Shown here one piece after another: positions 1 through 47,034 of a stretch of DNA of 47,034 nt (position 1 is the stretch's first letter; every line of letters starts with the position of its first letter). Source of the DNA: a virus. The position numbers and the translations under genes were made by a program. The notes under the pieces were generated by a model. That model did not search any database. It was not told where the DNA came from and was given only the letters and a program-made list of their open reading frames with translations. The stretch lies in IMG/VR virus record IMGVR_UViG_3300002131_000103, positions 1 through 47,034 of that record. One strand, written 5' to 3'.

Positions 1-17
1 AATAACGAAAATAAAGG

Positions 18-46
18 TTGACACTCACATCGTTTTAGTATATAAT
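18..46 (+). promoter_or_regulatory. Consensus sigma70-type early promoter
   Basis: TTGACA (18-23) and TATAAT (41-46) are separated by exactly 17 bp, a perfect housekeeping-sigma promoter. It lies 27 bp before the first gene and probably drives the bilin reductase and gp33-gp59 genes. It belongs to a promoter family repeated through the window with the same spacer. Confidence 0.85.
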
Positions 47-72
47 ATAATAAATTGGCTAAGGAGATAACC

Positions 73-267
73 ATGCAAGAGCAATCAGATAACGAAGATA
101 CAGATATCGATATCGGAATTGGCGATGTTAACAAAGATATGAAGAAATCTGACCGTATGCTACGCAGTGTTGCTGCAAGAACAAGACGAAAAGAATTAAG
201 ACAAATTCGCGAAACGAGAATTCTCACTGAGTGGGCTAAAGCTCGGCGAGAAAGAAAATCAAAGTGA
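73..267 (+). CDS. Small hypothetical protein, highly charged
   Basis: This 64-residue protein is not recognised. It has an acidic N-terminal third (runs of D/E) and a strongly basic C-terminal half rich in Arg and Lys, so nucleic-acid contact is possible but unproven. The ATG at 73 is preferred over an in-frame TTG at 55 because a strong AAGGAG ribosome site sits at 60-65, 7 bases before it. It is the first gene after the promoter, and its stop overlaps the GTG start of the next gene. Confidence 0.7.
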   Translation: MQEQSDNEDTDIDIGIGDVNKDMKKSDRMLRSVAARTRRKELRQIRETRILTEWAKARRERKSK

Positions 268-449
268 CTTCTATACCTAAAACATTAGACATAGTCGAGG
301 ATCCCCAAACCGGGGATCTTCTTCTTCAATTAACAGATGAACTTTGCGATCAAATGGGCTGGACTGTTGGAGACAACTTAGTCTGGGAAAACATAAACGA
401 CAGTACCTGGTCTGTGAGGAAAGAAGATAATGCATCCACTTTGGGATAA
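264..449 (+). CDS. AbrB/MazE-like small protein
   Basis: The 61-residue product has the pattern L-x-DELCDQMGW-x-VGDNLVWE followed by a short W-containing strand. This resembles the swapped-hairpin AbrB/MazE fold, in which a residue run such as LP-x-E-LL-x-x-LGW-x-GD is typical. Such proteins bind DNA as dimers or act as antitoxins, but no toxin gene is adjacent. The GTG start overlaps the upstream stop, and the end overlaps the bilin reductase start by 20 bases, so these genes are translationally linked. The family call is by eye from a short protein. Confidence 0.55.
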   Translation: MTSIPKTLDIVEDPQTGDLLLQLTDELCDQMGWTVGDNLVWENINDSTWSVRKEDNASTLG

Positions 450-1113
450 GCTAGACGAATATGCGTCACATATTACTAAGAGATTTGATACATATTTTGA
501 TAGATATGATAATACGAATTATTCAGAAGATATGCATTTTGATGGATGGACAGATACTTTCTGGCATTCAGATGAAGTTTATAAATGCCACTTGAAAACT
601 ATCCGTCCTGAAGATGGAAAGGGTTTGTGGCTTATGCATGTAAATGTATTTCCAGAAATTGATGTAGAACTACCCATTCTTGGGTTTGATATTGTAGCAG
701 GACCAAAGAAGATCACAGGTTCATTTATGGACTATTCACCTCTGCGTGGTTTTGAGCATCCTTATAATCAATATATGGAAACTGTAACCAAAGGTCTTGA
801 ATGGAATAAACCACGAGAGTTGCCAGCATGGGCTAAAGAAATCTTCTCAGAAGATATGATTGCAGTTGGTAATATTAATACTGATAAAGAATTAGATCAA
901 TTTATTAATGTCACTAAACATTTAGTAGATTTTTATCTCGAAAATTTAGAATATAACGCTTTTGTTTCCAATAGAAATACATTACCTCTTTTGAACAAAT
1001 ATTGTACAAATCAAAAAATGAATCCTCATCTTCACAGATCTATTCTTAATATGGGAATCTCAGAAGAAGATAAAGAAAGATATGTAAATAATGTGTTATT
1101 TGAGGAAAGATAA
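430..1113 (+). CDS. pcyX: Ferredoxin-dependent bilin reductase (PcyX/PebS/PcyA family)
   Basis: This 227-residue protein belongs to the HY2/PcyA family, which reduces biliverdin IXa with electrons from ferredoxin to give phycobilins. The signature LPILGFDIVAG (81-91) followed by GSFMDYSP (97-104) is diagnostic. Asp101 aligns with the catalytic Asp105 of PcyA, and His70 in LMHVNVFP aligns with PcyA His88. By hand alignment the PcyA Glu76 position is Lys56, so the PcyA-specific acid is lacking. That fits a PcyX/PebS-type enzyme making phycoerythrobilin rather than phycocyanobilin. The C-terminal YCTNQKMN block also fits the family. AGGAAAG at 417-423 supports the ATG. No heme oxygenase is nearby. 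The family is secure; the product and the PcyX subtype are inferred. Confidence 0.85.
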   Translation: MHPLWDKLDEYASHITKRFDTYFDRYDNTNYSEDMHFDGWTDTFWHSDEVYKCHLKTIRPEDGKGLWLMHVNVFPEIDVELPILGFDIVAGPKKITGSFMDYSPLRGFEHPYNQYMETVTKGLEWNKPRELPAWAKEIFSEDMIAVGNINTDKELDQFINVTKHLVDFYLENLEYNAFVSNRNTLPLLNKYCTNQKMNPHLHRSILNMGISEEDKERYVNNVLFEER

Positions 1114-1323
1114 ATGCGTATTACCCCAGTACAGCCTATATCAGGTGTAAATCATGAATTACCAAAAAAACAGTTGACAGTCACAGGTTGTTGTGATAAA
1201 GTAGTTATAACAGGTGGTACTACAACAGTAATGTTTGGTAAGCACAAGTTTTATATAACAGTAGTTCATTGTGCAACATGTGGGCAAGTTAAAGCAACAT
1301 CTAACATCAAGGAGAAAAAATAA
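1114..1323 (+). CDS. Hypothetical protein with paired cysteines
   Basis: The 69-residue protein is not recognised. It contains GCC near residue 26 and HCATCG near residue 53, a spacing that could make a small zinc ribbon, with a basic C-terminal tail. It follows the bilin reductase with no gap, and its stop overlaps the next start (TAATG). Metal binding is a guess from the Cys pattern. Confidence 0.6.
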   Translation: MRITPVQPISGVNHELPKKQLTVTGCCDKVVITGGTTTVMFGKHKFYITVVHCATCGQVKATSNIKEKK

Positions 1324-1523
1324 TGGCAAGTAATAATATTTTCCAAGAAAAAGCAGGGCAGTCTCTCAAAGCGGACTTTTTTGAAACCGAAAATGGTTCT
1401 GGTATTCGTTGCTTTATCAATGACGAATTCATCAAAGAAGAAATTTATGAAGACAAGAGTATCCATTGGGCGCGAAGCTGCGCTGAAAATTGGGTAGCTG
1501 GAATCAAACCATTAAATGGATAA
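1323..1523 (+). CDS. Hypothetical small protein
   Basis: The 66-residue product matches no family I recognise. It is a compact mixed alpha/beta-type sequence with an aromatic C-terminal half (HWARSCAENW). AAGGAG at 1309-1314 precedes the ATG, which overlaps the upstream stop. It sits between the bilin reductase group and gp33 in one apparent transcription unit. Confidence 0.6.
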   Translation: MASNNIFQEKAGQSLKADFFETENGSGIRCFINDEFIKEEIYEDKSIHWARSCAENWVAGIKPLNG

Positions 1524-1764
1524 TACCACTATGATCGCACCAAGAACACCAGAAAAAGTACATCATGATATACAAGAAATGTTAGCAAGTGGCGTAAATT
1601 ATATTGATGCTCTAGTAGAGTACGCTGCAATTAACGGATTAGAAATTGAAACAGTTGCCGATATCGTAAAGAAATCTTCTATTTTAAAAGAAAAAGTACG
1701 AACTGAAGCAATTGCTATGAAAATGGTGATCAAAGATGATAAAGACATCACAGAGTTATGCTAA
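1516..1764 (+). CDS. 33: gp33-like late transcription co-activator
   Basis: T4 gp33 bridges the host RNA polymerase beta flap to the gp45 sliding clamp, allowing late promoters to be used with sigma factor gp55. The 82-residue product carries the pattern YIDALVEYAAINGLEIETVA followed by a charged helix, which fits marine T4-type gp33. Its position directly before gp59 and gp32 matches the T4 order 33-59-32. It overlaps gp59 by 29 bases. A second ATG at 1531 is possible. TATAAATA late promoters elsewhere in the window agree with a gp33/gp55 system. Confidence 0.7.
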   Translation: MDNTTMIAPRTPEKVHHDIQEMLASGVNYIDALVEYAAINGLEIETVADIVKKSSILKEKVRTEAIAMKMVIKDDKDITELC

Positions 1765-2338
1765 CGAAGAATCCTTTCAATGGTATGTAAAGTACCTTGC
1801 AATGAAAAAGCACTTCACTACTGATGGTTACGACTACCATAGGTACCACGGAAAGATAAGAGCTTCCTTCGATAAATTTAGAACTCGTAATGACGCTTAT
1901 TTCTTTGAGAAGCTTGCCCGCAAAGATAACCCAGAAAAGCTAATGCTTGCTACTATGGTTGTTAAACCAAACGCATGGATTCGCGAGATTATCGAGCAAG
2001 AAGGCGAAGATCGTTATGTTGATTGGCAACGCAAGATAGATTCTCTGTCTCGTACATTCAAAAGCGACTTGCAAAATCTTGACGACAACTTTCAAGCTAA
2101 CTTCGCTGCAGTGAATGGGCAACACCCATATATTATGACTATGTACATGCAGCGGAAAATTAGTATTGAAACCTTTACTATCATTGCACATATTGCAAAT
2201 ATTTTTCCTTATTGGGAGAAAGAAGTAGTTGACAAAATTGTAGCATATGATATAATAAGACTAATAAGGAAGTATAGACCTTTCTTAGAAATTGACGAAA
2301 AAAAGTTCAAAGATATTGTCCGAGAACGATTTTTCTAA
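1736..2338 (+). CDS. 59: gp59 loader of the replicative helicase
   Basis: gp59 binds fork DNA and gp32 and loads the gp41 helicase during recombination-dependent replication. The 200-residue length is close to T4 gp59. The N-terminal part (YVKYLAMKKHFT, then YHRYHGKIRASFDKF and DAYFFEKLARK) and the C-terminal GQHPYIMTMYMQRKISIET block match the marine T4-type family. It is placed immediately before gene 32, as in T4. A perfect sigma70-type promoter lies inside its 3' end. Confidence 0.85.
   Translation: MIKTSQSYANEESFQWYVKYLAMKKHFTTDGYDYHRYHGKIRASFDKFRTRNDAYFFEKLARKDNPEKLMLATMVVKPNAWIREIIEQEGEDRYVDWQRKIDSLSRTFKSDLQNLDDNFQANFAAVNGQHPYIMTMYMQRKISIETFTIIAHIANIFPYWEKEVVDKIVAYDIIRLIRKYRPFLEIDEKKFKDIVRERFF
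2229..2256 (+). promoter_or_regulatory. Intragenic consensus promoter for gene 32
   Basis: TTGACA (2229-2234) and TATAAT (2251-2256) with a 16 bp spacer lie in the last 110 bases of gene 59. Transcription from here would start about 155 bases before the gp32 ATG, giving that abundant protein its own early promoter. Both hexamers are consensus; the position inside a coding region leaves some doubt. Confidence 0.6.
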
Positions 2339-2346
2339 TATAAATA
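2339..2346 (+). promoter_or_regulatory. T4-type late promoter motif before gene 32
   Basis: A perfect TATAAATA element lies just past the gene 59 stop, about 75 bases before gp32. Gene 32 in T4 is expressed early and late, so a late promoter here is plausible. The motif partly overlaps the stop region and could be fortuitous. Confidence 0.5.
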
Positions 2347-2350
2347 GATG

Positions 2351-2364
2351 GTGGAGTAATCCAC
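2351..2364 (+). promoter_or_regulatory. GNRA-capped hairpin in the gene 32 leader
   Basis: GTGGA (2351-2355) and TCCAC (2360-2364) pair around a GTAA loop, 58-71 bases before the gp32 ATG. The following 57 bases are A/T-rich with no evident structure. T4 gp32 represses its own translation by nucleating on a leader pseudoknot at a similar distance and spreading over unstructured RNA, so this may be the equivalent operator. Confidence 0.45.
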
Positions 2365-2421
2365 AACATACATCGCAAATATAAACCAACGCTATATACA
2401 GCAATATAAGGAATAACTAAT

Positions 2422-3342
2422 ATGTCATTTGACGCACTCAAAAAGAATCGTTCAGCTTCTCTAACAAAATTGAACGCACAGCTCGAAAAAATCTCAACTA
2501 AGAGCTACTCAGATCCTAACGAAGGTAAAATGTGGAAACCAACCCGCGATAAAGCTGGTAACGGTTTTGCTATTATTCGTTTCTTGCCAGCTTCTAAAGG
2601 CGAAGAGATGCCATTCGTACGTATCTGGGATCACGGTTTCCAAGGCCCAACAGGTCTTTGGTACATTGAAAACTCCCTTACTACAATTAATCAAGATGAC
2701 CCAGTTTCCGAATTCAACGGTAAATTGTGGAACTCGGGTGTTGACAGCGACAAAGAGCTTGCACGCAAGCAAAAGCGTCGTCTGAAATATATCGCTAATG
2801 TTCTTGTTGTTAAAGATTCATCGAATCCAGACAACGACGGCAAAGTCTTTATGTATCAGTTTGGCAAGAAAATCTTTGATAAATTGAATGATCTTATGAA
2901 TCCTCAGTTTGAAGATGAAACACCAGTAAACCCATTCGATCTATGGGAAGGTGCTAACTTCCGTCTTAAGATTCGTCAGTTCGAAGGCTATCCAAACTAT
3001 GATAAATCAGAATTCGATACTCCTTCAGCGGTTTCTGATGATGATGCAGAACTAGAGCGTATCTACAATGCAGAACATTCTCTTCAAGAACTTGTCGATC
3101 CTAAAAACTTTAAATCTTATGCTGAGTTGAAAGCAAAACTTTACCGCGTGCTTGCACTTGATGAAGACGCTTCTACTCCTTCTAAAGCAGAAGATGATGA
3201 GTTTGATCTAAGCAGCATGGGTAACTCCTCTTCAAATGCTGCTTCTCCATCACTTAAAGAAGCAATGCCAGCGAGCTCATCAGCTATGTCTATGGACGAC
3301 GATGACGACCTGTCAATCTTTAAGGAACTAGCGAATGGCTAA
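2422..3342 (+). CDS. 32: gp32 single-stranded DNA-binding protein
   Basis: This 306-residue protein coats ssDNA at forks and organises replication, recombination and repair partners. The KAGNGFAIIRFLP block near residues 50-63, the FGKKIFDKLND block and WEGANFRLKIRQ match T4-type gp32. The C-terminal tail is Ser-rich and ends in an acidic DDDDD run, the usual partner-binding region. The T4 zinc ligands (His64, Cys77, Cys87, Cys90) are not conserved: the corresponding stretch reads DDPVSEFNGKLWNSG with no Cys. As I recall, cyanophage relatives share this. It has its own probable promoters and leader hairpin. Confidence 0.95.
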   Translation: MSFDALKKNRSASLTKLNAQLEKISTKSYSDPNEGKMWKPTRDKAGNGFAIIRFLPASKGEEMPFVRIWDHGFQGPTGLWYIENSLTTINQDDPVSEFNGKLWNSGVDSDKELARKQKRRLKYIANVLVVKDSSNPDNDGKVFMYQFGKKIFDKLNDLMNPQFEDETPVNPFDLWEGANFRLKIRQFEGYPNYDKSEFDTPSAVSDDDAELERIYNAEHSLQELVDPKNFKSYAELKAKLYRVLALDEDASTPSKAEDDEFDLSSMGNSSSNAASPSLKEAMPASSSAMSMDDDDDLSIFKELANG

Positions 3343-3661
3343 TAAAACCTATGAAGAGGTTTTAGATTTTGACTTTGGTTTCAGCTTCATCGATGAACAG
3401 CTTCAAGAAAAAGAAGCTGAAACCAACGCTACTATTCAGAACATCAGCAGCGAGAAACAATCTTTAGAAGATCAATTAGTTGATGCTAAAGTTGCTGCTG
3501 ATGATCTTGAATATCGTCTAGAACTCTTATTCAAATCTGTTGTGCCGTTCCTAGATAATCTTTGCAAAAATCCAGACAAGTCAACTATTTTTTGGCCAGA
3601 CCGTGAAGCGAAGATACAGGCTTATAAAGCTAAACTACTTACAATTGTAGAAGGAAAATAA
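3335..3661 (+). CDS. Coiled-coil hypothetical protein
   Basis: The 108-residue protein has a central charged helix (about residues 20-65) with heptad-like hydrophobics, then a conserved-looking FWPDREAKIQAYKAKL tail that I recall from marine T4-type genomes without an assigned function. The ATG overlaps the gene 32 stop by 8 bases, so it is probably coexpressed with gp32 and UvsX. A structural or adaptor role is only a guess. Confidence 0.65.
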   Translation: MANKTYEEVLDFDFGFSFIDEQLQEKEAETNATIQNISSEKQSLEDQLVDAKVAADDLEYRLELLFKSVVPFLDNLCKNPDKSTIFWPDREAKIQAYKAKLLTIVEGK

Positions 3662-3664
3662 ATT

Positions 3665-4771
3665 ATGAGTCTGTTAGATAAACTCGTGAAGAACAGTACT
3701 ATTAAACTTTCGGCTCCTTTATTGGAATCAAAAGTTTATGGTAAGAAAGATATGGCACCGACGAATGTGCCAATGATTAACGTTGCGCTATCAGGCCGTA
3801 TTGATGGTGGTGTCTCGCCAGGACTTCTTGTCTTAGCAGGCCCTTCTAAGCACTTTAAATCAGCATTTGCTTTGTTGATGGCTGGTGCTTATATGCAACG
3901 TAATAAAGATGCTGTATTGTTATTCTATGATGCAGAATTTGGTACGCCTCAAGCTTACTTTGAATCATTCGGTATTGACATGGATCGCGTAATCCATACA
4001 CCAATTACTAATGTTGAAGAGCTTAAGTTTGATATTGCACACCAGCTAGACCACATTACCAAAGGTGAAAAAGTCGTTATTGTTATTGACTCTATCGGTA
4101 ACCTCGCTTCTAAGAAAGAAGTTGCTGATGCACTTGACGGCAAATCGGTAGCAGATATGTCACGAGCTAAGGCTCTTAAATCTCTGTTCCGTATTGTAAC
4201 ACCTCACCTCAACCTTAAAGATATTCCATTGATCGCTGTTAACCACACGTATCAAGAGATTGGACTGTTTCCTAAGGCTGTTGTTTCAGGTGGTACAGGT
4301 ATTTACTATTCAGCAGATGCAATCTGGATCATCGGTCGTCAGCAAGATAAAGTTGGCACTGAAATCCAAGGTTATCACTTCATTATTAACATTGAGAAGT
4401 CTAGATATGTTAAAGAGAAGTCTAAGATTCCAGTTTCGGTATCTTGGGAAGGTGGTATCGTTAAGTGGTCTGGATTGATGGAAATCGCTGAGAAAGGTGG
4501 TTATCTTACTAAACCTAAAGTTGGTTGGTATGAAGCAATTGATCCATCTACTGGTGAAGTTATTTCTGAGAAACTAATGCGTGCTAAAGAAGTTAATGAT
4601 AATAAAGACTTCTGGCTGATGATGTTTGAGAAAACAGACTTCAGTACATTCATCAAGAACAATTTCACTATTGGAGCTTCTGGCTCGATTATGCGAGATG
4701 ATGATGAAAAAGTAAATGCAAAGCTTGACTCGCTTATAGATGACGAAGATGATTATGAAGATGAAAATTAA
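3665..4771 (+). CDS. uvsX: UvsX RecA-like recombinase
   Basis: UvsX forms ATP-dependent filaments on ssDNA and performs strand exchange, starting recombination-dependent replication. The 368-residue protein has Walker A GPSKHFKS (59-66), close to the T4 form GPSKSFKS, a Walker B in VIVIDSIGNL, and NHTYQ in the L2-like region. The C-terminus ends in an acidic tail (DDEDDYEDEN), as in T4 UvsX. It follows gp32 and precedes the helicase. Confidence 0.95.
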   Translation: MSLLDKLVKNSTIKLSAPLLESKVYGKKDMAPTNVPMINVALSGRIDGGVSPGLLVLAGPSKHFKSAFALLMAGAYMQRNKDAVLLFYDAEFGTPQAYFESFGIDMDRVIHTPITNVEELKFDIAHQLDHITKGEKVVIVIDSIGNLASKKEVADALDGKSVADMSRAKALKSLFRIVTPHLNLKDIPLIAVNHTYQEIGLFPKAVVSGGTGIYYSADAIWIIGRQQDKVGTEIQGYHFIINIEKSRYVKEKSKIPVSVSWEGGIVKWSGLMEIAEKGGYLTKPKVGWYEAIDPSTGEVISEKLMRAKEVNDNKDFWLMMFEKTDFSTFIKNNFTIGASGSIMRDDDEKVNAKLDSLIDDEDDYEDEN

Positions 4772-4774
4772 TAG

Positions 4775-4803
4775 TTGACATTCTACCGAATGTATATTAT
4801 TAT
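4775..4803 (+). promoter_or_regulatory. Sigma70-type promoter for the helicase gene
   Basis: TTGACA (4775-4780), 17 bp, then TATTAT (4798-4803, 5 of 6 consensus). It lies in the short gap between uvsX and gene 41 and shares the gTTGACAtt context of the other early promoters here. Confidence 0.75.
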
Positions 4804-4821
4804 AGTAAATAATACTTGATT

Positions 4822-4853
4822 GTACTGGCGGCTGATTTATTAGTCGCCAGTAC
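4822..4853 (+). promoter_or_regulatory. Hairpin in the gene 41 leader
   Basis: GTACTGGCGGCT (4822-4833) pairs with AGTCGCCAGTAC (4842-4853): 12 bp with one G-T pair and an 8-base loop. No T-run follows, so it is not a standard terminator. It lies 26 bases before the helicase ATG, just after the promoter, so it would be in the mRNA leader. Confidence 0.6.
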
Positions 4854-4878
4854 TCAACTAAATAATTGGAAATAAGTA

Positions 4879-6309
4879 ATGATCGAAACCACCGTCTTAT
4901 CAAATCTTGTTTATAACGAAGAATACTTTCGCAAAGTATATCCTTATATCAAGGGTGAATACTTTGATGACTCTAGTCTTAAAAAGATCTTTGATACATA
5001 TTCTACTTATGTTGAAGAATACAAATCCCCGCCTTCTATAGAAGCGCTTAAAATCTCACTAGATAAACGCAAGGACTTAAACGAAGATTCATATAAAAAT
5101 ATGATGCAAGTTGTTAACGGTTTACAGCGCGATACTGATACTAATTTCGACTTCCTTGTTAAAGAAACCGAAAAGTTTTGTCAAGATAAAGACTTGTTTA
5201 ACTCTATCCGTAAAGCTATTTTGATTATGGATGGTGAGGAAAAAGATTTAGACAAAGGTGCTATTCCACAGTTACTTTCTGACTCGTTAGGTATCAGCTT
5301 TGATACTTCTGTAGGTCACGATTTTATTGAAGATTCAGATGAACGTTATGAATTTTATCACCGTAAAGAAGAACGCATGCCGTTCGATATCGATATTCTA
5401 AATAAAATTACCAAAGGTGGCTTGCCTCGTAAGTCTATGACTGTACTGCTAGCTACAACCGGTGGTGGTAAATCTCTTGTTAAATGCCACGCAGCTGCTA
5501 GTTATCTAATGACTGGTAAAAACTGTTTGTATATTACGATGGAAATGGCAGAAGAACGTGTTGCTGAGCGTATCGATGCTAATATGATGGATGTTACTCT
5601 CGATGAGTTGAAATTGTTACCAAGAGATGTTTATAAGAAGCGCATGGAGCGTATCAAATCAAAGTGTACTGGACAACTGGTTATTAAAGAATATCCTACT
5701 GGTTCTGCCCACGTTGGCCACTTCCGCCATTTGCTTAATGAATTAAAAATGAAGAAGAACTTTACACCCGATGTAATCTTTATCGATTATCTTAACATCT
5801 GTGCATCACAACGTATTAAAGGTGCTGCAGCTGCTAACTCTTATACACTAGTTAAATCAATAGCCGAGGAGGTACGTGGTCTTGCGATGGAATATAATTG
5901 TGCTGTGGTTACTTCGTCTCAATTCAATCGTGATGGTTACGGGAATTCTGACGTTGATCTTACTAATACTTCTGAGTCTATGGGGATAACCCACACGGCC
6001 GATATGATTATTGGTTTGATTACAACTGAAGAGCTTGATAATCTCGGTCAGCTAATGATGAAACAACTTAAAAACCGATGGGGTGCACTTGATTATTATC
6101 GCCGGTTTGTTGTTGGTATTGATAGAGCTAAAATGCAAATTTACGATCTAGAAGAAAATGCTCAGCGCGGTATTGGTGGTAACAGTGCTGCAAACACTGC
6201 GTCATTTAGTAATTCTAAGAGTAACGATAATACTGCTGCTTTTGATAAAACTACCTTCGGTCAAGCAGGAAGTAAGAAAACATTATTCTCTGCAGGCGGT
6301 ATTTCCTAA
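4879..6309 (+). CDS. 41: gp41 replicative DNA helicase
   Basis: gp41 is the hexameric DnaB-type 5'-3' helicase that works with primase gp61. The 476-residue protein carries Walker A ATTGGGKS (192-199), the LYITMEMAEERVAERIDANM block (helicase motif 1a) and DVIFIDYLNIC (Walker B). The N-terminal YFRKVYPYIKGEYFD region and SLGISFDTSVGHDF linker match T4 gp41. The C-terminal tail is Ser/Asn-rich and low complexity. Expression appears separate from uvsX, given its own promoter and leader hairpin. Confidence 0.95.
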   Translation: MIETTVLSNLVYNEEYFRKVYPYIKGEYFDDSSLKKIFDTYSTYVEEYKSPPSIEALKISLDKRKDLNEDSYKNMMQVVNGLQRDTDTNFDFLVKETEKFCQDKDLFNSIRKAILIMDGEEKDLDKGAIPQLLSDSLGISFDTSVGHDFIEDSDERYEFYHRKEERMPFDIDILNKITKGGLPRKSMTVLLATTGGGKSLVKCHAAASYLMTGKNCLYITMEMAEERVAERIDANMMDVTLDELKLLPRDVYKKRMERIKSKCTGQLVIKEYPTGSAHVGHFRHLLNELKMKKNFTPDVIFIDYLNICASQRIKGAAAANSYTLVKSIAEEVRGLAMEYNCAVVTSSQFNRDGYGNSDVDLTNTSESMGITHTADMIIGLITTEELDNLGQLMMKQLKNRWGALDYYRRFVVGIDRAKMQIYDLEENAQRGIGGNSAANTASFSNSKSNDNTAAFDKTTFGQAGSKKTLFSAGGIS

Positions 6310-6312
6310 GTA

Positions 6313-6320
6313 TATAAATA
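6313..6320 (+). promoter_or_regulatory. T4-type late promoter
   Basis: A perfect TATAAATA sits just after the helicase stop and 33 bases before the next ATG. It marks the switch from replication genes to the block of probable virion internal proteins. Confidence 0.7.
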
Positions 6321-6352
6321 AATGAAAATAGAACAGTATTGGCGCATTTCAC

Positions 6353-7633
6353 ATGAAAACGTTTATTAAATATCTATCTGAGGCACCAGTGGTTAGCAAT
6401 TTAAGATCTTACATCAGTGATTCTCTTGGTATAACTCTTACTCAAGCGCGAGGCGTAACTCACGCTCGTTTTCCAATGAGTGGCTCAGAATCAGATCAAA
6501 TAATCGCGTTTAGAAAAATAAACATAAGAGTTGATGAATACAACAAAGCTTCTATATCCAGTAAGTATCCTAGTAAACTATTAGTGCTTACAAAATCTAT
6601 TGGCAAACTAAAAGCTGGTGATTCAATACCGTGGGTTAATAATGCTGCTGGGGCTACGAAAAGCGGTCCTCGCGTATTTACTAATAAAGCATTAACACCA
6701 GACGCTTTAGGCCTTGCCGGTAAAACACTTACTTCAGTTCAAATATATACTGCAGTCAAAATTGAGCTTGAGAAAAAGTACAACTCTGATGTTGTGCGCC
6801 AACTTATGCAGATGATGCAAGCTGTTCGAACAAAGGGCAGCAAAATAGCAATTGATACTACATTTTCAGCAGAAGATCTTCGGGTGGTTTCATCAGATTT
6901 TGGTGAGATACTTTCTGCCATATGGTCACAGACTAATCTTGGATTCAAAGCTTCATCTTTCCCTAAATCTAGTAACGAACCTCTAGTAGATTTCTATGGC
7001 GTGCGCTTTGGTATTGAATATCCTATATCAGTAAAATCTGGTGGTGGTGGTAAAGTAACAATACAAAACATTATTAATTCTATTAACAAAAAAGTTAAAA
7101 AGGCTACAGCGTTTGATTTAAAATCAGAAAAATCTCTTGCGATATTCAAAATAGTTAATGAGTTGCCAATGAAAGATCAGATGATTGAACTCCACAAATT
7201 CATGGATACAGACGCAATTAGAAAGCTTTCTAGCATCATGAACAAAAGAGTACCTGCTATTACAGTAGACACTGTAAAAGATTTTGTTGAAAAGTTTGAA
7301 GATCAAGCAGATCTTGTAGCAGCGCTTGAACCGTTTTGGAAAGCCGTAGGCACCACGCTTAAATCAAAGACTATAGAAGGCGACGACAGACTTAGACTTG
7401 TGTTGTCACCGTTGGGCGGATCTATCTATAAAATACTTAACGCTGACGAAGAAATGCGCAAGTCGCTTACACGTGTAGCTAAACAAGTTACACTTATACA
7501 AGTTAATGTTGACGTAACAAAAACAAATATTCTGTTCAAAAACAATTATTTCAAAGACTCCACATTTAGGTTTGAATGGGCTGGGTACTCTGGTAAAAAT
7601 AAACTTGGTTTTGTTATGGACAAAAAGGGATAA
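6353..7633 (+). CDS. Probable capsid-targeted internal virion protein
   Basis: The 426-residue protein has no domain I can name. Its start, MKTFIKYLSE followed by A, closely resembles the T4 capsid-targeting sequence MKTYQEFIAE-A, which directs internal proteins into the prohead and is cut after Glu by protease gp21. A region with DFYGVRFGIEYPISVKSGGG (about residues 213-232) has the flavour of a nuclease-like core (D ... E-x-S-x-K) but this is speculative. A late promoter precedes it, which agrees with a virion role. Confidence 0.65.
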   Translation: MKTFIKYLSEAPVVSNLRSYISDSLGITLTQARGVTHARFPMSGSESDQIIAFRKINIRVDEYNKASISSKYPSKLLVLTKSIGKLKAGDSIPWVNNAAGATKSGPRVFTNKALTPDALGLAGKTLTSVQIYTAVKIELEKKYNSDVVRQLMQMMQAVRTKGSKIAIDTTFSAEDLRVVSSDFGEILSAIWSQTNLGFKASSFPKSSNEPLVDFYGVRFGIEYPISVKSGGGGKVTIQNIINSINKKVKKATAFDLKSEKSLAIFKIVNELPMKDQMIELHKFMDTDAIRKLSSIMNKRVPAITVDTVKDFVEKFEDQADLVAALEPFWKAVGTTLKSKTIEGDDRLRLVLSPLGGSIYKILNADEEMRKSLTRVAKQVTLIQVNVDVTKTNILFKNNYFKDSTFRFEWAGYSGKNKLGFVMDKKG

Positions 7634-7635
7634 CA

Positions 7636-8868
7636 ATGCACAATTTTAAATCTTTTATAACAGAGTCTAAGAATACTCACATGGAGCATCTCGAAGATTC
7701 TATCTTGAACCACGGTGTAGATGGTACTCGTGACGCTATTAATTTTTTGCGCTCCCTAAGAGATATGCTCGCAGGTAATTCTAAAAGTAATGTTGATGTA
7801 ACAGTTAAATGGGACGGCGCTCCAGCTGTATTCGCTGGTATCGATCCATCTGATAAGAAGTTTTTCGTTGCTAAGAAAGGCATCTTTAATAAAAACCCAA
7901 AGGTGTATAAAACACCTGCTGAAATTGACGCCGACATAAGTTCTGGCGATTTGAATGTTAAAATGAAACTAGCCTTGGCCGAGTTACCAAAACTCGGAAT
8001 CAAAGGTGTAGTACAAGGTGATTTCCTATATGCAAAAGATGATCTCAAAGTGGTGGACATTGAAGGTGAACCGCATATTACTTTCCATCCTAATACGATT
8101 GTTTACACGGTACCTAAAGACTCAAACCTCGGTAAACAAATTCTCGGATCCAAGCTCGGTGTGGTCTGGCATACAACATACCGAGGATCAAGCTTTGAAG
8201 AAATGTCTGCAAGCTTTGGAGAGGAGATTGCTTCTAGCCTCAAGACAACGAAATCAGTCTGGTCAGTAGACGCGGTTTACAAAGATGTGTCTGGTACTGC
8301 AAACTTTACCAAAGCTGAAACTGAAAAAGTCAACGCGGTTCTTTCCGAAGCTGGTAAGTTGTTTAGAACAATCAAAAAAGAAACGTTAAACGGTATTTCT
8401 GAGAATGAAGATACTCTTATGAGAGTTAAAACCTTTGTTAATACAAAAATCCGAGCCGGTGAAAGAATTAAAAACACTCGTGCGTTTGTAAGAGATTTAG
8501 AATCTTATATTGATGCTATATACGAAAAAGAAGCAGATAAAAGAAAAACAGAAAAAGGTAAGGTTATTCAGCGTCAAAAGAAAGATGCTACCCTCGAATA
8601 CTTTAAAAGAACTCCACCTGCACAAATAGTAGCAGTGTTTGATCTGTATAACGTTATTATAGATGCAAAGCATATGATAATTCGCAAACTCGACAAAGCA
8701 AAACAAGTTGGTACATTCCTTAAGACCGCTGATGGTTATAAAGTAACAGAACAAGAAGGTTTTGTTGCTATTGATAAAATGGGTAAGAGCGCAGTAAAAT
8801 TAATCGACAGATTAGAATTTAGTAATGCAAACTTCTCAGACAAGTATATTAAAGGCTGGCAAAAATAA
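7636..8868 (+). CDS. Capsid-targeted nucleotidyltransferase-like protein (DUF6267-like)
   Basis: The 410-residue protein resembles a family I recall from cyanophages as DUF6267. The N-terminus MHNFKSFITE-S fits the capsid-targeting pattern. TVKWDGAPAVF contains K58-W-D60-G61, the KxDG signature of the covalent nucleotidyltransferase (ligase/capping) superfamily, followed by FFVAKKGIF and GVVQGDFLY, which could be later motifs. The C-terminal part has FDLYNVIIDAKHMIIRKL and AVKLIDRLEFS blocks. Ligase, nucleotidyltransferase or non-catalytic roles are all open. It directly follows the previous internal-protein candidate. Confidence 0.65.
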   Translation: MHNFKSFITESKNTHMEHLEDSILNHGVDGTRDAINFLRSLRDMLAGNSKSNVDVTVKWDGAPAVFAGIDPSDKKFFVAKKGIFNKNPKVYKTPAEIDADISSGDLNVKMKLALAELPKLGIKGVVQGDFLYAKDDLKVVDIEGEPHITFHPNTIVYTVPKDSNLGKQILGSKLGVVWHTTYRGSSFEEMSASFGEEIASSLKTTKSVWSVDAVYKDVSGTANFTKAETEKVNAVLSEAGKLFRTIKKETLNGISENEDTLMRVKTFVNTKIRAGERIKNTRAFVRDLESYIDAIYEKEADKRKTEKGKVIQRQKKDATLEYFKRTPPAQIVAVFDLYNVIIDAKHMIIRKLDKAKQVGTFLKTADGYKVTEQEGFVAIDKMGKSAVKLIDRLEFSNANFSDKYIKGWQK

Positions 8869-8873
8869 CCGCC

Positions 8874-8923
8874 GGTCAACTTGTCACTGTTGACACCAGT
8901 GAATACCGACTATACCAAATTGG
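8874..8923 (+). other. Cluster of short inverted repeats in an intergenic gap
   Basis: In the 145-base gap, GTCAAC (8875-8880) pairs with GTTGAC (8889-8894), TCACTG (8884-8889) pairs with CAGTGA (8897-8902), and CCAAATTGG (8915-8923) is palindromic. The two stems are mutually exclusive. TTGTCACT recurs at 8881 and 8943. An operator, RNA switch or weak terminator is possible; no strong T-run follows. Confidence 0.35.
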
Positions 8924-8957
8924 CAACCCAAATTAGGTCATTTTGTCACTTTTTCTC

Positions 8958-8965
8958 GATAAATA
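8958..8965 (+). promoter_or_regulatory. Late promoter-like motif
   Basis: GATAAATA, 7 of 8 matches to the T4 late element, lies 49 bases before the DUF1127 gene, which also has a strong AAGGAG ribosome site. Late expression of the following three small genes is inferred. Confidence 0.45.
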
Positions 8966-9013
8966 TAATTGTAATTCTACATTAAACAATTATGTGCGTT
9001 AAGGAGATGCAAC

Positions 9014-9295
9014 ATGTCACACACACTTCAATCACTACCATCATACAAACTTACTGCAGTATCAACAGTATTTACAAAAATCAAAGCTTTATTCACAGCT
9101 TTAGACAAATTCATGGTGACGCGCGCACGGCAGCGTCGAACTCTAAAAGAACTAAACTCCCTTACAAACAGAGAATTAAATGATATTGGCATCACTCGCG
9201 GTGATATCAAATCTATTGCTTATGGCAATTTTTACGCTGATTCATCACGCACAATGCCATTAGACGCAAATAAAAACAAAAAAGGATGGGTTTAA
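9014..9295 (+). CDS. DUF1127 domain protein
   Basis: The C-terminal half of this 93-residue protein (RRTLKELNSLTNRELNDIG, then ITRGDI) is the DUF1127/YjiS motif, normally written RRxLxxLsdreLaDIGltRgdI. These proteins are especially common in alphaproteobacteria, where small DUF1127 proteins have been linked to RNA binding and stress or carbon regulation. The N-terminal 50 residues are amphipathic and basic. AAGGAG at 9001-9006 supports the ATG. It probably derives from, or mimics, a host regulator, which is evidence about the host lineage. Confidence 0.8.
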   Translation: MSHTLQSLPSYKLTAVSTVFTKIKALFTALDKFMVTRARQRRTLKELNSLTNRELNDIGITRGDIKSIAYGNFYADSSRTMPLDANKNKKGWV

Positions 9296-9296
9296 T

Positions 9297-9497
9297 ATGT
9301 TCATGAAAAAATTATCTTTGTATCTCGAATTTATCGGTTACTCTCGCGCAATCGGTGCAATGATTGGTCAGCCTGGTGTTACAGCAGACCATGTCGTGGG
9401 TTTGTATAGAGCACGGGCAGAAGTAAAATCTAAACTTGACGCCCTTAAAGCTGAAATTAGAGATGAACGTTTTGGAAAGGCATTGTCCAATGCTTGA
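9297..9497 (+). CDS. Hypothetical small protein
   Basis: The 66-residue protein is not recognised. It has a hydrophobic N-terminal stretch (LSLYLEFIGYSRAIGAMIG) followed by a charged helix (ARAEVKSKLDALKAEIRDERF). It follows the DUF1127 gene with one base between stop and start and overlaps the next tiny gene by 8 bases. DUF1127 proteins and such short partners often occur together in hosts, but no function can be given. Confidence 0.55.
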   Translation: MFMKKLSLYLEFIGYSRAIGAMIGQPGVTADHVVGLYRARAEVKSKLDALKAEIRDERFGKALSNA

Positions 9498-9600
9498 AGC
9501 AATCATCGCAGCATTCAGCGGATTAAACACCGCAATCATTGCTTCAAAATTATGCGAAGCGGGACGCATTGAAGAAGCAAGAGAGTTAATGAATAAATAA
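9490..9600 (+). CDS. Tiny 36-residue protein
   Basis: An ATG overlapping the upstream stop opens a 36-residue frame that begins with a hydrophobic helix (LEAIIAAFSGLNTAIIASKL) and ends in a charged helix with the block EAGRIEEAREL. Coding is inferred from the tight overlap and codon use like its neighbours. A membrane-active or regulatory micro-protein is possible. Confidence 0.45.
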   Translation: MLEAIIAAFSGLNTAIIASKLCEAGRIEEARELMNK

Positions 9601-9617
9601 TTAACTGTTTACTTTGT

Positions 9618-9625
9618 TATAAATA
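9618..9625 (+). promoter_or_regulatory. T4-type late promoter abutting a terminator
   Basis: A perfect TATAAATA ends one base before the terminator stem. Transcripts starting the usual few bases downstream would begin inside the hairpin, so the left arm would be lost and the new RNA would escape termination. It would serve the glycosyl/sulfotransferase genes. Confidence 0.55.
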
Positions 9626-9626
9626 T

Positions 9627-9654
9627 AAAGGTAGTCGTAAGGCTACCTTTTTTT
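9627..9654 (+). terminator. Rho-independent terminator
   Basis: AAAGGTAG (9627-9634) pairs with CTACCTTT (9643-9650). Two further inner pairs (one T-G) close a GTAA loop, and a T-run continues to 9654. It ends the DUF1127 unit. Confidence 0.9.
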
Positions 9655-9673
9655 GTTAAGTGAGGAAGAAGAA

Positions 9674-10318
9674 TTGAACATTGAAAAGAAGATGACCCAT
9701 ATATGGATTGGTCCAAACGACGCTCCTACAAAATGGATGAATACGTGGAAAGACAAACACCCCGACTGGGAATATAGTGTATTTACAGACGAAATGCTTT
9801 GGGATCGCAAGTGGAAAAACCAATCACTTATTGAAGAATATTACAAAAGAAGAAAATTTGCTGGTGCGCATGATCTTATTCGTTATGAGTTGATATATGA
9901 GCAAGGCGGGTTTTGGCCTTCAGCAGATTCTATATGCTTAGAAAGAGTTGACGAGTTATTCTCAAGTCCCGCCCATCACGCATATACCGTTTACGAGAAT
10001 GAAGTAGCAAGACCTGGATATTGTTCTCCTATTCTTGCTGCTAACTCTGACAATAATGTGTTAGGCGCAATAATTGATGAGCTACACAAATTACAGCCAC
10101 GGCAGTTAAATACCCATCCATTTATGTCTACTGGTAATCACTTCTTATCTAAGTTTCTGCCGCAGTTTGATAACGTGACTATTTGGCCATCTTATACTCT
10201 TATACCTCAATGGTACGGTCATAAGAAAAGATATGATGGACCCGGCAAAGTGTATTCTGAGCAATATTTTGGATCTTCTGGAAACCACGCTTTAAAAGGT
10301 TATAAAGAAGGCCAGTAG
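9674..10318 (+). CDS. GT32-like glycosyltransferase
   Basis: The 214-residue protein begins NIEKKMTHIWIGPN, close to the IPKKIHQIWIG opening of OCH1/capsular GT32 sugar transferases. It then has KHPDWEYSVFTDE and HDLIRYELIYEQGG, where the family nucleotide-sugar site follows. The usual YLDxD metal motif reads WPSADS, so only one Asp is kept; activity may differ. A TTG start at 9674 is chosen because AGGAAG precedes it and because the IEKKM residues align with family N-termini; ATG 9692 is the alternative. It heads a glycosyl/sulfotransferase trio that may modify virion or host surface glycans. Confidence 0.7.
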   Translation: MNIEKKMTHIWIGPNDAPTKWMNTWKDKHPDWEYSVFTDEMLWDRKWKNQSLIEEYYKRRKFAGAHDLIRYELIYEQGGFWPSADSICLERVDELFSSPAHHAYTVYENEVARPGYCSPILAANSDNNVLGAIIDELHKLQPRQLNTHPFMSTGNHFLSKFLPQFDNVTIWPSYTLIPQWYGHKKRYDGPGKVYSEQYFGSSGNHALKGYKEGQ

Positions 10319-10321
10319 ACT

Positions 10322-11014
10322 ATGTATATTTCACACAAGTACAAAATAATTTTTGTAAGAATCCCCAAGACGGCGTGTAGTAGCATAACTGATTTTTTAA
10401 TTAGGAATATTAAAGACTCTGATGCAGTTCATTCTGGTGTAGATGATAGTAAAATAGCACCTACTATTGTTGATGACACAAAACAAAAACAAGTAAACCC
10501 GCTACTTAGATCTACCTCTAACAAATATGTTCATTATACTTTAGAAGATATTATAAACGAAGGTTTAATTAAAGCAACTTCTTTAAACCAGTATAGATGC
10601 ATTGGTGTAATACGAGACCCAGTTGACAGACAAAAAAGTATGTACTATTTCAGAAAGAAATGGAATTTAAGGACAAAACCATCACTCCAAGATTATAAAA
10701 ATATTACTATAAATAATTGTACGATGAGATTGTCTCCAATCACTGGAATACAACAGTCTGATTTTCTTATGTATAACGGTGTTTCTTATGGCAATATGTG
10801 GTTATATGAAAATATAGAAAAAGAATTACCTGCTCTTATGAAAGATCTTGGGTTAAACTCAGATCATAAGTTACCAAAGCACAAATCTGGAAATAGAAAA
10901 ACAGGCGAGTTTAATTTCGACGAAGAAGTAATGGATTCTTTAAAAGCGCACTATCATAAAGATTTTAAATTATATAATGAACTAAAGCTGGGGAAACAAC
11001 ATGCTAGTAACTAA
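10322..11014 (+). CDS. PAPS-dependent sulfotransferase (Sulfotransfer_2-like)
   Basis: The 230-residue protein carries IIFVRIPKTACSSITDFL (9-26), the 5'-phosphosulfate loop of carbohydrate sulfotransferases with Lys16 as the likely catalytic residue. It also has GVIRDPVDRQKSMYYF, the 3'-phosphate-binding motif. Such enzymes transfer sulfate from PAPS to sugars. It lies three bases after the GT32-like gene and overlaps the GT25-like gene, so the three probably act on one glycan. The true acceptor is unknown. Confidence 0.8.
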   Translation: MYISHKYKIIFVRIPKTACSSITDFLIRNIKDSDAVHSGVDDSKIAPTIVDDTKQKQVNPLLRSTSNKYVHYTLEDIINEGLIKATSLNQYRCIGVIRDPVDRQKSMYYFRKKWNLRTKPSLQDYKNITINNCTMRLSPITGIQQSDFLMYNGVSYGNMWLYENIEKELPALMKDLGLNSDHKLPKHKSGNRKTGEFNFDEEVMDSLKAHYHKDFKLYNELKLGKQHASN

Positions 11015-11693
11015 AGCGTATATATTAAAGATTGATTCACCAATATCAAATGAATATGCTAAAGTATGCGCAGACTCTTGTGATAATGTAGGATTACCTT
11101 GGACATATTTTAACGGTTATCAGAACCAAACTGGTAAATCAGCAAACATGCAGGTTGGTATTAAAGGATTAAACACTGAGCCATACGAGTTTTTAACAAA
11201 TCCAACACCATCACAAAAAGCCATGTGTACAACTGCAGGTCACATTCATATATGGAAAGCTATATCAGAAGGTCCTGATGAGGCTGCAGTGATACTTGAG
11301 CATGATGCTGTAATGTTACACCCTATGACTCTCAGTGTACCAGACGATCAGATACTAGTTCTCGGATATAAGTTAGTAAACATATCTAGATATGACCATA
11401 AAAAAGCAGGGCCTCCTAAAGAGTTAATTCCTATACAAGGGCACGAAGGTGCTCACGCATATGCTATGACTCGAAAAATGGCTAACTTTCTTATACAAGA
11501 AATAGAAACAAACGGTGTTAAAAGCGCAATTGATAATGCTTATTTTCTTAGAGGACAAAGAAGAACATCGGCTGCTTTGTCTATAGTATCACCAACTCCT
11601 GCAGTAGGTTGGTTAAGAGAATCTACTATTTGGGGAAGATCAGCTACTAAAAACTACGAATTTATACCTTCTTTTCTAGAAAATTATAAATAA
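11001..11693 (+). CDS. GT25-like glycosyltransferase
   Basis: The 230-residue protein starts with KAYILKIDSP and a conserved C-x-x-S-C region, then GHIHIWKAISEG and VILEHDAVML, where EHDAV is the likely metal/sugar-nucleotide site of family 25 LPS-type transferases. GHEGAHAYAMTRKMANFL also fits that family. Overlap with the sulfotransferase (14 bases) supports a shared pathway. A late promoter motif coincides with its last codons and serves the next gene. Confidence 0.65.
   Translation: MLVTKAYILKIDSPISNEYAKVCADSCDNVGLPWTYFNGYQNQTGKSANMQVGIKGLNTEPYEFLTNPTPSQKAMCTTAGHIHIWKAISEGPDEAAVILEHDAVMLHPMTLSVPDDQILVLGYKLVNISRYDHKKAGPPKELIPIQGHEGAHAYAMTRKMANFLIQEIETNGVKSAIDNAYFLRGQRRTSAALSIVSPTPAVGWLRESTIWGRSATKNYEFIPSFLENYK
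11686..11693 (+). promoter_or_regulatory. T4-type late promoter
   Basis: Perfect TATAAATA, 43 bases before the large internal-protein gene. It ends with the stop codon of the GT25-like gene. Confidence 0.65.
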
Positions 11694-11736
11694 AGCAATT
11701 GCTATTACGTATATTAACAGATCTTAGGATAATTAC

Positions 11737-13590
11737 ATGGCTAAGCCAGAAACAAAAAAGAAAATGAAAGGCTTCAAAGAATTTGATGCCTCTAAGTATA
11801 TTGATTTAGAGCCAACACTAGCAGAAGCAGTTAAGTCTAACACTGTGGTTATGACTTTTGGCAGAATGAATCCTATGACTATAGGTCATGAAAAACTTGT
11901 AGAGAAATTACTCAAAGAAGCTCAAACACGTAAAGCTGAGCCAATGGTTTTTCTTTCTCATTCTTCTGGTGCTAAGACAAAAACTGGCAAAGGTTCAGTT
12001 AATAGTGATCCTCTATCGTATGATGATAAGATTAAATACGCTATTAAAGCGTTTGGTCCTGTAGTTAAAAAATCCCCTCTTAAAATCTTGATGTTGATTG
12101 CGAAATCTTTACAAGGTAAATATAAGAACTTAGTAATGGTTGCTGGTTCAGATCGGGTTGACCAATACAAAGAATTGCTAAACAAATATAACGGCAAAGA
12201 TTATACCTTTGATTCTATCGAGGTTGTTTCTGCTGGACAAAGAGATCCAGATGGCGAAGGAGCCGCTGGCATGTCCGGAACTAAAATGCGTGAATACGCT
12301 CAGGCGGGTGATCTTAAGAAATTCGCAAGCGGTTTACCATCAGGTCTTAAATCAAAAGCGCAGGAAATCATGGATAAAGTAGCTAACGCAATAAACCCTT
12401 CAATGAATGAAGAGGCTGAAGTTTTAGACGAAGTACTAGATCGTATGCAAAGACGCAAACGTGGTATTTCAATGAGGAAAGCTCGTTTTAAAATTAAACG
12501 CGGTAGAGAAAAAGCTGCTAAAAGAACTGCTTCACAAGATGTGTTAAAGCGAAGAGCTAGGAAAGCAGCGATAAATATTTTCAAGATGAAATTCGCTAAG
12601 AACAGACGGTATGCCGATCTTTCTCCTGGCGAAAAAGAAGTAATCGATAAGCGTATTGCAAAAATTAATAAGCGCCGCATTGAGCAGATTGCTCGCAAGC
12701 TTTTACCTAAAGTTAAGGCAAAAGAAAGAGAACGTCGTAAAGCTTCAATGGCTGGTGGATCTTCTAAGAATGAAAGCATTAACGAAGCATCTATTAAAGA
12801 CCAAAGAATTTTGCAAAAACCACACATGCTATTAGATAAAGACAAGAAGCCTAAGGTTGACGGGCGCTTCCGTATGTTTAAGAAGAAATCTGTTAACGAA
12901 AGCGTTGAAGATCTTTCAGCAGAAGTGCTTGACTTAATGGAAGCAACTGAACAATTCAACGAAGCTACTATCCCTGATGGCAAGACTGCTATGACTAAGC
13001 GTGAGCCATTAACAAAGAGCGACACTAAAACTCTGAAAAAATTGCGTGACATGATGGCTAAAGAAAAGAAGCCGGTGTCTCAGATGTCTCCTAAAGAAAA
13101 GGCTGATAATGACAAGAGGCGTAAAGAGTATAACGCGTACCAAAAGTCTAAGCGTAACGAAGAAGTATCTGAAATCGAAGAAGGTGGACTTTGGGCTAAT
13201 ATCCATGCTAAGCGCAAGCGTATTAAGAATGGTTCTGGAGAATCAATGAAGAAGCCTGGATCTAAAGGTGCTCCAACAGATCAAGACTTTAAAGATGCGT
13301 CTGAAAGTATAGATGAAGCAACGTTCAAAGTAGATATAGAAGGTTTACCATCTATGTTTGTTGATGCTGGCAGCGCATCTCAAGTTAAAAAGACTTTGCG
13401 CCAAATGCTTAAAAAGCCTGATGATAAAATTAAGAGTGTTGAACGTGTACAGCCCACAGAAGTTAAAAAACATTTCCGCTTAAAATCTCTTGGTAAAGAG
13501 GAAGAAATGGACGAAGAATCTGCTGGCGCTGGTGAAGAAGGTACTAACGAGTTAGTAAACAAATTCAAGAAAGACACTCCCAATGCTTAA
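11737..13590 (+). CDS. Large internal protein with HxGH-type nucleotidyltransferase domain and serial cleavage sites
   Basis: This 617-residue protein has an N-terminal nucleotidyltransferase fold. FGRMNPMTIGH (41-51) is a TxGH variant of the HIGH motif, and GMSGTKMREYA (178-188) matches the ISSTxxR loop; adenylyl- or cytidylyl-transfer is possible. After residue 230 it is basic and repetitive. Sites of the prohead protease type ([LIVMF]-x-E followed by A/S) recur at Glu30, Glu350, Glu388, Glu402, Glu409 and Glu527, so it may be cut into several internal peptides. The start region (FKEFDASKYIDLEPTLAE-A) loosely fits a targeting segment. A late promoter precedes it. Confidence 0.7.
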   Translation: MAKPETKKKMKGFKEFDASKYIDLEPTLAEAVKSNTVVMTFGRMNPMTIGHEKLVEKLLKEAQTRKAEPMVFLSHSSGAKTKTGKGSVNSDPLSYDDKIKYAIKAFGPVVKKSPLKILMLIAKSLQGKYKNLVMVAGSDRVDQYKELLNKYNGKDYTFDSIEVVSAGQRDPDGEGAAGMSGTKMREYAQAGDLKKFASGLPSGLKSKAQEIMDKVANAINPSMNEEAEVLDEVLDRMQRRKRGISMRKARFKIKRGREKAAKRTASQDVLKRRARKAAINIFKMKFAKNRRYADLSPGEKEVIDKRIAKINKRRIEQIARKLLPKVKAKERERRKASMAGGSSKNESINEASIKDQRILQKPHMLLDKDKKPKVDGRFRMFKKKSVNESVEDLSAEVLDLMEATEQFNEATIPDGKTAMTKREPLTKSDTKTLKKLRDMMAKEKKPVSQMSPKEKADNDKRRKEYNAYQKSKRNEEVSEIEEGGLWANIHAKRKRIKNGSGESMKKPGSKGAPTDQDFKDASESIDEATFKVDIEGLPSMFVDAGSASQVKKTLRQMLKKPDDKIKSVERVQPTEVKKHFRLKSLGKEEEMDEESAGAGEEGTNELVNKFKKDTPNA

Positions 13591-13801
13591 CTTCGGAATG
13601 TTTTGTGAGAGTATTAATATAAAAGCCGGTGATACTGTTCGTATTAAAAAACAGTTTGCTGATTCTCCTGCTGAAGCCAAAATCTTATACGTTGTTAAAG
13701 AGTTAAGAACTCCACGTGTTCTTATTGCCCCGAAGGTTTGGAAAAGCGGTATCGCTCCAACTGAATCTGTACAAATGACAATGATTGAACCGGCTAAGTA
13801 A
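13583..13801 (+). CDS. Small protein with capsid-targeting-like N-terminus
   Basis: The 72-residue product begins MLNFGMFCE-S, matching the pattern of the neighbouring targeting sequences (aromatic at 4 and 7, Glu at the cut site). The rest resembles a small beta barrel (AGDTVRIKK ... AKILYVVKEL ... VLIAPKVW). It overlaps the preceding gene by 8 bases and the following gene starts one base after its stop. Function unknown; a packaged structural or DNA-binding peptide is possible. Confidence 0.6.
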   Translation: MLNFGMFCESINIKAGDTVRIKKQFADSPAEAKILYVVKELRTPRVLIAPKVWKSGIAPTESVQMTMIEPAK

Positions 13802-13802
13802 T

Positions 13803-14360
13803 ATGAAAACTTTTAAGAAGTACATTGCTGAAGATACACTAAATGAAAGCGCACTTAAAGCTTTACGAGTTGCAACTGCAGCACATTCTGGTCAATCTAG
13901 GAAGAGTGGTGGAGAGTATATCGATCATCCAAAAGAAGTTGCTAGGTTCGTAAAGCAGTTTAAAAAATCTAATAATCTTTCTGCAATGATCCAAGCAGCA
14001 TATTTACATGATACATTGGAAGATACCGATACTACTTACGAAGACTTGGTTAAACAGTTTGGCGCATTGGTTGCAGATATGGTGCAGGCATTGACTACAG
14101 ACAAGGCAGCTTCAGATGCTATTGGTAAAGGCGAATATATTGCTAATAAAATGGCTAAGATGTCCAGCTGGTCATTGGTAGTAAAGCTAGCAGATCGTCT
14201 TGCTAATGTACAAGATATTGATACAAGACCCACTGACTTTCAAAAGCGATACGCTGACCAAACAAGATTAGCATTAGCCCGTCTTAGAAAAGACAGGTAT
14301 TTAAGTAAAACTCATAATAAGATTATGTCTGCAATCGAAAAAAAGATAAAAGAGTATTAA
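13803..14360 (+). CDS. SpoT/MESH1-type HD hydrolase with capsid-targeting N-terminus
   Basis: Residues 20-185 form a single-domain (p)ppGpp hydrolase. AAHSGQSRKSGGEYIDHP gives His28, YLHDTLEDT gives His69-Asp70 and the Glu-Asp pair, and KLADRLANV gives Asp131, so all four manganese ligands are present. There is no synthetase domain. The N-terminus MKTFKKYIAE is nearly the T4 capsid-targeting peptide, so the enzyme may be packaged and injected to lower the host alarmone at once. The residue after Glu10 is Asp, unlike the usual Ala/Gly/Ser, so cleavage is uncertain. ATG 13803 is chosen over an in-frame upstream ATG at 13785 because of the motif and spacing. Confidence 0.85.
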   Translation: MKTFKKYIAEDTLNESALKALRVATAAHSGQSRKSGGEYIDHPKEVARFVKQFKKSNNLSAMIQAAYLHDTLEDTDTTYEDLVKQFGALVADMVQALTTDKAASDAIGKGEYIANKMAKMSSWSLVVKLADRLANVQDIDTRPTDFQKRYADQTRLALARLRKDRYLSKTHNKIMSAIEKKIKEY

Positions 14361-14361
14361 T

Positions 14362-14670
14362 ATGAAAACTTTTAAAACATTCTGTGAAGAAAAAGATTCT
14401 CGGTTAGATAAAGCCGGTGTCGAAGGTTTTAATAAAGCAAAGCGCACACCTGGACATAAGACTAAAAGCCACATTGTTGTTGCAAAAGACGGTGATAAGA
14501 TTAAGACTATTCGGTTTGGTGAGCAAGGTGCTTCTACAGCCGGTGATCCTAAAGAAGGCGAATCGGATAAGATGAAAGCTAAGCGCAAGTCATTTAAGGC
14601 TCGCCACGGCAAGAATATAGCAAAAGGTAAAATGAGTGCTGCTTATTGGGCAGATAAAGAAAAGTGGTAA
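14362..14670 (+). CDS. Conserved small basic protein (DUF5872-like)
   Basis: This 102-residue protein has the blocks AKRTPGHKTKSHIVVAK, IKTIRFGEQG, KRKSFKARHGKNI and SAAYWADKEKW. I recall these from a widespread phage family (DUF5872 or similar) of unknown role. The start MKTFKTFCEE again resembles the capsid-targeting peptide, suggesting packaging with DNA. The many Lys and Arg fit DNA binding inside the head. It follows the alarmone hydrolase by one base. Confidence 0.7.
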   Translation: MKTFKTFCEEKDSRLDKAGVEGFNKAKRTPGHKTKSHIVVAKDGDKIKTIRFGEQGASTAGDPKEGESDKMKAKRKSFKARHGKNIAKGKMSAAYWADKEKW

Positions 14671-14678
14671 TCGCTTTT

Positions 14679-14686
14679 TATAAATA
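14679..14686 (+). promoter_or_regulatory. T4-type late promoter
   Basis: Perfect TATAAATA, 30 bases before the second large internal-protein gene and preceded by a T-run. Confidence 0.7.
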
Positions 14687-14715
14687 TCACTAAATAAAAC
14701 AAAAAGGCAAGCTTA

Positions 14716-16536
14716 ATGAAACGTTTTAAAACTCACTTAGTGGAAGCGCAATTAAACGAAGAAAATTGTAGCTGCTGCGATAATAAAATTGATGCTAACG
14801 GCAAGTGTGGCTGCGGCCCCGATTGCGAACACTGTGGTGGTCAACACGATGTTGATGAAGGCAGTTGCGGAACGGTTAACGCTAGTAAGAAAAACGAATC
14901 ATCTGCTCACCCCGAAAAGCATATTAAAATGGCTATCGGTATTGCGTCAGATCCGCGCTATAAAGGTGGTAATATGACCGGTGCGCATAAAGCTATTGAG
15001 AAACTTTCTAAAGGTTTAGCTTCTCATCCTAAAGTTGCTGCTGTTCTTCGTCGTCAAAATGAAGAGCTCAGCGAAGCTAAAAAAGCAAAGCCTGGTCATA
15101 ATGCTGCGGTAATGTCAAAAAACATTAGCAAAGTTCTTTCGGCTGTTAAAAAAGAAGAATTTGAACTTGATGAAGCAGTTGAGCTAGACGAATTTGGTGG
15201 TCGTGGTATTTCTGCGGCTGATAAAGAAAATCTACGTCGTAGAATTAAAGATAAAAAGAAAAAAGAATCTGTTGAACTTGATGAAATTTCTATGGGCAAA
15301 ATGGCTGCTTATGCTCCAAATGCCGTCAAGTCAAGAAATGATGCCAAAGCGGCAACACACTCTGCCGATTCAAATAGAAGAGCTGATGCTAAAAAAACTC
15401 TTGCCAAGCGTAAAGCTGGTGCTGACAACTACAACAAGAAAATGTGGGGCTATGGTAATGTAGCACCTACTAAAGAATCAGCAATGGATGAAGATGTAGA
15501 TTCTAAAAAGTTTGATGTATATAAAAAACATATGAAAACTCATAACTTAGATGAACCTACTGTTCGGATGGCTCATGATAATCCAGATCATGGAGAATCA
15601 AAACGAATGATGAAGAACCCAAAGTATTCTAAAGGTTTAGAATTGTACAAGGCTTCAATGAAAGAGGCAGCACAACTCGAAGACACGCAGATTGATGAAA
15701 TCTCAAATAAAACAATTGATTCTTACCGCAAAAAAGCATATGGTCAATATAAAACATCTGCAGATAAAAAAGGCGATTCAGTATATTTTGGTTCAGCTAA
15801 ACCCGAAACTCGTGCTAAACACGCTGCAAGATATGATAAAAGACATAAAGGTATTGGTTCTGCAGATAAAAGAACTATGGCACGTGATCCTGACAATTTT
15901 AAATTCGGTAAAATCGGTAGAGATGGTCATGATCCAAAAAATGACAGTATGTCAAGTAAGTCAGTAGACGATATGAGAAAAATTAAAGGTTATAGCAATA
16001 AACAAGAAGATAATCTTGGTGAAGCTGCACCAAAAATCAAGCAAGATAATATCAAAGCTATCCGTGGTGCAGATAACACGCATGATAACGCAATGGGTAG
16101 AACAGCAACCGGCCGTAAAAAACCAGTACGTACAATGACTTCTACTCAAAAATCTTTAGCTAGCATGCGCGAAGAACTTGACGAAGATATTATCAACAAT
16201 TTAACTGCTGCATATATCAATGAAAACAATATTGATATAGTAGACATTGAAAATATGACTGAAGAAGAGCTCAATGAGTTAATCGGTAAGGCAATTGGTG
16301 GTGCATTTAAATTAGGTGCTAAAGCTATTGTGGGTTCTGCTCGTTTAGCTAAAAAAGGCATAAACAGAATGTCTACTTCTGGTAGAGCAGATGCTGCTGA
16401 GAAAAAAGCGGACAAGTTTGATAATAATGTTAAAGCAAAAAAAGCTGTAATTGATAAGAAAGCTAGAGACCGTGATAGAATTAAAGCTGCTGCAGATCGT
16501 CTAAGAGATGCTAAAAAAGCAGCGCAGAACAAGTAA
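14716..16536 (+). CDS. Polyprotein-like internal virion protein with cysteine-rich head
   Basis: The 606-residue protein opens MKRFKTHLVE-A, a capsid-targeting match, then a Cys-rich stretch (9 Cys between residues 18 and 51) that could bind zinc. Candidate prohead-protease sites lie after Glu10, Glu120, Glu153, Glu190, Glu317, Glu328, Glu436 and Glu490, mostly as LDE, IDE or LSE. Repeated ELDEIS/QIDEIS segments near residues 186 and 326 introduce similar basic stretches. Composition is Lys/Ala-rich and low complexity. It probably yields several packaged peptides that accompany the DNA; no enzyme domain is seen. Confidence 0.7.
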   Translation: MKRFKTHLVEAQLNEENCSCCDNKIDANGKCGCGPDCEHCGGQHDVDEGSCGTVNASKKNESSAHPEKHIKMAIGIASDPRYKGGNMTGAHKAIEKLSKGLASHPKVAAVLRRQNEELSEAKKAKPGHNAAVMSKNISKVLSAVKKEEFELDEAVELDEFGGRGISAADKENLRRRIKDKKKKESVELDEISMGKMAAYAPNAVKSRNDAKAATHSADSNRRADAKKTLAKRKAGADNYNKKMWGYGNVAPTKESAMDEDVDSKKFDVYKKHMKTHNLDEPTVRMAHDNPDHGESKRMMKNPKYSKGLELYKASMKEAAQLEDTQIDEISNKTIDSYRKKAYGQYKTSADKKGDSVYFGSAKPETRAKHAARYDKRHKGIGSADKRTMARDPDNFKFGKIGRDGHDPKNDSMSSKSVDDMRKIKGYSNKQEDNLGEAAPKIKQDNIKAIRGADNTHDNAMGRTATGRKKPVRTMTSTQKSLASMREELDEDIINNLTAAYINENNIDIVDIENMTEEELNELIGKAIGGAFKLGAKAIVGSARLAKKGINRMSTSGRADAAEKKADKFDNNVKAKKAVIDKKARDRDRIKAAADRLRDAKKAAQNK

Positions 16537-16542
16537 AATACT

Positions 16543-16550
16543 AATAAATA
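16543..16550 (+). promoter_or_regulatory. Late promoter-like motif
   Basis: AATAAATA, one mismatch from TATAAATA, lies 37 bases before a structural gene that has a strong AAGGAG ribosome site. Confidence 0.5.
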
Positions 16551-16587
16551 ACTATAAGAAAACCCGTTACCTTTAAGGAGAAATCAA

Positions 16588-16890
16588 ATGGCACTATGGG
16601 GAAAGACAGACGCATTAGCTTCCGTACCAAAATGGTTGGAAACAGATGCTAATAACACAAACGCTTCACACGATGCTGATAACGCAGTATTTGTTGACGT
16701 GACCGAAGCTGGCGTAGCTGGTAACCGTGCAAAGGGTCTTAAGACTCCAGGTTGGCATCTATATTCAAATGCTGGTGGACGGCATCGTTCAGAAGTATTA
16801 GTAGCAATGAAGCAGACAGCATATGCTGCTGGTGACTTGGGTGTTACTGGTGATACTGCAGTTGAAGACGCTATCGTAGCTGACGCTTAA
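16588..16890 (+). CDS. Probable virion structural protein
   Basis: The 100-residue protein (MALWGKTDALASVPKW, then GLKTPGWHLYSNAGGRHRSEVLVAMK) resembles a short, abundant protein I recall from cyanophages annotated as virion structural. It has no charge clusters or membrane segments, and Gly/Ala-rich beta-type composition. AAGGAG at 16576-16581 and a late promoter-like element predict strong late expression. Its place in the particle is unknown. Confidence 0.65.
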   Translation: MALWGKTDALASVPKWLETDANNTNASHDADNAVFVDVTEAGVAGNRAKGLKTPGWHLYSNAGGRHRSEVLVAMKQTAYAAGDLGVTGDTAVEDAIVADA

Positions 16891-16915
16891 TTAAAACAAA
16901 AATAAAAGAGATATT

Positions 16916-17290
16916 ATGATATTAACAGAATCAACCTTTCTGTTGTTTGCGTCTAAACATTATGATAATCCTCAATGCTCAGATATTTCTGAGTTTGAGG
17001 AAGATTTAAAGCGATTCCAGTATTTGCGCAAACTTTTTGGCAGATATAGGCAAGATGCAGACCTTAAAGAAAGGTTGATTCTGAATCATTTGATTATTAT
17101 CTATAACGTGTTTGGTCCAGAGGCAACAAACATGCTATTTATGAAGTTACACGAATTTCATGACTGTTTAAAACCGTTCGTAGAATACTTAAATTATATG
17201 CCTCAGATTATTCAATATGATGATGTAGTATTAGGTACAGACAATATCGATGCAAACGCATCTATAGTAGAATTACTCAAAGGAATATGA
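16916..17290 (+). CDS. Conserved T4-type hypothetical protein
   Basis: The 124-residue protein has the blocks FLLFASKHYDNPQC, EFEEDLKRFQYLRKLFGRY and LKERLILNHLIIIYNVFG, which recur in T4-type phages without an assigned role. It looks all-helical. The first residues MILTE-S include a prohead-protease-like site. It precedes another conserved protein by three bases; both may be virion or assembly components. Confidence 0.65.
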   Translation: MILTESTFLLFASKHYDNPQCSDISEFEEDLKRFQYLRKLFGRYRQDADLKERLILNHLIIIYNVFGPEATNMLFMKLHEFHDCLKPFVEYLNYMPQIIQYDDVVLGTDNIDANASIVELLKGI

Positions 17291-17293
17291 CGC

Positions 17294-18133
17294 ATGCTCG
17301 TCGATCTGTTTTTAGTTTATCAATTTGTACGAAGATTAGCTACCTCGTTTGAAAAATGGGATGCTTTCAAAGAAGGTGTGATTGATAAAGACGGTAAAAT
17401 ACTAATAAAGAAAAAAGATCGTACAAGAGATCAGAAAAAGACTTTTGGTTTGTTTGATCTTATGGTTCTTAATATGAAGAAGCTATTAGGTAAACTGCCT
17501 GGTGGTAGTTCTAAGATAGCTTCGTATGCTGCTGCATTGTTCTTAATTAAAGAGTACAAAGTTTTTACAGATGAATCAATGCTTACAGAAGATATGTCTG
17601 AAGAAGATCTAACAGAATCTATATCTATATTTAATGACCTATATGTCAATTATACCATGCTTGCAGAAAATGTCAACATAAATATGAATGAAGCAGTTAA
17701 AAAAGTTGCGGTGCCAAAGTGGAAAAAATCTGGTCCTAACGGGGAAAAAGAAATTACATTCTCCACTGGACGTCGTTTCCAACTTGAAAAACAATATGAT
17801 GAAAATGACCGACACAAAGGTGAGTGGAAAATTATGGAATGGGATAGTCGTTCTCGTGATTGGGAATGGATGGAGACTTATAGCCCACTATGGTACGCTA
17901 AAGAAAAAGTAATGAAACACGGTCAATACGATAGCAAAGGTAAAAAAGTTACTGAATCTGCTATTAATATCAAACCAGAATTAGAAGAAGAGCCAGCTAA
18001 TAACGTAAGTGGCGGTAATATTGCTGGTATGGATGCTGGTCACATGTCTAATGCAGGCCAACAAAAATGGACTAGCAAAAACAAGACTACGAAAAAGAAA
18101 AGATTAAGAGATATTATGGGAGTAACACAATGA
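17294..18133 (+). CDS. Conserved T4-type virion-associated protein
   Basis: The 279-residue protein has an N-terminal helical domain with KKTFGLFDLMVLNMKKLL and LPGGSSKIASYAAALFLI, blocks I recall from T4-type marine genomes. Residues 100-133 contain two prohead-protease-like sites (LTE108-S, MNE133-A). After that comes a separate Trp-rich, possibly beta domain (about 138-212: KWKIMEWDSRSRDWEWME type residues), which may be released by cleavage. The tail is basic. It overlaps the endolysin start by 4 bases. Confidence 0.6.
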   Translation: MLVDLFLVYQFVRRLATSFEKWDAFKEGVIDKDGKILIKKKDRTRDQKKTFGLFDLMVLNMKKLLGKLPGGSSKIASYAAALFLIKEYKVFTDESMLTEDMSEEDLTESISIFNDLYVNYTMLAENVNINMNEAVKKVAVPKWKKSGPNGEKEITFSTGRRFQLEKQYDENDRHKGEWKIMEWDSRSRDWEWMETYSPLWYAKEKVMKHGQYDSKGKKVTESAINIKPELEEEPANNVSGGNIAGMDAGHMSNAGQQKWTSKNKTTKKKRLRDIMGVTQ

Positions 18134-18993
18134 TTACACTAGAACAATTTAGCGCTATGATTTCGAAGAACAAAGATCCAGAATCATGGTATGATGCTGC
18201 AGTACCAATGTTTGAAAAATATGGTATTGACACAACTAATCGTATTGCTGGTTTTATGGCACAATGTGGTCACGAGTCGATGGACTTTACTGCGCTAGAA
18301 GAAAACCTTAATTATTCAGAAAAAGCATTAAATAGCGTATTTGGACGTTATTTTGGAGCAGGAAAAAGAAATGCTAAAGATTATGCGCGCAAACCTGAAA
18401 AGATTGCTAACTATGTTTACCAAGATGAATTCAGATCTGCAAAAGGTGCCTTGGGCAATACCAATGCCGGTGATGGTTGGAGATTTAGGGGCCGTGGCAT
18501 TAAGCAACTTACAGGCCGGAATAACTATACAGCATTTGCAAAATCAATCGGAATGTCAGCAGAAGAATCAGCAGAATATGTAGCTACTCCAAAAGGTGCA
18601 CTTGAGTCAGCTTGCTGGTTCTGGGCTACTAATAAGCTTGAAAAATATGCTGATGCAGATGACAATTTAGGGTTGACAAAAAAGATTAATGGTGGTACAA
18701 TAGGTTTAGATGATAGAAATAAGCGTTATGAAACCGCAAAAGCTATATTGGGTGGCGCATCAGTAGCGAAAGCTCCTACTGCTAATCCCGCAAAAGCATC
18801 ACAAGAAGCCCGCACACTTCGTAAAGGTGATAAAGGTGACGATGTTGCTAAAATGCAAAAAGCTCTTGGTTTAACTGCTGACGGCGACTTTGGATTCGGA
18901 ACATTAACTTCTGTTAAGAAATGGCAGAAAGTTAATGGTCTAGTAGCAGACGGCATTGTTGGTCCGAATACCCAAGCAAAGATGTTTGGATAA
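18130..18993 (+). CDS. GH19-type endolysin with C-terminal peptidoglycan-binding domain
   Basis: Residues 1-210 match glycoside hydrolase family 19 (chitinase/lysozyme): MAQCGHES with catalytic Glu49, EENLNYS with the second acidic site near 57-58, GDGWRFRGRGIKQLTGRNNY and ACWFWATNKL. Residues 228-285 form a PG_binding_1 domain (LRKGDKGDDVAKMQKALG, DGDFGFGTLTSVKKWQ). There is no signal peptide, so a holin is needed for release. The gene overlaps the previous stop by 4 bases and lies just before the spanin region. Confidence 0.9.
   Translation: MITLEQFSAMISKNKDPESWYDAAVPMFEKYGIDTTNRIAGFMAQCGHESMDFTALEENLNYSEKALNSVFGRYFGAGKRNAKDYARKPEKIANYVYQDEFRSAKGALGNTNAGDGWRFRGRGIKQLTGRNNYTAFAKSIGMSAEESAEYVATPKGALESACWFWATNKLEKYADADDNLGLTKKINGGTIGLDDRNKRYETAKAILGGASVAKAPTANPAKASQEARTLRKGDKGDDVAKMQKALGLTADGDFGFGTLTSVKKWQKVNGLVADGIVGPNTQAKMFG
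18673..18701 (+). promoter_or_regulatory. Possible intragenic promoter in the endolysin gene
   Basis: TTGACA (18673-18678), 17 bp, TACAAT (18696-18701, 5 of 6). It would serve the core and spanin genes downstream. The location inside coding sequence makes it tentative. Confidence 0.3.
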
Positions 18994-18999
18994 TAAATA
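18992..18999 (+). promoter_or_regulatory. Late promoter-like motif
   Basis: AATAAATA overlaps the endolysin stop codon, 41 bases before the gp67-like gene, which has its own AAAGGAG ribosome site. Confidence 0.45.
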
Positions 19000-19039
19000 G
19001 TACTACATATTAAATTACATTTAACAAAAGGAGATTAAC

Positions 19040-19309
19040 ATGTCTTTAGAGAAAATCGTTGCAGAAGCAATGGCAGGTCGTCCACTAGAAATGAAGGACG
19101 CATTTGCAGAAGAAATCGAATCACGCATTCAAGATCGTCTTGAAGAAAAGTATCTCGAAATCATGGAAGCTAAAAAAGCTAAAGATGAAGACGAAGATGA
19201 AGATGACATGGACGACGAAGATGAAGATGACATGGACGACGACGAAGATGACGACGAAGATGAAGATGAAGACGATGATAAGCCTGCCTTTTTGAAGAAA
19301 GGTAAATAA
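19040..19309 (+). CDS. 67: gp67-like acidic prohead core protein
   Basis: T4 gp67 is a small scaffold-core protein that gp21 protease degrades to acidic internal peptides. The 89-residue product has a helical N-terminal half with VAEAMAGRPLE and a C-terminal half that is almost all Asp/Glu (19190-19280), as in gp67. LEIME43-A44 is a good protease site that would free the acidic tail. In T4 gene 67 sits beside 68-21-22-23; here it is separate, between endolysin and spanins. The assignment rests on composition, site and size. Confidence 0.6.
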   Translation: MSLEKIVAEAMAGRPLEMKDAFAEEIESRIQDRLEEKYLEIMEAKKAKDEDEDEDDMDDEDEDDMDDDEDDDEDEDEDDDKPAFLKKGK

Positions 19310-19327
19310 GACGACCCAGTCGTCTTA
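19307..19327 (+). terminator. Hairpin after the gp67-like gene
   Basis: TAAGACGAC (19307-19315) and GTCGTCTTA (19319-19327) form a perfect 9-bp stem with a 3-base loop beginning at the stop codon. The following AATCTTATT is a weak T-tract. It may be a partial terminator or stabilise the upstream mRNA. It also sits 8 bases before the i-spanin ATG, which lacks a clear ribosome site. Confidence 0.55.
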
Positions 19328-19335
19328 ATCTTATT

Positions 19336-19857
19336 ATGCCCTCATTTATATATGTCGGAATGATTCTTATGGTAGTAGCTGGTGGTGGAGCTTTGTATTA
19401 CAAGTCCACTCAGGCTACTATCATGGAATTAACTGCTTACAACGCACAATTAACTGCGAACGTTGAACAAATAGAGCAAGCTAATCAAAAGAATATTGAT
19501 ACTATTGCTCGGATGGAAGCAAACTTTGAAACACAGCGGGAAAATTTCCAACAGCTACAGCAAAGTTACAGCTTAATCCGCGAACAAAAAAACCAACTCC
19601 AAGACAGATTGGGTAGACATGATATTGGCGCCTTAGCCGCTGCTAAACCTGCCCTAGTTGAAAGAGTTATCAACACCGCATCAAATAAAGCATTCAGATG
19701 CTTTGAGCTAGAATCTGGTGCGCCTTTAACAGACAATGAAAGGAGCGCTAAAAATGGCAAAGCATTTAATAGTGAATGTCCTTGGATTTATGATGATCTT
19801 ATCACTCGCGGCGTGCTCGTCGAATCCAGTACAACCACCGGCGAAGATAGTAACTGA
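19336..19857 (+). CDS. Probable i-spanin (Rz-like)
   Basis: This 173-residue protein has one N-terminal membrane segment (about residues 4-22) followed by a long Gln-rich coiled coil (30-95), the layout of inner-membrane spanins. The periplasmic end has a paired-Cys region (FRCFELE ... NSECPW). A lipoprotein gene starts inside its 3' end in another frame, as in Rz/Rz1. Together they would join inner and outer membranes and disrupt the latter at lysis. No Shine-Dalgarno is seen before the ATG, so coupling or low expression is likely. Confidence 0.7.
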   Translation: MPSFIYVGMILMVVAGGGALYYKSTQATIMELTAYNAQLTANVEQIEQANQKNIDTIARMEANFETQRENFQQLQQSYSLIREQKNQLQDRLGRHDIGALAAAKPALVERVINTASNKAFRCFELESGAPLTDNERSAKNGKAFNSECPWIYDDLITRGVLVESSTTTGEDSN

Positions 19858-20110
19858 AACTGAATACGTTGTTCCACCAAAACCGATAGTAATACAGCCA
19901 GATCTTCTTTCTCTAAAAGATATAGAGTTTATTGTTGTTACACCAGAGAATTTTGAGAAGGTGATGGCAGATTTAAAAAATGACAAAGTTTTGTTTGCTT
20001 TAACTTCTAAAGGTTATGAAGATATTGCTTCTAATTTAAGTGCTGTAAGAGCATATATTCAGCAACAACGTCAAGTAATTATATTATATGAGAAAGTTTG
20101 GGATGAATAA
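19754..20110 (+). CDS. Probable o-spanin lipoprotein (Rz1-like)
   Basis: The 118-residue protein begins with a signal sequence ending in a lipobox (LSLAAC, Cys21) followed by a Pro-rich stretch (NPVQPPAK, VPPKPIVIQP), typical of Rz1-type outer-membrane spanins. It overlaps the i-spanin gene by 104 bases in a different frame. ATG 19754 is chosen over ATG 19736 because AAGGAG at 19740-19745 has correct spacing to it and because it opens the signal peptide. It is longer than lambda Rz1, with a helical C-terminal extension. Confidence 0.75.
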   Translation: MAKHLIVNVLGFMMILSLAACSSNPVQPPAKIVTETEYVVPPKPIVIQPDLLSLKDIEFIVVTPENFEKVMADLKNDKVLFALTSKGYEDIASNLSAVRAYIQQQRQVIILYEKVWDE

Positions 20111-20113
20111 ATA
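20106..20113 (+). promoter_or_regulatory. Late promoter-like motif
   Basis: AATAAATA at the end of the o-spanin gene. It lies upstream of a terminator-like hairpin, so its use for the next gene is doubtful. Confidence 0.3.
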
Positions 20114-20140
20114 CAAGCAGTATATATCTAAAATAAAATT

Positions 20141-20175
20141 AACCTTACTAGCAAAAATAGTTAGTAAGGTTTTCT
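20141..20175 (+). terminator. Rho-independent terminator
   Basis: AACCTTACTA (20141-20150) pairs perfectly with TAGTAAGGTT (20162-20171), extendable by G-T and C-G inner pairs, and is followed by TTCT. It ends the lysis/spanin unit. The next gene starts 18 bases later. Confidence 0.8.
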
Positions 20176-20192
20176 AATCTAAGGAATACCAA

Positions 20193-20687
20193 ATGTCTGA
20201 AGATAATGATACTAGTCTAAAGACTGATGTCGCGTTAATAAAAAAAGATCTTAAGCAAATTGAAAGATTTTTCGGGCGATTCGACACTGCGTTAGCATCA
20301 ATGGCAGACATCTCGCAAAAAGTTGCTGTTCAAGGCGAAATACTTAAGAACACTGTTGAAAAAATCAATGAACTTGGCGATATGGTTATTCAACATAAAA
20401 AAGAAGATATTGCCGCCGTTGAAAATATCAATACACGATTAGAAGAACACCGCAAATCTGCTTACGCAGACCATGATAAACTTGCCAAAGAGTCGGCAGA
20501 AAACCGCAAAGAACGCAATGAAGAAATCATGGTTCAGCTTGCAAAAATGAATGGTGCTCTAGATAAAAAAATGACATCAATGGATGATCGTATTAAATTG
20601 CTCGAGCAATGGAAATGGTACATTATGGGTCTAGGTGCAGCAGTCATCGCCATAGCAGCAAATATTCAATGGAATACACTTTTTTAA
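20193..20687 (+). CDS. Coiled-coil protein with C-terminal membrane segment, XhlA/holin-like
   Basis: The 164-residue protein is a long charged helix ending in RIKLLEQWKW and a hydrophobic segment (about 142-160, YIMGLGAAVIAIAA). That layout resembles XhlA-type lysis-associated proteins, with a cytoplasmic coiled coil and one C-terminal anchor. No other holin candidate is seen beside the GH19 endolysin and spanins. A structural or membrane-adaptor role is the alternative. It has its own ribosome site (AAGGAATACC) and follows a terminator. Confidence 0.5.
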   Translation: MSEDNDTSLKTDVALIKKDLKQIERFFGRFDTALASMADISQKVAVQGEILKNTVEKINELGDMVIQHKKEDIAAVENINTRLEEHRKSAYADHDKLAKESAENRKERNEEIMVQLAKMNGALDKKMTSMDDRIKLLEQWKWYIMGLGAAVIAIAANIQWNTLF

Positions 20688-20688
20688 G

Positions 20689-20717
20689 TTGACAACTCTC
20701 AATTAATAGTATATAAT
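20689..20717 (+). promoter_or_regulatory. Consensus promoter 1 of a tandem pair
   Basis: TTGACA (20689-20694), 17 bp, TATAAT (20712-20717): a perfect match, directly after the holin-like gene. Confidence 0.85.
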
Positions 20718-20741
20718 TAATCTATATAATGTAACTAACGG

Positions 20742-20770
20742 TTGACATTATAGCTATTTTGTGCTATAAT
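20742..20770 (+). promoter_or_regulatory. Consensus promoter 2 of a tandem pair
   Basis: TTGACA (20742-20747), 17 bp, TATAAT (20765-20770), a second perfect match 53 bp after the first. The pair drives primase, DHFR and ThyA, suggesting strong early expression. Confidence 0.85.
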
Positions 20771-20805
20771 GTATCTGTATATAACCACTGTGGATACTCT
20801 TTATT

Positions 20806-21825
20806 ATGGCAGAATTTATTGATATTCAATTTGCACAGATGCTTTCTGGTCGTCTTGATCATTTCAAAATAAGACACACTAATCCGTACAAAATCAATTT
20901 TCGCTGTCCTATTTGCGGCGATTCTGAGAAGTCTCGTTCAAAAGCTCGTGGTTGGTTACTAGAACGAGATAACAAGTTCTCTTATTACTGTCACAACTGC
21001 GGGGCTAGTCATAGTTTCAATAACTTTCTTAAAACTGTAGATCCTTTATTGTATAACGATTATATTGCTGAAAAGTTTGTAACTAACGCAAATACGTCTA
21101 TTAAGGATACTAAGAAAGAAGACTCAGCCGAGCAATTCAAAACAAAAGCTCCTGTGTTTAACTCAGATCCCCTCAAAAAGCTTAAAAAAATCAGTCAACT
21201 TAGTCATGATCATCCTATAAAGAAATACATTACTTCACGACAAATTCCTCCGGCACATCACTATCGTTTGTTTTATGCTCGCCACTTTATGACGTGGATT
21301 AACGAAATCATACCAGATAAGTTTGACCCAGCAAAAATTGGCAAAGATGAACCAAGATTAGTTATTCCGTTCTTAGATGAAAACGGCAAAGTCTTTGGTG
21401 TATCAGCCCGTGGATTTAATCCTAACGGAATCAGATATATAACTATTATGTTTGATGAAAGACCAAAAATCTTCGGTCTAGACAAAGTTAACTTAGATCA
21501 TCCATATTACATTGTCGAAGGTGCTCTAGATAGTATGTTCCTTGAAAATGCTATATCTATGAATGGCGCTGAAGGCAATGGTAACTCTGCAAATGAAAAT
21601 GCTATATACGTATTCGATGCTGAGCCACGCAATAAAGAAATTCATAAGCGTATGGAAAAAGTAATCAAGAATGGTTACAAAATTTGTATTTGGCCTGATA
21701 ATGTTCTAGGTAAAGATATTAATGATATGCATCTCACCGGCGTGAATGTAGAAAAGTTAATTGAAGACCACACGTATAAAGGTCTTCAAGCAGAATTGAA
21801 ATTCCAAGCATGGAGAAAAACTTGA
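20806..21825 (+). CDS. 61: gp61 DNA primase
   Basis: The 339-residue primase makes RNA primers for lagging-strand synthesis with helicase gp41. The N-terminal zinc finger has Cys34, Cys37, Cys62 and Cys65 (CPIC ... CHNC). The TOPRIM core shows YIVEGALDSMFL with the metal-binding Glu, and YVFDAEPRNKE with the Asp. It follows tandem early promoters, and its 3' end overlaps the DHFR start by 16 bases. Confidence 0.93.
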   Translation: MAEFIDIQFAQMLSGRLDHFKIRHTNPYKINFRCPICGDSEKSRSKARGWLLERDNKFSYYCHNCGASHSFNNFLKTVDPLLYNDYIAEKFVTNANTSIKDTKKEDSAEQFKTKAPVFNSDPLKKLKKISQLSHDHPIKKYITSRQIPPAHHYRLFYARHFMTWINEIIPDKFDPAKIGKDEPRLVIPFLDENGKVFGVSARGFNPNGIRYITIMFDERPKIFGLDKVNLDHPYYIVEGALDSMFLENAISMNGAEGNGNSANENAIYVFDAEPRNKEIHKRMEKVIKNGYKICIWPDNVLGKDINDMHLTGVNVEKLIEDHTYKGLQAELKFQAWRKT

Positions 21826-22313
21826 TTAGAGCTATATTAGCACACGATTCACAATGGGGAATAGGTAAAGACGGCGATCTTCCTTGGCCAAAGAATAGTG
21901 AAGACTTGAAATGGTTTAAAGAATGTACTTGGGAATCTGTTGTTGTTATGGGTCGCAACACTTGGGATAGCTTACCATACTCGTTCTGCCCATTACCAAA
22001 CAGGTATAATGTGATTGTTTCAAATACACTGGGAACACTAGACCATCTTATGGTTGAAGTTGTAAAGCCGGACATCTATAAATCAAGATTGAATATACTA
22101 TCAAGTACTCAAGATGTTTGGATTATCGGCGGCGCCCAACTGATTAAAAGTTCCTTAGATATTATTGACGAACTTTGGTTAAATAACGTTCAAAGCAATT
22201 ATGAATGCGATACTTTCTTACCAAAAGAACAAATCATGAAGCAATTTTCTGCCACATCTTGGGAAGTAAAAAGCTTCGGAACAATTACAAAATGGATTAA
22301 AAACAATGTATGA
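21810..22313 (+). CDS. folA: Dihydrofolate reductase
   Basis: DHFR regenerates tetrahydrofolate, which ThyA consumes. The 167-residue protein has WGIGKDGDLPWPKNSEDLKW (substrate and Met20-loop region), VVVMGRNTWDSLP (NADPH site) and VWIIGGAQLI (adenine-binding loop). It is equivalent to T4 frd and, as in T4, is adjacent to thymidylate synthase, with which it overlaps by 8 bases. All functional regions appear intact. Confidence 0.93.
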   Translation: MEKNLIRAILAHDSQWGIGKDGDLPWPKNSEDLKWFKECTWESVVVMGRNTWDSLPYSFCPLPNRYNVIVSNTLGTLDHLMVEVVKPDIYKSRLNILSSTQDVWIIGGAQLIKSSLDIIDELWLNNVQSNYECDTFLPKEQIMKQFSATSWEVKSFGTITKWIKNNV

Positions 22314-23190
22314 TTATGAAAGATTACTGCGCATTATTATAGAGTCAGGCGAAGATGTAGATGATCGTACTGGAACAGGCACACGTTCTATTTTTGGCCA
22401 TCAGATGCGGTTTGATCTACGCGAAGGATTTCCTGCCGTAACTACAAAGAAGCTTGCGTGGAAATCAGTAGTTGCTGAATTGTTGTGGTTCCTCGAAGGA
22501 AGTACTGACGAGCGTAGACTAGCTGAGCTAACATATGGCAAAGATAGAAAAGAACTCGTAAACAAACAAACTATTTGGACCGCAAACGCAAACGCGCAAG
22601 GTAAAGCACTAGGATACGCAGATGGCGAACTTGGTCCAGTTTATGGATTTCAATGGCGAGGCTTTAACGAAATCGGCAATGAATGGCCTGGAAGTAGTTA
22701 TGGCACAGATCAAATTAAGTGGCTTCTAAATGAAATCAAAACAAACCCAAATAGTAGACGATTAATTCTTAGTGCGTGGAATCCTAATCAAATCAACTTC
22801 ATGGCACTTCCACCTTGTCACGTAATGGCTCAGTTCCGAGTTTATAAGGGCAAACTAAGCTGCCAGATGTACCAAAGAAGCGCTGATGTATTTCTGGGTG
22901 TGCCATTTAACATTGCATCATACGCCCTTCTAACACACATTATAGCACGCGAATGTGGTCTAGGTGTTGGCGACTTAGTGCATACTATCGGTGATGCCCA
23001 CATTTATCAAAATCACATTGATCAAGTAAACGAGCAATTAAGTCGCGCTGCATATCCAGCTCCAACTCTTGTTATTGAAAACGAGTTTGAATTACAGTTA
23101 ATATCTGCATATGATAACGACACTGCTAGTAAATTTAAGTTGACAAATTACTTGCATCATGATACAATTAAAGCTAAGATGGCAATATAA
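22306..23190 (+). CDS. thyA: Thymidylate synthase ThyA
   Basis: ThyA methylates dUMP to dTMP with methylene-tetrahydrofolate. The 294-residue protein has the catalytic Cys171 in ALPPCHVMAQF, the N-terminal DRTGTGTRSIFG loop, LLWFLEGSTD, and the QRSADVFLGVPFNIASYALL block binding dUMP. It is equivalent to T4 td, with no sign of an intron. Many marine T4-type cyanophages carry ThyX instead, so the folate-linked ThyA/DHFR pair may reflect this phage's host. Confidence 0.95.
   Translation: MYDYERLLRIIIESGEDVDDRTGTGTRSIFGHQMRFDLREGFPAVTTKKLAWKSVVAELLWFLEGSTDERRLAELTYGKDRKELVNKQTIWTANANAQGKALGYADGELGPVYGFQWRGFNEIGNEWPGSSYGTDQIKWLLNEIKTNPNSRRLILSAWNPNQINFMALPPCHVMAQFRVYKGKLSCQMYQRSADVFLGVPFNIASYALLTHIIARECGLGVGDLVHTIGDAHIYQNHIDQVNEQLSRAAYPAPTLVIENEFELQLISAYDNDTASKFKLTNYLHHDTIKAKMAI
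23140..23168 (+). promoter_or_regulatory. Promoter in the 3' end of thyA
   Basis: TTGACA (23140-23145), 17 bp, TACAAT (23163-23168, 5 of 6). It would start transcription about 55 bases before nrdA. Confidence 0.55.
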
Positions 23191-23229
23191 ATATTGTTTA
23201 CAAGATAGCTATATTATAAAGGAAGAAGA

Positions 23230-25527
23230 ATGATTCAAGTTACTAAACGAGACGGCACGAAAGAGCTGTTGAACGTTGAAAAACTTCATAAAGTGGTTTT
23301 CCACGCTTGTGAAGGTATTACCGGTGTTAGTCCAAGTGAAGTTGAAATTAAAAGTCAAATCCAGTTTTATACCGGAATGAAAACTTCTGAAATCCAAGAG
23401 ACTTTAATTAAAGCTGCGGCTGATCTTATTAACGAAGAAACACCAAACTATCAATTTGTTGGGGGCCGGTTGATTAACTACGCTCTGCGCAAAGAAGTAT
23501 ATGACGGTTACGATCCAATTCATGTGCGTAAATTGGTTGTGAAAAACATCGAAAGAGGGTTTTACGATGAAGAACTTATCTCACATTATAGCGATGAAGA
23601 ATGGGATAAGATTAACGGATTCATTAAACACGAGCGCGATGAACAGCTAACTTATGTTGCAATGGAGCAACTTCGTGGCAAATATCTTGTTCAAAACCGC
23701 GTTACTGGTGAGATCTTTGAAACACCTCAGATGTGTTATATTCTTATTGCAGCTACACTGTTCCATAACTATCCAGTAGAAACTAGACTGCAATATGTGA
23801 AGGATTATTACGATGCTATTAGCTTACACGACATTAGTTTGCCTACTCCTGTTATGGCTGGCGTTCGGACTCCAATGCGCCAATTCTCTAGTTGTGTGCT
23901 TATTGAAACTGGCGATTCTCTCGACAGCATTAGTGCTACTGCTTCGGCTGTTGTAAAGTATGTAAGCCAAAAAGCTGGCATTGGTATTGGCGGCGGGGCT
24001 ATTCGAGCAATCGGTACTCCTATTCGTAAAGGTGATGCATACCACACAGGTGTTATTCCTTTCTACAAGCACTTTCAATCTGCGATTAAATCTTGCTCAC
24101 AAGGCGGTGTCCGTGGTGGTGCTGGTACAATCTATTACCCAATTTGGCATTATGAAGCAGAAGATCTTCTTGTATTGAAAAACAATAAAGGTACTGAAGA
24201 TAACCGAGTTCGCCATATGGATTACGGTGTACAGTTTAATAAGTTGATGTATGAACGTCTAATTAATGGTGGCAATATTACTTTGTTCTCACCAAGTGAT
24301 GTTCCAGGCTTGTTCGACGCGTTCTACGCAGATCAAGATAAGTTCCGTGAACTATACGAAAAAGCAGAGCGTAATACAAAGCTACGTAAGAAAACACTTA
24401 AAGCTGCAGCGTTGTTTAGTTCGTTTATGGATGAGCGTAAAAACACTGGTCGTATCTATCTGCAAAACGTAGATAATGCTAATGATCATGGATCATTCTT
24501 ACCAGAACTTGCTCCTATTCGCCAAAGCAACTTGTGTGCAGAAATTACTTTACCAACTAAGCCTTTGAATGATATCAATGATCCTGATGGCGAAATTAGT
24601 CTTTGCACTTTATCTGCTATCAACTGGGGCAATATTAAAACACCTGCAGATTTTGAAAAAGCATGTTCACTAGCAGTTCGTGGATTAGATGCGTTATTAA
24701 GTTACCAGAACTATCCTGTACTTGCTGCACAGCTGTCCACAGAGAAGCGTAGACCAATCGGAGTGGGCATCATCAACTTTGCTTATTGGCTTGCCAAGCA
24801 TGACTTAAGCTATCAGGCTATCACTCCAGAGGGCTTAGAACTCATTGACGAGTGGGCAGAAGCATGGTCATATTACCTTATTAAAGCTTCAGCAGATCTA
24901 GCAGTCGAGTTTGGTAACATCTCTGGTATCAATGAAACTAAATATGGCCAAGGCATTACACCTAACCAAACATATAAAAAAGATCTTGACGAATTAGTCA
25001 AGCATAAAGAACGCATGGATTGGAAAGGGTTGCGCAAACAACTTAAAGCTACTGGCATTCGTAACTCTACTCTTATGGCTCTGATGCCTTCTGAAACCTC
25101 TGCACAGGTCGCTAACGCTACTAATGGTATAGAACCACCACGCAGTCTTATAAGTGTTAAGCAGAGCAAGCATGGAGTTCTCAAGCAAGTTGTTCCAGAG
25201 TATCGTCGTCTAAAGAATAAATATGATTTATTATGGGAGCAAAAATCTCCTGAAGGTTATTTGAAAATTATGGCGGTACTGCAGAAGTATATTGATCAGG
25301 GCATTAGTGTTAATACAAGCTACAACCCGCAATTCTTTGAAGACGAAAAAATTCCAATGAGCGTTCTTTTGCAACACTTACTTATGTTCTACAAATACGG
25401 TGGCAAGCAGCTTTATTACTTCAACACATTCGATGGACAAGGCGAAATTGATGTGGATAAAATGACTGAAGCTCCTTTAGCTGAAGGCGAATTAGACGAC
25501 GATTCCTGTGAAAGTTGTACAATTTAA
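23230..25527 (+). CDS. nrdA: Class Ia ribonucleotide reductase large subunit NrdA
   Basis: The 765-residue alpha subunit reduces ribonucleoside diphosphates. It has the N-terminal ATP-cone (VTKRDGTKELLNVEKLHKVV), the redox cysteines in FSSCVLIETGDS and SLCTLSAINWG, the thiyl cysteine in SNLCAEITLP, and SNATNGIEPPRS-type C-terminal barrel residues (VANATNGIEPPRS). The extreme C-terminus CESC is the shuttle cysteine pair reduced by glutaredoxin; a glutaredoxin gene is at 42773. AAGGAAGAAG precedes the ATG. Confidence 0.97.
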   Translation: MIQVTKRDGTKELLNVEKLHKVVFHACEGITGVSPSEVEIKSQIQFYTGMKTSEIQETLIKAAADLINEETPNYQFVGGRLINYALRKEVYDGYDPIHVRKLVVKNIERGFYDEELISHYSDEEWDKINGFIKHERDEQLTYVAMEQLRGKYLVQNRVTGEIFETPQMCYILIAATLFHNYPVETRLQYVKDYYDAISLHDISLPTPVMAGVRTPMRQFSSCVLIETGDSLDSISATASAVVKYVSQKAGIGIGGGAIRAIGTPIRKGDAYHTGVIPFYKHFQSAIKSCSQGGVRGGAGTIYYPIWHYEAEDLLVLKNNKGTEDNRVRHMDYGVQFNKLMYERLINGGNITLFSPSDVPGLFDAFYADQDKFRELYEKAERNTKLRKKTLKAAALFSSFMDERKNTGRIYLQNVDNANDHGSFLPELAPIRQSNLCAEITLPTKPLNDINDPDGEISLCTLSAINWGNIKTPADFEKACSLAVRGLDALLSYQNYPVLAAQLSTEKRRPIGVGIINFAYWLAKHDLSYQAITPEGLELIDEWAEAWSYYLIKASADLAVEFGNISGINETKYGQGITPNQTYKKDLDELVKHKERMDWKGLRKQLKATGIRNSTLMALMPSETSAQVANATNGIEPPRSLISVKQSKHGVLKQVVPEYRRLKNKYDLLWEQKSPEGYLKIMAVLQKYIDQGISVNTSYNPQFFEDEKIPMSVLLQHLLMFYKYGGKQLYYFNTFDGQGEIDVDKMTEAPLAEGELDDDSCESCTI

Positions 25528-25530
25528 CGG

Positions 25531-25559
25531 TTGACATTAGCACCCAAAAGTGTTATTAT
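25531..25559 (+). promoter_or_regulatory. Sigma70-type promoter before nrdB-hemA
   Basis: TTGACA (25531-25536), 17 bp, TATTAT (25554-25559). It lies between nrdA and nrdB, and would drive nrdB, hemA, a small gene and the DUF454 gene. Confidence 0.8.
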
Positions 25560-25592
25560 ATAAAAGAATAAGAAATTACAAAGGAAATTTAG

Positions 25593-26720
25593 ATGAGTGT
25601 TTTTGATGTCAAAAACCGTGTTGACCACACTTCAGTCGCGTCTTTCTTAGATCCAACTGGTGGGCCAACAATTCAACGATATGACACGTTAAAGTATAAG
25701 CAGTTTGATCAGTTAACAGACAAGCAACTAGGTTTCTTTTGGCGGCCCGAAGAAGTAGATATCTATCAAGATGCGAAAGACTTCAAAGCTTTAACTGAAC
25801 ACGAGCAGCATATTTTTACTTCTAACTTGAAACGTCAAATTCTCCTTGATTCTGTTCAAGGTCGAGCCCCTGCAGAAAGCTTTGGCTCGATAGTTTCTTT
25901 ACCTGAGCTAGAAAACTGGATTATTACTTGGACATTCTCTGAGACAATTCATAGCAGGTCTTACACTCACATTATTCGTAACATCTATTCAAATCCTTCT
26001 AAGATCTTTGATGAAATGCTTAATGTGCAAGAAATTGTAGATTGCGCTGATTCTATTTCAGGTTACTACGACGCTCTTATCGAGATGGCTGGCTACTATA
26101 ATCTTTTAGGCCTTGGTACACATACAGTTAACGGTAAGAAAGTTGTAGTTGATCTATATGAATTAAAGAAACTGTTGTACCTTTGCTTAATGAGTGTTAA
26201 CATTCTTGAAGGTGTTCGTTTCTATGTATCGTTTGCTTGTTCTTGGGCATTTGCAGAATTAAAGAAAATGGAAGGTAATGCTAAAATCATTAAGCTTATT
26301 GCCCGTGATGAAAACCTTCACCTTGCTTCTACTCAAATGATGCTTAAACTACTAAAACAAGAAGATCCAGACTTTGTAAAGATCGCAGAAGAAACAGAAG
26401 CAGAATGCACTCAAATGTTTGTTGACGCTGTTGATCAAGAAAAAGAATGGGCAAAGTATTTGTTTAAAGACGGCAGTATGATTGGTTTGAATACAGAGTT
26501 GCTTTCTCAATATATTGAGTTCATCGCAACGCGCCGCATGGTCAACGTAAAGCTTACTTCGCCTTACAATATTAAAAGCAATCCGCTACCGTGGACTCAA
26601 AAATGGATTTCTGGAGCTGATGTACAAGTTGCTCCTCAAGAAACAGAAATTACTTCTTATATTCAAGGTGGCACAAAACAAGACGTATCTTCTGATACAT
26701 TCAGGGGGTTTTCATTATAA
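25593..26720 (+). CDS. nrdB: Class Ia ribonucleotide reductase small subunit NrdB
   Basis: The 375-residue beta subunit holds the diiron-tyrosyl radical. [10 protein letters not shown] supplies Glu, His and the radical Tyr in the E-x-x-H-x-x-x-Y arrangement, and [11 protein letters not shown] supplies the second ExxH pair. [10 protein letters not shown] and [12 protein letters not shown] are also typical. AAGGAAATTTAG precedes the ATG. Its TAA overlaps the hemA ATG (TAATG), so subunit and ALA synthase synthesis are coupled. Confidence 0.96.
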
Positions 26721-27916
26721 TGTATGAAGAATATTTTAACGCTGTAATAAAAGATTTTAAAAAAGATGGCCGATATAGAATATTTAATGATATTCTTAGA
26801 GAGCGTGGTGCTTTCCCTGAAGCTATTTGGTACGGAAAATACGCACCAAAGAATATCGTAAATTGGTGTTCAAATGATTATCTAGGTATGGGCCAAAATG
26901 AATATGTGATTAGCGCTATGCACACTGCACTAGATCAATCAGGCTCTGGCTCTGGTGGTACTCGTAATATTGGTGGCACATCTCAATACCACGTAACACT
27001 AGAACGAGAGCTTGCAAGTCTACATAAAAAAGATGCAGCTTTGCTATTTACAAGCGCTTATGTTGCTAACGAATGGACACTTATCGCATTAAGTAAAATT
27101 ATTCCTAATATTTGTTTTGTTTCTGATAGTAAAAACCATGCATCTTTAATCGTTGGTATGTCACATAGCCGTGCAGATAAAATGATTTTTGAACATAATA
27201 ATTTAGACGAACTAGAAGAAGCGCTGTTTCAATGCAATATAAATAACCAAATTCCTTGTATTGTATTTGAATCTGTTTATTCTATGGATGGCGATATCAG
27301 TCCTATGGAAGCTATCTGTGATCTCGCAGATAAATACAACGCAATGACATATATCGATGAAGTTCACGCTGTTGGATTATACGGTCCACAAGGCGGAGGT
27401 TTTTGTGAAAAGTTAGGATTATCAGAAAGGATCGATATTCTAAATGGAACCCTCGGAAAAGCATTTGGAGTCCAAGGTGGCTATATTGTCGGTAACAGCA
27501 ATATCGTTGATGCTATTAGGTGTGTTGCTAGTGGGTTCATATTTACGACATCAACAAGCCCAGTCATCTGCGCAGGAGCTCTTGCATCAATCAGATACCT
27601 CCGCGACCATTCTTCCTTAAGAGATGCACATCAAGAAAAAGCTGTAAAACTTAAACAAATGCTTGCAGAAGCTGGTATCCCAGTGCATGAAGACGCGTGT
27701 ACGCATATTGTGCCAGTAATGGTCAATGATGCGTTTAAATGTAAAACTGCTAGTGATCGTCTTCTGAATGAATACGGTATTTACATTCAAGCAATTAACG
27801 CTCCTACTGTAGAAGCTGGAACTGAAAGACTAAGAATCGCACCTACACCTTACCACGACGATGTAATGATGATACAATTAGTAGAAGCATTGAAAGAAGT
27901 GCTGAAGGATGGATAG
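26720..27916 (+). CDS. hemA: 5-Aminolevulinate synthase (ALAS, Shemin pathway)
   Basis: ALAS condenses glycine with succinyl-CoA to 5-aminolevulinate, the committed step of tetrapyrrole synthesis in alphaproteobacteria. The 398-residue protein matches bacterial ALAS throughout: [69 protein letters not shown] (Asp214, His217) and [14 protein letters not shown] with PLP Lys247, then [14 protein letters not shown] rather than KBL or BioF is favoured by [16 protein letters not shown] and the C-terminal [10 protein letters not shown] block. It is full length and translationally coupled to nrdB. Phage ALAS has been reported from aquatic metagenomes. Confidence 0.96.
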
Positions 27917-28085
27917 GAAATTAATAGACGGCACACTAGTACCTGAATTTCTTATTCCACAGCATCTTCAAATTAAAACAAAATGTCCCGCAAAATGGAA
28001 ATTAGTAGATATGGAAACCGGTGAAGAATACGCCGGTCAATTGCCTACAGAATGGGATAACAAGTATTGGAAGAAAATATCATGA
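27909..28085 (+). CDS. Small conserved-looking hypothetical protein
   Basis: The 58-residue frame starts with an ATG overlapping the hemA stop by 8 bases. It reads [20 protein letters not shown], then [19 protein letters not shown] and a Trp-rich end. The [14 protein letters not shown] pattern is one I recall from T4-type hypothetical proteins. It fills the gap between hemA and the DUF454 gene. No function can be assigned. Confidence 0.65.
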
Positions 28086-28095
28086 GGAAAGTATT

Positions 28096-28515
28096 ATGAA
28101 TAAAATTAAAAGAGCATTTTGGTTTACCCTAGGAATTATCTTAGTAGGTGTAGCTTATCTTGGAGTATTAATTCCTGGCTTACCTTGGAGTACTCCAATT
28201 CTTGGTGCAACGTTCTGCTTTGCAAAATCAAGTCCAAGATTCCATGCATGGATTATGAATCATCCACGATTCGGACCGTTTATTAAAAACTGGTCAACAT
28301 ATCGAGTATACCCAACAGCAGCGAAATATCTTATGGTAGCAGTCATGGCTACTTCACTTGTGGTATTTTTCCTTACAGTTGCAAACGTTAAAGCTACAAT
28401 TTATATGGCTATCACGTTCGCATTGATTATTAGTTGGGCTACACGTTATCCTGGGTCTAGAGCAGAAGCTGAACGCCGCATCGAAGCCGGTGAAAAAATC
28501 GGTTGGCTAAAGTAG
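28096..28515 (+). CDS. DUF454/YbaN-like inner-membrane protein
   Basis: The 139-residue protein has the YbaN pattern: a first hydrophobic helix (FWFTLGIILVGVAYLG), LIPGLPWSTPIL, CFAKSSPRFHAWIMNHPRFG, then two more hydrophobic segments (about 75-92 and 98-114). The molecular role of this family is unknown. ATG 28096 follows GAGGAAAG; an upstream GTG would run through the small gene before it. It closes the nrdB-hemA unit, so a link to membrane or tetrapyrrole physiology is possible but unproven. Confidence 0.8.
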   Translation: MNKIKRAFWFTLGIILVGVAYLGVLIPGLPWSTPILGATFCFAKSSPRFHAWIMNHPRFGPFIKNWSTYRVYPTAAKYLMVAVMATSLVVFFLTVANVKATIYMAITFALIISWATRYPGSRAEAERRIEAGEKIGWLK

Positions 28516-28569
28516 ATAAATACAGTTAAGAAATACTGCTTATAACATGTTATTGATGACGGAGATATT

Positions 28570-29595
28570 ATGACAAAGAGAATACTTATTACAGGTGGCG
28601 GTGGTTTTATTGCTCACCACCTGATCAACCAAGTACTAAAAACCACCGATTGGGAAGTTATTACTGTAGATCGTTTAGACTACAGCGGAAATCTTAATCG
28701 TCTTCATGATCTTTTGCAAGAAAGAACAGCAGAAGAACGCAAGCGTTTACGCACAATTTTCCATGATCTGAAAGCTGAATTCAACCCAATGCTCGTTGCT
28801 GACATTGGTCCAATTGATGTTATTGCTCACTTAGCAGCTGGTTCTCACGTTGATAGGTCTATCGACTTCCCAATGGAATTTGTAATGGATAACGTTGTTG
28901 GCACATGCAACATCTTAGAGTTTGCGCGTAAACAAACAAACCTTGAACGCTTCTTATATTTCTCAACAGATGAAGTATTTGGGCCAGCACCTGACGGAGT
29001 AAAATACGACGAATATGACCGTTATAATAGTACTAATCCTTATAGCGCATCTAAAGCAGGTGGCGAAGAACTCGCAGTAGCATACCAAAATACATATAAT
29101 ATGCCAATCTATATTACGCATACTATGAATGTGTTTGGTGAGCGTCAGCATCCTGAGAAGTTTATTCCTATGACTATCCGTAATGTACGAGATGGCGGCA
29201 TGGTAACAATTCACTCTGATGAGACAAAAACAATTCCTGGCTCGCGCCATTATATCCATGCCGAAGACGTAGCAGATGCTACACTATTCTTGCTTCAATC
29301 TAATCTTACTCTTAATACTACAAATAATACTGGTGTTAAGTGCCCTAAGTTTAATATTTGTGGTGCAACTGAATTAAACAATTTAGAGCTTGCTCAGATG
29401 ATTGCTGACGCACAAGGTAAAGAATTGAATTACCAATTTATGGATTTCCATAGCAGCCGTCCTGGTCATGATTTGCGTTATGCACTAAGCGGGGAGCGTA
29501 TGAAACAAATGGGATGGGAACCTAAACCAGTACATCAACGTATTGCTGAGGTTGTTAAATGGACACTAGAAAATAGACGGTGGTTAGACGTATGA
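28570..29595 (+). CDS. NAD-dependent sugar epimerase/dehydratase (dTDP-glucose 4,6-dehydratase-like)
   Basis: This 341-residue extended short-chain dehydrogenase has the Rossmann loop ITGGGGFIAHH, DVIAHLAAGSHVDRSI, FSTDEVFGPAP and the catalytic YSASKAGGEE (Tyr-x-x-x-Lys). HVDRSI and STDEVFG are typical of RmlB-type 4,6-dehydratases acting on NDP-hexoses. The C-terminal part GERMKQMGWEPK also fits. It is followed by a methyltransferase (ATGA overlap) and a GT17-sulfotransferase fusion, suggesting synthesis of a modified sugar. Confidence 0.85.
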   Translation: MTKRILITGGGGFIAHHLINQVLKTTDWEVITVDRLDYSGNLNRLHDLLQERTAEERKRLRTIFHDLKAEFNPMLVADIGPIDVIAHLAAGSHVDRSIDFPMEFVMDNVVGTCNILEFARKQTNLERFLYFSTDEVFGPAPDGVKYDEYDRYNSTNPYSASKAGGEELAVAYQNTYNMPIYITHTMNVFGERQHPEKFIPMTIRNVRDGGMVTIHSDETKTIPGSRHYIHAEDVADATLFLLQSNLTLNTTNNTGVKCPKFNICGATELNNLELAQMIADAQGKELNYQFMDFHSSRPGHDLRYALSGERMKQMGWEPKPVHQRIAEVVKWTLENRRWLDV

Positions 29596-30179
29596 ATTTA
29601 AAAGATTGGAATAGAGTAATCGAAAGCGAATATCAGACTGAGCTAAATGCGAAGTCTGATATTAACGAGCACTTGCATGATTTAAGCACACTAGCTCAAG
29701 ATTGTACACATATTACCGAGTTTGGTAGTAGGTTTGGGTCTAGCACAAAAGCTTTTCTGAAAGCTCCGGTAACACTCAGAGCATATGATTTAGAAATTCA
29801 TAATCCTCTTATGGACTTATTTAAAATGGCTCGTAAGGTTGGTAAAGATGTTGAATATCAAAAAGGTAATACTCTTAATATTCTTATTGAACCAACTGAT
29901 ATGATTTTTATCGATACTTGGCATTCTCAAAAGCAATTACGTGATGAACTCCATTTGCATGGTAACGCAGCTCGTAAATATCTAGCTTTTCATGATACAC
30001 ATACTTACGGCGTACGTGATGAGCAAGCAGATTGGGCTAAAAACCCCGACCGTAAAGCTATGGCTGGTCAAGGTTTACTTCCAGCAATTATTGATTTTAT
30101 AATTAAAAATCCACACTGGACGTTTAAAATGCATAAGTCTAATAACAATGGGTTAACAGTTTTGGAAAGAAGAGGCTAA
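29592..30179 (+). CDS. Class I SAM-dependent methyltransferase-like protein
   Basis: The 195-residue protein has THITEFGSRFGSSTKAF, where EFGSRFGSS is a glycine-rich SAM-binding motif I. LRAYDLEI is motif II with its acidic residue, and DMIFIDTWHS fits the later core strand. LAFHDTHTYG recalls the metal-binding Asp/His of cephalosporin-hydroxylase-type and Methyltransf_24 families. The ATG overlaps the previous stop as ATGA. The substrate is probably a sugar or glycan, by context. Confidence 0.65.
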   Translation: MNLKDWNRVIESEYQTELNAKSDINEHLHDLSTLAQDCTHITEFGSRFGSSTKAFLKAPVTLRAYDLEIHNPLMDLFKMARKVGKDVEYQKGNTLNILIEPTDMIFIDTWHSQKQLRDELHLHGNAARKYLAFHDTHTYGVRDEQADWAKNPDRKAMAGQGLLPAIIDFIIKNPHWTFKMHKSNNNGLTVLERRG

Positions 30180-30180
30180 T

Positions 30181-31773
30181 ATGCAAGTTGTAGATTGTTT
30201 TCCTTGGTTTGCTCCTTACGGAGAAGAACTACTTTATTTACGTGTAAACCTTTTAAAAGATCACGTAGATAAATTTATCATTGTTGAATCAAACAAGACT
30301 CATGCTGGTCAACCTGTAGAACGTAAATTTCCAGAGGTTGCTCGTAAACTTGGTCTTCCTATTGAAAAGATTATCTATGTAGAGCATGATATCCCCGATA
30401 CTGAAGACCTTGAAATCTTAGAGATCGATAGACGTAACGCTGGTAATAACGCTACTAATAAAGATTCTTTGTACGCTCGTGTTCGTGAACGCTTGCAAAA
30501 GGATGCTGTAATGACTGCATTACGTGATTTTGATAAGCGTGACGTATTCATCTATGGCGATGCTGATGAAATTATTAATCCTAAGCACATTAAGTGGTTA
30601 GCAAAGATGGCTCATAATCATCCCAATATTATCGTTAAAATTCCGTTAGTATACTTGCAAGGGCGTGCTGACTTGCGTGTCCATCATCGCAATGGTGCTC
30701 CATTAATTTGGAAGCGCGCTATGTTCTTTGCAACAAAAGAGCAAATCAATCACTGTAAGATTAGTAATATTCGTTGTGGTAATATTCATATGCCAATTCG
30801 TTTCCCTACTGACGGCGGCATTCAACAAGAAGATATGGGATGGCACTTTGCGTGGATGGGTACTAATGCCCAGCGCCAAACTAAAGCAGATTCATTCGCA
30901 CATGCGTTTGATAGCTTTAAGTGGCACAAGACTGGTGGATACTCAGACTATAAACAGTTTGTAGATACTACAGAGCCAGTTGAAGGTAACGTTGCACCTG
31001 ATAGTAATGAAGATCATATTCTTAAAAGATATCCACATTCTGAACTTCCTGAAATAATCTTTGAGACCCCGCTTATTAAAGACTTCTTATTGCCAGAAGT
31101 TAAGCTTGAACAAACATACGCTTTCAATGATTGCAATTGCTATTGGTGCCAAAAACTAGATTGGCCTCTAATGTATGATCTAGAGCCAGAGAACAGTAGT
31201 AAGATTTGGTTTGAAGTTCCTAGGAGTTGCTCAGTAACTATTAAAGAAAGTTATCCAGGCCGTATGCAGGTTATGCGTGGCACTAGATTATATAAGAAGT
31301 TTATCGAAGAAAAGAAAAAACCTATTATGATCTTTACCGATCCAATTGATAGATTTATTTCTTTGATTAATGTTTACCTTACAGATAAGCAACGATATGC
31401 TGATTACGGCAAAGATATATTTAGTACATTTGATAAAGACATTAATTCTATTTCAAAACAAGAAAAGATTGATTTGTTCTTTCGCAATTTGAATAAGATT
31501 ACAGGTGGACAACAGGTTCATCATTTCCATCCTCAGTGCAGATTCGTTGATACTGATAGCTTTGAACATATCGAAGTTATAAAGCGCGAAGATGTTAATA
31601 GTTACTTTAGTGTAGATCAAAAGCATAATGTTACTCATAAAGATATTAGACATAAAGACTTTTCTGAAGAGCAAATTAACTTCATTAAAAGAGCGTATGC
31701 AAGCGATTATGCATTCTTCGAGAAATATGGTGTAAAGAATGGCAATACTAAAAGTAAACGAAAGAACGGTTGA
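30181..31773 (+). CDS. Two-domain GT17 glycosyltransferase fused to a sulfotransferase-like domain
   Basis: Residues 1-270 match family 17 transferases: VDCFPWFAPYGEELLYLRVN, DKFIIVESNKTHAG, DVFIYGDADEIINP (metal/sugar-nucleotide site) and DMGWHFAWMG. Residues 320-515 resemble Sulfotransfer_2: KIWFEVPRSCSVTIKE for the 5'-phosphosulfate loop and IFTDPIDRFISLINVYL for the 3'-phosphate motif, with Cys-x-x-x-x-Cys residues (CNCYWCQK) in the linker. The PRSCS loop lacks the usual Lys, so sulfotransfer is uncertain. Fusion implies transfer of a sugar and its sulfation in one protein. Confidence 0.75.
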   Translation: MQVVDCFPWFAPYGEELLYLRVNLLKDHVDKFIIVESNKTHAGQPVERKFPEVARKLGLPIEKIIYVEHDIPDTEDLEILEIDRRNAGNNATNKDSLYARVRERLQKDAVMTALRDFDKRDVFIYGDADEIINPKHIKWLAKMAHNHPNIIVKIPLVYLQGRADLRVHHRNGAPLIWKRAMFFATKEQINHCKISNIRCGNIHMPIRFPTDGGIQQEDMGWHFAWMGTNAQRQTKADSFAHAFDSFKWHKTGGYSDYKQFVDTTEPVEGNVAPDSNEDHILKRYPHSELPEIIFETPLIKDFLLPEVKLEQTYAFNDCNCYWCQKLDWPLMYDLEPENSSKIWFEVPRSCSVTIKESYPGRMQVMRGTRLYKKFIEEKKKPIMIFTDPIDRFISLINVYLTDKQRYADYGKDIFSTFDKDINSISKQEKIDLFFRNLNKITGGQQVHHFHPQCRFVDTDSFEHIEVIKREDVNSYFSVDQKHNVTHKDIRHKDFSEEQINFIKRAYASDYAFFEKYGVKNGNTKSKRKNG

Positions 31774-31978
31774 AGGTCTTCAACTAGAAATCGATCATCA
31801 TAAGAGAGAAAAAGCTGAGTACCGCAGGGACAATGATTCTCTGCGGACCGATAACAATATGCTTCTCGAGATGCTCAAAGACTTGACTGAAAATGAAAGC
31901 TATTGGGTAGATGATGTTAACACAAAAACTATGCTTTGGCGCATAAAAAACTTGCTAAATAACATAAATAACTGTTGA
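31739..31978 (+). CDS. Small coiled-coil protein
   Basis: The 79-residue protein overlaps the GT17 fusion by 35 bases. It has a heptad-like helix from residue 10 to 50 (VEGLQLEIDHHKREKAEYRR and following) ending in a Trp-rich segment. No family recognised. Its coding sequence contains a 9-bp GC-rich hairpin. The stop overlaps the next promoter -35 box. Confidence 0.55.
   Translation: MAILKVNERTVEGLQLEIDHHKREKAEYRRDNDSLRTDNNMLLEMLKDLTENESYWVDDVNTKTMLWRIKNLLNNINNC
31822..31846 (+). other. Intragenic GC-rich hairpin
   Basis: CCGCAGGGA (31822-31830) pairs with TCTCTGCGG (31838-31846), one G-T pair, 7-base loop. It is GC-rich against an AT-rich background. Role unknown. Confidence 0.4.
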
Positions 31979-32003
31979 CATTGGTTCTTATATGTTTTAT
32001 AAT
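31975..32003 (+). promoter_or_regulatory. Consensus promoter of the sleB-hemEFC unit
   Basis: TTGACA (31975-31980), 17 bp, TATAAT (31998-32003), perfect. It lies 29 bases before the SleB-like gene and is the only promoter I see before hemE, hemF and hemC. Confidence 0.85.
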
Positions 32004-32031
32004 GATAGTATAAACAAATTAAGGCAGAACA

Positions 32032-32550
32032 ATGAAAAACATTATCAGTACAGCAATGAGTATGACCGCAGCTGCAGCTTTAGTATTAATTCCATTGCAT
32101 TCTAAAGCCCAAGCACAAAACACTGCTATCACGCAAGCCGTATTTCAAGCGCAAGAAGAAGCGTCAGAATGCCTTGCGTTAAACATTTATTACGAAGCAC
32201 GCAGCAGCAACCTAGCCGATAAAGCAGCGGTTGCAGATGTTGTTCTTAATAGAAGTCTAGATAGGCGATATCCTAGTAGTATTTGTGAAGTTGTTCAAGA
32301 CGGTTACAAACCAGGCCGTAGTGATTGCCAATTTTCTTGGTATTGCGATGGTAAAGAAGATGTACCACATGATATGGATCGTTGGAACGAAGCTCAAAGT
32401 ATTGCTTGGGATATGATAACACTAGGTAAATATCGTGGCATTACAGAAGGCGCAACACACTACCACGCAACATATGTAGATCCATATTGGGCTGACAGTC
32501 TTCAAATGGTTGGCACAATCGGCAAGCATGTTTACTATCGTTGGGAATAA
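32032..32550 (+). CDS. Secreted SleB/CwlJ-type cell wall hydrolase
   Basis: The 172-residue protein has an N-terminal signal sequence (about residues 1-28, ending SKAQAQ) and a Hydrolase_2 domain: CLALNIYYEARSS with catalytic Glu55, AVADVVLNRSLDRRYPSSIC, CQFSWYCDG and GATHYHATYV. Family members cut peptidoglycan. The signal peptide and an early-type promoter set it apart from the GH19 endolysin of the late block, so it could act in the periplasm by a non-holin route or in lysis inhibition. It starts the operon containing hemEFC. Confidence 0.85.
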   Translation: MKNIISTAMSMTAAAALVLIPLHSKAQAQNTAITQAVFQAQEEASECLALNIYYEARSSNLADKAAVADVVLNRSLDRRYPSSICEVVQDGYKPGRSDCQFSWYCDGKEDVPHDMDRWNEAQSIAWDMITLGKYRGITEGATHYHATYVDPYWADSLQMVGTIGKHVYYRWE

Positions 32551-32553
32551 ATT

Positions 32554-33099
32554 ATGAGAGATATTTGGCTGATAAGTGATACACACTTTGGGCATGAAAA
32601 CATTCTTAAGTTTCGTGATGGAGGTGAAAATGGTCCATTGATTCGTGGAAATTTGTTTTCGTCTGTTGAAGAAATGGATGAGCACATGATCCAGCAATGG
32701 AACAAGACAGTTAAACCCGGCGATATCGTGTACCATCTTGGTGACGTGTTTATGGGACCGAAAGAAAAGTTTCTTGAAAACTTTGCGCGTCTTCATGGTG
32801 CTAAGAGGCTTGTTGTCGGTAACCATGATGATATTAAGTTTATGGTTCAGCACAAACTGTTTCAAAAGATTATGATGTGGAGAATGTTGCCAGAGTTTGG
32901 AATGCTTTTAACACATACTCCACAACATGAAACTACCATGTACGAAGGTCGATTTAGTAATTTTCCAGGAACTCCTTTGAACGTGCATGGTCACATCCAC
33001 CAGAATCCTAGTCCTACACCTATGCACAAATGTGTATGTGTTGAGCATATAGACTATACACCTATTCACATCGAGGATGTAAGAGATGGACGCAAATAA
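32554..33099 (+). CDS. Calcineurin-like metallophosphoesterase
   Basis: The 181-residue protein shows the five metal motifs in order: SDTHFGH (Asp9, His11), HLGDVF, VVGNHDD, LLTHTP and VHGHIH. Families of this size include phosphodiesterases and nucleotide or RNA phosphatases; the substrate cannot be told. It lies three bases after the SleB-like gene and overlaps hemE by 14 bases, so it is coexpressed with the heme genes. Confidence 0.85.
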   Translation: MRDIWLISDTHFGHENILKFRDGGENGPLIRGNLFSSVEEMDEHMIQQWNKTVKPGDIVYHLGDVFMGPKEKFLENFARLHGAKRLVVGNHDDIKFMVQHKLFQKIMMWRMLPEFGMLLTHTPQHETTMYEGRFSNFPGTPLNVHGHIHQNPSPTPMHKCVCVEHIDYTPIHIEDVRDGRK

Positions 33100-34066
33100 A
33101 TTTACTAATGCTGTTAATCGAGTAGAGCAACCGTGTCCTCCTATTTGGATGATGAGACAAGCTGGCCGATATCAGCCAACATACATGGAAATAAAAGAAT
33201 CGTACAATTTTGAGCAAATGTGTAAACTACCACAGATTGCTTCTAAAGTTGCTATGTTACCTATTACACAATTTGACTTCGATGCTGCTATTTTATTTAG
33301 CGATATTCTTTGGCATGTCGAGGGGCTGGGTCTTCCTTTAAAGTTTGACCCAGCCCCTAAGTTTGAATTTCACCTTAACGAAGATAATTGGAAAGACCAC
33401 ACTGACTTCGACAAAGCAATGGATCACTTATCTTTTCAACAGTCTGCTATGGAACTTACTCGAGAAAAGCTACCTAGCAATAAGAGTCTTATCGGTTTTG
33501 TTGGTGGCCCTTGGAGTGTATTGAACTATGCACTAGGCGGTAATAAAGTAAGCAATGACTTTAAAACAACGTATCTTAAAGATGTTATTATTCCACTAAT
33601 GGCTAGAAGCATCCGAGCACAGAAAGTTGCTGGCGCCGAAGTCGTAATGATATTTGATAGTGGCTTGCGCAATTGTAGCAAAAACTATTATAATAATACG
33701 TATCTCCCAATGTTAGAAGAACTTGCAGATATTGGTAACGTAGGATATTATTCACGTGATTTACCGAAAGGTAGTCTGCCGAAAGTAAAGAAAATGAATT
33801 GGTGTGGTATTGGTATTGATTCTACACAAGATTTAGCTAAGACATTGAAGACTCACACTAACGGATTTGTTCAAGGTAACTTTGATGAACACCATATGTT
33901 ATTGGAAAATAAGTTATATCATTACGAATTAGATAAGTGGCTCGATAGTTTAGACGGAGTTAATACTGCAGGTTGGATCTGTGGGCTTGGTCACGGCATA
34001 CATAAGACAACACCAAACGCTAATGTTAAATACTTTATTGATAAAGTAAGGAATAGGTTTGAATAA
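33086..34066 (+). CDS. hemE: Uroporphyrinogen decarboxylase HemE
   Basis: HemE removes four carboxyls from uroporphyrinogen to give coproporphyrinogen. The 326-residue protein has signature 1 (PPIWMMRQAGRYQPTY, with Arg24 and Arg28), FSDIL with the essential Asp73, signature 2 (GFVGGPWSVL) and C-terminal GLGHGIHKTTPN. It is only slightly shorter than bacterial HemE (about 340-355) and looks complete. It overlaps the phosphoesterase and hemF. A perfect 12-bp inverted repeat lies within codons for residues 79-91. HemE accepts both type I and III isomers. Confidence 0.95.
   Translation: MDANKFTNAVNRVEQPCPPIWMMRQAGRYQPTYMEIKESYNFEQMCKLPQIASKVAMLPITQFDFDAAILFSDILWHVEGLGLPLKFDPAPKFEFHLNEDNWKDHTDFDKAMDHLSFQQSAMELTREKLPSNKSLIGFVGGPWSVLNYALGGNKVSNDFKTTYLKDVIIPLMARSIRAQKVAGAEVVMIFDSGLRNCSKNYYNNTYLPMLEELADIGNVGYYSRDLPKGSLPKVKKMNWCGIGIDSTQDLAKTLKTHTNGFVQGNFDEHHMLLENKLYHYELDKWLDSLDGVNTAGWICGLGHGIHKTTPNANVKYFIDKVRNRFE
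33321..33358 (+). other. Perfect 12-bp GC-rich inverted repeat inside hemE
   Basis: AGGGGCTGGGTC (33321-33332) and GACCCAGCCCCT (33347-33358) are exact reverse complements around a 14-base A/T-rich loop (33333-33346) that itself contains the palindrome CTTTAAAG. It is by far the most GC-rich patch in the gene, yet the reading frame stays open. In mRNA it would form a very stable hairpin about 240 bases after the hemE start. Confidence 0.75.
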
Positions 34067-34860
34067 TGTTTGATTTATATGCTGAGTGGTTTAAAACACT
34101 CCAAGACGATATTTCGCATACGTTAGCAAGTATAGATCACGATTGCCCAATGGAAGTTCATTCAGACACCGACGGCAAGAAAGGCTGGACTCAGCAGCAT
34201 ATGACTATACACGGTGATGTGTTCGAGAAAGGAACTGTAAACTTCTCTAAGATCGAATCTGAATTTGATCCAAAGTTTGCAAAAGAAATTCCAGGTACTG
34301 AAGAGCACGATAGATATCAAGCTACCGGCATTAGTGTTGTTCTGCATCCTTGGAATCCTCATGCCCCAGCGATGCATTTCAATACACGTTATCTGAAAAC
34401 AAGTACTAAAGAATGGTTTGGTGGCGGCATGGATGTTACTCCGTGTATGCCGTTTGATACTAAATCATATCATAAGAAATTAGAAAACATTTGCGACTAC
34501 TACAATCTTGAATACTATCCAAAGTTTAGTAAAGCGTGTGACGAATATTTCTACTTACCACACCGTAAAGAAACTCGTGGTGTTGGTGGAATATTCTTTG
34601 AGTACCATGATCCGAAAGATATGAGCTTTGAATTTGTACAAGATATTGGTCGAACATTTAATGATCTAATTAGAAGTATTATTACACCTACACTAAATAT
34701 GGGTTACAGTGATATAGATAGAGAAATACTTGAAATTAAACGTGGAAGATATGTTGAGTTTAATCTTTTGTATGATAGAGGAACTCGGTTTGGGTTTAAA
34801 ACAGGAGGTAACATGGATGCAATTCTTATGAGTCTTCCTCCAACAGTAAGGTGGGCATAA
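34066..34860 (+). CDS. hemF: Oxygen-dependent coproporphyrinogen III oxidase HemF
   Basis: HemF oxidatively decarboxylates coproporphyrinogen III to protoporphyrinogen IX using O2. The 264-residue protein shows FEKGTVNFSKIES, ISVVLHPWNPHAPAMHFNTR, EWFGGGMDVTPCMPFD, CDEYFYLPHRKETRGVGGIF and the C-terminal block GRYVEFNLLYDRGTRFGFKT with LMSLPPTVRW, all hallmark segments. Size is close to bacterial HemF (about 300). The O2-dependent type suits an aerobic marine host. Start and stop overlap hemE and hemC (TAATG at both junctions). Confidence 0.96.
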   Translation: MFDLYAEWFKTLQDDISHTLASIDHDCPMEVHSDTDGKKGWTQQHMTIHGDVFEKGTVNFSKIESEFDPKFAKEIPGTEEHDRYQATGISVVLHPWNPHAPAMHFNTRYLKTSTKEWFGGGMDVTPCMPFDTKSYHKKLENICDYYNLEYYPKFSKACDEYFYLPHRKETRGVGGIFFEYHDPKDMSFEFVQDIGRTFNDLIRSIITPTLNMGYSDIDREILEIKRGRYVEFNLLYDRGTRFGFKTGGNMDAILMSLPPTVRWA

Positions 34861-35615
34861 TGACAACCAGAGTACTAAGAATTGGTGTTAGAGGTAGCAA
34901 GTTAGCGTTAGCATATGCAGAACTTGCAAGAAAATCAATAGCGTGTCATACTGAGATAGTTATTATTAACACTATAGGAGATTTAAACCCCGATGTCCCA
35001 GTTCACGAAATCGGCGGCAAAGGTGTCTTCTGTAGTGCGTTAGAAATGTCTTTGATTGATAACGAAATCGATGTTGCTGTACATAGCTTAAAGGATATGC
35101 CTGGAGATTGGGAACACCCAGATCTAGAAGTTACTGCAACACTAAAACGTAATAGCCCATACGATGTAATTATTGGAAATGTATTTGACGGATTTACATT
35201 AGGCACAAGCAGCCCTAGACGTACAGCACAATTAGAAGAATTGTATTCTGCAATGAATGTAAAAATTAAGCATATCAGAGGTAATATCGATACTCGCTTA
35301 GCAAAACTCGACGCTGGTGAATACGATGCTATTGTTTTAGCAGAAGCCGGTTTACAAGCACTGGGTATTGAAAGAACATATAAAATACTGCCAATTATTC
35401 CTGCGATTGGTCAGGGTACTATAGCTTTACAATGCAGGAAATCAGATATTGATTCTGTTGCTATAGTAAAACGCGCCGACCACAATTTAACCCACCGTCA
35501 ATCTAATTTAGAACGCGCTTTACTTAAAGGTCTTATGGGTGACTGCAACACACAAATTGCTGCACACGCACAAGGTGATAATCCAATTACAATGCGCACA
35601 GTCTTTTACAAATAA
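34860..35615 (+). CDS. hemC: Porphobilinogen deaminase HemC, C-terminally short
   Basis: HemC joins four porphobilinogens into hydroxymethylbilane. The 251-residue protein has LRIGVRGSKLALAYAEL, IGGKGVFCSALEMSL, DVAVHSLKDMP, LGTSSPRRTAQLEEL, IRGNIDTRLAKLD, PAIGQGTIALQCR and the dipyrromethane cofactor Cys in LMGDCNTQIAAH. E. coli HemC has 313 residues; this one ends about 25 residues after the cofactor Cys, losing much of domain 3. The active-site regions are intact, so activity is plausible but stability may differ. ATG 34860 overlaps the hemF stop; a GTG nine bases earlier is less likely. Confidence 0.94.
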   Translation: MTTRVLRIGVRGSKLALAYAELARKSIACHTEIVIINTIGDLNPDVPVHEIGGKGVFCSALEMSLIDNEIDVAVHSLKDMPGDWEHPDLEVTATLKRNSPYDVIIGNVFDGFTLGTSSPRRTAQLEELYSAMNVKIKHIRGNIDTRLAKLDAGEYDAIVLAEAGLQALGIERTYKILPIIPAIGQGTIALQCRKSDIDSVAIVKRADHNLTHRQSNLERALLKGLMGDCNTQIAAHAQGDNPITMRTVFYK

Positions 35616-35618
35616 GTG

Positions 35619-35647
35619 TTGACAGTATAACATTTGTGTGTTAATAT
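35619..35647 (+). promoter_or_regulatory. Probable promoter after hemC
   Basis: TTGACA (35619-35624), 17 bp, then TAATAT (35642-35647, 4 of 6). The -35 box and context match the other early promoters. It drives two small genes and the ClpP-like gene. Confidence 0.6.
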
Positions 35648-35680
35648 TATATTAATAATTTCAATAGAGGAAGATATGTT

Positions 35681-35866
35681 ATGAGCAAAGACGAAAACCT
35701 TTTCTGGGATATGCTTGAAGAAGAGTCATCCACATTATATGTAGATAATGATATGTGTTATATCGAGGATGAAGATACTGAAGAATCAACTTCATTTGAT
35801 TTTGGTTTAGAAAGGTTAGTATTTTTGTTTGCCGCTAAAATGGGCGTTAATGCAGAGAGTGTTTAA
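35681..35866 (+). CDS. Small acidic hypothetical protein
   Basis: This 61-residue protein is strongly acidic (MSKDENLFWDMLEEESS; CYIEDEDTEES) with a hydrophobic end (LERLVFLFAAKMG). Not recognised. AGAGGA at 35665-35670 supports ATG 35681. Acidic early phage proteins of this size often mimic DNA or bind host proteins, but nothing here shows that. Confidence 0.6.
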   Translation: MSKDENLFWDMLEEESSTLYVDNDMCYIEDEDTEESTSFDFGLERLVFLFAAKMGVNAESV

Positions 35867-35869
35867 TTA

Positions 35870-36094
35870 ATGGTAGAAATTACTGAAAAAGAATTCAAAC
35901 AGTTTGAAGTGTTAAAGAAAATCTTTATCCACTCTAACCCAGAAAAGTTTGAAGGTGCATATTTTATTTGTGGAGAAGGAGGAGAAAAAGACGAGATGGG
36001 ATTGCCTGAATTCGTTTCAGTTTGCCCAGCGTTAGGCTTAGATGGCTTTGCCATGTACAAAAAACATAAAGATTACTCAGCGCCAAGCTATTAA
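35870..36094 (+). CDS. Hypothetical small protein
   Basis: The 74-residue protein starts MVEITEKEFKQFEVLKKIF and has a Gly/Glu-rich centre (CGEGGEKDEMGLPEF). No family recognised. It follows the acidic gene by three bases and precedes the ClpP-like gene in one unit. Confidence 0.6.
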   Translation: MVEITEKEFKQFEVLKKIFIHSNPEKFEGAYFICGEGGEKDEMGLPEFVSVCPALGLDGFAMYKKHKDYSAPSY

Positions 36095-36109
36095 TTTAGG
36101 GAATTATTA

Positions 36110-36736
36110 ATGAAGAAATCAAAACAAATTGATCTAATGGATCTGTTTAAACCGCCAGTAAGCCAAAACCATAGAATTATTTCAAAACAAGCAGTAAATA
36201 TCCACGAGTTTTATTTAAGCGGAGAGATTGAATCATCAGAAGATTACATTGAATGGTTTGATATTATCCGCAGTGCCAGCGCAAATGATATTTTAAAAAT
36301 CTATATTAACTCTCCAGGCGGTGATCTTTTCACTGCAATTCAATTCTTAAGGGTGCTGTCAGAGACCGAAGCTACTATCTCGGTATCAGTAGAAGGCGCA
36401 TGCATGAGTGCAGCTACTCTTATCTTCTTGTGCGGCCACCAGTTTGAAGTATCGCCACACTCTATGTTTATGTTCCACAACTATTCAAGTGGAGTAATGG
36501 GTAAAGGTGGGGAAATGTATGACCGCCTATCGCATGAAAAAGTATGGTCTGAGAAACTTCTACGAGATGTTTATAGTGATTTCTTGACTGAAAAAGAAAT
36601 TACTTCTATTCTCGATAGCAAAGACATTTGGATGGATGGCGATGAGTGTATTAAGCGCTTGAAGAAAAAAGTCAAGGCACTAGACAAAGCCCATGCTAAA
36701 CAGTCTAAAGCAGATAAAGCAGAAGAAGACGAATAA
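36110..36736 (+). CDS. ClpP-like serine protease
   Basis: The 208-residue protein has the crotonase/ClpP core: IYINSPGGDLFTAIQFL, then GACMSAATLIFLCG with probable nucleophile Ser100, and SMFMFHNYSSG with His123, a Ser-His spacing close to that of ClpP (25). The third residue is probably an Asp in the SKDIWMDGDE region. The C-terminal tail is Lys/Ala/Glu-rich. It could use host Clp ATPases or act alone. It is not the prohead protease gp21. Confidence 0.85.
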   Translation: MKKSKQIDLMDLFKPPVSQNHRIISKQAVNIHEFYLSGEIESSEDYIEWFDIIRSASANDILKIYINSPGGDLFTAIQFLRVLSETEATISVSVEGACMSAATLIFLCGHQFEVSPHSMFMFHNYSSGVMGKGGEMYDRLSHEKVWSEKLLRDVYSDFLTEKEITSILDSKDIWMDGDECIKRLKKKVKALDKAHAKQSKADKAEEDE

Positions 36737-36741
36737 AAAGG

Positions 36742-36770
36742 TTGACACCATCTTACTTTTGTGATATTAT
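36742..36770 (+). promoter_or_regulatory. Sigma70-type promoter
   Basis: TTGACA (36742-36747), 17 bp, TATTAT (36765-36770). It lies between the ClpP-like gene and a run of overlapping small genes ending in the nucleotide-sugar enzymes. Confidence 0.8.
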
Positions 36771-36797
36771 ATTACTATAACTTATAAAGGCTATATT

Positions 36798-37223
36798 ATG
36801 GACATTAAACATCCAACTATTATCGATAAAGATAAAGTGATTGAGATATACGAAGCTAAAGATGGTGTTCCAATCAAGTACGTATGTACTACTGATCTAT
36901 CGCGTAGTGATGTTCCTACAGATATTTTCTATAGAGACTCACCCCATCCAGAATTTGGCAATCGTTACTTTGGTTTGTATTACAGTACCGATACAAGACT
37001 GATTCAAAAACGGCACCTTATGATTACAAATGCTGATATGGTTGAAGGTTTCGAATTTGGAATGATTAAGGATAGTGACAATAACTGGTATTATTCTTCT
37101 TCACATCATGATTGTATTTTTATTGAAGACAAAATGATTGACGGTGGTCGTCAGTACATTCGTTCCACTGGCCTTGATGGCGTATTTAAAATTGTTAATG
37201 GAGAATTTGTAAATGCCGAATGA
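36798..37223 (+). CDS. Hypothetical protein
   Basis: The 141-residue protein is not recognised. It has VIEIYEAKDGVPIKYVCTTD and a region FGNRYFGLYYSTDTRLIQKR that looks beta-rich, plus clustered His/Asp residues (SSSHHDCIFIED). It overlaps the next gene by 11 bases. First gene after its promoter; early accessory role inferred only from that. Confidence 0.6.
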   Translation: MDIKHPTIIDKDKVIEIYEAKDGVPIKYVCTTDLSRSDVPTDIFYRDSPHPEFGNRYFGLYYSTDTRLIQKRHLMITNADMVEGFEFGMIKDSDNNWYYSSSHHDCIFIEDKMIDGGRQYIRSTGLDGVFKIVNGEFVNAE

Positions 37224-37551
37224 AAATGAACGTTATGTTGTTGTAACTTGTATTTCGAGTTTTCGTCAACGCTACGCAATTCCTGTAAGTGAATTGCAAA
37301 AGCTGAACCCAGATGTGGACATCACCAATAATATTGATGAACAAATTACTTGGGCAAACGATTCTGTCACAATGGAAGAAGTAAAAGAATTTTCTCAAAA
37401 GTGGCTTGGTGAAAGCATTGTTGATACGTTTATTCTTGATGAAGAACGTGTAAAGCTTATGTTTAATCGCGACAACGACTACTTATCCAGTTGGTCTGAT
37501 GAAGAGAAGATAGAATGGATTAAAGATTGTTGGGAGAATAAAAATGAGTGA
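37213..37551 (+). CDS. Hypothetical protein
   Basis: The 112-residue protein begins with a strand-like segment (RYVVVTCISSFRQRYAIPVS) that I recall from short cyanophage proteins of unknown role, followed by acidic helices (TMEEVKEFSQKWLGES) and an acidic end. Overlaps both neighbours. No catalytic motif seen. Confidence 0.6.
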   Translation: MPNENERYVVVTCISSFRQRYAIPVSELQKLNPDVDITNNIDEQITWANDSVTMEEVKEFSQKWLGESIVDTFILDEERVKLMFNRDNDYLSSWSDEEKIEWIKDCWENKNE

Positions 37552-37885
37552 TTATACACCAGACAATTGGGTGGTGTTAAAAATTAAAGAAGGTAAAGGC
37601 ACATTCCCATTCTATAAAGTTCTAGCAGGATGGAGTGGAGGCTATCTCGATGGTGATAGTTGGCGTATGAATAGTGGCATCACTCGTGTAGAGGATGATG
37701 GTGACTATTATAACTTCTATGGGTCGTCAGGTAGTTGCTATAGGTGTTATAAAAAAAATTATTGTTTACGCATGAATAATGCAAGCGTCTATGATAATTT
37801 AGTAAAACAGCAGAAGTTTAAAGGTCAGGTTAGATTGATGCCAGACAATACTGATTGGATGAATACTGATTGGGGCATTAAATGA
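37544..37885 (+). CDS. Hypothetical protein, Tyr/Gly/Trp-rich
   Basis: This 113-residue protein contains FPFYKVLAGWSGGYLDGDSW, RMNSGITRVEDDGDYYNFYG and a Cys pair (SCYRCYKKNYC). The pattern suggests a small beta domain of a type common in T4-like phages without function. It overlaps its neighbours by 8 and 4 bases. Confidence 0.6.
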   Translation: MSDYTPDNWVVLKIKEGKGTFPFYKVLAGWSGGYLDGDSWRMNSGITRVEDDGDYYNFYGSSGSCYRCYKKNYCLRMNNASVYDNLVKQQKFKGQVRLMPDNTDWMNTDWGIK

Positions 37886-38061
37886 AATTATCACTTATTA
37901 ATAGGTTTGAAGTCATCAACCACACCGATACTGGTGACTCGTGGCTTAAAGAGTGGCCGACTGGCAGAGTATATGTGAAGTATCTCGAAGCTGATGAACA
38001 AGTTACTTATGAGCTTCAAGATGAAGGCCGTACCCTTAAAATGTTTATAGGAAAAAAATGA
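37882..38061 (+). CDS. Small hypothetical protein
   Basis: A 59-residue frame fills the gap exactly, with ATGA-type overlaps at both ends. It reads as a compact domain (KLSLINRFEVINHTDTGDSW, then EWPTGRVYVKYLEADEQ, VTYELQDEGRTLK). Coding is supported by the overlaps; no function recognised. Confidence 0.65.
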   Translation: MKLSLINRFEVINHTDTGDSWLKEWPTGRVYVKYLEADEQVTYELQDEGRTLKMFIGKK

Positions 38062-38804
38062 AAATACAAGTATGTGGGTATGGATTTGTCGGTAAAGCAC
38101 ACGCTTTAGCTCTAGAATCTAACCACGATGTACATGTGTATGATCCAGCAAAAGATCGTATAGACTTTGATGGAGCAGCCGACGCGGTGGTTATCGCCGT
38201 ATCAACTCCAATGCAAGCCGACGGTTCTTGTGATGTATCAAATGTAATTGACTGCATATCTATGGTAGAGCCGGGTATTCCTATATTAATCAAATCAACG
38301 ATTAGTTTAGAAGGTTGGGATACTATTAACAGGACTTATAGCAACGTAAGCTTTTCACCTGAATACCTTCGTGCTCAGCATGCTATGGAAGACTTTAAGA
38401 ATCAAAGTACTATTTGGGTCGGCGGCGGCGATACTTCTTTCTGGTCAGATCTTCTTAGAACATCTCTTGGTGTTAGCATAAATATCGTTACTGCAGAAGA
38501 ACTTATTATTGCTAAATACACTCGTAACAGCTTTTTAGCTTTGAAGGTTGCTTTCTTTAATCAAGTTTTTGATTTATGCGAAGCAAGCGGTGTGGATTAT
38601 GATAGTGTTGCTAAGTTAGTAACTTCTGATGATCGTGTCGGTAGTAGCCATACAGTTGTTACAGCCGAGCGCGGCTTTGGTGGTCATTGTTTTCCTAAGG
38701 ATACTGCAGCATTTGTAGAGTCTGGAAGAGTTAGCAAATCAGAAACAATAATGACTATTTTGAAAGAAGCTATTGAATATAACGACAGGATTAGAAAGAA
38801 ATGA
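38058..38804 (+). CDS. UDP-glucose/GDP-mannose dehydrogenase-like protein, short form
   Basis: The 248-residue protein has Rossmann motif GYGFVGKAHA (7-16), VSTPMQADGSCD, FSPEYLRAQHA, KYTRNSFLALKVAFFNQV (Lys153, Asn157) and GFGGHCFPKD with catalytic Cys211. That is the NAD and central part of nucleotide-sugar dehydrogenases, which oxidise UDP-glucose to UDP-glucuronate. The usual C-terminal nucleotide-sugar domain (about 150 residues) is absent, a natural short form or a truncated enzyme. It overlaps a cytidylyltransferase-like gene. Confidence 0.8.
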   Translation: MKIQVCGYGFVGKAHALALESNHDVHVYDPAKDRIDFDGAADAVVIAVSTPMQADGSCDVSNVIDCISMVEPGIPILIKSTISLEGWDTINRTYSNVSFSPEYLRAQHAMEDFKNQSTIWVGGGDTSFWSDLLRTSLGVSINIVTAEELIIAKYTRNSFLALKVAFFNQVFDLCEASGVDYDSVAKLVTSDDRVGSSHTVVTAERGFGGHCFPKDTAAFVESGRVSKSETIMTILKEAIEYNDRIRKK

Positions 38805-39241
38805 AATACGGTATAACCTTTAGTACATTTGACTTGTTACACGCAGGCCATGTGCAGATGCTCAGAGAAGCCAAAGAGCAATGTGATTATTTAATATGTG
38901 GCTTACAGATGGACCCGTCAGACGATCGTCCAGAGAAGAATGCACCAGTTCAAACAGTTGTAGAACGATATACACAATTAAAAGGTGTTCGTTATGTAGA
39001 CGAAATTATTCCTTATTCTAGTGAAAAAGATGTTGAAGACATATTGACAATGTATCACATTGATGTTAGAATACTAGGAGAGGAGTATAAGGAAAAAGAT
39101 TTTACGGGCAAGGATATTTGTAAAAAGCGTGGTATCCTGCTATATTTCAACAAACGCGAACATCGCTTTTCATCCTCAGACTTGCGCAGACGTGTAGCAG
39201 AACATCAAATAAGTAGTACACCTTCAACTGGACGAAAATAA
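38801..39241 (+). CDS. Cytidylyltransferase-like protein (TagD/RfaE family)
   Basis: The 146-residue protein has TFDLLHAGHVQML (HxGH at 14-17), a middle block PVQTVVERYTQLKGVRYVDE and IDVRILGEEYKEKDFTG, then HRFSSSDLRRRV as the RxxSTT-like loop. Enzymes of this kind make CDP-glycerol, CDP-ethanolamine or ADP-heptose. It overlaps the dehydrogenase by 4 bases, so the two probably feed one surface-sugar pathway. Confidence 0.85.
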   Translation: MKYGITFSTFDLLHAGHVQMLREAKEQCDYLICGLQMDPSDDRPEKNAPVQTVVERYTQLKGVRYVDEIIPYSSEKDVEDILTMYHIDVRILGEEYKEKDFTGKDICKKRGILLYFNKREHRFSSSDLRRRVAEHQISSTPSTGRK

Positions 39242-39244
39242 CTG

Positions 39245-39273
39245 TTGACATTCGTTCTTAAATGATGTATAAT
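39245..39273 (+). promoter_or_regulatory. Consensus promoter
   Basis: TTGACA (39245-39250), 17 bp, TATAAT (39268-39273), perfect. The context AACTGTTGACATT and the spacer end AATGATG are shared with the promoter at 43059, as if duplicated. Confidence 0.88.
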
Positions 39274-39306
39274 AGCTATATAAAGTAAACCAAAGGAAAC
39301 TGTACA

Positions 39307-39477
39307 ATGAATAGTAAAGATATAGATGCTGTTAGGGAAAATGATAAAGAGATGGTAGATCAGTTACGTTCTGCAGCTACACTCTATCATACACCTAGAC
39401 TTGATGAGATAGCAGATCGTTTAGCAGCGCTGACTACTAAAGCACACGAGCGCTTACATTGGACAGGATCAGAATAA
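39307..39477 (+). CDS. Small hypothetical protein
   Basis: A 56-residue helical protein (NSKDIDAVRENDKEMVDQLR, then AATLYHTPRLDEIADRLAAL). It starts 34 bases after a perfect promoter with AAAGGAAAC before the ATG, and its stop overlaps the next start. Not recognised. Confidence 0.6.
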   Translation: MNSKDIDAVRENDKEMVDQLRSAATLYHTPRLDEIADRLAALTTKAHERLHWTGSE

Positions 39478-39659
39478 TGTATTGGTCTTTATTCGTTATA
39501 ACAGCTTTAGCAGGATCTTTAGATAACCAAAATGAGTACGTGCATCTAGATACTTTTAACTCTAGAATCGAGTGCGAATACGCAAAAGCGCGGATATACC
39601 GTTTTATGATTGTACCAAAAGAAGTTATAATCGAGTGTGTTAAAACAGATGAGGCATAA
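39477..39659 (+). CDS. Small, possibly exported hypothetical protein
   Basis: The 60-residue product begins with a short hydrophobic segment (MYWSLFVITALAGS) that could be a signal or anchor, followed by a region with two Cys (IECEYAKAR, VIIECVKTD). ATG 39477 overlaps the previous stop; a TTG 18 bases upstream is less likely. Function unknown. Confidence 0.5.
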   Translation: MYWSLFVITALAGSLDNQNEYVHLDTFNSRIECEYAKARIYRFMIVPKEVIIECVKTDEA

Positions 39660-39881
39660 ATGAAAACTGTATACGAAAAAACTGCAATGCTAACTAATAC
39701 CCGAACTGATATAAAAATAGAAGTAGAGGTTGATAATGTTAGAGCTAACCAATCGCTTGACGTATATGTCGCGACAAATAAGATTAAAATGATCTGGAAT
39801 GGTAGAATATACGTCGGCAATAAAGGTGGTATGGAATTTACTACAGCTGGCCCAGTACAACACATAATTAAAGGTAGATGA
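39660..39881 (+). CDS. Small hypothetical protein, beta-rich
   Basis: The 73-residue protein has alternating strands (TDIKIEVEVDNVRANQSLDV, KIKMIWNGRIYVGNK) and no recognised motif. It abuts both neighbours with no spacing, in the unit leading to the phosphomannomutase-like gene. Confidence 0.55.
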   Translation: MKTVYEKTAMLTNTRTDIKIEVEVDNVRANQSLDVYVATNKIKMIWNGRIYVGNKGGMEFTTAGPVQHIIKGR

Positions 39882-40613
39882 ATGAAAACTAAATACGTAT
39901 TTGATGTAGATGGTACTCTTACTCCGAGCCGCGGTTTAATTGATCCTGAATTCAAAGCGTTTTTCAACGCGTTTTGTCTATTCAATGACGTTTATCTAGT
40001 TACAGGAAGCGACCGTGATAAAACTATTGAACAAGTGGGCGAAGACACATATAATCTGTGCAAAAGAGTATATCAATGTTCAGGCAATGATGTGTGGGAA
40101 CGCGATGTAAACATCAGAACTAATGGCTGGATAATCCCAACAGAAGTTCATCAGTTGTTAAGAGAATTTGTACGACTTAGTGAATTTCCGATACGCGCTG
40201 GTAATCATATTGAAGAACGACCTGGAATGGTTAACTTCAGTATTGTAGGCCGTAACGCCAGTCTAGAACAGCGAGCAGAATATGTTGCTTATGATACTCG
40301 TAAAAAAGAACGTGAAGTATTAGCTCGTATTATCACTAACGAGTTCCCGGATATTACTGCAACAGTAGGCGGTGAAACTGGAATTGATATCGGTCAACGT
40401 GGCTCAGATAAAAGCCAAATACTAAAAGACTTTGGAAAAAGTAATAGAATACATTTTTATGGTGATGCTATATTCGAAGGTGGTAACGACTACCCATTAG
40501 CTCAAGCATTAAAGAAATTTCAATTAGGATTTTCACATCGTGTTACTGATTGGGAAGATACCTTTGTTAAACTAGAAATATTAGAGTCTGTACAGAGAGA
40601 AGAATTCGAATGA
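39882..40613 (+). CDS. HAD-family phosphomannomutase-like protein
   Basis: The 243-residue protein resembles eukaryotic-type phosphomannomutases: FDVDGTLTPSR (catalytic Asp8 and Asp10), VTGSDRDKTIEQVGED, ERPGMVNFSIVGRNAS followed by LEQRAEY, and FYGDAIFEGGNDYPLA. PMM interconverts mannose-6- and mannose-1-phosphate for GDP-mannose. A sugar-phosphatase activity is an alternative. With the dehydrogenase and cytidylyltransferase nearby it supports activated-sugar synthesis. Confidence 0.8.
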   Translation: MKTKYVFDVDGTLTPSRGLIDPEFKAFFNAFCLFNDVYLVTGSDRDKTIEQVGEDTYNLCKRVYQCSGNDVWERDVNIRTNGWIIPTEVHQLLREFVRLSEFPIRAGNHIEERPGMVNFSIVGRNASLEQRAEYVAYDTRKKEREVLARIITNEFPDITATVGGETGIDIGQRGSDKSQILKDFGKSNRIHFYGDAIFEGGNDYPLAQALKKFQLGFSHRVTDWEDTFVKLEILESVQREEFE

Positions 40614-41224
40614 AAGTATACATCGGTGAATATCCTAGTAGATTAACTTGTAATATACATACCAACCACATGCATAAAAAGTATGGGTGGTACAGTTGGA
40701 ATGAAAATGTAAGTCACGAAGACTATGTGTTTGAAGCTATTGAAGATATAGTACAGGACGTGTATAATGTTTTCAATTGGATCTGGTTTGATCGTCGTGT
40801 TCAGAAAATAAAAGTTAAAATTAACAAGTGGGACACTTGGAGCATGGATCATACATTAGCTTCAATTGTATTACCAATGCTAAAACAATTACAAGAAACT
40901 AAACACGGCAGCCCCTTTGTTGATGATAAAGACGTGCCGAAAGAATTGCGTAGTACTAGCGCTCCTCCAAAAGAAAATAAGTGGGACACAGACGCTAATC
41001 ACTTTCTTCGTTGGGATTGGGTTCTTGATGAAATGATCTGGGCATTTGAACAAAAGTGCCGTGATGATTGGGAAAGCGATTACTACAAATATGATGAAGC
41101 CCCTGAAGAACAATTTGGATTGAAGCTTGTATGGGAAGACCGTACAGCCAGAGAAGCACATCAAAAACGAATGACAAATGGGTTTAAATTGTTTGGAAAA
41201 TACTACGAGGGTCTTTGGGACTAA
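40610..41224 (+). CDS. Conserved phage hypothetical protein, Trp-rich
   Basis: The 204-residue protein contains many Trp and aromatic residues, including FNWIWFDRRVQKIKVKINKWDTWSMD split over residues 52-78, LPMLKQLQETKHGSP and RWDWVLDEMIWAFEQKCRDD. I recall this pattern as a conserved T4-type and other-phage protein of unknown function. ATGA overlaps with both neighbours. No catalytic motif is clear. Confidence 0.65.
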   Translation: MKVYIGEYPSRLTCNIHTNHMHKKYGWYSWNENVSHEDYVFEAIEDIVQDVYNVFNWIWFDRRVQKIKVKINKWDTWSMDHTLASIVLPMLKQLQETKHGSPFVDDKDVPKELRSTSAPPKENKWDTDANHFLRWDWVLDEMIWAFEQKCRDDWESDYYKYDEAPEEQFGLKLVWEDRTAREAHQKRMTNGFKLFGKYYEGLWD

Positions 41225-41391
41225 TGAAAAAATTCTGGCGGGTTTGGGCTAAAAGCTTAGGCGAAAAAGTAGGTGAAACTGACAAGCAAGCAGATGCAGT
41301 GGCCGTGATCAGAACGTTTTGGTGGGTTGTACATATTGCTACTTGCTTTATGATTATTATACATAACACAACAAAGTTAGGATGGATATAA
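41224..41391 (+). CDS. Small membrane protein
   Basis: The 55-residue protein starts MKKFWRVWAKSLGEKVGE and has one hydrophobic segment near its end (WWVVHIATCFMIIIH), so it is a tail-anchored membrane peptide. I recall similar short genes in cyanophages. The stop overlaps the next ATG (TAATG). Role unknown. Confidence 0.65.
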   Translation: MKKFWRVWAKSLGEKVGETDKQADAVAVIRTFWWVVHIATCFMIIIHNTTKLGWI

Positions 41392-41636
41392 TGTTTACAA
41401 TAGAAATGGATTGGGATGAAACGGCTATTACTATTCTAGACACAAACGCAGAGTTTGAAGATCTTCAAATTATTATGTATGATGATATAGTATACATAAG
41501 ACAATTTGACGAAGATACAGAAAGTTTTAGCTTAATAGCTATATCGCCAGAAATGATGTTAGCGCTTCAAAAATCTTTTACGCTACCTAATGGTGCGTAT
41601 TATTTAAAAAAGCCAGATAAAAGGGATTTGTATTAA
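41391..41636 (+). CDS. Conserved small phage protein
   Basis: The 81-residue protein MFTIEMDWDETAITILD, then EFEDLQIIMYDDIVYIRQFD and a YYLKK end, matches a short T4-type family of unknown function. ATG 41391 is preferred because it overlaps the upstream stop and has AGGA eight bases ahead; ATG 41382 is the alternative. Confidence 0.65.
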   Translation: MFTIEMDWDETAITILDTNAEFEDLQIIMYDDIVYIRQFDEDTESFSLIAISPEMMLALQKSFTLPNGAYYLKKPDKRDLY

Positions 41637-41637
41637 A

Positions 41638-41970
41638 ATGAAATATGTGATTGATATCGACGGAACTATTTGCAAAGAAGTTATTCTTCCAAATGGTAAA
41701 AAAGACTATGCTAATCATATTCCATACATGGATCGTATTGCAAAAGTAAATGCATTATACAAGGCTGGACACACAATTAAGTATATGACTGCTCGTGGCT
41801 GCGTTAGTGGCATTGACTATTATCAACTAACAAAAGATCAACTAGTAAACTGGGGCGCAAAGCATCACGAACTAAGCGTTGGTAAGAAAGAACACTACGA
41901 CATTTGGATTGACGATAAAGCATTTTGGAGTGAAAACTTCTTCCGTAGCACAGGAGAAACCTATGAGTAA
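41638..41970 (+). CDS. HAD-like phosphatase
   Basis: The 110-residue protein has YVIDIDGTIC (Asp6, Asp8), HTIKYMTARG and WIDDKAFW, the core HAD motifs in a minimal form like those in capsule-sugar phosphatases. The third motif Lys appears in VGKKEHYDIW. It overlaps the aldolase start by 8 bases. Substrate unknown; a sugar phosphate is likely by context. Confidence 0.75.
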   Translation: MKYVIDIDGTICKEVILPNGKKDYANHIPYMDRIAKVNALYKAGHTIKYMTARGCVSGIDYYQLTKDQLVNWGAKHHELSVGKKEHYDIWIDDKAFWSENFFRSTGETYE

Positions 41971-42757
41971 ATTTATCGCAGCAATGGATCATAGCGGCGG
42001 TTCTACCGGTGGTGTCCTAAAAAATTACGACCAAGAATATACTGAAGAAAACAAAATGGATTTAGTCCATGAAATGCGTCTTAGAATGGTTAACTCTCCT
42101 GACTTCAACAGCACTAACATCTGGGGAGCAATCCTCTACCAAGATACAGTTGAACGTGGAATGGTTCCAATCCTTAAAGCTAAAGGCATTCAATCATTTC
42201 TTAAAGTAGACAGTGGTTGTGAAGAAAACGGATATCTAAAATATTTCAAATTAGATAAAATGATAGATGTTGCGCATGAACATGAATGCTATGGTACAAA
42301 GATGCGTAGTATTGTTAAGAGTTTAGATGTAATGGATATGATTTTAGAGCAACAGTTTGCATTAGCTGAAAGAATCTATAATGTTGGATTGATGCCAATT
42401 ATCGAACCAGAAATTCCTATTGAACACCCTGACAAAGCAAACATGGAAGAAGCATTGTTTTTGAGATTGAAGGCATTTTTAGATAACTACAAAGGTAAAT
42501 GTATTCTTAAACTTACATTGCCAGAAATTCCAAATACTTATTGGTTATTGAATCAATATCAAAATGTTCATAAAGTTGTTGGGCTCAGTGGTGGTTATTC
42601 TACTCAAGAAGCTTGCGAACGACTAAGCAAAAATAATAATATGAGCGCAAGTTTTAGTAGAGCATTAAGTGAGCGCCTAACTAAAGGGTTGACAAATGAA
42701 GAATTTGATTATATAATTGGATTCAATATCTCTAATATAGCAGCAGCGTCCTCATAA
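41963..42757 (+). CDS. Class I fructose-bisphosphate aldolase (bacterial fda type)
   Basis: The 264-residue protein matches Staphylococcus-type class I aldolase: FIAAMDHSGGSTGG (Asp9), ILYQDTVERG, FLKVDSGCEENG, YGTKMRS, GLMPIIEPEIPIEHPDKANM (Glu148, Glu150), CILKLTLPEIPNTYWL with Schiff-base Lys183, VVGLSGGYSTQEAC and ASFSRALSERL. It is about 30 residues shorter than cellular forms (about 296), mainly at the N-terminus. It would interconvert fructose-1,6-bisphosphate with triose phosphates. AGGAGA precedes ATG 41963; a longer upstream frame is rejected. Cyanophages carry transaldolase instead. Confidence 0.88.
   Translation: MSKFIAAMDHSGGSTGGVLKNYDQEYTEENKMDLVHEMRLRMVNSPDFNSTNIWGAILYQDTVERGMVPILKAKGIQSFLKVDSGCEENGYLKYFKLDKMIDVAHEHECYGTKMRSIVKSLDVMDMILEQQFALAERIYNVGLMPIIEPEIPIEHPDKANMEEALFLRLKAFLDNYKGKCILKLTLPEIPNTYWLLNQYQNVHKVVGLSGGYSTQEACERLSKNNNMSASFSRALSERLTKGLTNEEFDYIIGFNISNIAAASS
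42689..42717 (+). promoter_or_regulatory. Intragenic consensus promoter in the aldolase gene
   Basis: TTGACA (42689-42694), 17 bp, TATAAT (42712-42717), perfect, 56 bases before the glutaredoxin gene. Despite lying in coding sequence, spacing and hexamers match the promoter family exactly. Confidence 0.65.
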
Positions 42758-42772
42758 TAACTGGAGAATCAA

Positions 42773-43030
42773 ATGATTACTATTTACGGTAAGCCGCAGT
42801 GTGGCTTTTGCACAAAGGCTAAAAATCTAGCAGATAGCCACGGCTTAGAATATGAATATAAAGATGTTACTGTTGGTCTAGATACTCTTGATGAACTTAA
42901 GGGGCGGGCGCCAGTAGAAGTACGTTCTGTCCCACAGATTTTTGTCAGAAATGAATATATTGGCGGGTATAATGACTTCGCGAAGTATATTGAAGAAACA
43001 GGCTTTAACGGCTCAGGGTATTCTTTGTAA
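42773..43030 (+). CDS. Glutaredoxin
   Basis: The 85-residue protein has ITIYGKPQCGFCTKAK with the redox pair Cys10-Cys13, VRSVPQIFV with the cis-Pro, and IGGYNDFAKY for glutathione contact. It probably reduces the CESC tail of the phage NrdA, as T4 NrdC does. It is preceded by a perfect promoter within the aldolase gene and GGAG before the ATG. Confidence 0.93.
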   Translation: MITIYGKPQCGFCTKAKNLADSHGLEYEYKDVTVGLDTLDELKGRAPVEVRSVPQIFVRNEYIGGYNDFAKYIEETGFNGSGYSL

Positions 43031-43058
43031 AAAAGTTGCAATTAAATGAAAATAACTG

Positions 43059-43087
43059 TTGACATTTGCTTTTGAATGATGTATAAT
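43059..43087 (+). promoter_or_regulatory. Consensus promoter
   Basis: TTGACA (43059-43064), 17 bp, TATAAT (43082-43087), perfect. It drives two accessory genes and DNA ligase. Confidence 0.88.
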
Positions 43088-43117
43088 AGTCTTATAAATT
43101 AATAAAGAGGCTATATC

Positions 43118-43438
43118 ATGATTACTTGGGAAGATTATAAAGCGCCGTATGTATTTCCTAAAACTTGGGAAGATACATCTTGGGGTAACGACGAATTACC
43201 GTCCTTTGAGGTTAACGGCTATAAAATCTGGGTTAATTCACCAGATGAAGCTGAAAGGTTAGAAACTGGTACAGAAGATTGGATCTTTGCTATAACATAT
43301 TGCTCGGAAAGAGGAGCGCTAGTACTACGCAATTCTTTAGGAGCTGATGAAGACCTACTAACCACTATGGACTTCGACGAAGCAGTAGTTTTTGTTCACC
43401 GTATGCATGCTACCGCATTAAAAAACGAAAATAACTAA
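43118..43438 (+). CDS. Hypothetical protein
   Basis: The 106-residue protein starts MITWEDYKAPYVFPKTWEDT and includes FEVNGYKIWVNSPDEAERLE. No family recognised; the first part looks beta and aromatic, the last helical. AGAGGCTAT precedes the ATG. It heads the ligase unit. Confidence 0.6.
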   Translation: MITWEDYKAPYVFPKTWEDTSWGNDELPSFEVNGYKIWVNSPDEAERLETGTEDWIFAITYCSERGALVLRNSLGADEDLLTTMDFDEAVVFVHRMHATALKNENN

Positions 43439-43450
43439 GGAGTTTATATT

Positions 43451-43879
43451 ATGAGCATGCATATGATTCACGGTGTACAAGTACACGGAAATTCTAAGAG
43501 CAAGCCTAAAAAGTTAGACATGGCTAAAGTTGAATTAGCTTGGCGAAAGTATAATAAAGAGATGCGTAGCAAACATATGCATCGCTATCAGTTCGAAACT
43601 TTACAAGATTATGTTAACTATATAACAGGCAAAACGCCAAAACAAAAAAAGGAATTTGTGCCATATGAAGCGCCAAAGCAGACTATCCGCGACTCAACGC
43701 AGTATCCAAGCCGCATCGAACAGGCGACGGACTCAATACCTGGGGCTGGCACTAAAGTCGAGCGACCTAGATATACAGGAGACCTCATCATCGGAATTGG
43801 AACAATGCACAAATCAAACCTTGTTCCAATCATGCGCGGAACTAGCCAAGCAATAGATATAGCAAATATGCGCCGTTAA
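43451..43879 (+). CDS. Conserved T4-type hypothetical protein
   Basis: The 142-residue protein begins HMIHGVQVHGNSKSKPKKLD, then NKEMRSKHMHRYQFETLQDY followed by VNYITGK. I recall this order from cyanophages just as a conserved hypothetical. It is basic, with a Pro-rich centre. It lies directly before DNA ligase. No enzyme motif visible. Confidence 0.65.
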   Translation: MSMHMIHGVQVHGNSKSKPKKLDMAKVELAWRKYNKEMRSKHMHRYQFETLQDYVNYITGKTPKQKKEFVPYEAPKQTIRDSTQYPSRIEQATDSIPGAGTKVERPRYTGDLIIGIGTMHKSNLVPIMRGTSQAIDIANMRR

Positions 43880-43897
43880 ACAAAATAGGATAAGATT

Positions 43898-45058
43898 ATG
43901 ATTGTAGATATTATTGCAGGTACAAGCCCCCTCTATAAGCGAGATTCAAAAGGCAACGTTCGTGTTTGGCGAGCTGAAGTTGGTGTCACTGGCGCTAGTT
44001 GTTTTTGGAGAGCTATTTCTGGTCTTGAAGATGGTAAGCAAGTCGAATCTGGTTGGAAAGTTGTACAACAAAAAAATGTCGGAAAAGCTAATGAAACATC
44101 TCTAGAAGATCAAGCCGTTGCAGAAATGATGGCCGAATTTAATAAAAAAGCTGAGCGTGGTTACTTTAGACTTCGTACTGCTATCGACACTTTCGATAAG
44201 ATCAAACCAATGCTTGCTTCTAAGCACGAGGATGCTAAATATGATTTTGAAAATGAATTACACTTTTCTCAGCCAAAGCTAGATGGTATTCGTTGTATTG
44301 CACGACGTGATGGTTTATGGTCTCGTTCTGGAAAAGAGATTGTATCATGTCCTCATATTATGAGAGAACTAATTAGTTTCTTTCAAATGCATCCTGAAGC
44401 AATTCTTGATGGTGAACTATACAACCATGATCTCAGAGATGACTTTAATAAGATCACATCACTAGTTCGTAAAACTAAACCAACAACTGCCGATACTGAA
44501 GAAGCAAGAGGTTTAGTTCAGTATCATGTTTATGATATGATTGAAGTGCCTGAAGAAGTCATTGATCTATATGGTGACTCTGTGTTTTTCTACGATCGTT
44601 GGCAATGGTTTCACGATCAAGGATATAATGATTCAGTTAAAGTTGTAGAGACTCGTGTTGTTCATGATATTGAAACTATGGATAATGTTTATGGTCAGTA
44701 TTTAGAAGCTGGATATGAAGGTCAGATGATCCGTAGAAATACTCAGTATGAACAAAACAAACGTTCTAAATCACTCATTAAACGTAAAGAATTCATCACC
44801 GAAGAGTTCACTGTAGTGGCAGTAGAAGAGGGTAAAGGTAACTGGGCAGGACATATTAAAAGGTTCATTTTACAGTTGCCTGAGGGTACACAGTTTGGCG
44901 CAGGAGTACGTGGTACACAAGACACTATGAGAAATATGTTTGAGGTGAATCAGACCCCTGTGTGGGCTACTCTACGGTATTTTACACCAACACCAGATGG
45001 TATCCCACGGTTCCCAGTTGTAATTGACTGGGGATTTGAAAAACAACGCGAAGATTAA
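43898..45058 (+). CDS. 30: ATP-dependent DNA ligase (gp30-like)
   Basis: The 386-residue ligase seals nicks. Motif I is FSQPKLDGIRC with adenylated Lys127, followed by EAILDGELYNHDL (motif III), YEGQMIRRNTQYE (motif IV) and LIKRKEFITEEFTV (motif V). The N-terminal 90 residues (GNVRVWRAEVG, KNVGKANETSLEDQA) resemble a WGR-like domain rather than the T4 ligase N-domain, as in the marine branch. The C-terminal OB fold is present (GHIKRFILQLPEG). Confidence 0.92.
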   Translation: MIVDIIAGTSPLYKRDSKGNVRVWRAEVGVTGASCFWRAISGLEDGKQVESGWKVVQQKNVGKANETSLEDQAVAEMMAEFNKKAERGYFRLRTAIDTFDKIKPMLASKHEDAKYDFENELHFSQPKLDGIRCIARRDGLWSRSGKEIVSCPHIMRELISFFQMHPEAILDGELYNHDLRDDFNKITSLVRKTKPTTADTEEARGLVQYHVYDMIEVPEEVIDLYGDSVFFYDRWQWFHDQGYNDSVKVVETRVVHDIETMDNVYGQYLEAGYEGQMIRRNTQYEQNKRSKSLIKRKEFITEEFTVVAVEEGKGNWAGHIKRFILQLPEGTQFGAGVRGTQDTMRNMFEVNQTPVWATLRYFTPTPDGIPRFPVVIDWGFEKQRED

Positions 45059-45066
45059 GGAGGCTT

Positions 45067-45249
45067 ATGCCAACGTATGCATACAGATGTGATGAATGCA
45101 ATCACCAATTTGAAAAGCTACAGAAAATGAGTGACGAACCGTTAAAACATTGCCCATCGTGCTTTGCCGAAAAGTTAGTAAAAATTATTAATGCTGGCGG
45201 CGGGTTTCAGTTGAAAGGCAAAGGTTGGTTCAAGAGCGGCGGCTACTAG
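45067..45249 (+). CDS. FmdB-type zinc ribbon protein
   Basis: The 60-residue protein has PTYAYRCDECNHQFEKLQKM and LKHCPSCFAEKLVKI, two CxxC knuckles of the putative regulatory FmdB/CxxC-SSSS family, then a Gly-rich end (GGGFQLKGKGWFKSGGY). Binding of nucleic acid or a metal-site role is assumed for the family. AGGAGG before the ATG predicts strong translation. Confidence 0.85.
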   Translation: MPTYAYRCDECNHQFEKLQKMSDEPLKHCPSCFAEKLVKIINAGGGFQLKGKGWFKSGGY

Positions 45250-45258
45250 GCTACAGCC

Positions 45259-45266
45259 TATAAATA
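45259..45266 (+). promoter_or_regulatory. T4-type late promoter motif
   Basis: Perfect TATAAATA in the short gap before the endonuclease-like gene. It is in an early-type region, so its use is uncertain. Confidence 0.45.
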
Positions 45267-45295
45267 CCCTTATTATTACAATGATAGGGTACTGT

Positions 45296-45745
45296 ATGTG
45301 GTTTTATAAAGGTGAGGAATTCACCTCTGAGATGATTGAAGACTGGATTGGGTTTGTTTATTTGATTACAGATAAATCTAATGGTATGAAATACGTTGGT
45401 AAAAAACTGCTTACTTCAGTACGAAAGCTCCCGCCGCTCAAAGGAAACAAAAGAAGAAGGACTGTAATTAAAGAAACTGATTGGAAGAAATATTATGGTT
45501 CTTCAGAAACAGTAAAATTGATGATAGAAGAGAAAGGGGTAGACAATTTCCAGCGTGAAATTTTATATCTGTGTACTACGAAAGGACAGCTTGGCTATTT
45601 AGAAGCTAAGTATCAGTTTGTAAACGATGTTCTTCTTAGGGACGATTATTACAACGGAATTATCCAAGCGAAAATCCATCGTAATCATGTAAAGAGTCTC
45701 ATAGGTATGGAAATTGATATGAAAGAAAGTGAAATTAACTGTTGA
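45296..45745 (+). CDS. GIY-YIG-like endonuclease
   Basis: The 149-residue protein has IGFVYLITDKSNGMKYVGKK, a GIY-YIG core in which the first motif reads FVYLI and the second YVG, followed by basic residues, DWKKYYGSS, NFQREILYLC and LEAKYQF with a metal-binding Glu. Marine T4-type phages carry such genes, sometimes as homing endonucleases or in DNA metabolism. ATG 45296 is chosen because WFYKGEEF is the usual opening; ATG 45281 is possible. It does not interrupt a gene. Confidence 0.75.
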   Translation: MWFYKGEEFTSEMIEDWIGFVYLITDKSNGMKYVGKKLLTSVRKLPPLKGNKRRRTVIKETDWKKYYGSSETVKLMIEEKGVDNFQREILYLCTTKGQLGYLEAKYQFVNDVLLRDDYYNGIIQAKIHRNHVKSLIGMEIDMKESEINC

Positions 45746-45770
45746 CATTTGCTCGAATATAAGCTATAAT
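45742..45770 (+). promoter_or_regulatory. Consensus promoter
   Basis: TTGACA (45742-45747), 17 bp, TATAAT (45765-45770), perfect, at the stop of the endonuclease-like gene. Confidence 0.87.
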
Positions 45771-45807
45771 AGTTAATATAAATTGAATACCAAACTTGGA
45801 GAATAAC

Positions 45808-46047
45808 ATGATGAACGTAACTCGCAAAAGTGTTCTTACTGGAAAAACTCGCACATGGAGTATTTCGGTTCAACCCGAAGATTTGGCTCTGTATGAAACA
45901 GGTTCTATTTCTATCCATGAAGCAATGCCTTACCTCAACTCATCAGATCGCGAGTTTATTATGGTTGGCATTACTAACAAAGAGTGGAGAAATGCTTTTT
46001 CATCTGAATTGAAAGAGATTGTTAACGATAAATTTGGAACAGTTTAA
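45808..46047 (+). CDS. Conserved small phage protein
   Basis: The 79-residue protein has VTRKSVLTGKTRTWSISV, EAMPYLNSSDREFIMVGIT and EEWR-like NKEWRNAF, a pattern common in many phages (REFIMTGIT). Its function is unknown. GGAG at 45798-45801 fits ATG 45808 rather than a TTG at 45796. Confidence 0.75.
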   Translation: MMNVTRKSVLTGKTRTWSISVQPEDLALYETGSISIHEAMPYLNSSDREFIMVGITNKEWRNAFSSELKEIVNDKFGTV

Positions 46048-46050
46048 TAT

Positions 46051-46659
46051 ATGATAATTCTATTTAATGGTCCTCCAGGCTCTGGGAAAGATTTAGCAGC
46101 AGATTTCTTTAAGGCTCGTGGATTTAAACACTTGTCGTTCAAATATCGGTTGTATACAGAAACTATAAAGTACTTCAACGTAGACAAAGAGTGGTTTATG
46201 GAACGGTATGAAGATCGCAGTTTAAAGGAAGTTCCTACAAGTTGGCTTGGAAACATGTCTTGTCGTGAAGCAATGATATATGTCTCTGAAAAAAAAATCA
46301 AACCTCGATATGGTCTAGACTACTTTGGTAAACAGGTAGCTTCAGAGATCGACACAACACAAGATTATTGCATCTCTGATGGTGGGTTCATAGACGAGCT
46401 TATTCCAGTAGTTGAAATGGTTGGCAATAAGAATTTCTGCTTAGTACAACTTACTCGTGAAGGGCATGATTTCTCAACAGACTCTCGCAGATATTTTGAC
46501 GGAGTTATCACTAAAGAATATGTACTAAATAAAAAGACAGAAATTGAAAATAAGTATGTACTTCCGCACAAATTTGATGTATTATCATATAGAGTACATA
46601 ACAACTCAAACCTTTCAGACTTCGAAGAAGCTTTAAAAGATATCTTTGAAACAATATAA
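46051..46659 (+). CDS. P-loop nucleotide kinase-like protein
   Basis: The 202-residue protein starts MIILFNGPPGSGKDLAADFF, a Walker A (GPPGSGKD), then KHLSFKYRLYTETIKY and YCISDGGFIDEL as the Walker B region, with a lid-like DFSTDSRRYF. This fits deoxynucleotide monophosphate kinases such as T4 gp1, though only the P-loop part is clearly shared. It would complete dNTP supply with RNR, ThyA and DHFR. Confidence 0.7.
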   Translation: MIILFNGPPGSGKDLAADFFKARGFKHLSFKYRLYTETIKYFNVDKEWFMERYEDRSLKEVPTSWLGNMSCREAMIYVSEKKIKPRYGLDYFGKQVASEIDTTQDYCISDGGFIDELIPVVEMVGNKNFCLVQLTREGHDFSTDSRRYFDGVITKEYVLNKKTEIENKYVLPHKFDVLSYRVHNNSNLSDFEEALKDIFETI

Positions 46660-46686
46660 ATATTAATACGAACTAGGAGTTATATT

Positions 46687-46944
46687 ATGATGACTAAAGA
46701 CGATATGAAAATCGCTTTGCAGCAAGGTGTTTGCAATGTTACATTTACCAAAGTAAATGGTGACGAGCGGGTAATGAAGTGCACTCTTAAAGAAGATCTT
46801 CTTCCTGCAAAACCTTTAGTAACTGAAGATGCAGAAACTAAAACAAAAAAACCGAATCCAGATGTTCTCGCGGTATATGACGTTAAAGCTGCTGGCTGGC
46901 GCTCATTCCGTTGGGATTCATTGAAAGATTTTGAGTTGGAGTAA
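46687..46944 (+). CDS. DUF2693-like small protein
   Basis: The 85-residue protein has DDMKIALQQGVCNVTFTKVN, GDERVMKCTLKEDLLP and GWRSFRWDSLKDFE, matching a family I recall as DUF2693, frequent in T4-type phages and thought to be an early protein of unknown role. AGGAG precedes the ATG. Confidence 0.75.
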   Translation: MMTKDDMKIALQQGVCNVTFTKVNGDERVMKCTLKEDLLPAKPLVTEDAETKTKKPNPDVLAVYDVKAAGWRSFRWDSLKDFELE

Positions 46945-46951
46945 TAGACAA

Positions 46952-47034
46952 ATGAGTATGATTTATAAAGGTGAGGTTGTAGAAACTGATATTTCTTTGA
47001 ATTCTAAAGGCGGCACAGAGATGATGCGCAAGCG
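46952..47034 (+). CDS. Partial gene, probable glycosyltransferase start
   Basis: The frame begins at ATG 46952 and runs out of the window after 27 codons. It includes SLNSKGGTEMMRK, close to the xGGTExM opening of GT4-type transferases seen in marine phages. The short length makes this tentative. Confidence 0.45.
   Translation, partial: MSMIYKGEVVETDISLNSKGGTEMMRK

Follow-up and report, generated by a model that had tools for sequence, protein, structure and literature searches.

The T4 proteins IPI, IPII, IPIII and Alt bear a short N-terminal tag, with aromatic residues at positions 4 and 7 in the IPs, and a Glu site handled by a gp21-type protease; the T4 internal proteins combine diverse cargo behind a common tag with a TATAAATA late promoter. 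According to mutagenesis of IPIII, residues 4 and 7 are the main ones for targeting, and residues 8 and 10 are those that matter for processing (review, PMC9026906). Phage enzymes acting on alarmones are also on record. PaSpo from Salmonella phage SSU5 and the HD-alarmone PDease of jumbo phages are alarmone-type hydrolases proposed or shown to oppose alarmones or toxSAS (PMC11559606, PMC7824862), and untagged phage alarmone hydrolases are already known (PMC7824862); we know of no description of a head-targeting tag for PaSpo or the jumbo-phage enzyme. RelA/SpoT domains also occur in Polyvalent and MuF proteins, which are multidomain, virion-embedded and thought to be injected, and injection of RelA/SpoT synthetase domains has been proposed (PMC5512222). 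Finally, cyanophage MazG, a nucleotide pyrophosphohydrolase, had been credited with lowering ppGpp in marine hosts; unlike the protein described below, it is not an HD_4 enzyme, and hydrolysis of (p)ppGpp by MazG has been disproved (PMC6850273).

The locus considered here lies in a viral sequence of 47,034 nucleotides (IMG/VR record IMGVR_UViG_3300002131_000103; hereafter the window), a 47-kb fragment without head genes, attributed to a marine phage of the T4-like kind. Its ORF at 13803-14360 (+ strand, ATG start, 185 aa) encodes a MESH1/SAH-type hydrolase behind a capsid-targeting-like (CTS) N-terminus. Compared with T4 internal proteins, the cargo is a MESH1-type hydrolase which, in relatives, is also found embedded in a polyprotein, flanked there by Phi-x-E sites. 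Whereas the RelA/SpoT domain of polyvalent and MuF proteins is a synthetase (NTase) domain, here a hydrolase is found in a putative CTS/gp21 system, as the single effector domain of its chain, where Polyvalent proteins have several per polypeptide. Neither a packaged alarmone hydrolase nor such a polyprotein form was found in the open-licence literature searched; the author of the preliminary description of this DNA knew of no alarmone hydrolase described as a packaged T4-type internal protein. T4-type internal proteins and SAH enzymes are known; the CTS-tagged, putative head-cargo alarmone hydrolase and its polyprotein form appear to be new. If correct, this would be the first alarmone hydrolase as virion cargo. 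It would also offer a testable case of a preloaded enzyme that neutralises either the stringent response or toxSAS immunity, in phages encountered repeatedly across many environmental metagenomes.

Assignment of the enzyme relies on sequence and on a predicted fold. The ORF matches Pfam HD_4 (61.1 bits for a cut-off of 27.2, E=1e-16), phrog_990 'metal-dependent phosphohydrolase' (E=2e-28) and, over its first 140 positions, TIGR00691 spoT_relA (E=2e-26, below the full-length cut-off of that model), and it can be aligned to human and fly MESH1, SpoT, Rel and SAH structures; all these agree on the reality of the ORF. HD_4 is present without a synthetase domain, and 185 aa falls within the size of SAHs (about 170-190 aa). 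In an AlphaFold2 model built from 33 phage homologs (pLDDT 84), residues 11-185 superimpose on human MESH1 (3nr1_A; Z=20.2, rmsd 2.8, 167 residues), and the model also resembles the P. aeruginosa SAH (Z=18.6) and SpoT (Z=17.1). Human MESH1, P. aeruginosa SAH and C. glutamicum RelH are alike to the hydrolase in fold (Z 17-20), size and H/HD/ED/D site. Because the structural alignment with MESH1 begins only around residue 11-12 of the model, these matches describe a minimal hydrolase of the alarmone type, preceded by an additional N-terminal segment. This segment, 15 residues long and probably removable, together with a putative phage head-cargo operon, distinguishes the protein from MESH1 and the SAHs.

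The preliminary description had claimed a complete MESH1/SpoT site made of His28, His69-Asp70 and Asp131. Completeness, His69-Asp70 and Asp131 hold, while His28 has to be replaced. In the alignment with 3nr1, it is His42 of the hydrolase (in YIDHP) that pairs with the metal ligand His35 of MESH1 (in YINHP); His28, although invariant in the family, pairs with another MESH1 histidine and is not a metal ligand. We take the MESH1 ligands to be H35, H61, D62 and D122. The title of PDB entry 9chy, 'D66K', fits an equivalence of MESH1 D66 with D74 of the hydrolase. Alignment and conservation place the His42 codon at 13926-13928, the HD motif ligands His69-Asp70 at 14007-14012, the catalytic ED motif Glu73-Asp74 at 14019-14024 and the Asp131 ligand at 14193-14195, all on the + strand. 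The predicted Mn ligands H42, H69, D70 and D131 and the ED pair E73 and D74 are therefore all in place; with R33 and N135 they make up the full predicted site, and these eight residues are invariant in 33/33 phage homologs, down to 51% identity.

The first ten residues, MKTFKKYIAE (13803-13832, + strand), contain F4 and Y7 at the targeting positions and I8 and E10 at the processing positions, as in IPIII. T4 IPII and IPIII begin with MKTYQEFIAE, and IPI with MKTFKEF. Hence the targeting-like peptide pointed out in the preliminary description is present. Of the 68 ORFs of the window, 6 have the pattern M..[FY]..[FYH] at their first ATG, all of them between 6353 and 14716; among internal Met positions, it is seen at 3 of 331, which places the tag beyond chance. 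A control scan of T4 returned eight matches, with IPI, IPII and IPIII all among them.

Relatives in IMG/VR are numerous (75 close ones and some 20 others with 51-77% identity, or about 90 at 51-95% overall) but do not represent independent observations. The segment preceding the enzyme varies in sequence and length (MKTFKKYIAEDT, MLNFKSHMNEP, MKRFKEFTSHD, MQSFSAYT, MMKFQT and longer forms). All 39 unique tags keep Phe4. Complete relatives have Y, F or, in some, His at position 7, a result that is partly by construction since starts with [FYH] at position 7 were selected for the tally. Four sequences fell outside this filter, three from 5'-truncated contigs and L035 (KRFRTY, with no start codon there). 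Glu10 is missing in some relatives. The tag is absent from the homologs of Vibrio phage pv27, BcepSaruman and Erwinia phage Y3, which, unlike the tagged hydrolase, begin at the enzyme, and from those of Bacilli MAGs; several untagged homologs start within a few residues of the position following Glu15. As judged from these comparisons, the tag is an add-on to the enzyme. Absence of the protease alone cannot account for the untagged state, because pv27 encodes a gp21-family protease and nevertheless has an untagged homolog. Among the best 60 of the 69 phage records with matches, no tagged homolog came from an isolate. In a second clade (L155-L169, 60-62% identity), the tagged hydrolase has another gene neighbourhood, often beside a tagged 'MKSFTRFITE' gene, a setting which suggests that cargo genes move as cassettes.

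Two Phi-x-Glu sites close the putative propeptide, IAE at residues 8-10 and LNE at residues 13-15. The second (L13-N14-E15; 13839-13847, + strand) is proposed as a prohead-protease site. A [LMF]NE motif directly precedes the first helix of the enzyme in 72/72 loci where this region is readable, with leucine codons that vary (CTT, CTA, TTA, CTC), and E15 is invariant in the 33-sequence alignment down to 51% identity, the forms LRE, LDE and INE appearing at 51-62%. The model has pLDDT values below 50 at residues 11-13. Alternatively, Glu15 could be a helix N-cap. From the starts of the untagged homologs and from the MESH1 alignment, which begins at 11-12, the mature hydrolase is predicted to comprise residues 16-185 (13848-14357, + strand).

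The hydrolase gene belongs to an operon in which the genes starting at 11737, 13583, 13803 and 14362 overlap or abut. On the + strand, a T4-type late promoter motif TATAAATA (11685-11692) precedes this operon (11737-14670). Its first gene (11737-13590; phrog_3041) encodes a CTS-type nucleotidyltransferase with many Phi-x-E sites. A small CTS-like protein, MLNFGMF... (13583-13801), identified from the ORF list and the tag scan, overlaps the upstream gene and abuts that of the hydrolase, and another, MKTFKTFCEE (14362-14670; phrog_7595), follows the hydrolase directly. Further TATAAATA motifs are found on the same strand before the gene at 14716 (motif at 14679-14686) and before a CTS gene at 6353 (motif at 6313-6320). 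The former gene (14716-16536) encodes a CTS-like protein, MKRFKTHLVEAQLNE, in which Phi-x-E sites recur; the latter (6353-7633) encodes MKTFIKYLSEA, of 426 aa and no family, and is followed by the gene of the CTS-like protein MHNFKSFITES (7636-8868, + strand; DUF6267, phrog_455). The DUF6267 protein has relatives in more than 450 phage records, mostly of cyanophages, and, as read by eye, a KWDGAP and other motifs resembling a ligase/nucleotidyltransferase core. At 9653-11693, the block of CTS genes is interrupted by glycosyltransferase-like, sulfotransferase and GT25-like genes.

The window contains no unusual number of TATAAATA motifs (10, for 5.7 +/- 2.4 expected), so that their weight resides only in position and strand. 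In G002, a record of a relative, the motif stands upstream of homologs of gp18, gp19, gp21, gp22 and gp23 (gp21 identified by PF03420, the others read by us from N-terminal sequences and gene order). It is thus very probably the late promoter of the lineage. Four relatives (L042, L066, L069 and L170) have their own TATAAATA 28-37 bp before the hydrolase gene, and the promoter motif suggests that the hydrolase would be transcribed late. PF03420 was detected in 3/11 of the relatives' records searched (G001, G002 and G011), most of the others being fragments. Next to gp21 in G002, and under a late promoter, is a gene for a protein starting MKTFKNLIAE; by eye, this CTS-tagged protein has segments in common with the 14716 product. 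Downstream neighbours of the hydrolase gene are tagged in 31/50 loci, for a background of about 1%.

A late promoter and a core-type tag would also suit an enzyme that enters the prohead core and acts there, or late in the producing cell, with no active delivery; the T4 core proteins gp67 and gp68 are indeed cut up or lost and not delivered (PMC9026906). The hydrolase has a strictly conserved catalytic site and, unlike such sacrificial proteins, no Phi-x-E inside its enzyme domain in 45 unique sequences, although this last result is non-significant alone, as shuffling expects 0.94 per sequence. We regard action confined to the core or the producing cell as unlikely.

In several relatives, the hydrolase is part of a longer chain. 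The 1201-aa ORF of L153 (3808-7398) reads as a head-cargo-like polyprotein. In it, the hydrolase is flanked by two modules, before it a nucleotidyltransferase module akin to the 11737 product and behind it one akin to the 14362 product, which is the order of the separate genes in the window. The joints carry Phi-x-E sites: LDE|SALSAL marks where the hydrolase begins, and VTE|SVDE| follows it. In L154 and L136, the hydrolase lies within other chains with similar borders; as in L153, the enzyme of L154 is placed between Phi-x-E sites in a chain that also holds the neighbouring nucleotidyltransferase modules. The L153-type polyprotein may be a general design of such phages. Along these lines, widespread uncultured T4-type phages would possess a modular head-cargo system, in which a MESH1-type hydrolase, a nucleotidyltransferase and other enzymes are swapped between CTS-tagged genes and gp21-cleaved polyproteins, and are injected to cancel alarmone or toxSAS defences before phage expression; we give this extended proposal an even chance. 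Protease-type sites around each enzyme would broaden the idea of T4 internal proteins, so far one of small single proteins, to processed multi-enzyme cargo.

A link to virions is provided by the neighbouring gene. In cyanophage S-SM1, its protein has a homolog in the product of SSM1_190 (T4-GC190; E=1.6e-34 to the 11737 protein), which begins with the same type of tag, MKKFSAFLNEA, and mass spectrometry identified T4-GC190 among the proteins of purified S-SM1 virions (Sullivan et al. 2010, PMC3037559). In a related phage, a CTS-type tagged protein of the same neighbourhood has thus been proven to belong to the virion. It could be argued that the CTS resemblance is coincidental or translational and that the hydrolase is an ordinary cytoplasmic auxiliary metabolic enzyme, since the motif is short and five of its eight T4 matches open genes other than those of the IPs. 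Such a fortuitous origin is, however, very improbable in view of the conservation by position of F4 and Y/F/H7 amid drift elsewhere, the invariant Phi-x-E before the enzyme, the polyprotein fusions, the excess of tagged neighbours in most loci, and the virion homolog with its similar tag. Taken together, the tag determinants, the conserved Glu, the untagged homologs, the polyprotein fusions, the late operon and the gp21 genes of relatives mean that head packaging and gp21 processing, which we infer by comparison, are well supported. The preliminary description had called the hydrolase capsid-tagged and possibly injected. Head targeting is strongly supported by the IPIII determinants, the invariant Glu and the virion homolog of the neighbour; ejection with the DNA is proposed by likeness to the T4 IPs and Alt.

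The protein is probably a precursor form, from which a T4-type internal head protein with a MESH1-type cargo would arise. The precursor would be made late in infection and docked in the prohead core by its N-terminal tag, through the aromatic residues at positions 4 and 7. A gp21-type prohead protease would then cut after Glu10 and/or Glu15, and the resulting enzyme of about 170 aa would remain in the head and reach the next host together with the DNA. In that cell, it would most likely remove a 3'-linked pyrophosphate, its substrate being (p)ppGpp and/or (p)ppApp, or else tRNA pyrophosphorylated by a toxSAS. An alarmone- or toxSAS-based response would thereby be pre-empted before phage genes are expressed.

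This raises the question of the substrate. The preliminary description proposed that injection could suppress the stringent response in starved marine cells before any phage gene is expressed; loss of (p)ppGpp was found to help some phages and to hinder others in Pseudomonas putida screens (PMC12814882). The packaged and injected enzyme may instead serve counter-defence, by stripping the 3'-end pyrophosphate that toxSAS (CapRel, PhRel, FaRel2) add to tRNA, or by degrading (p)ppApp, and not by lowering (p)ppGpp in starved cells. PaSpo, the SAH of phage SSU5, reverses the modification that FaRel2 introduces into tRNA (PMC11559606), the best-understood T4 internal protein, IPI, is injected and acts in counter-defence (PMC3012670), nucleotide-based defences were proposed as the targets of jumbo-phage HD-alarmone enzymes (PMC7824862), and a matching SAH structure, 7smg, is that of a (p)ppApp hydrolase. 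Given PaSpo and IPI, a counter-immune purpose is no less plausible than suppression of the stringent response. On the other hand, no toxSAS can be linked to the host, MESH1, the closest structural match, also hydrolyses ppGpp, and the substrate of an SAH-family enzyme is not readable from its sequence. We give a purely counter-defensive role slightly less than an even chance, and consider tRNA-pyrophosphate removal and (p)ppApp hydrolysis, on one side, and (p)ppGpp hydrolysis, on the other, as equally open.

As to the host, assignment from metagenomic bins was rejected. A copy of the same phage (L180, DGBH01000105.1; 99.97% identity over 3.7 kb) was binned in a Bacteroidetes MAG, probably by mis-binning, while an 88%-identical relative is found in a Rhodobacteraceae MAG. 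Because these bins conflict, we consider binning unreliable and name no host. Elsewhere in the window, a set of heme-pathway genes (26720-27916, 33086-34066, 34066-34860 and 34851-35615) encodes an Aminotran_1_2 aminotransferase resembling 5-aminolevulinate synthase, which we presume to be ALAS, a uroporphyrinogen decarboxylase, a coproporphyrinogen oxidase and a porphobilinogen deaminase.
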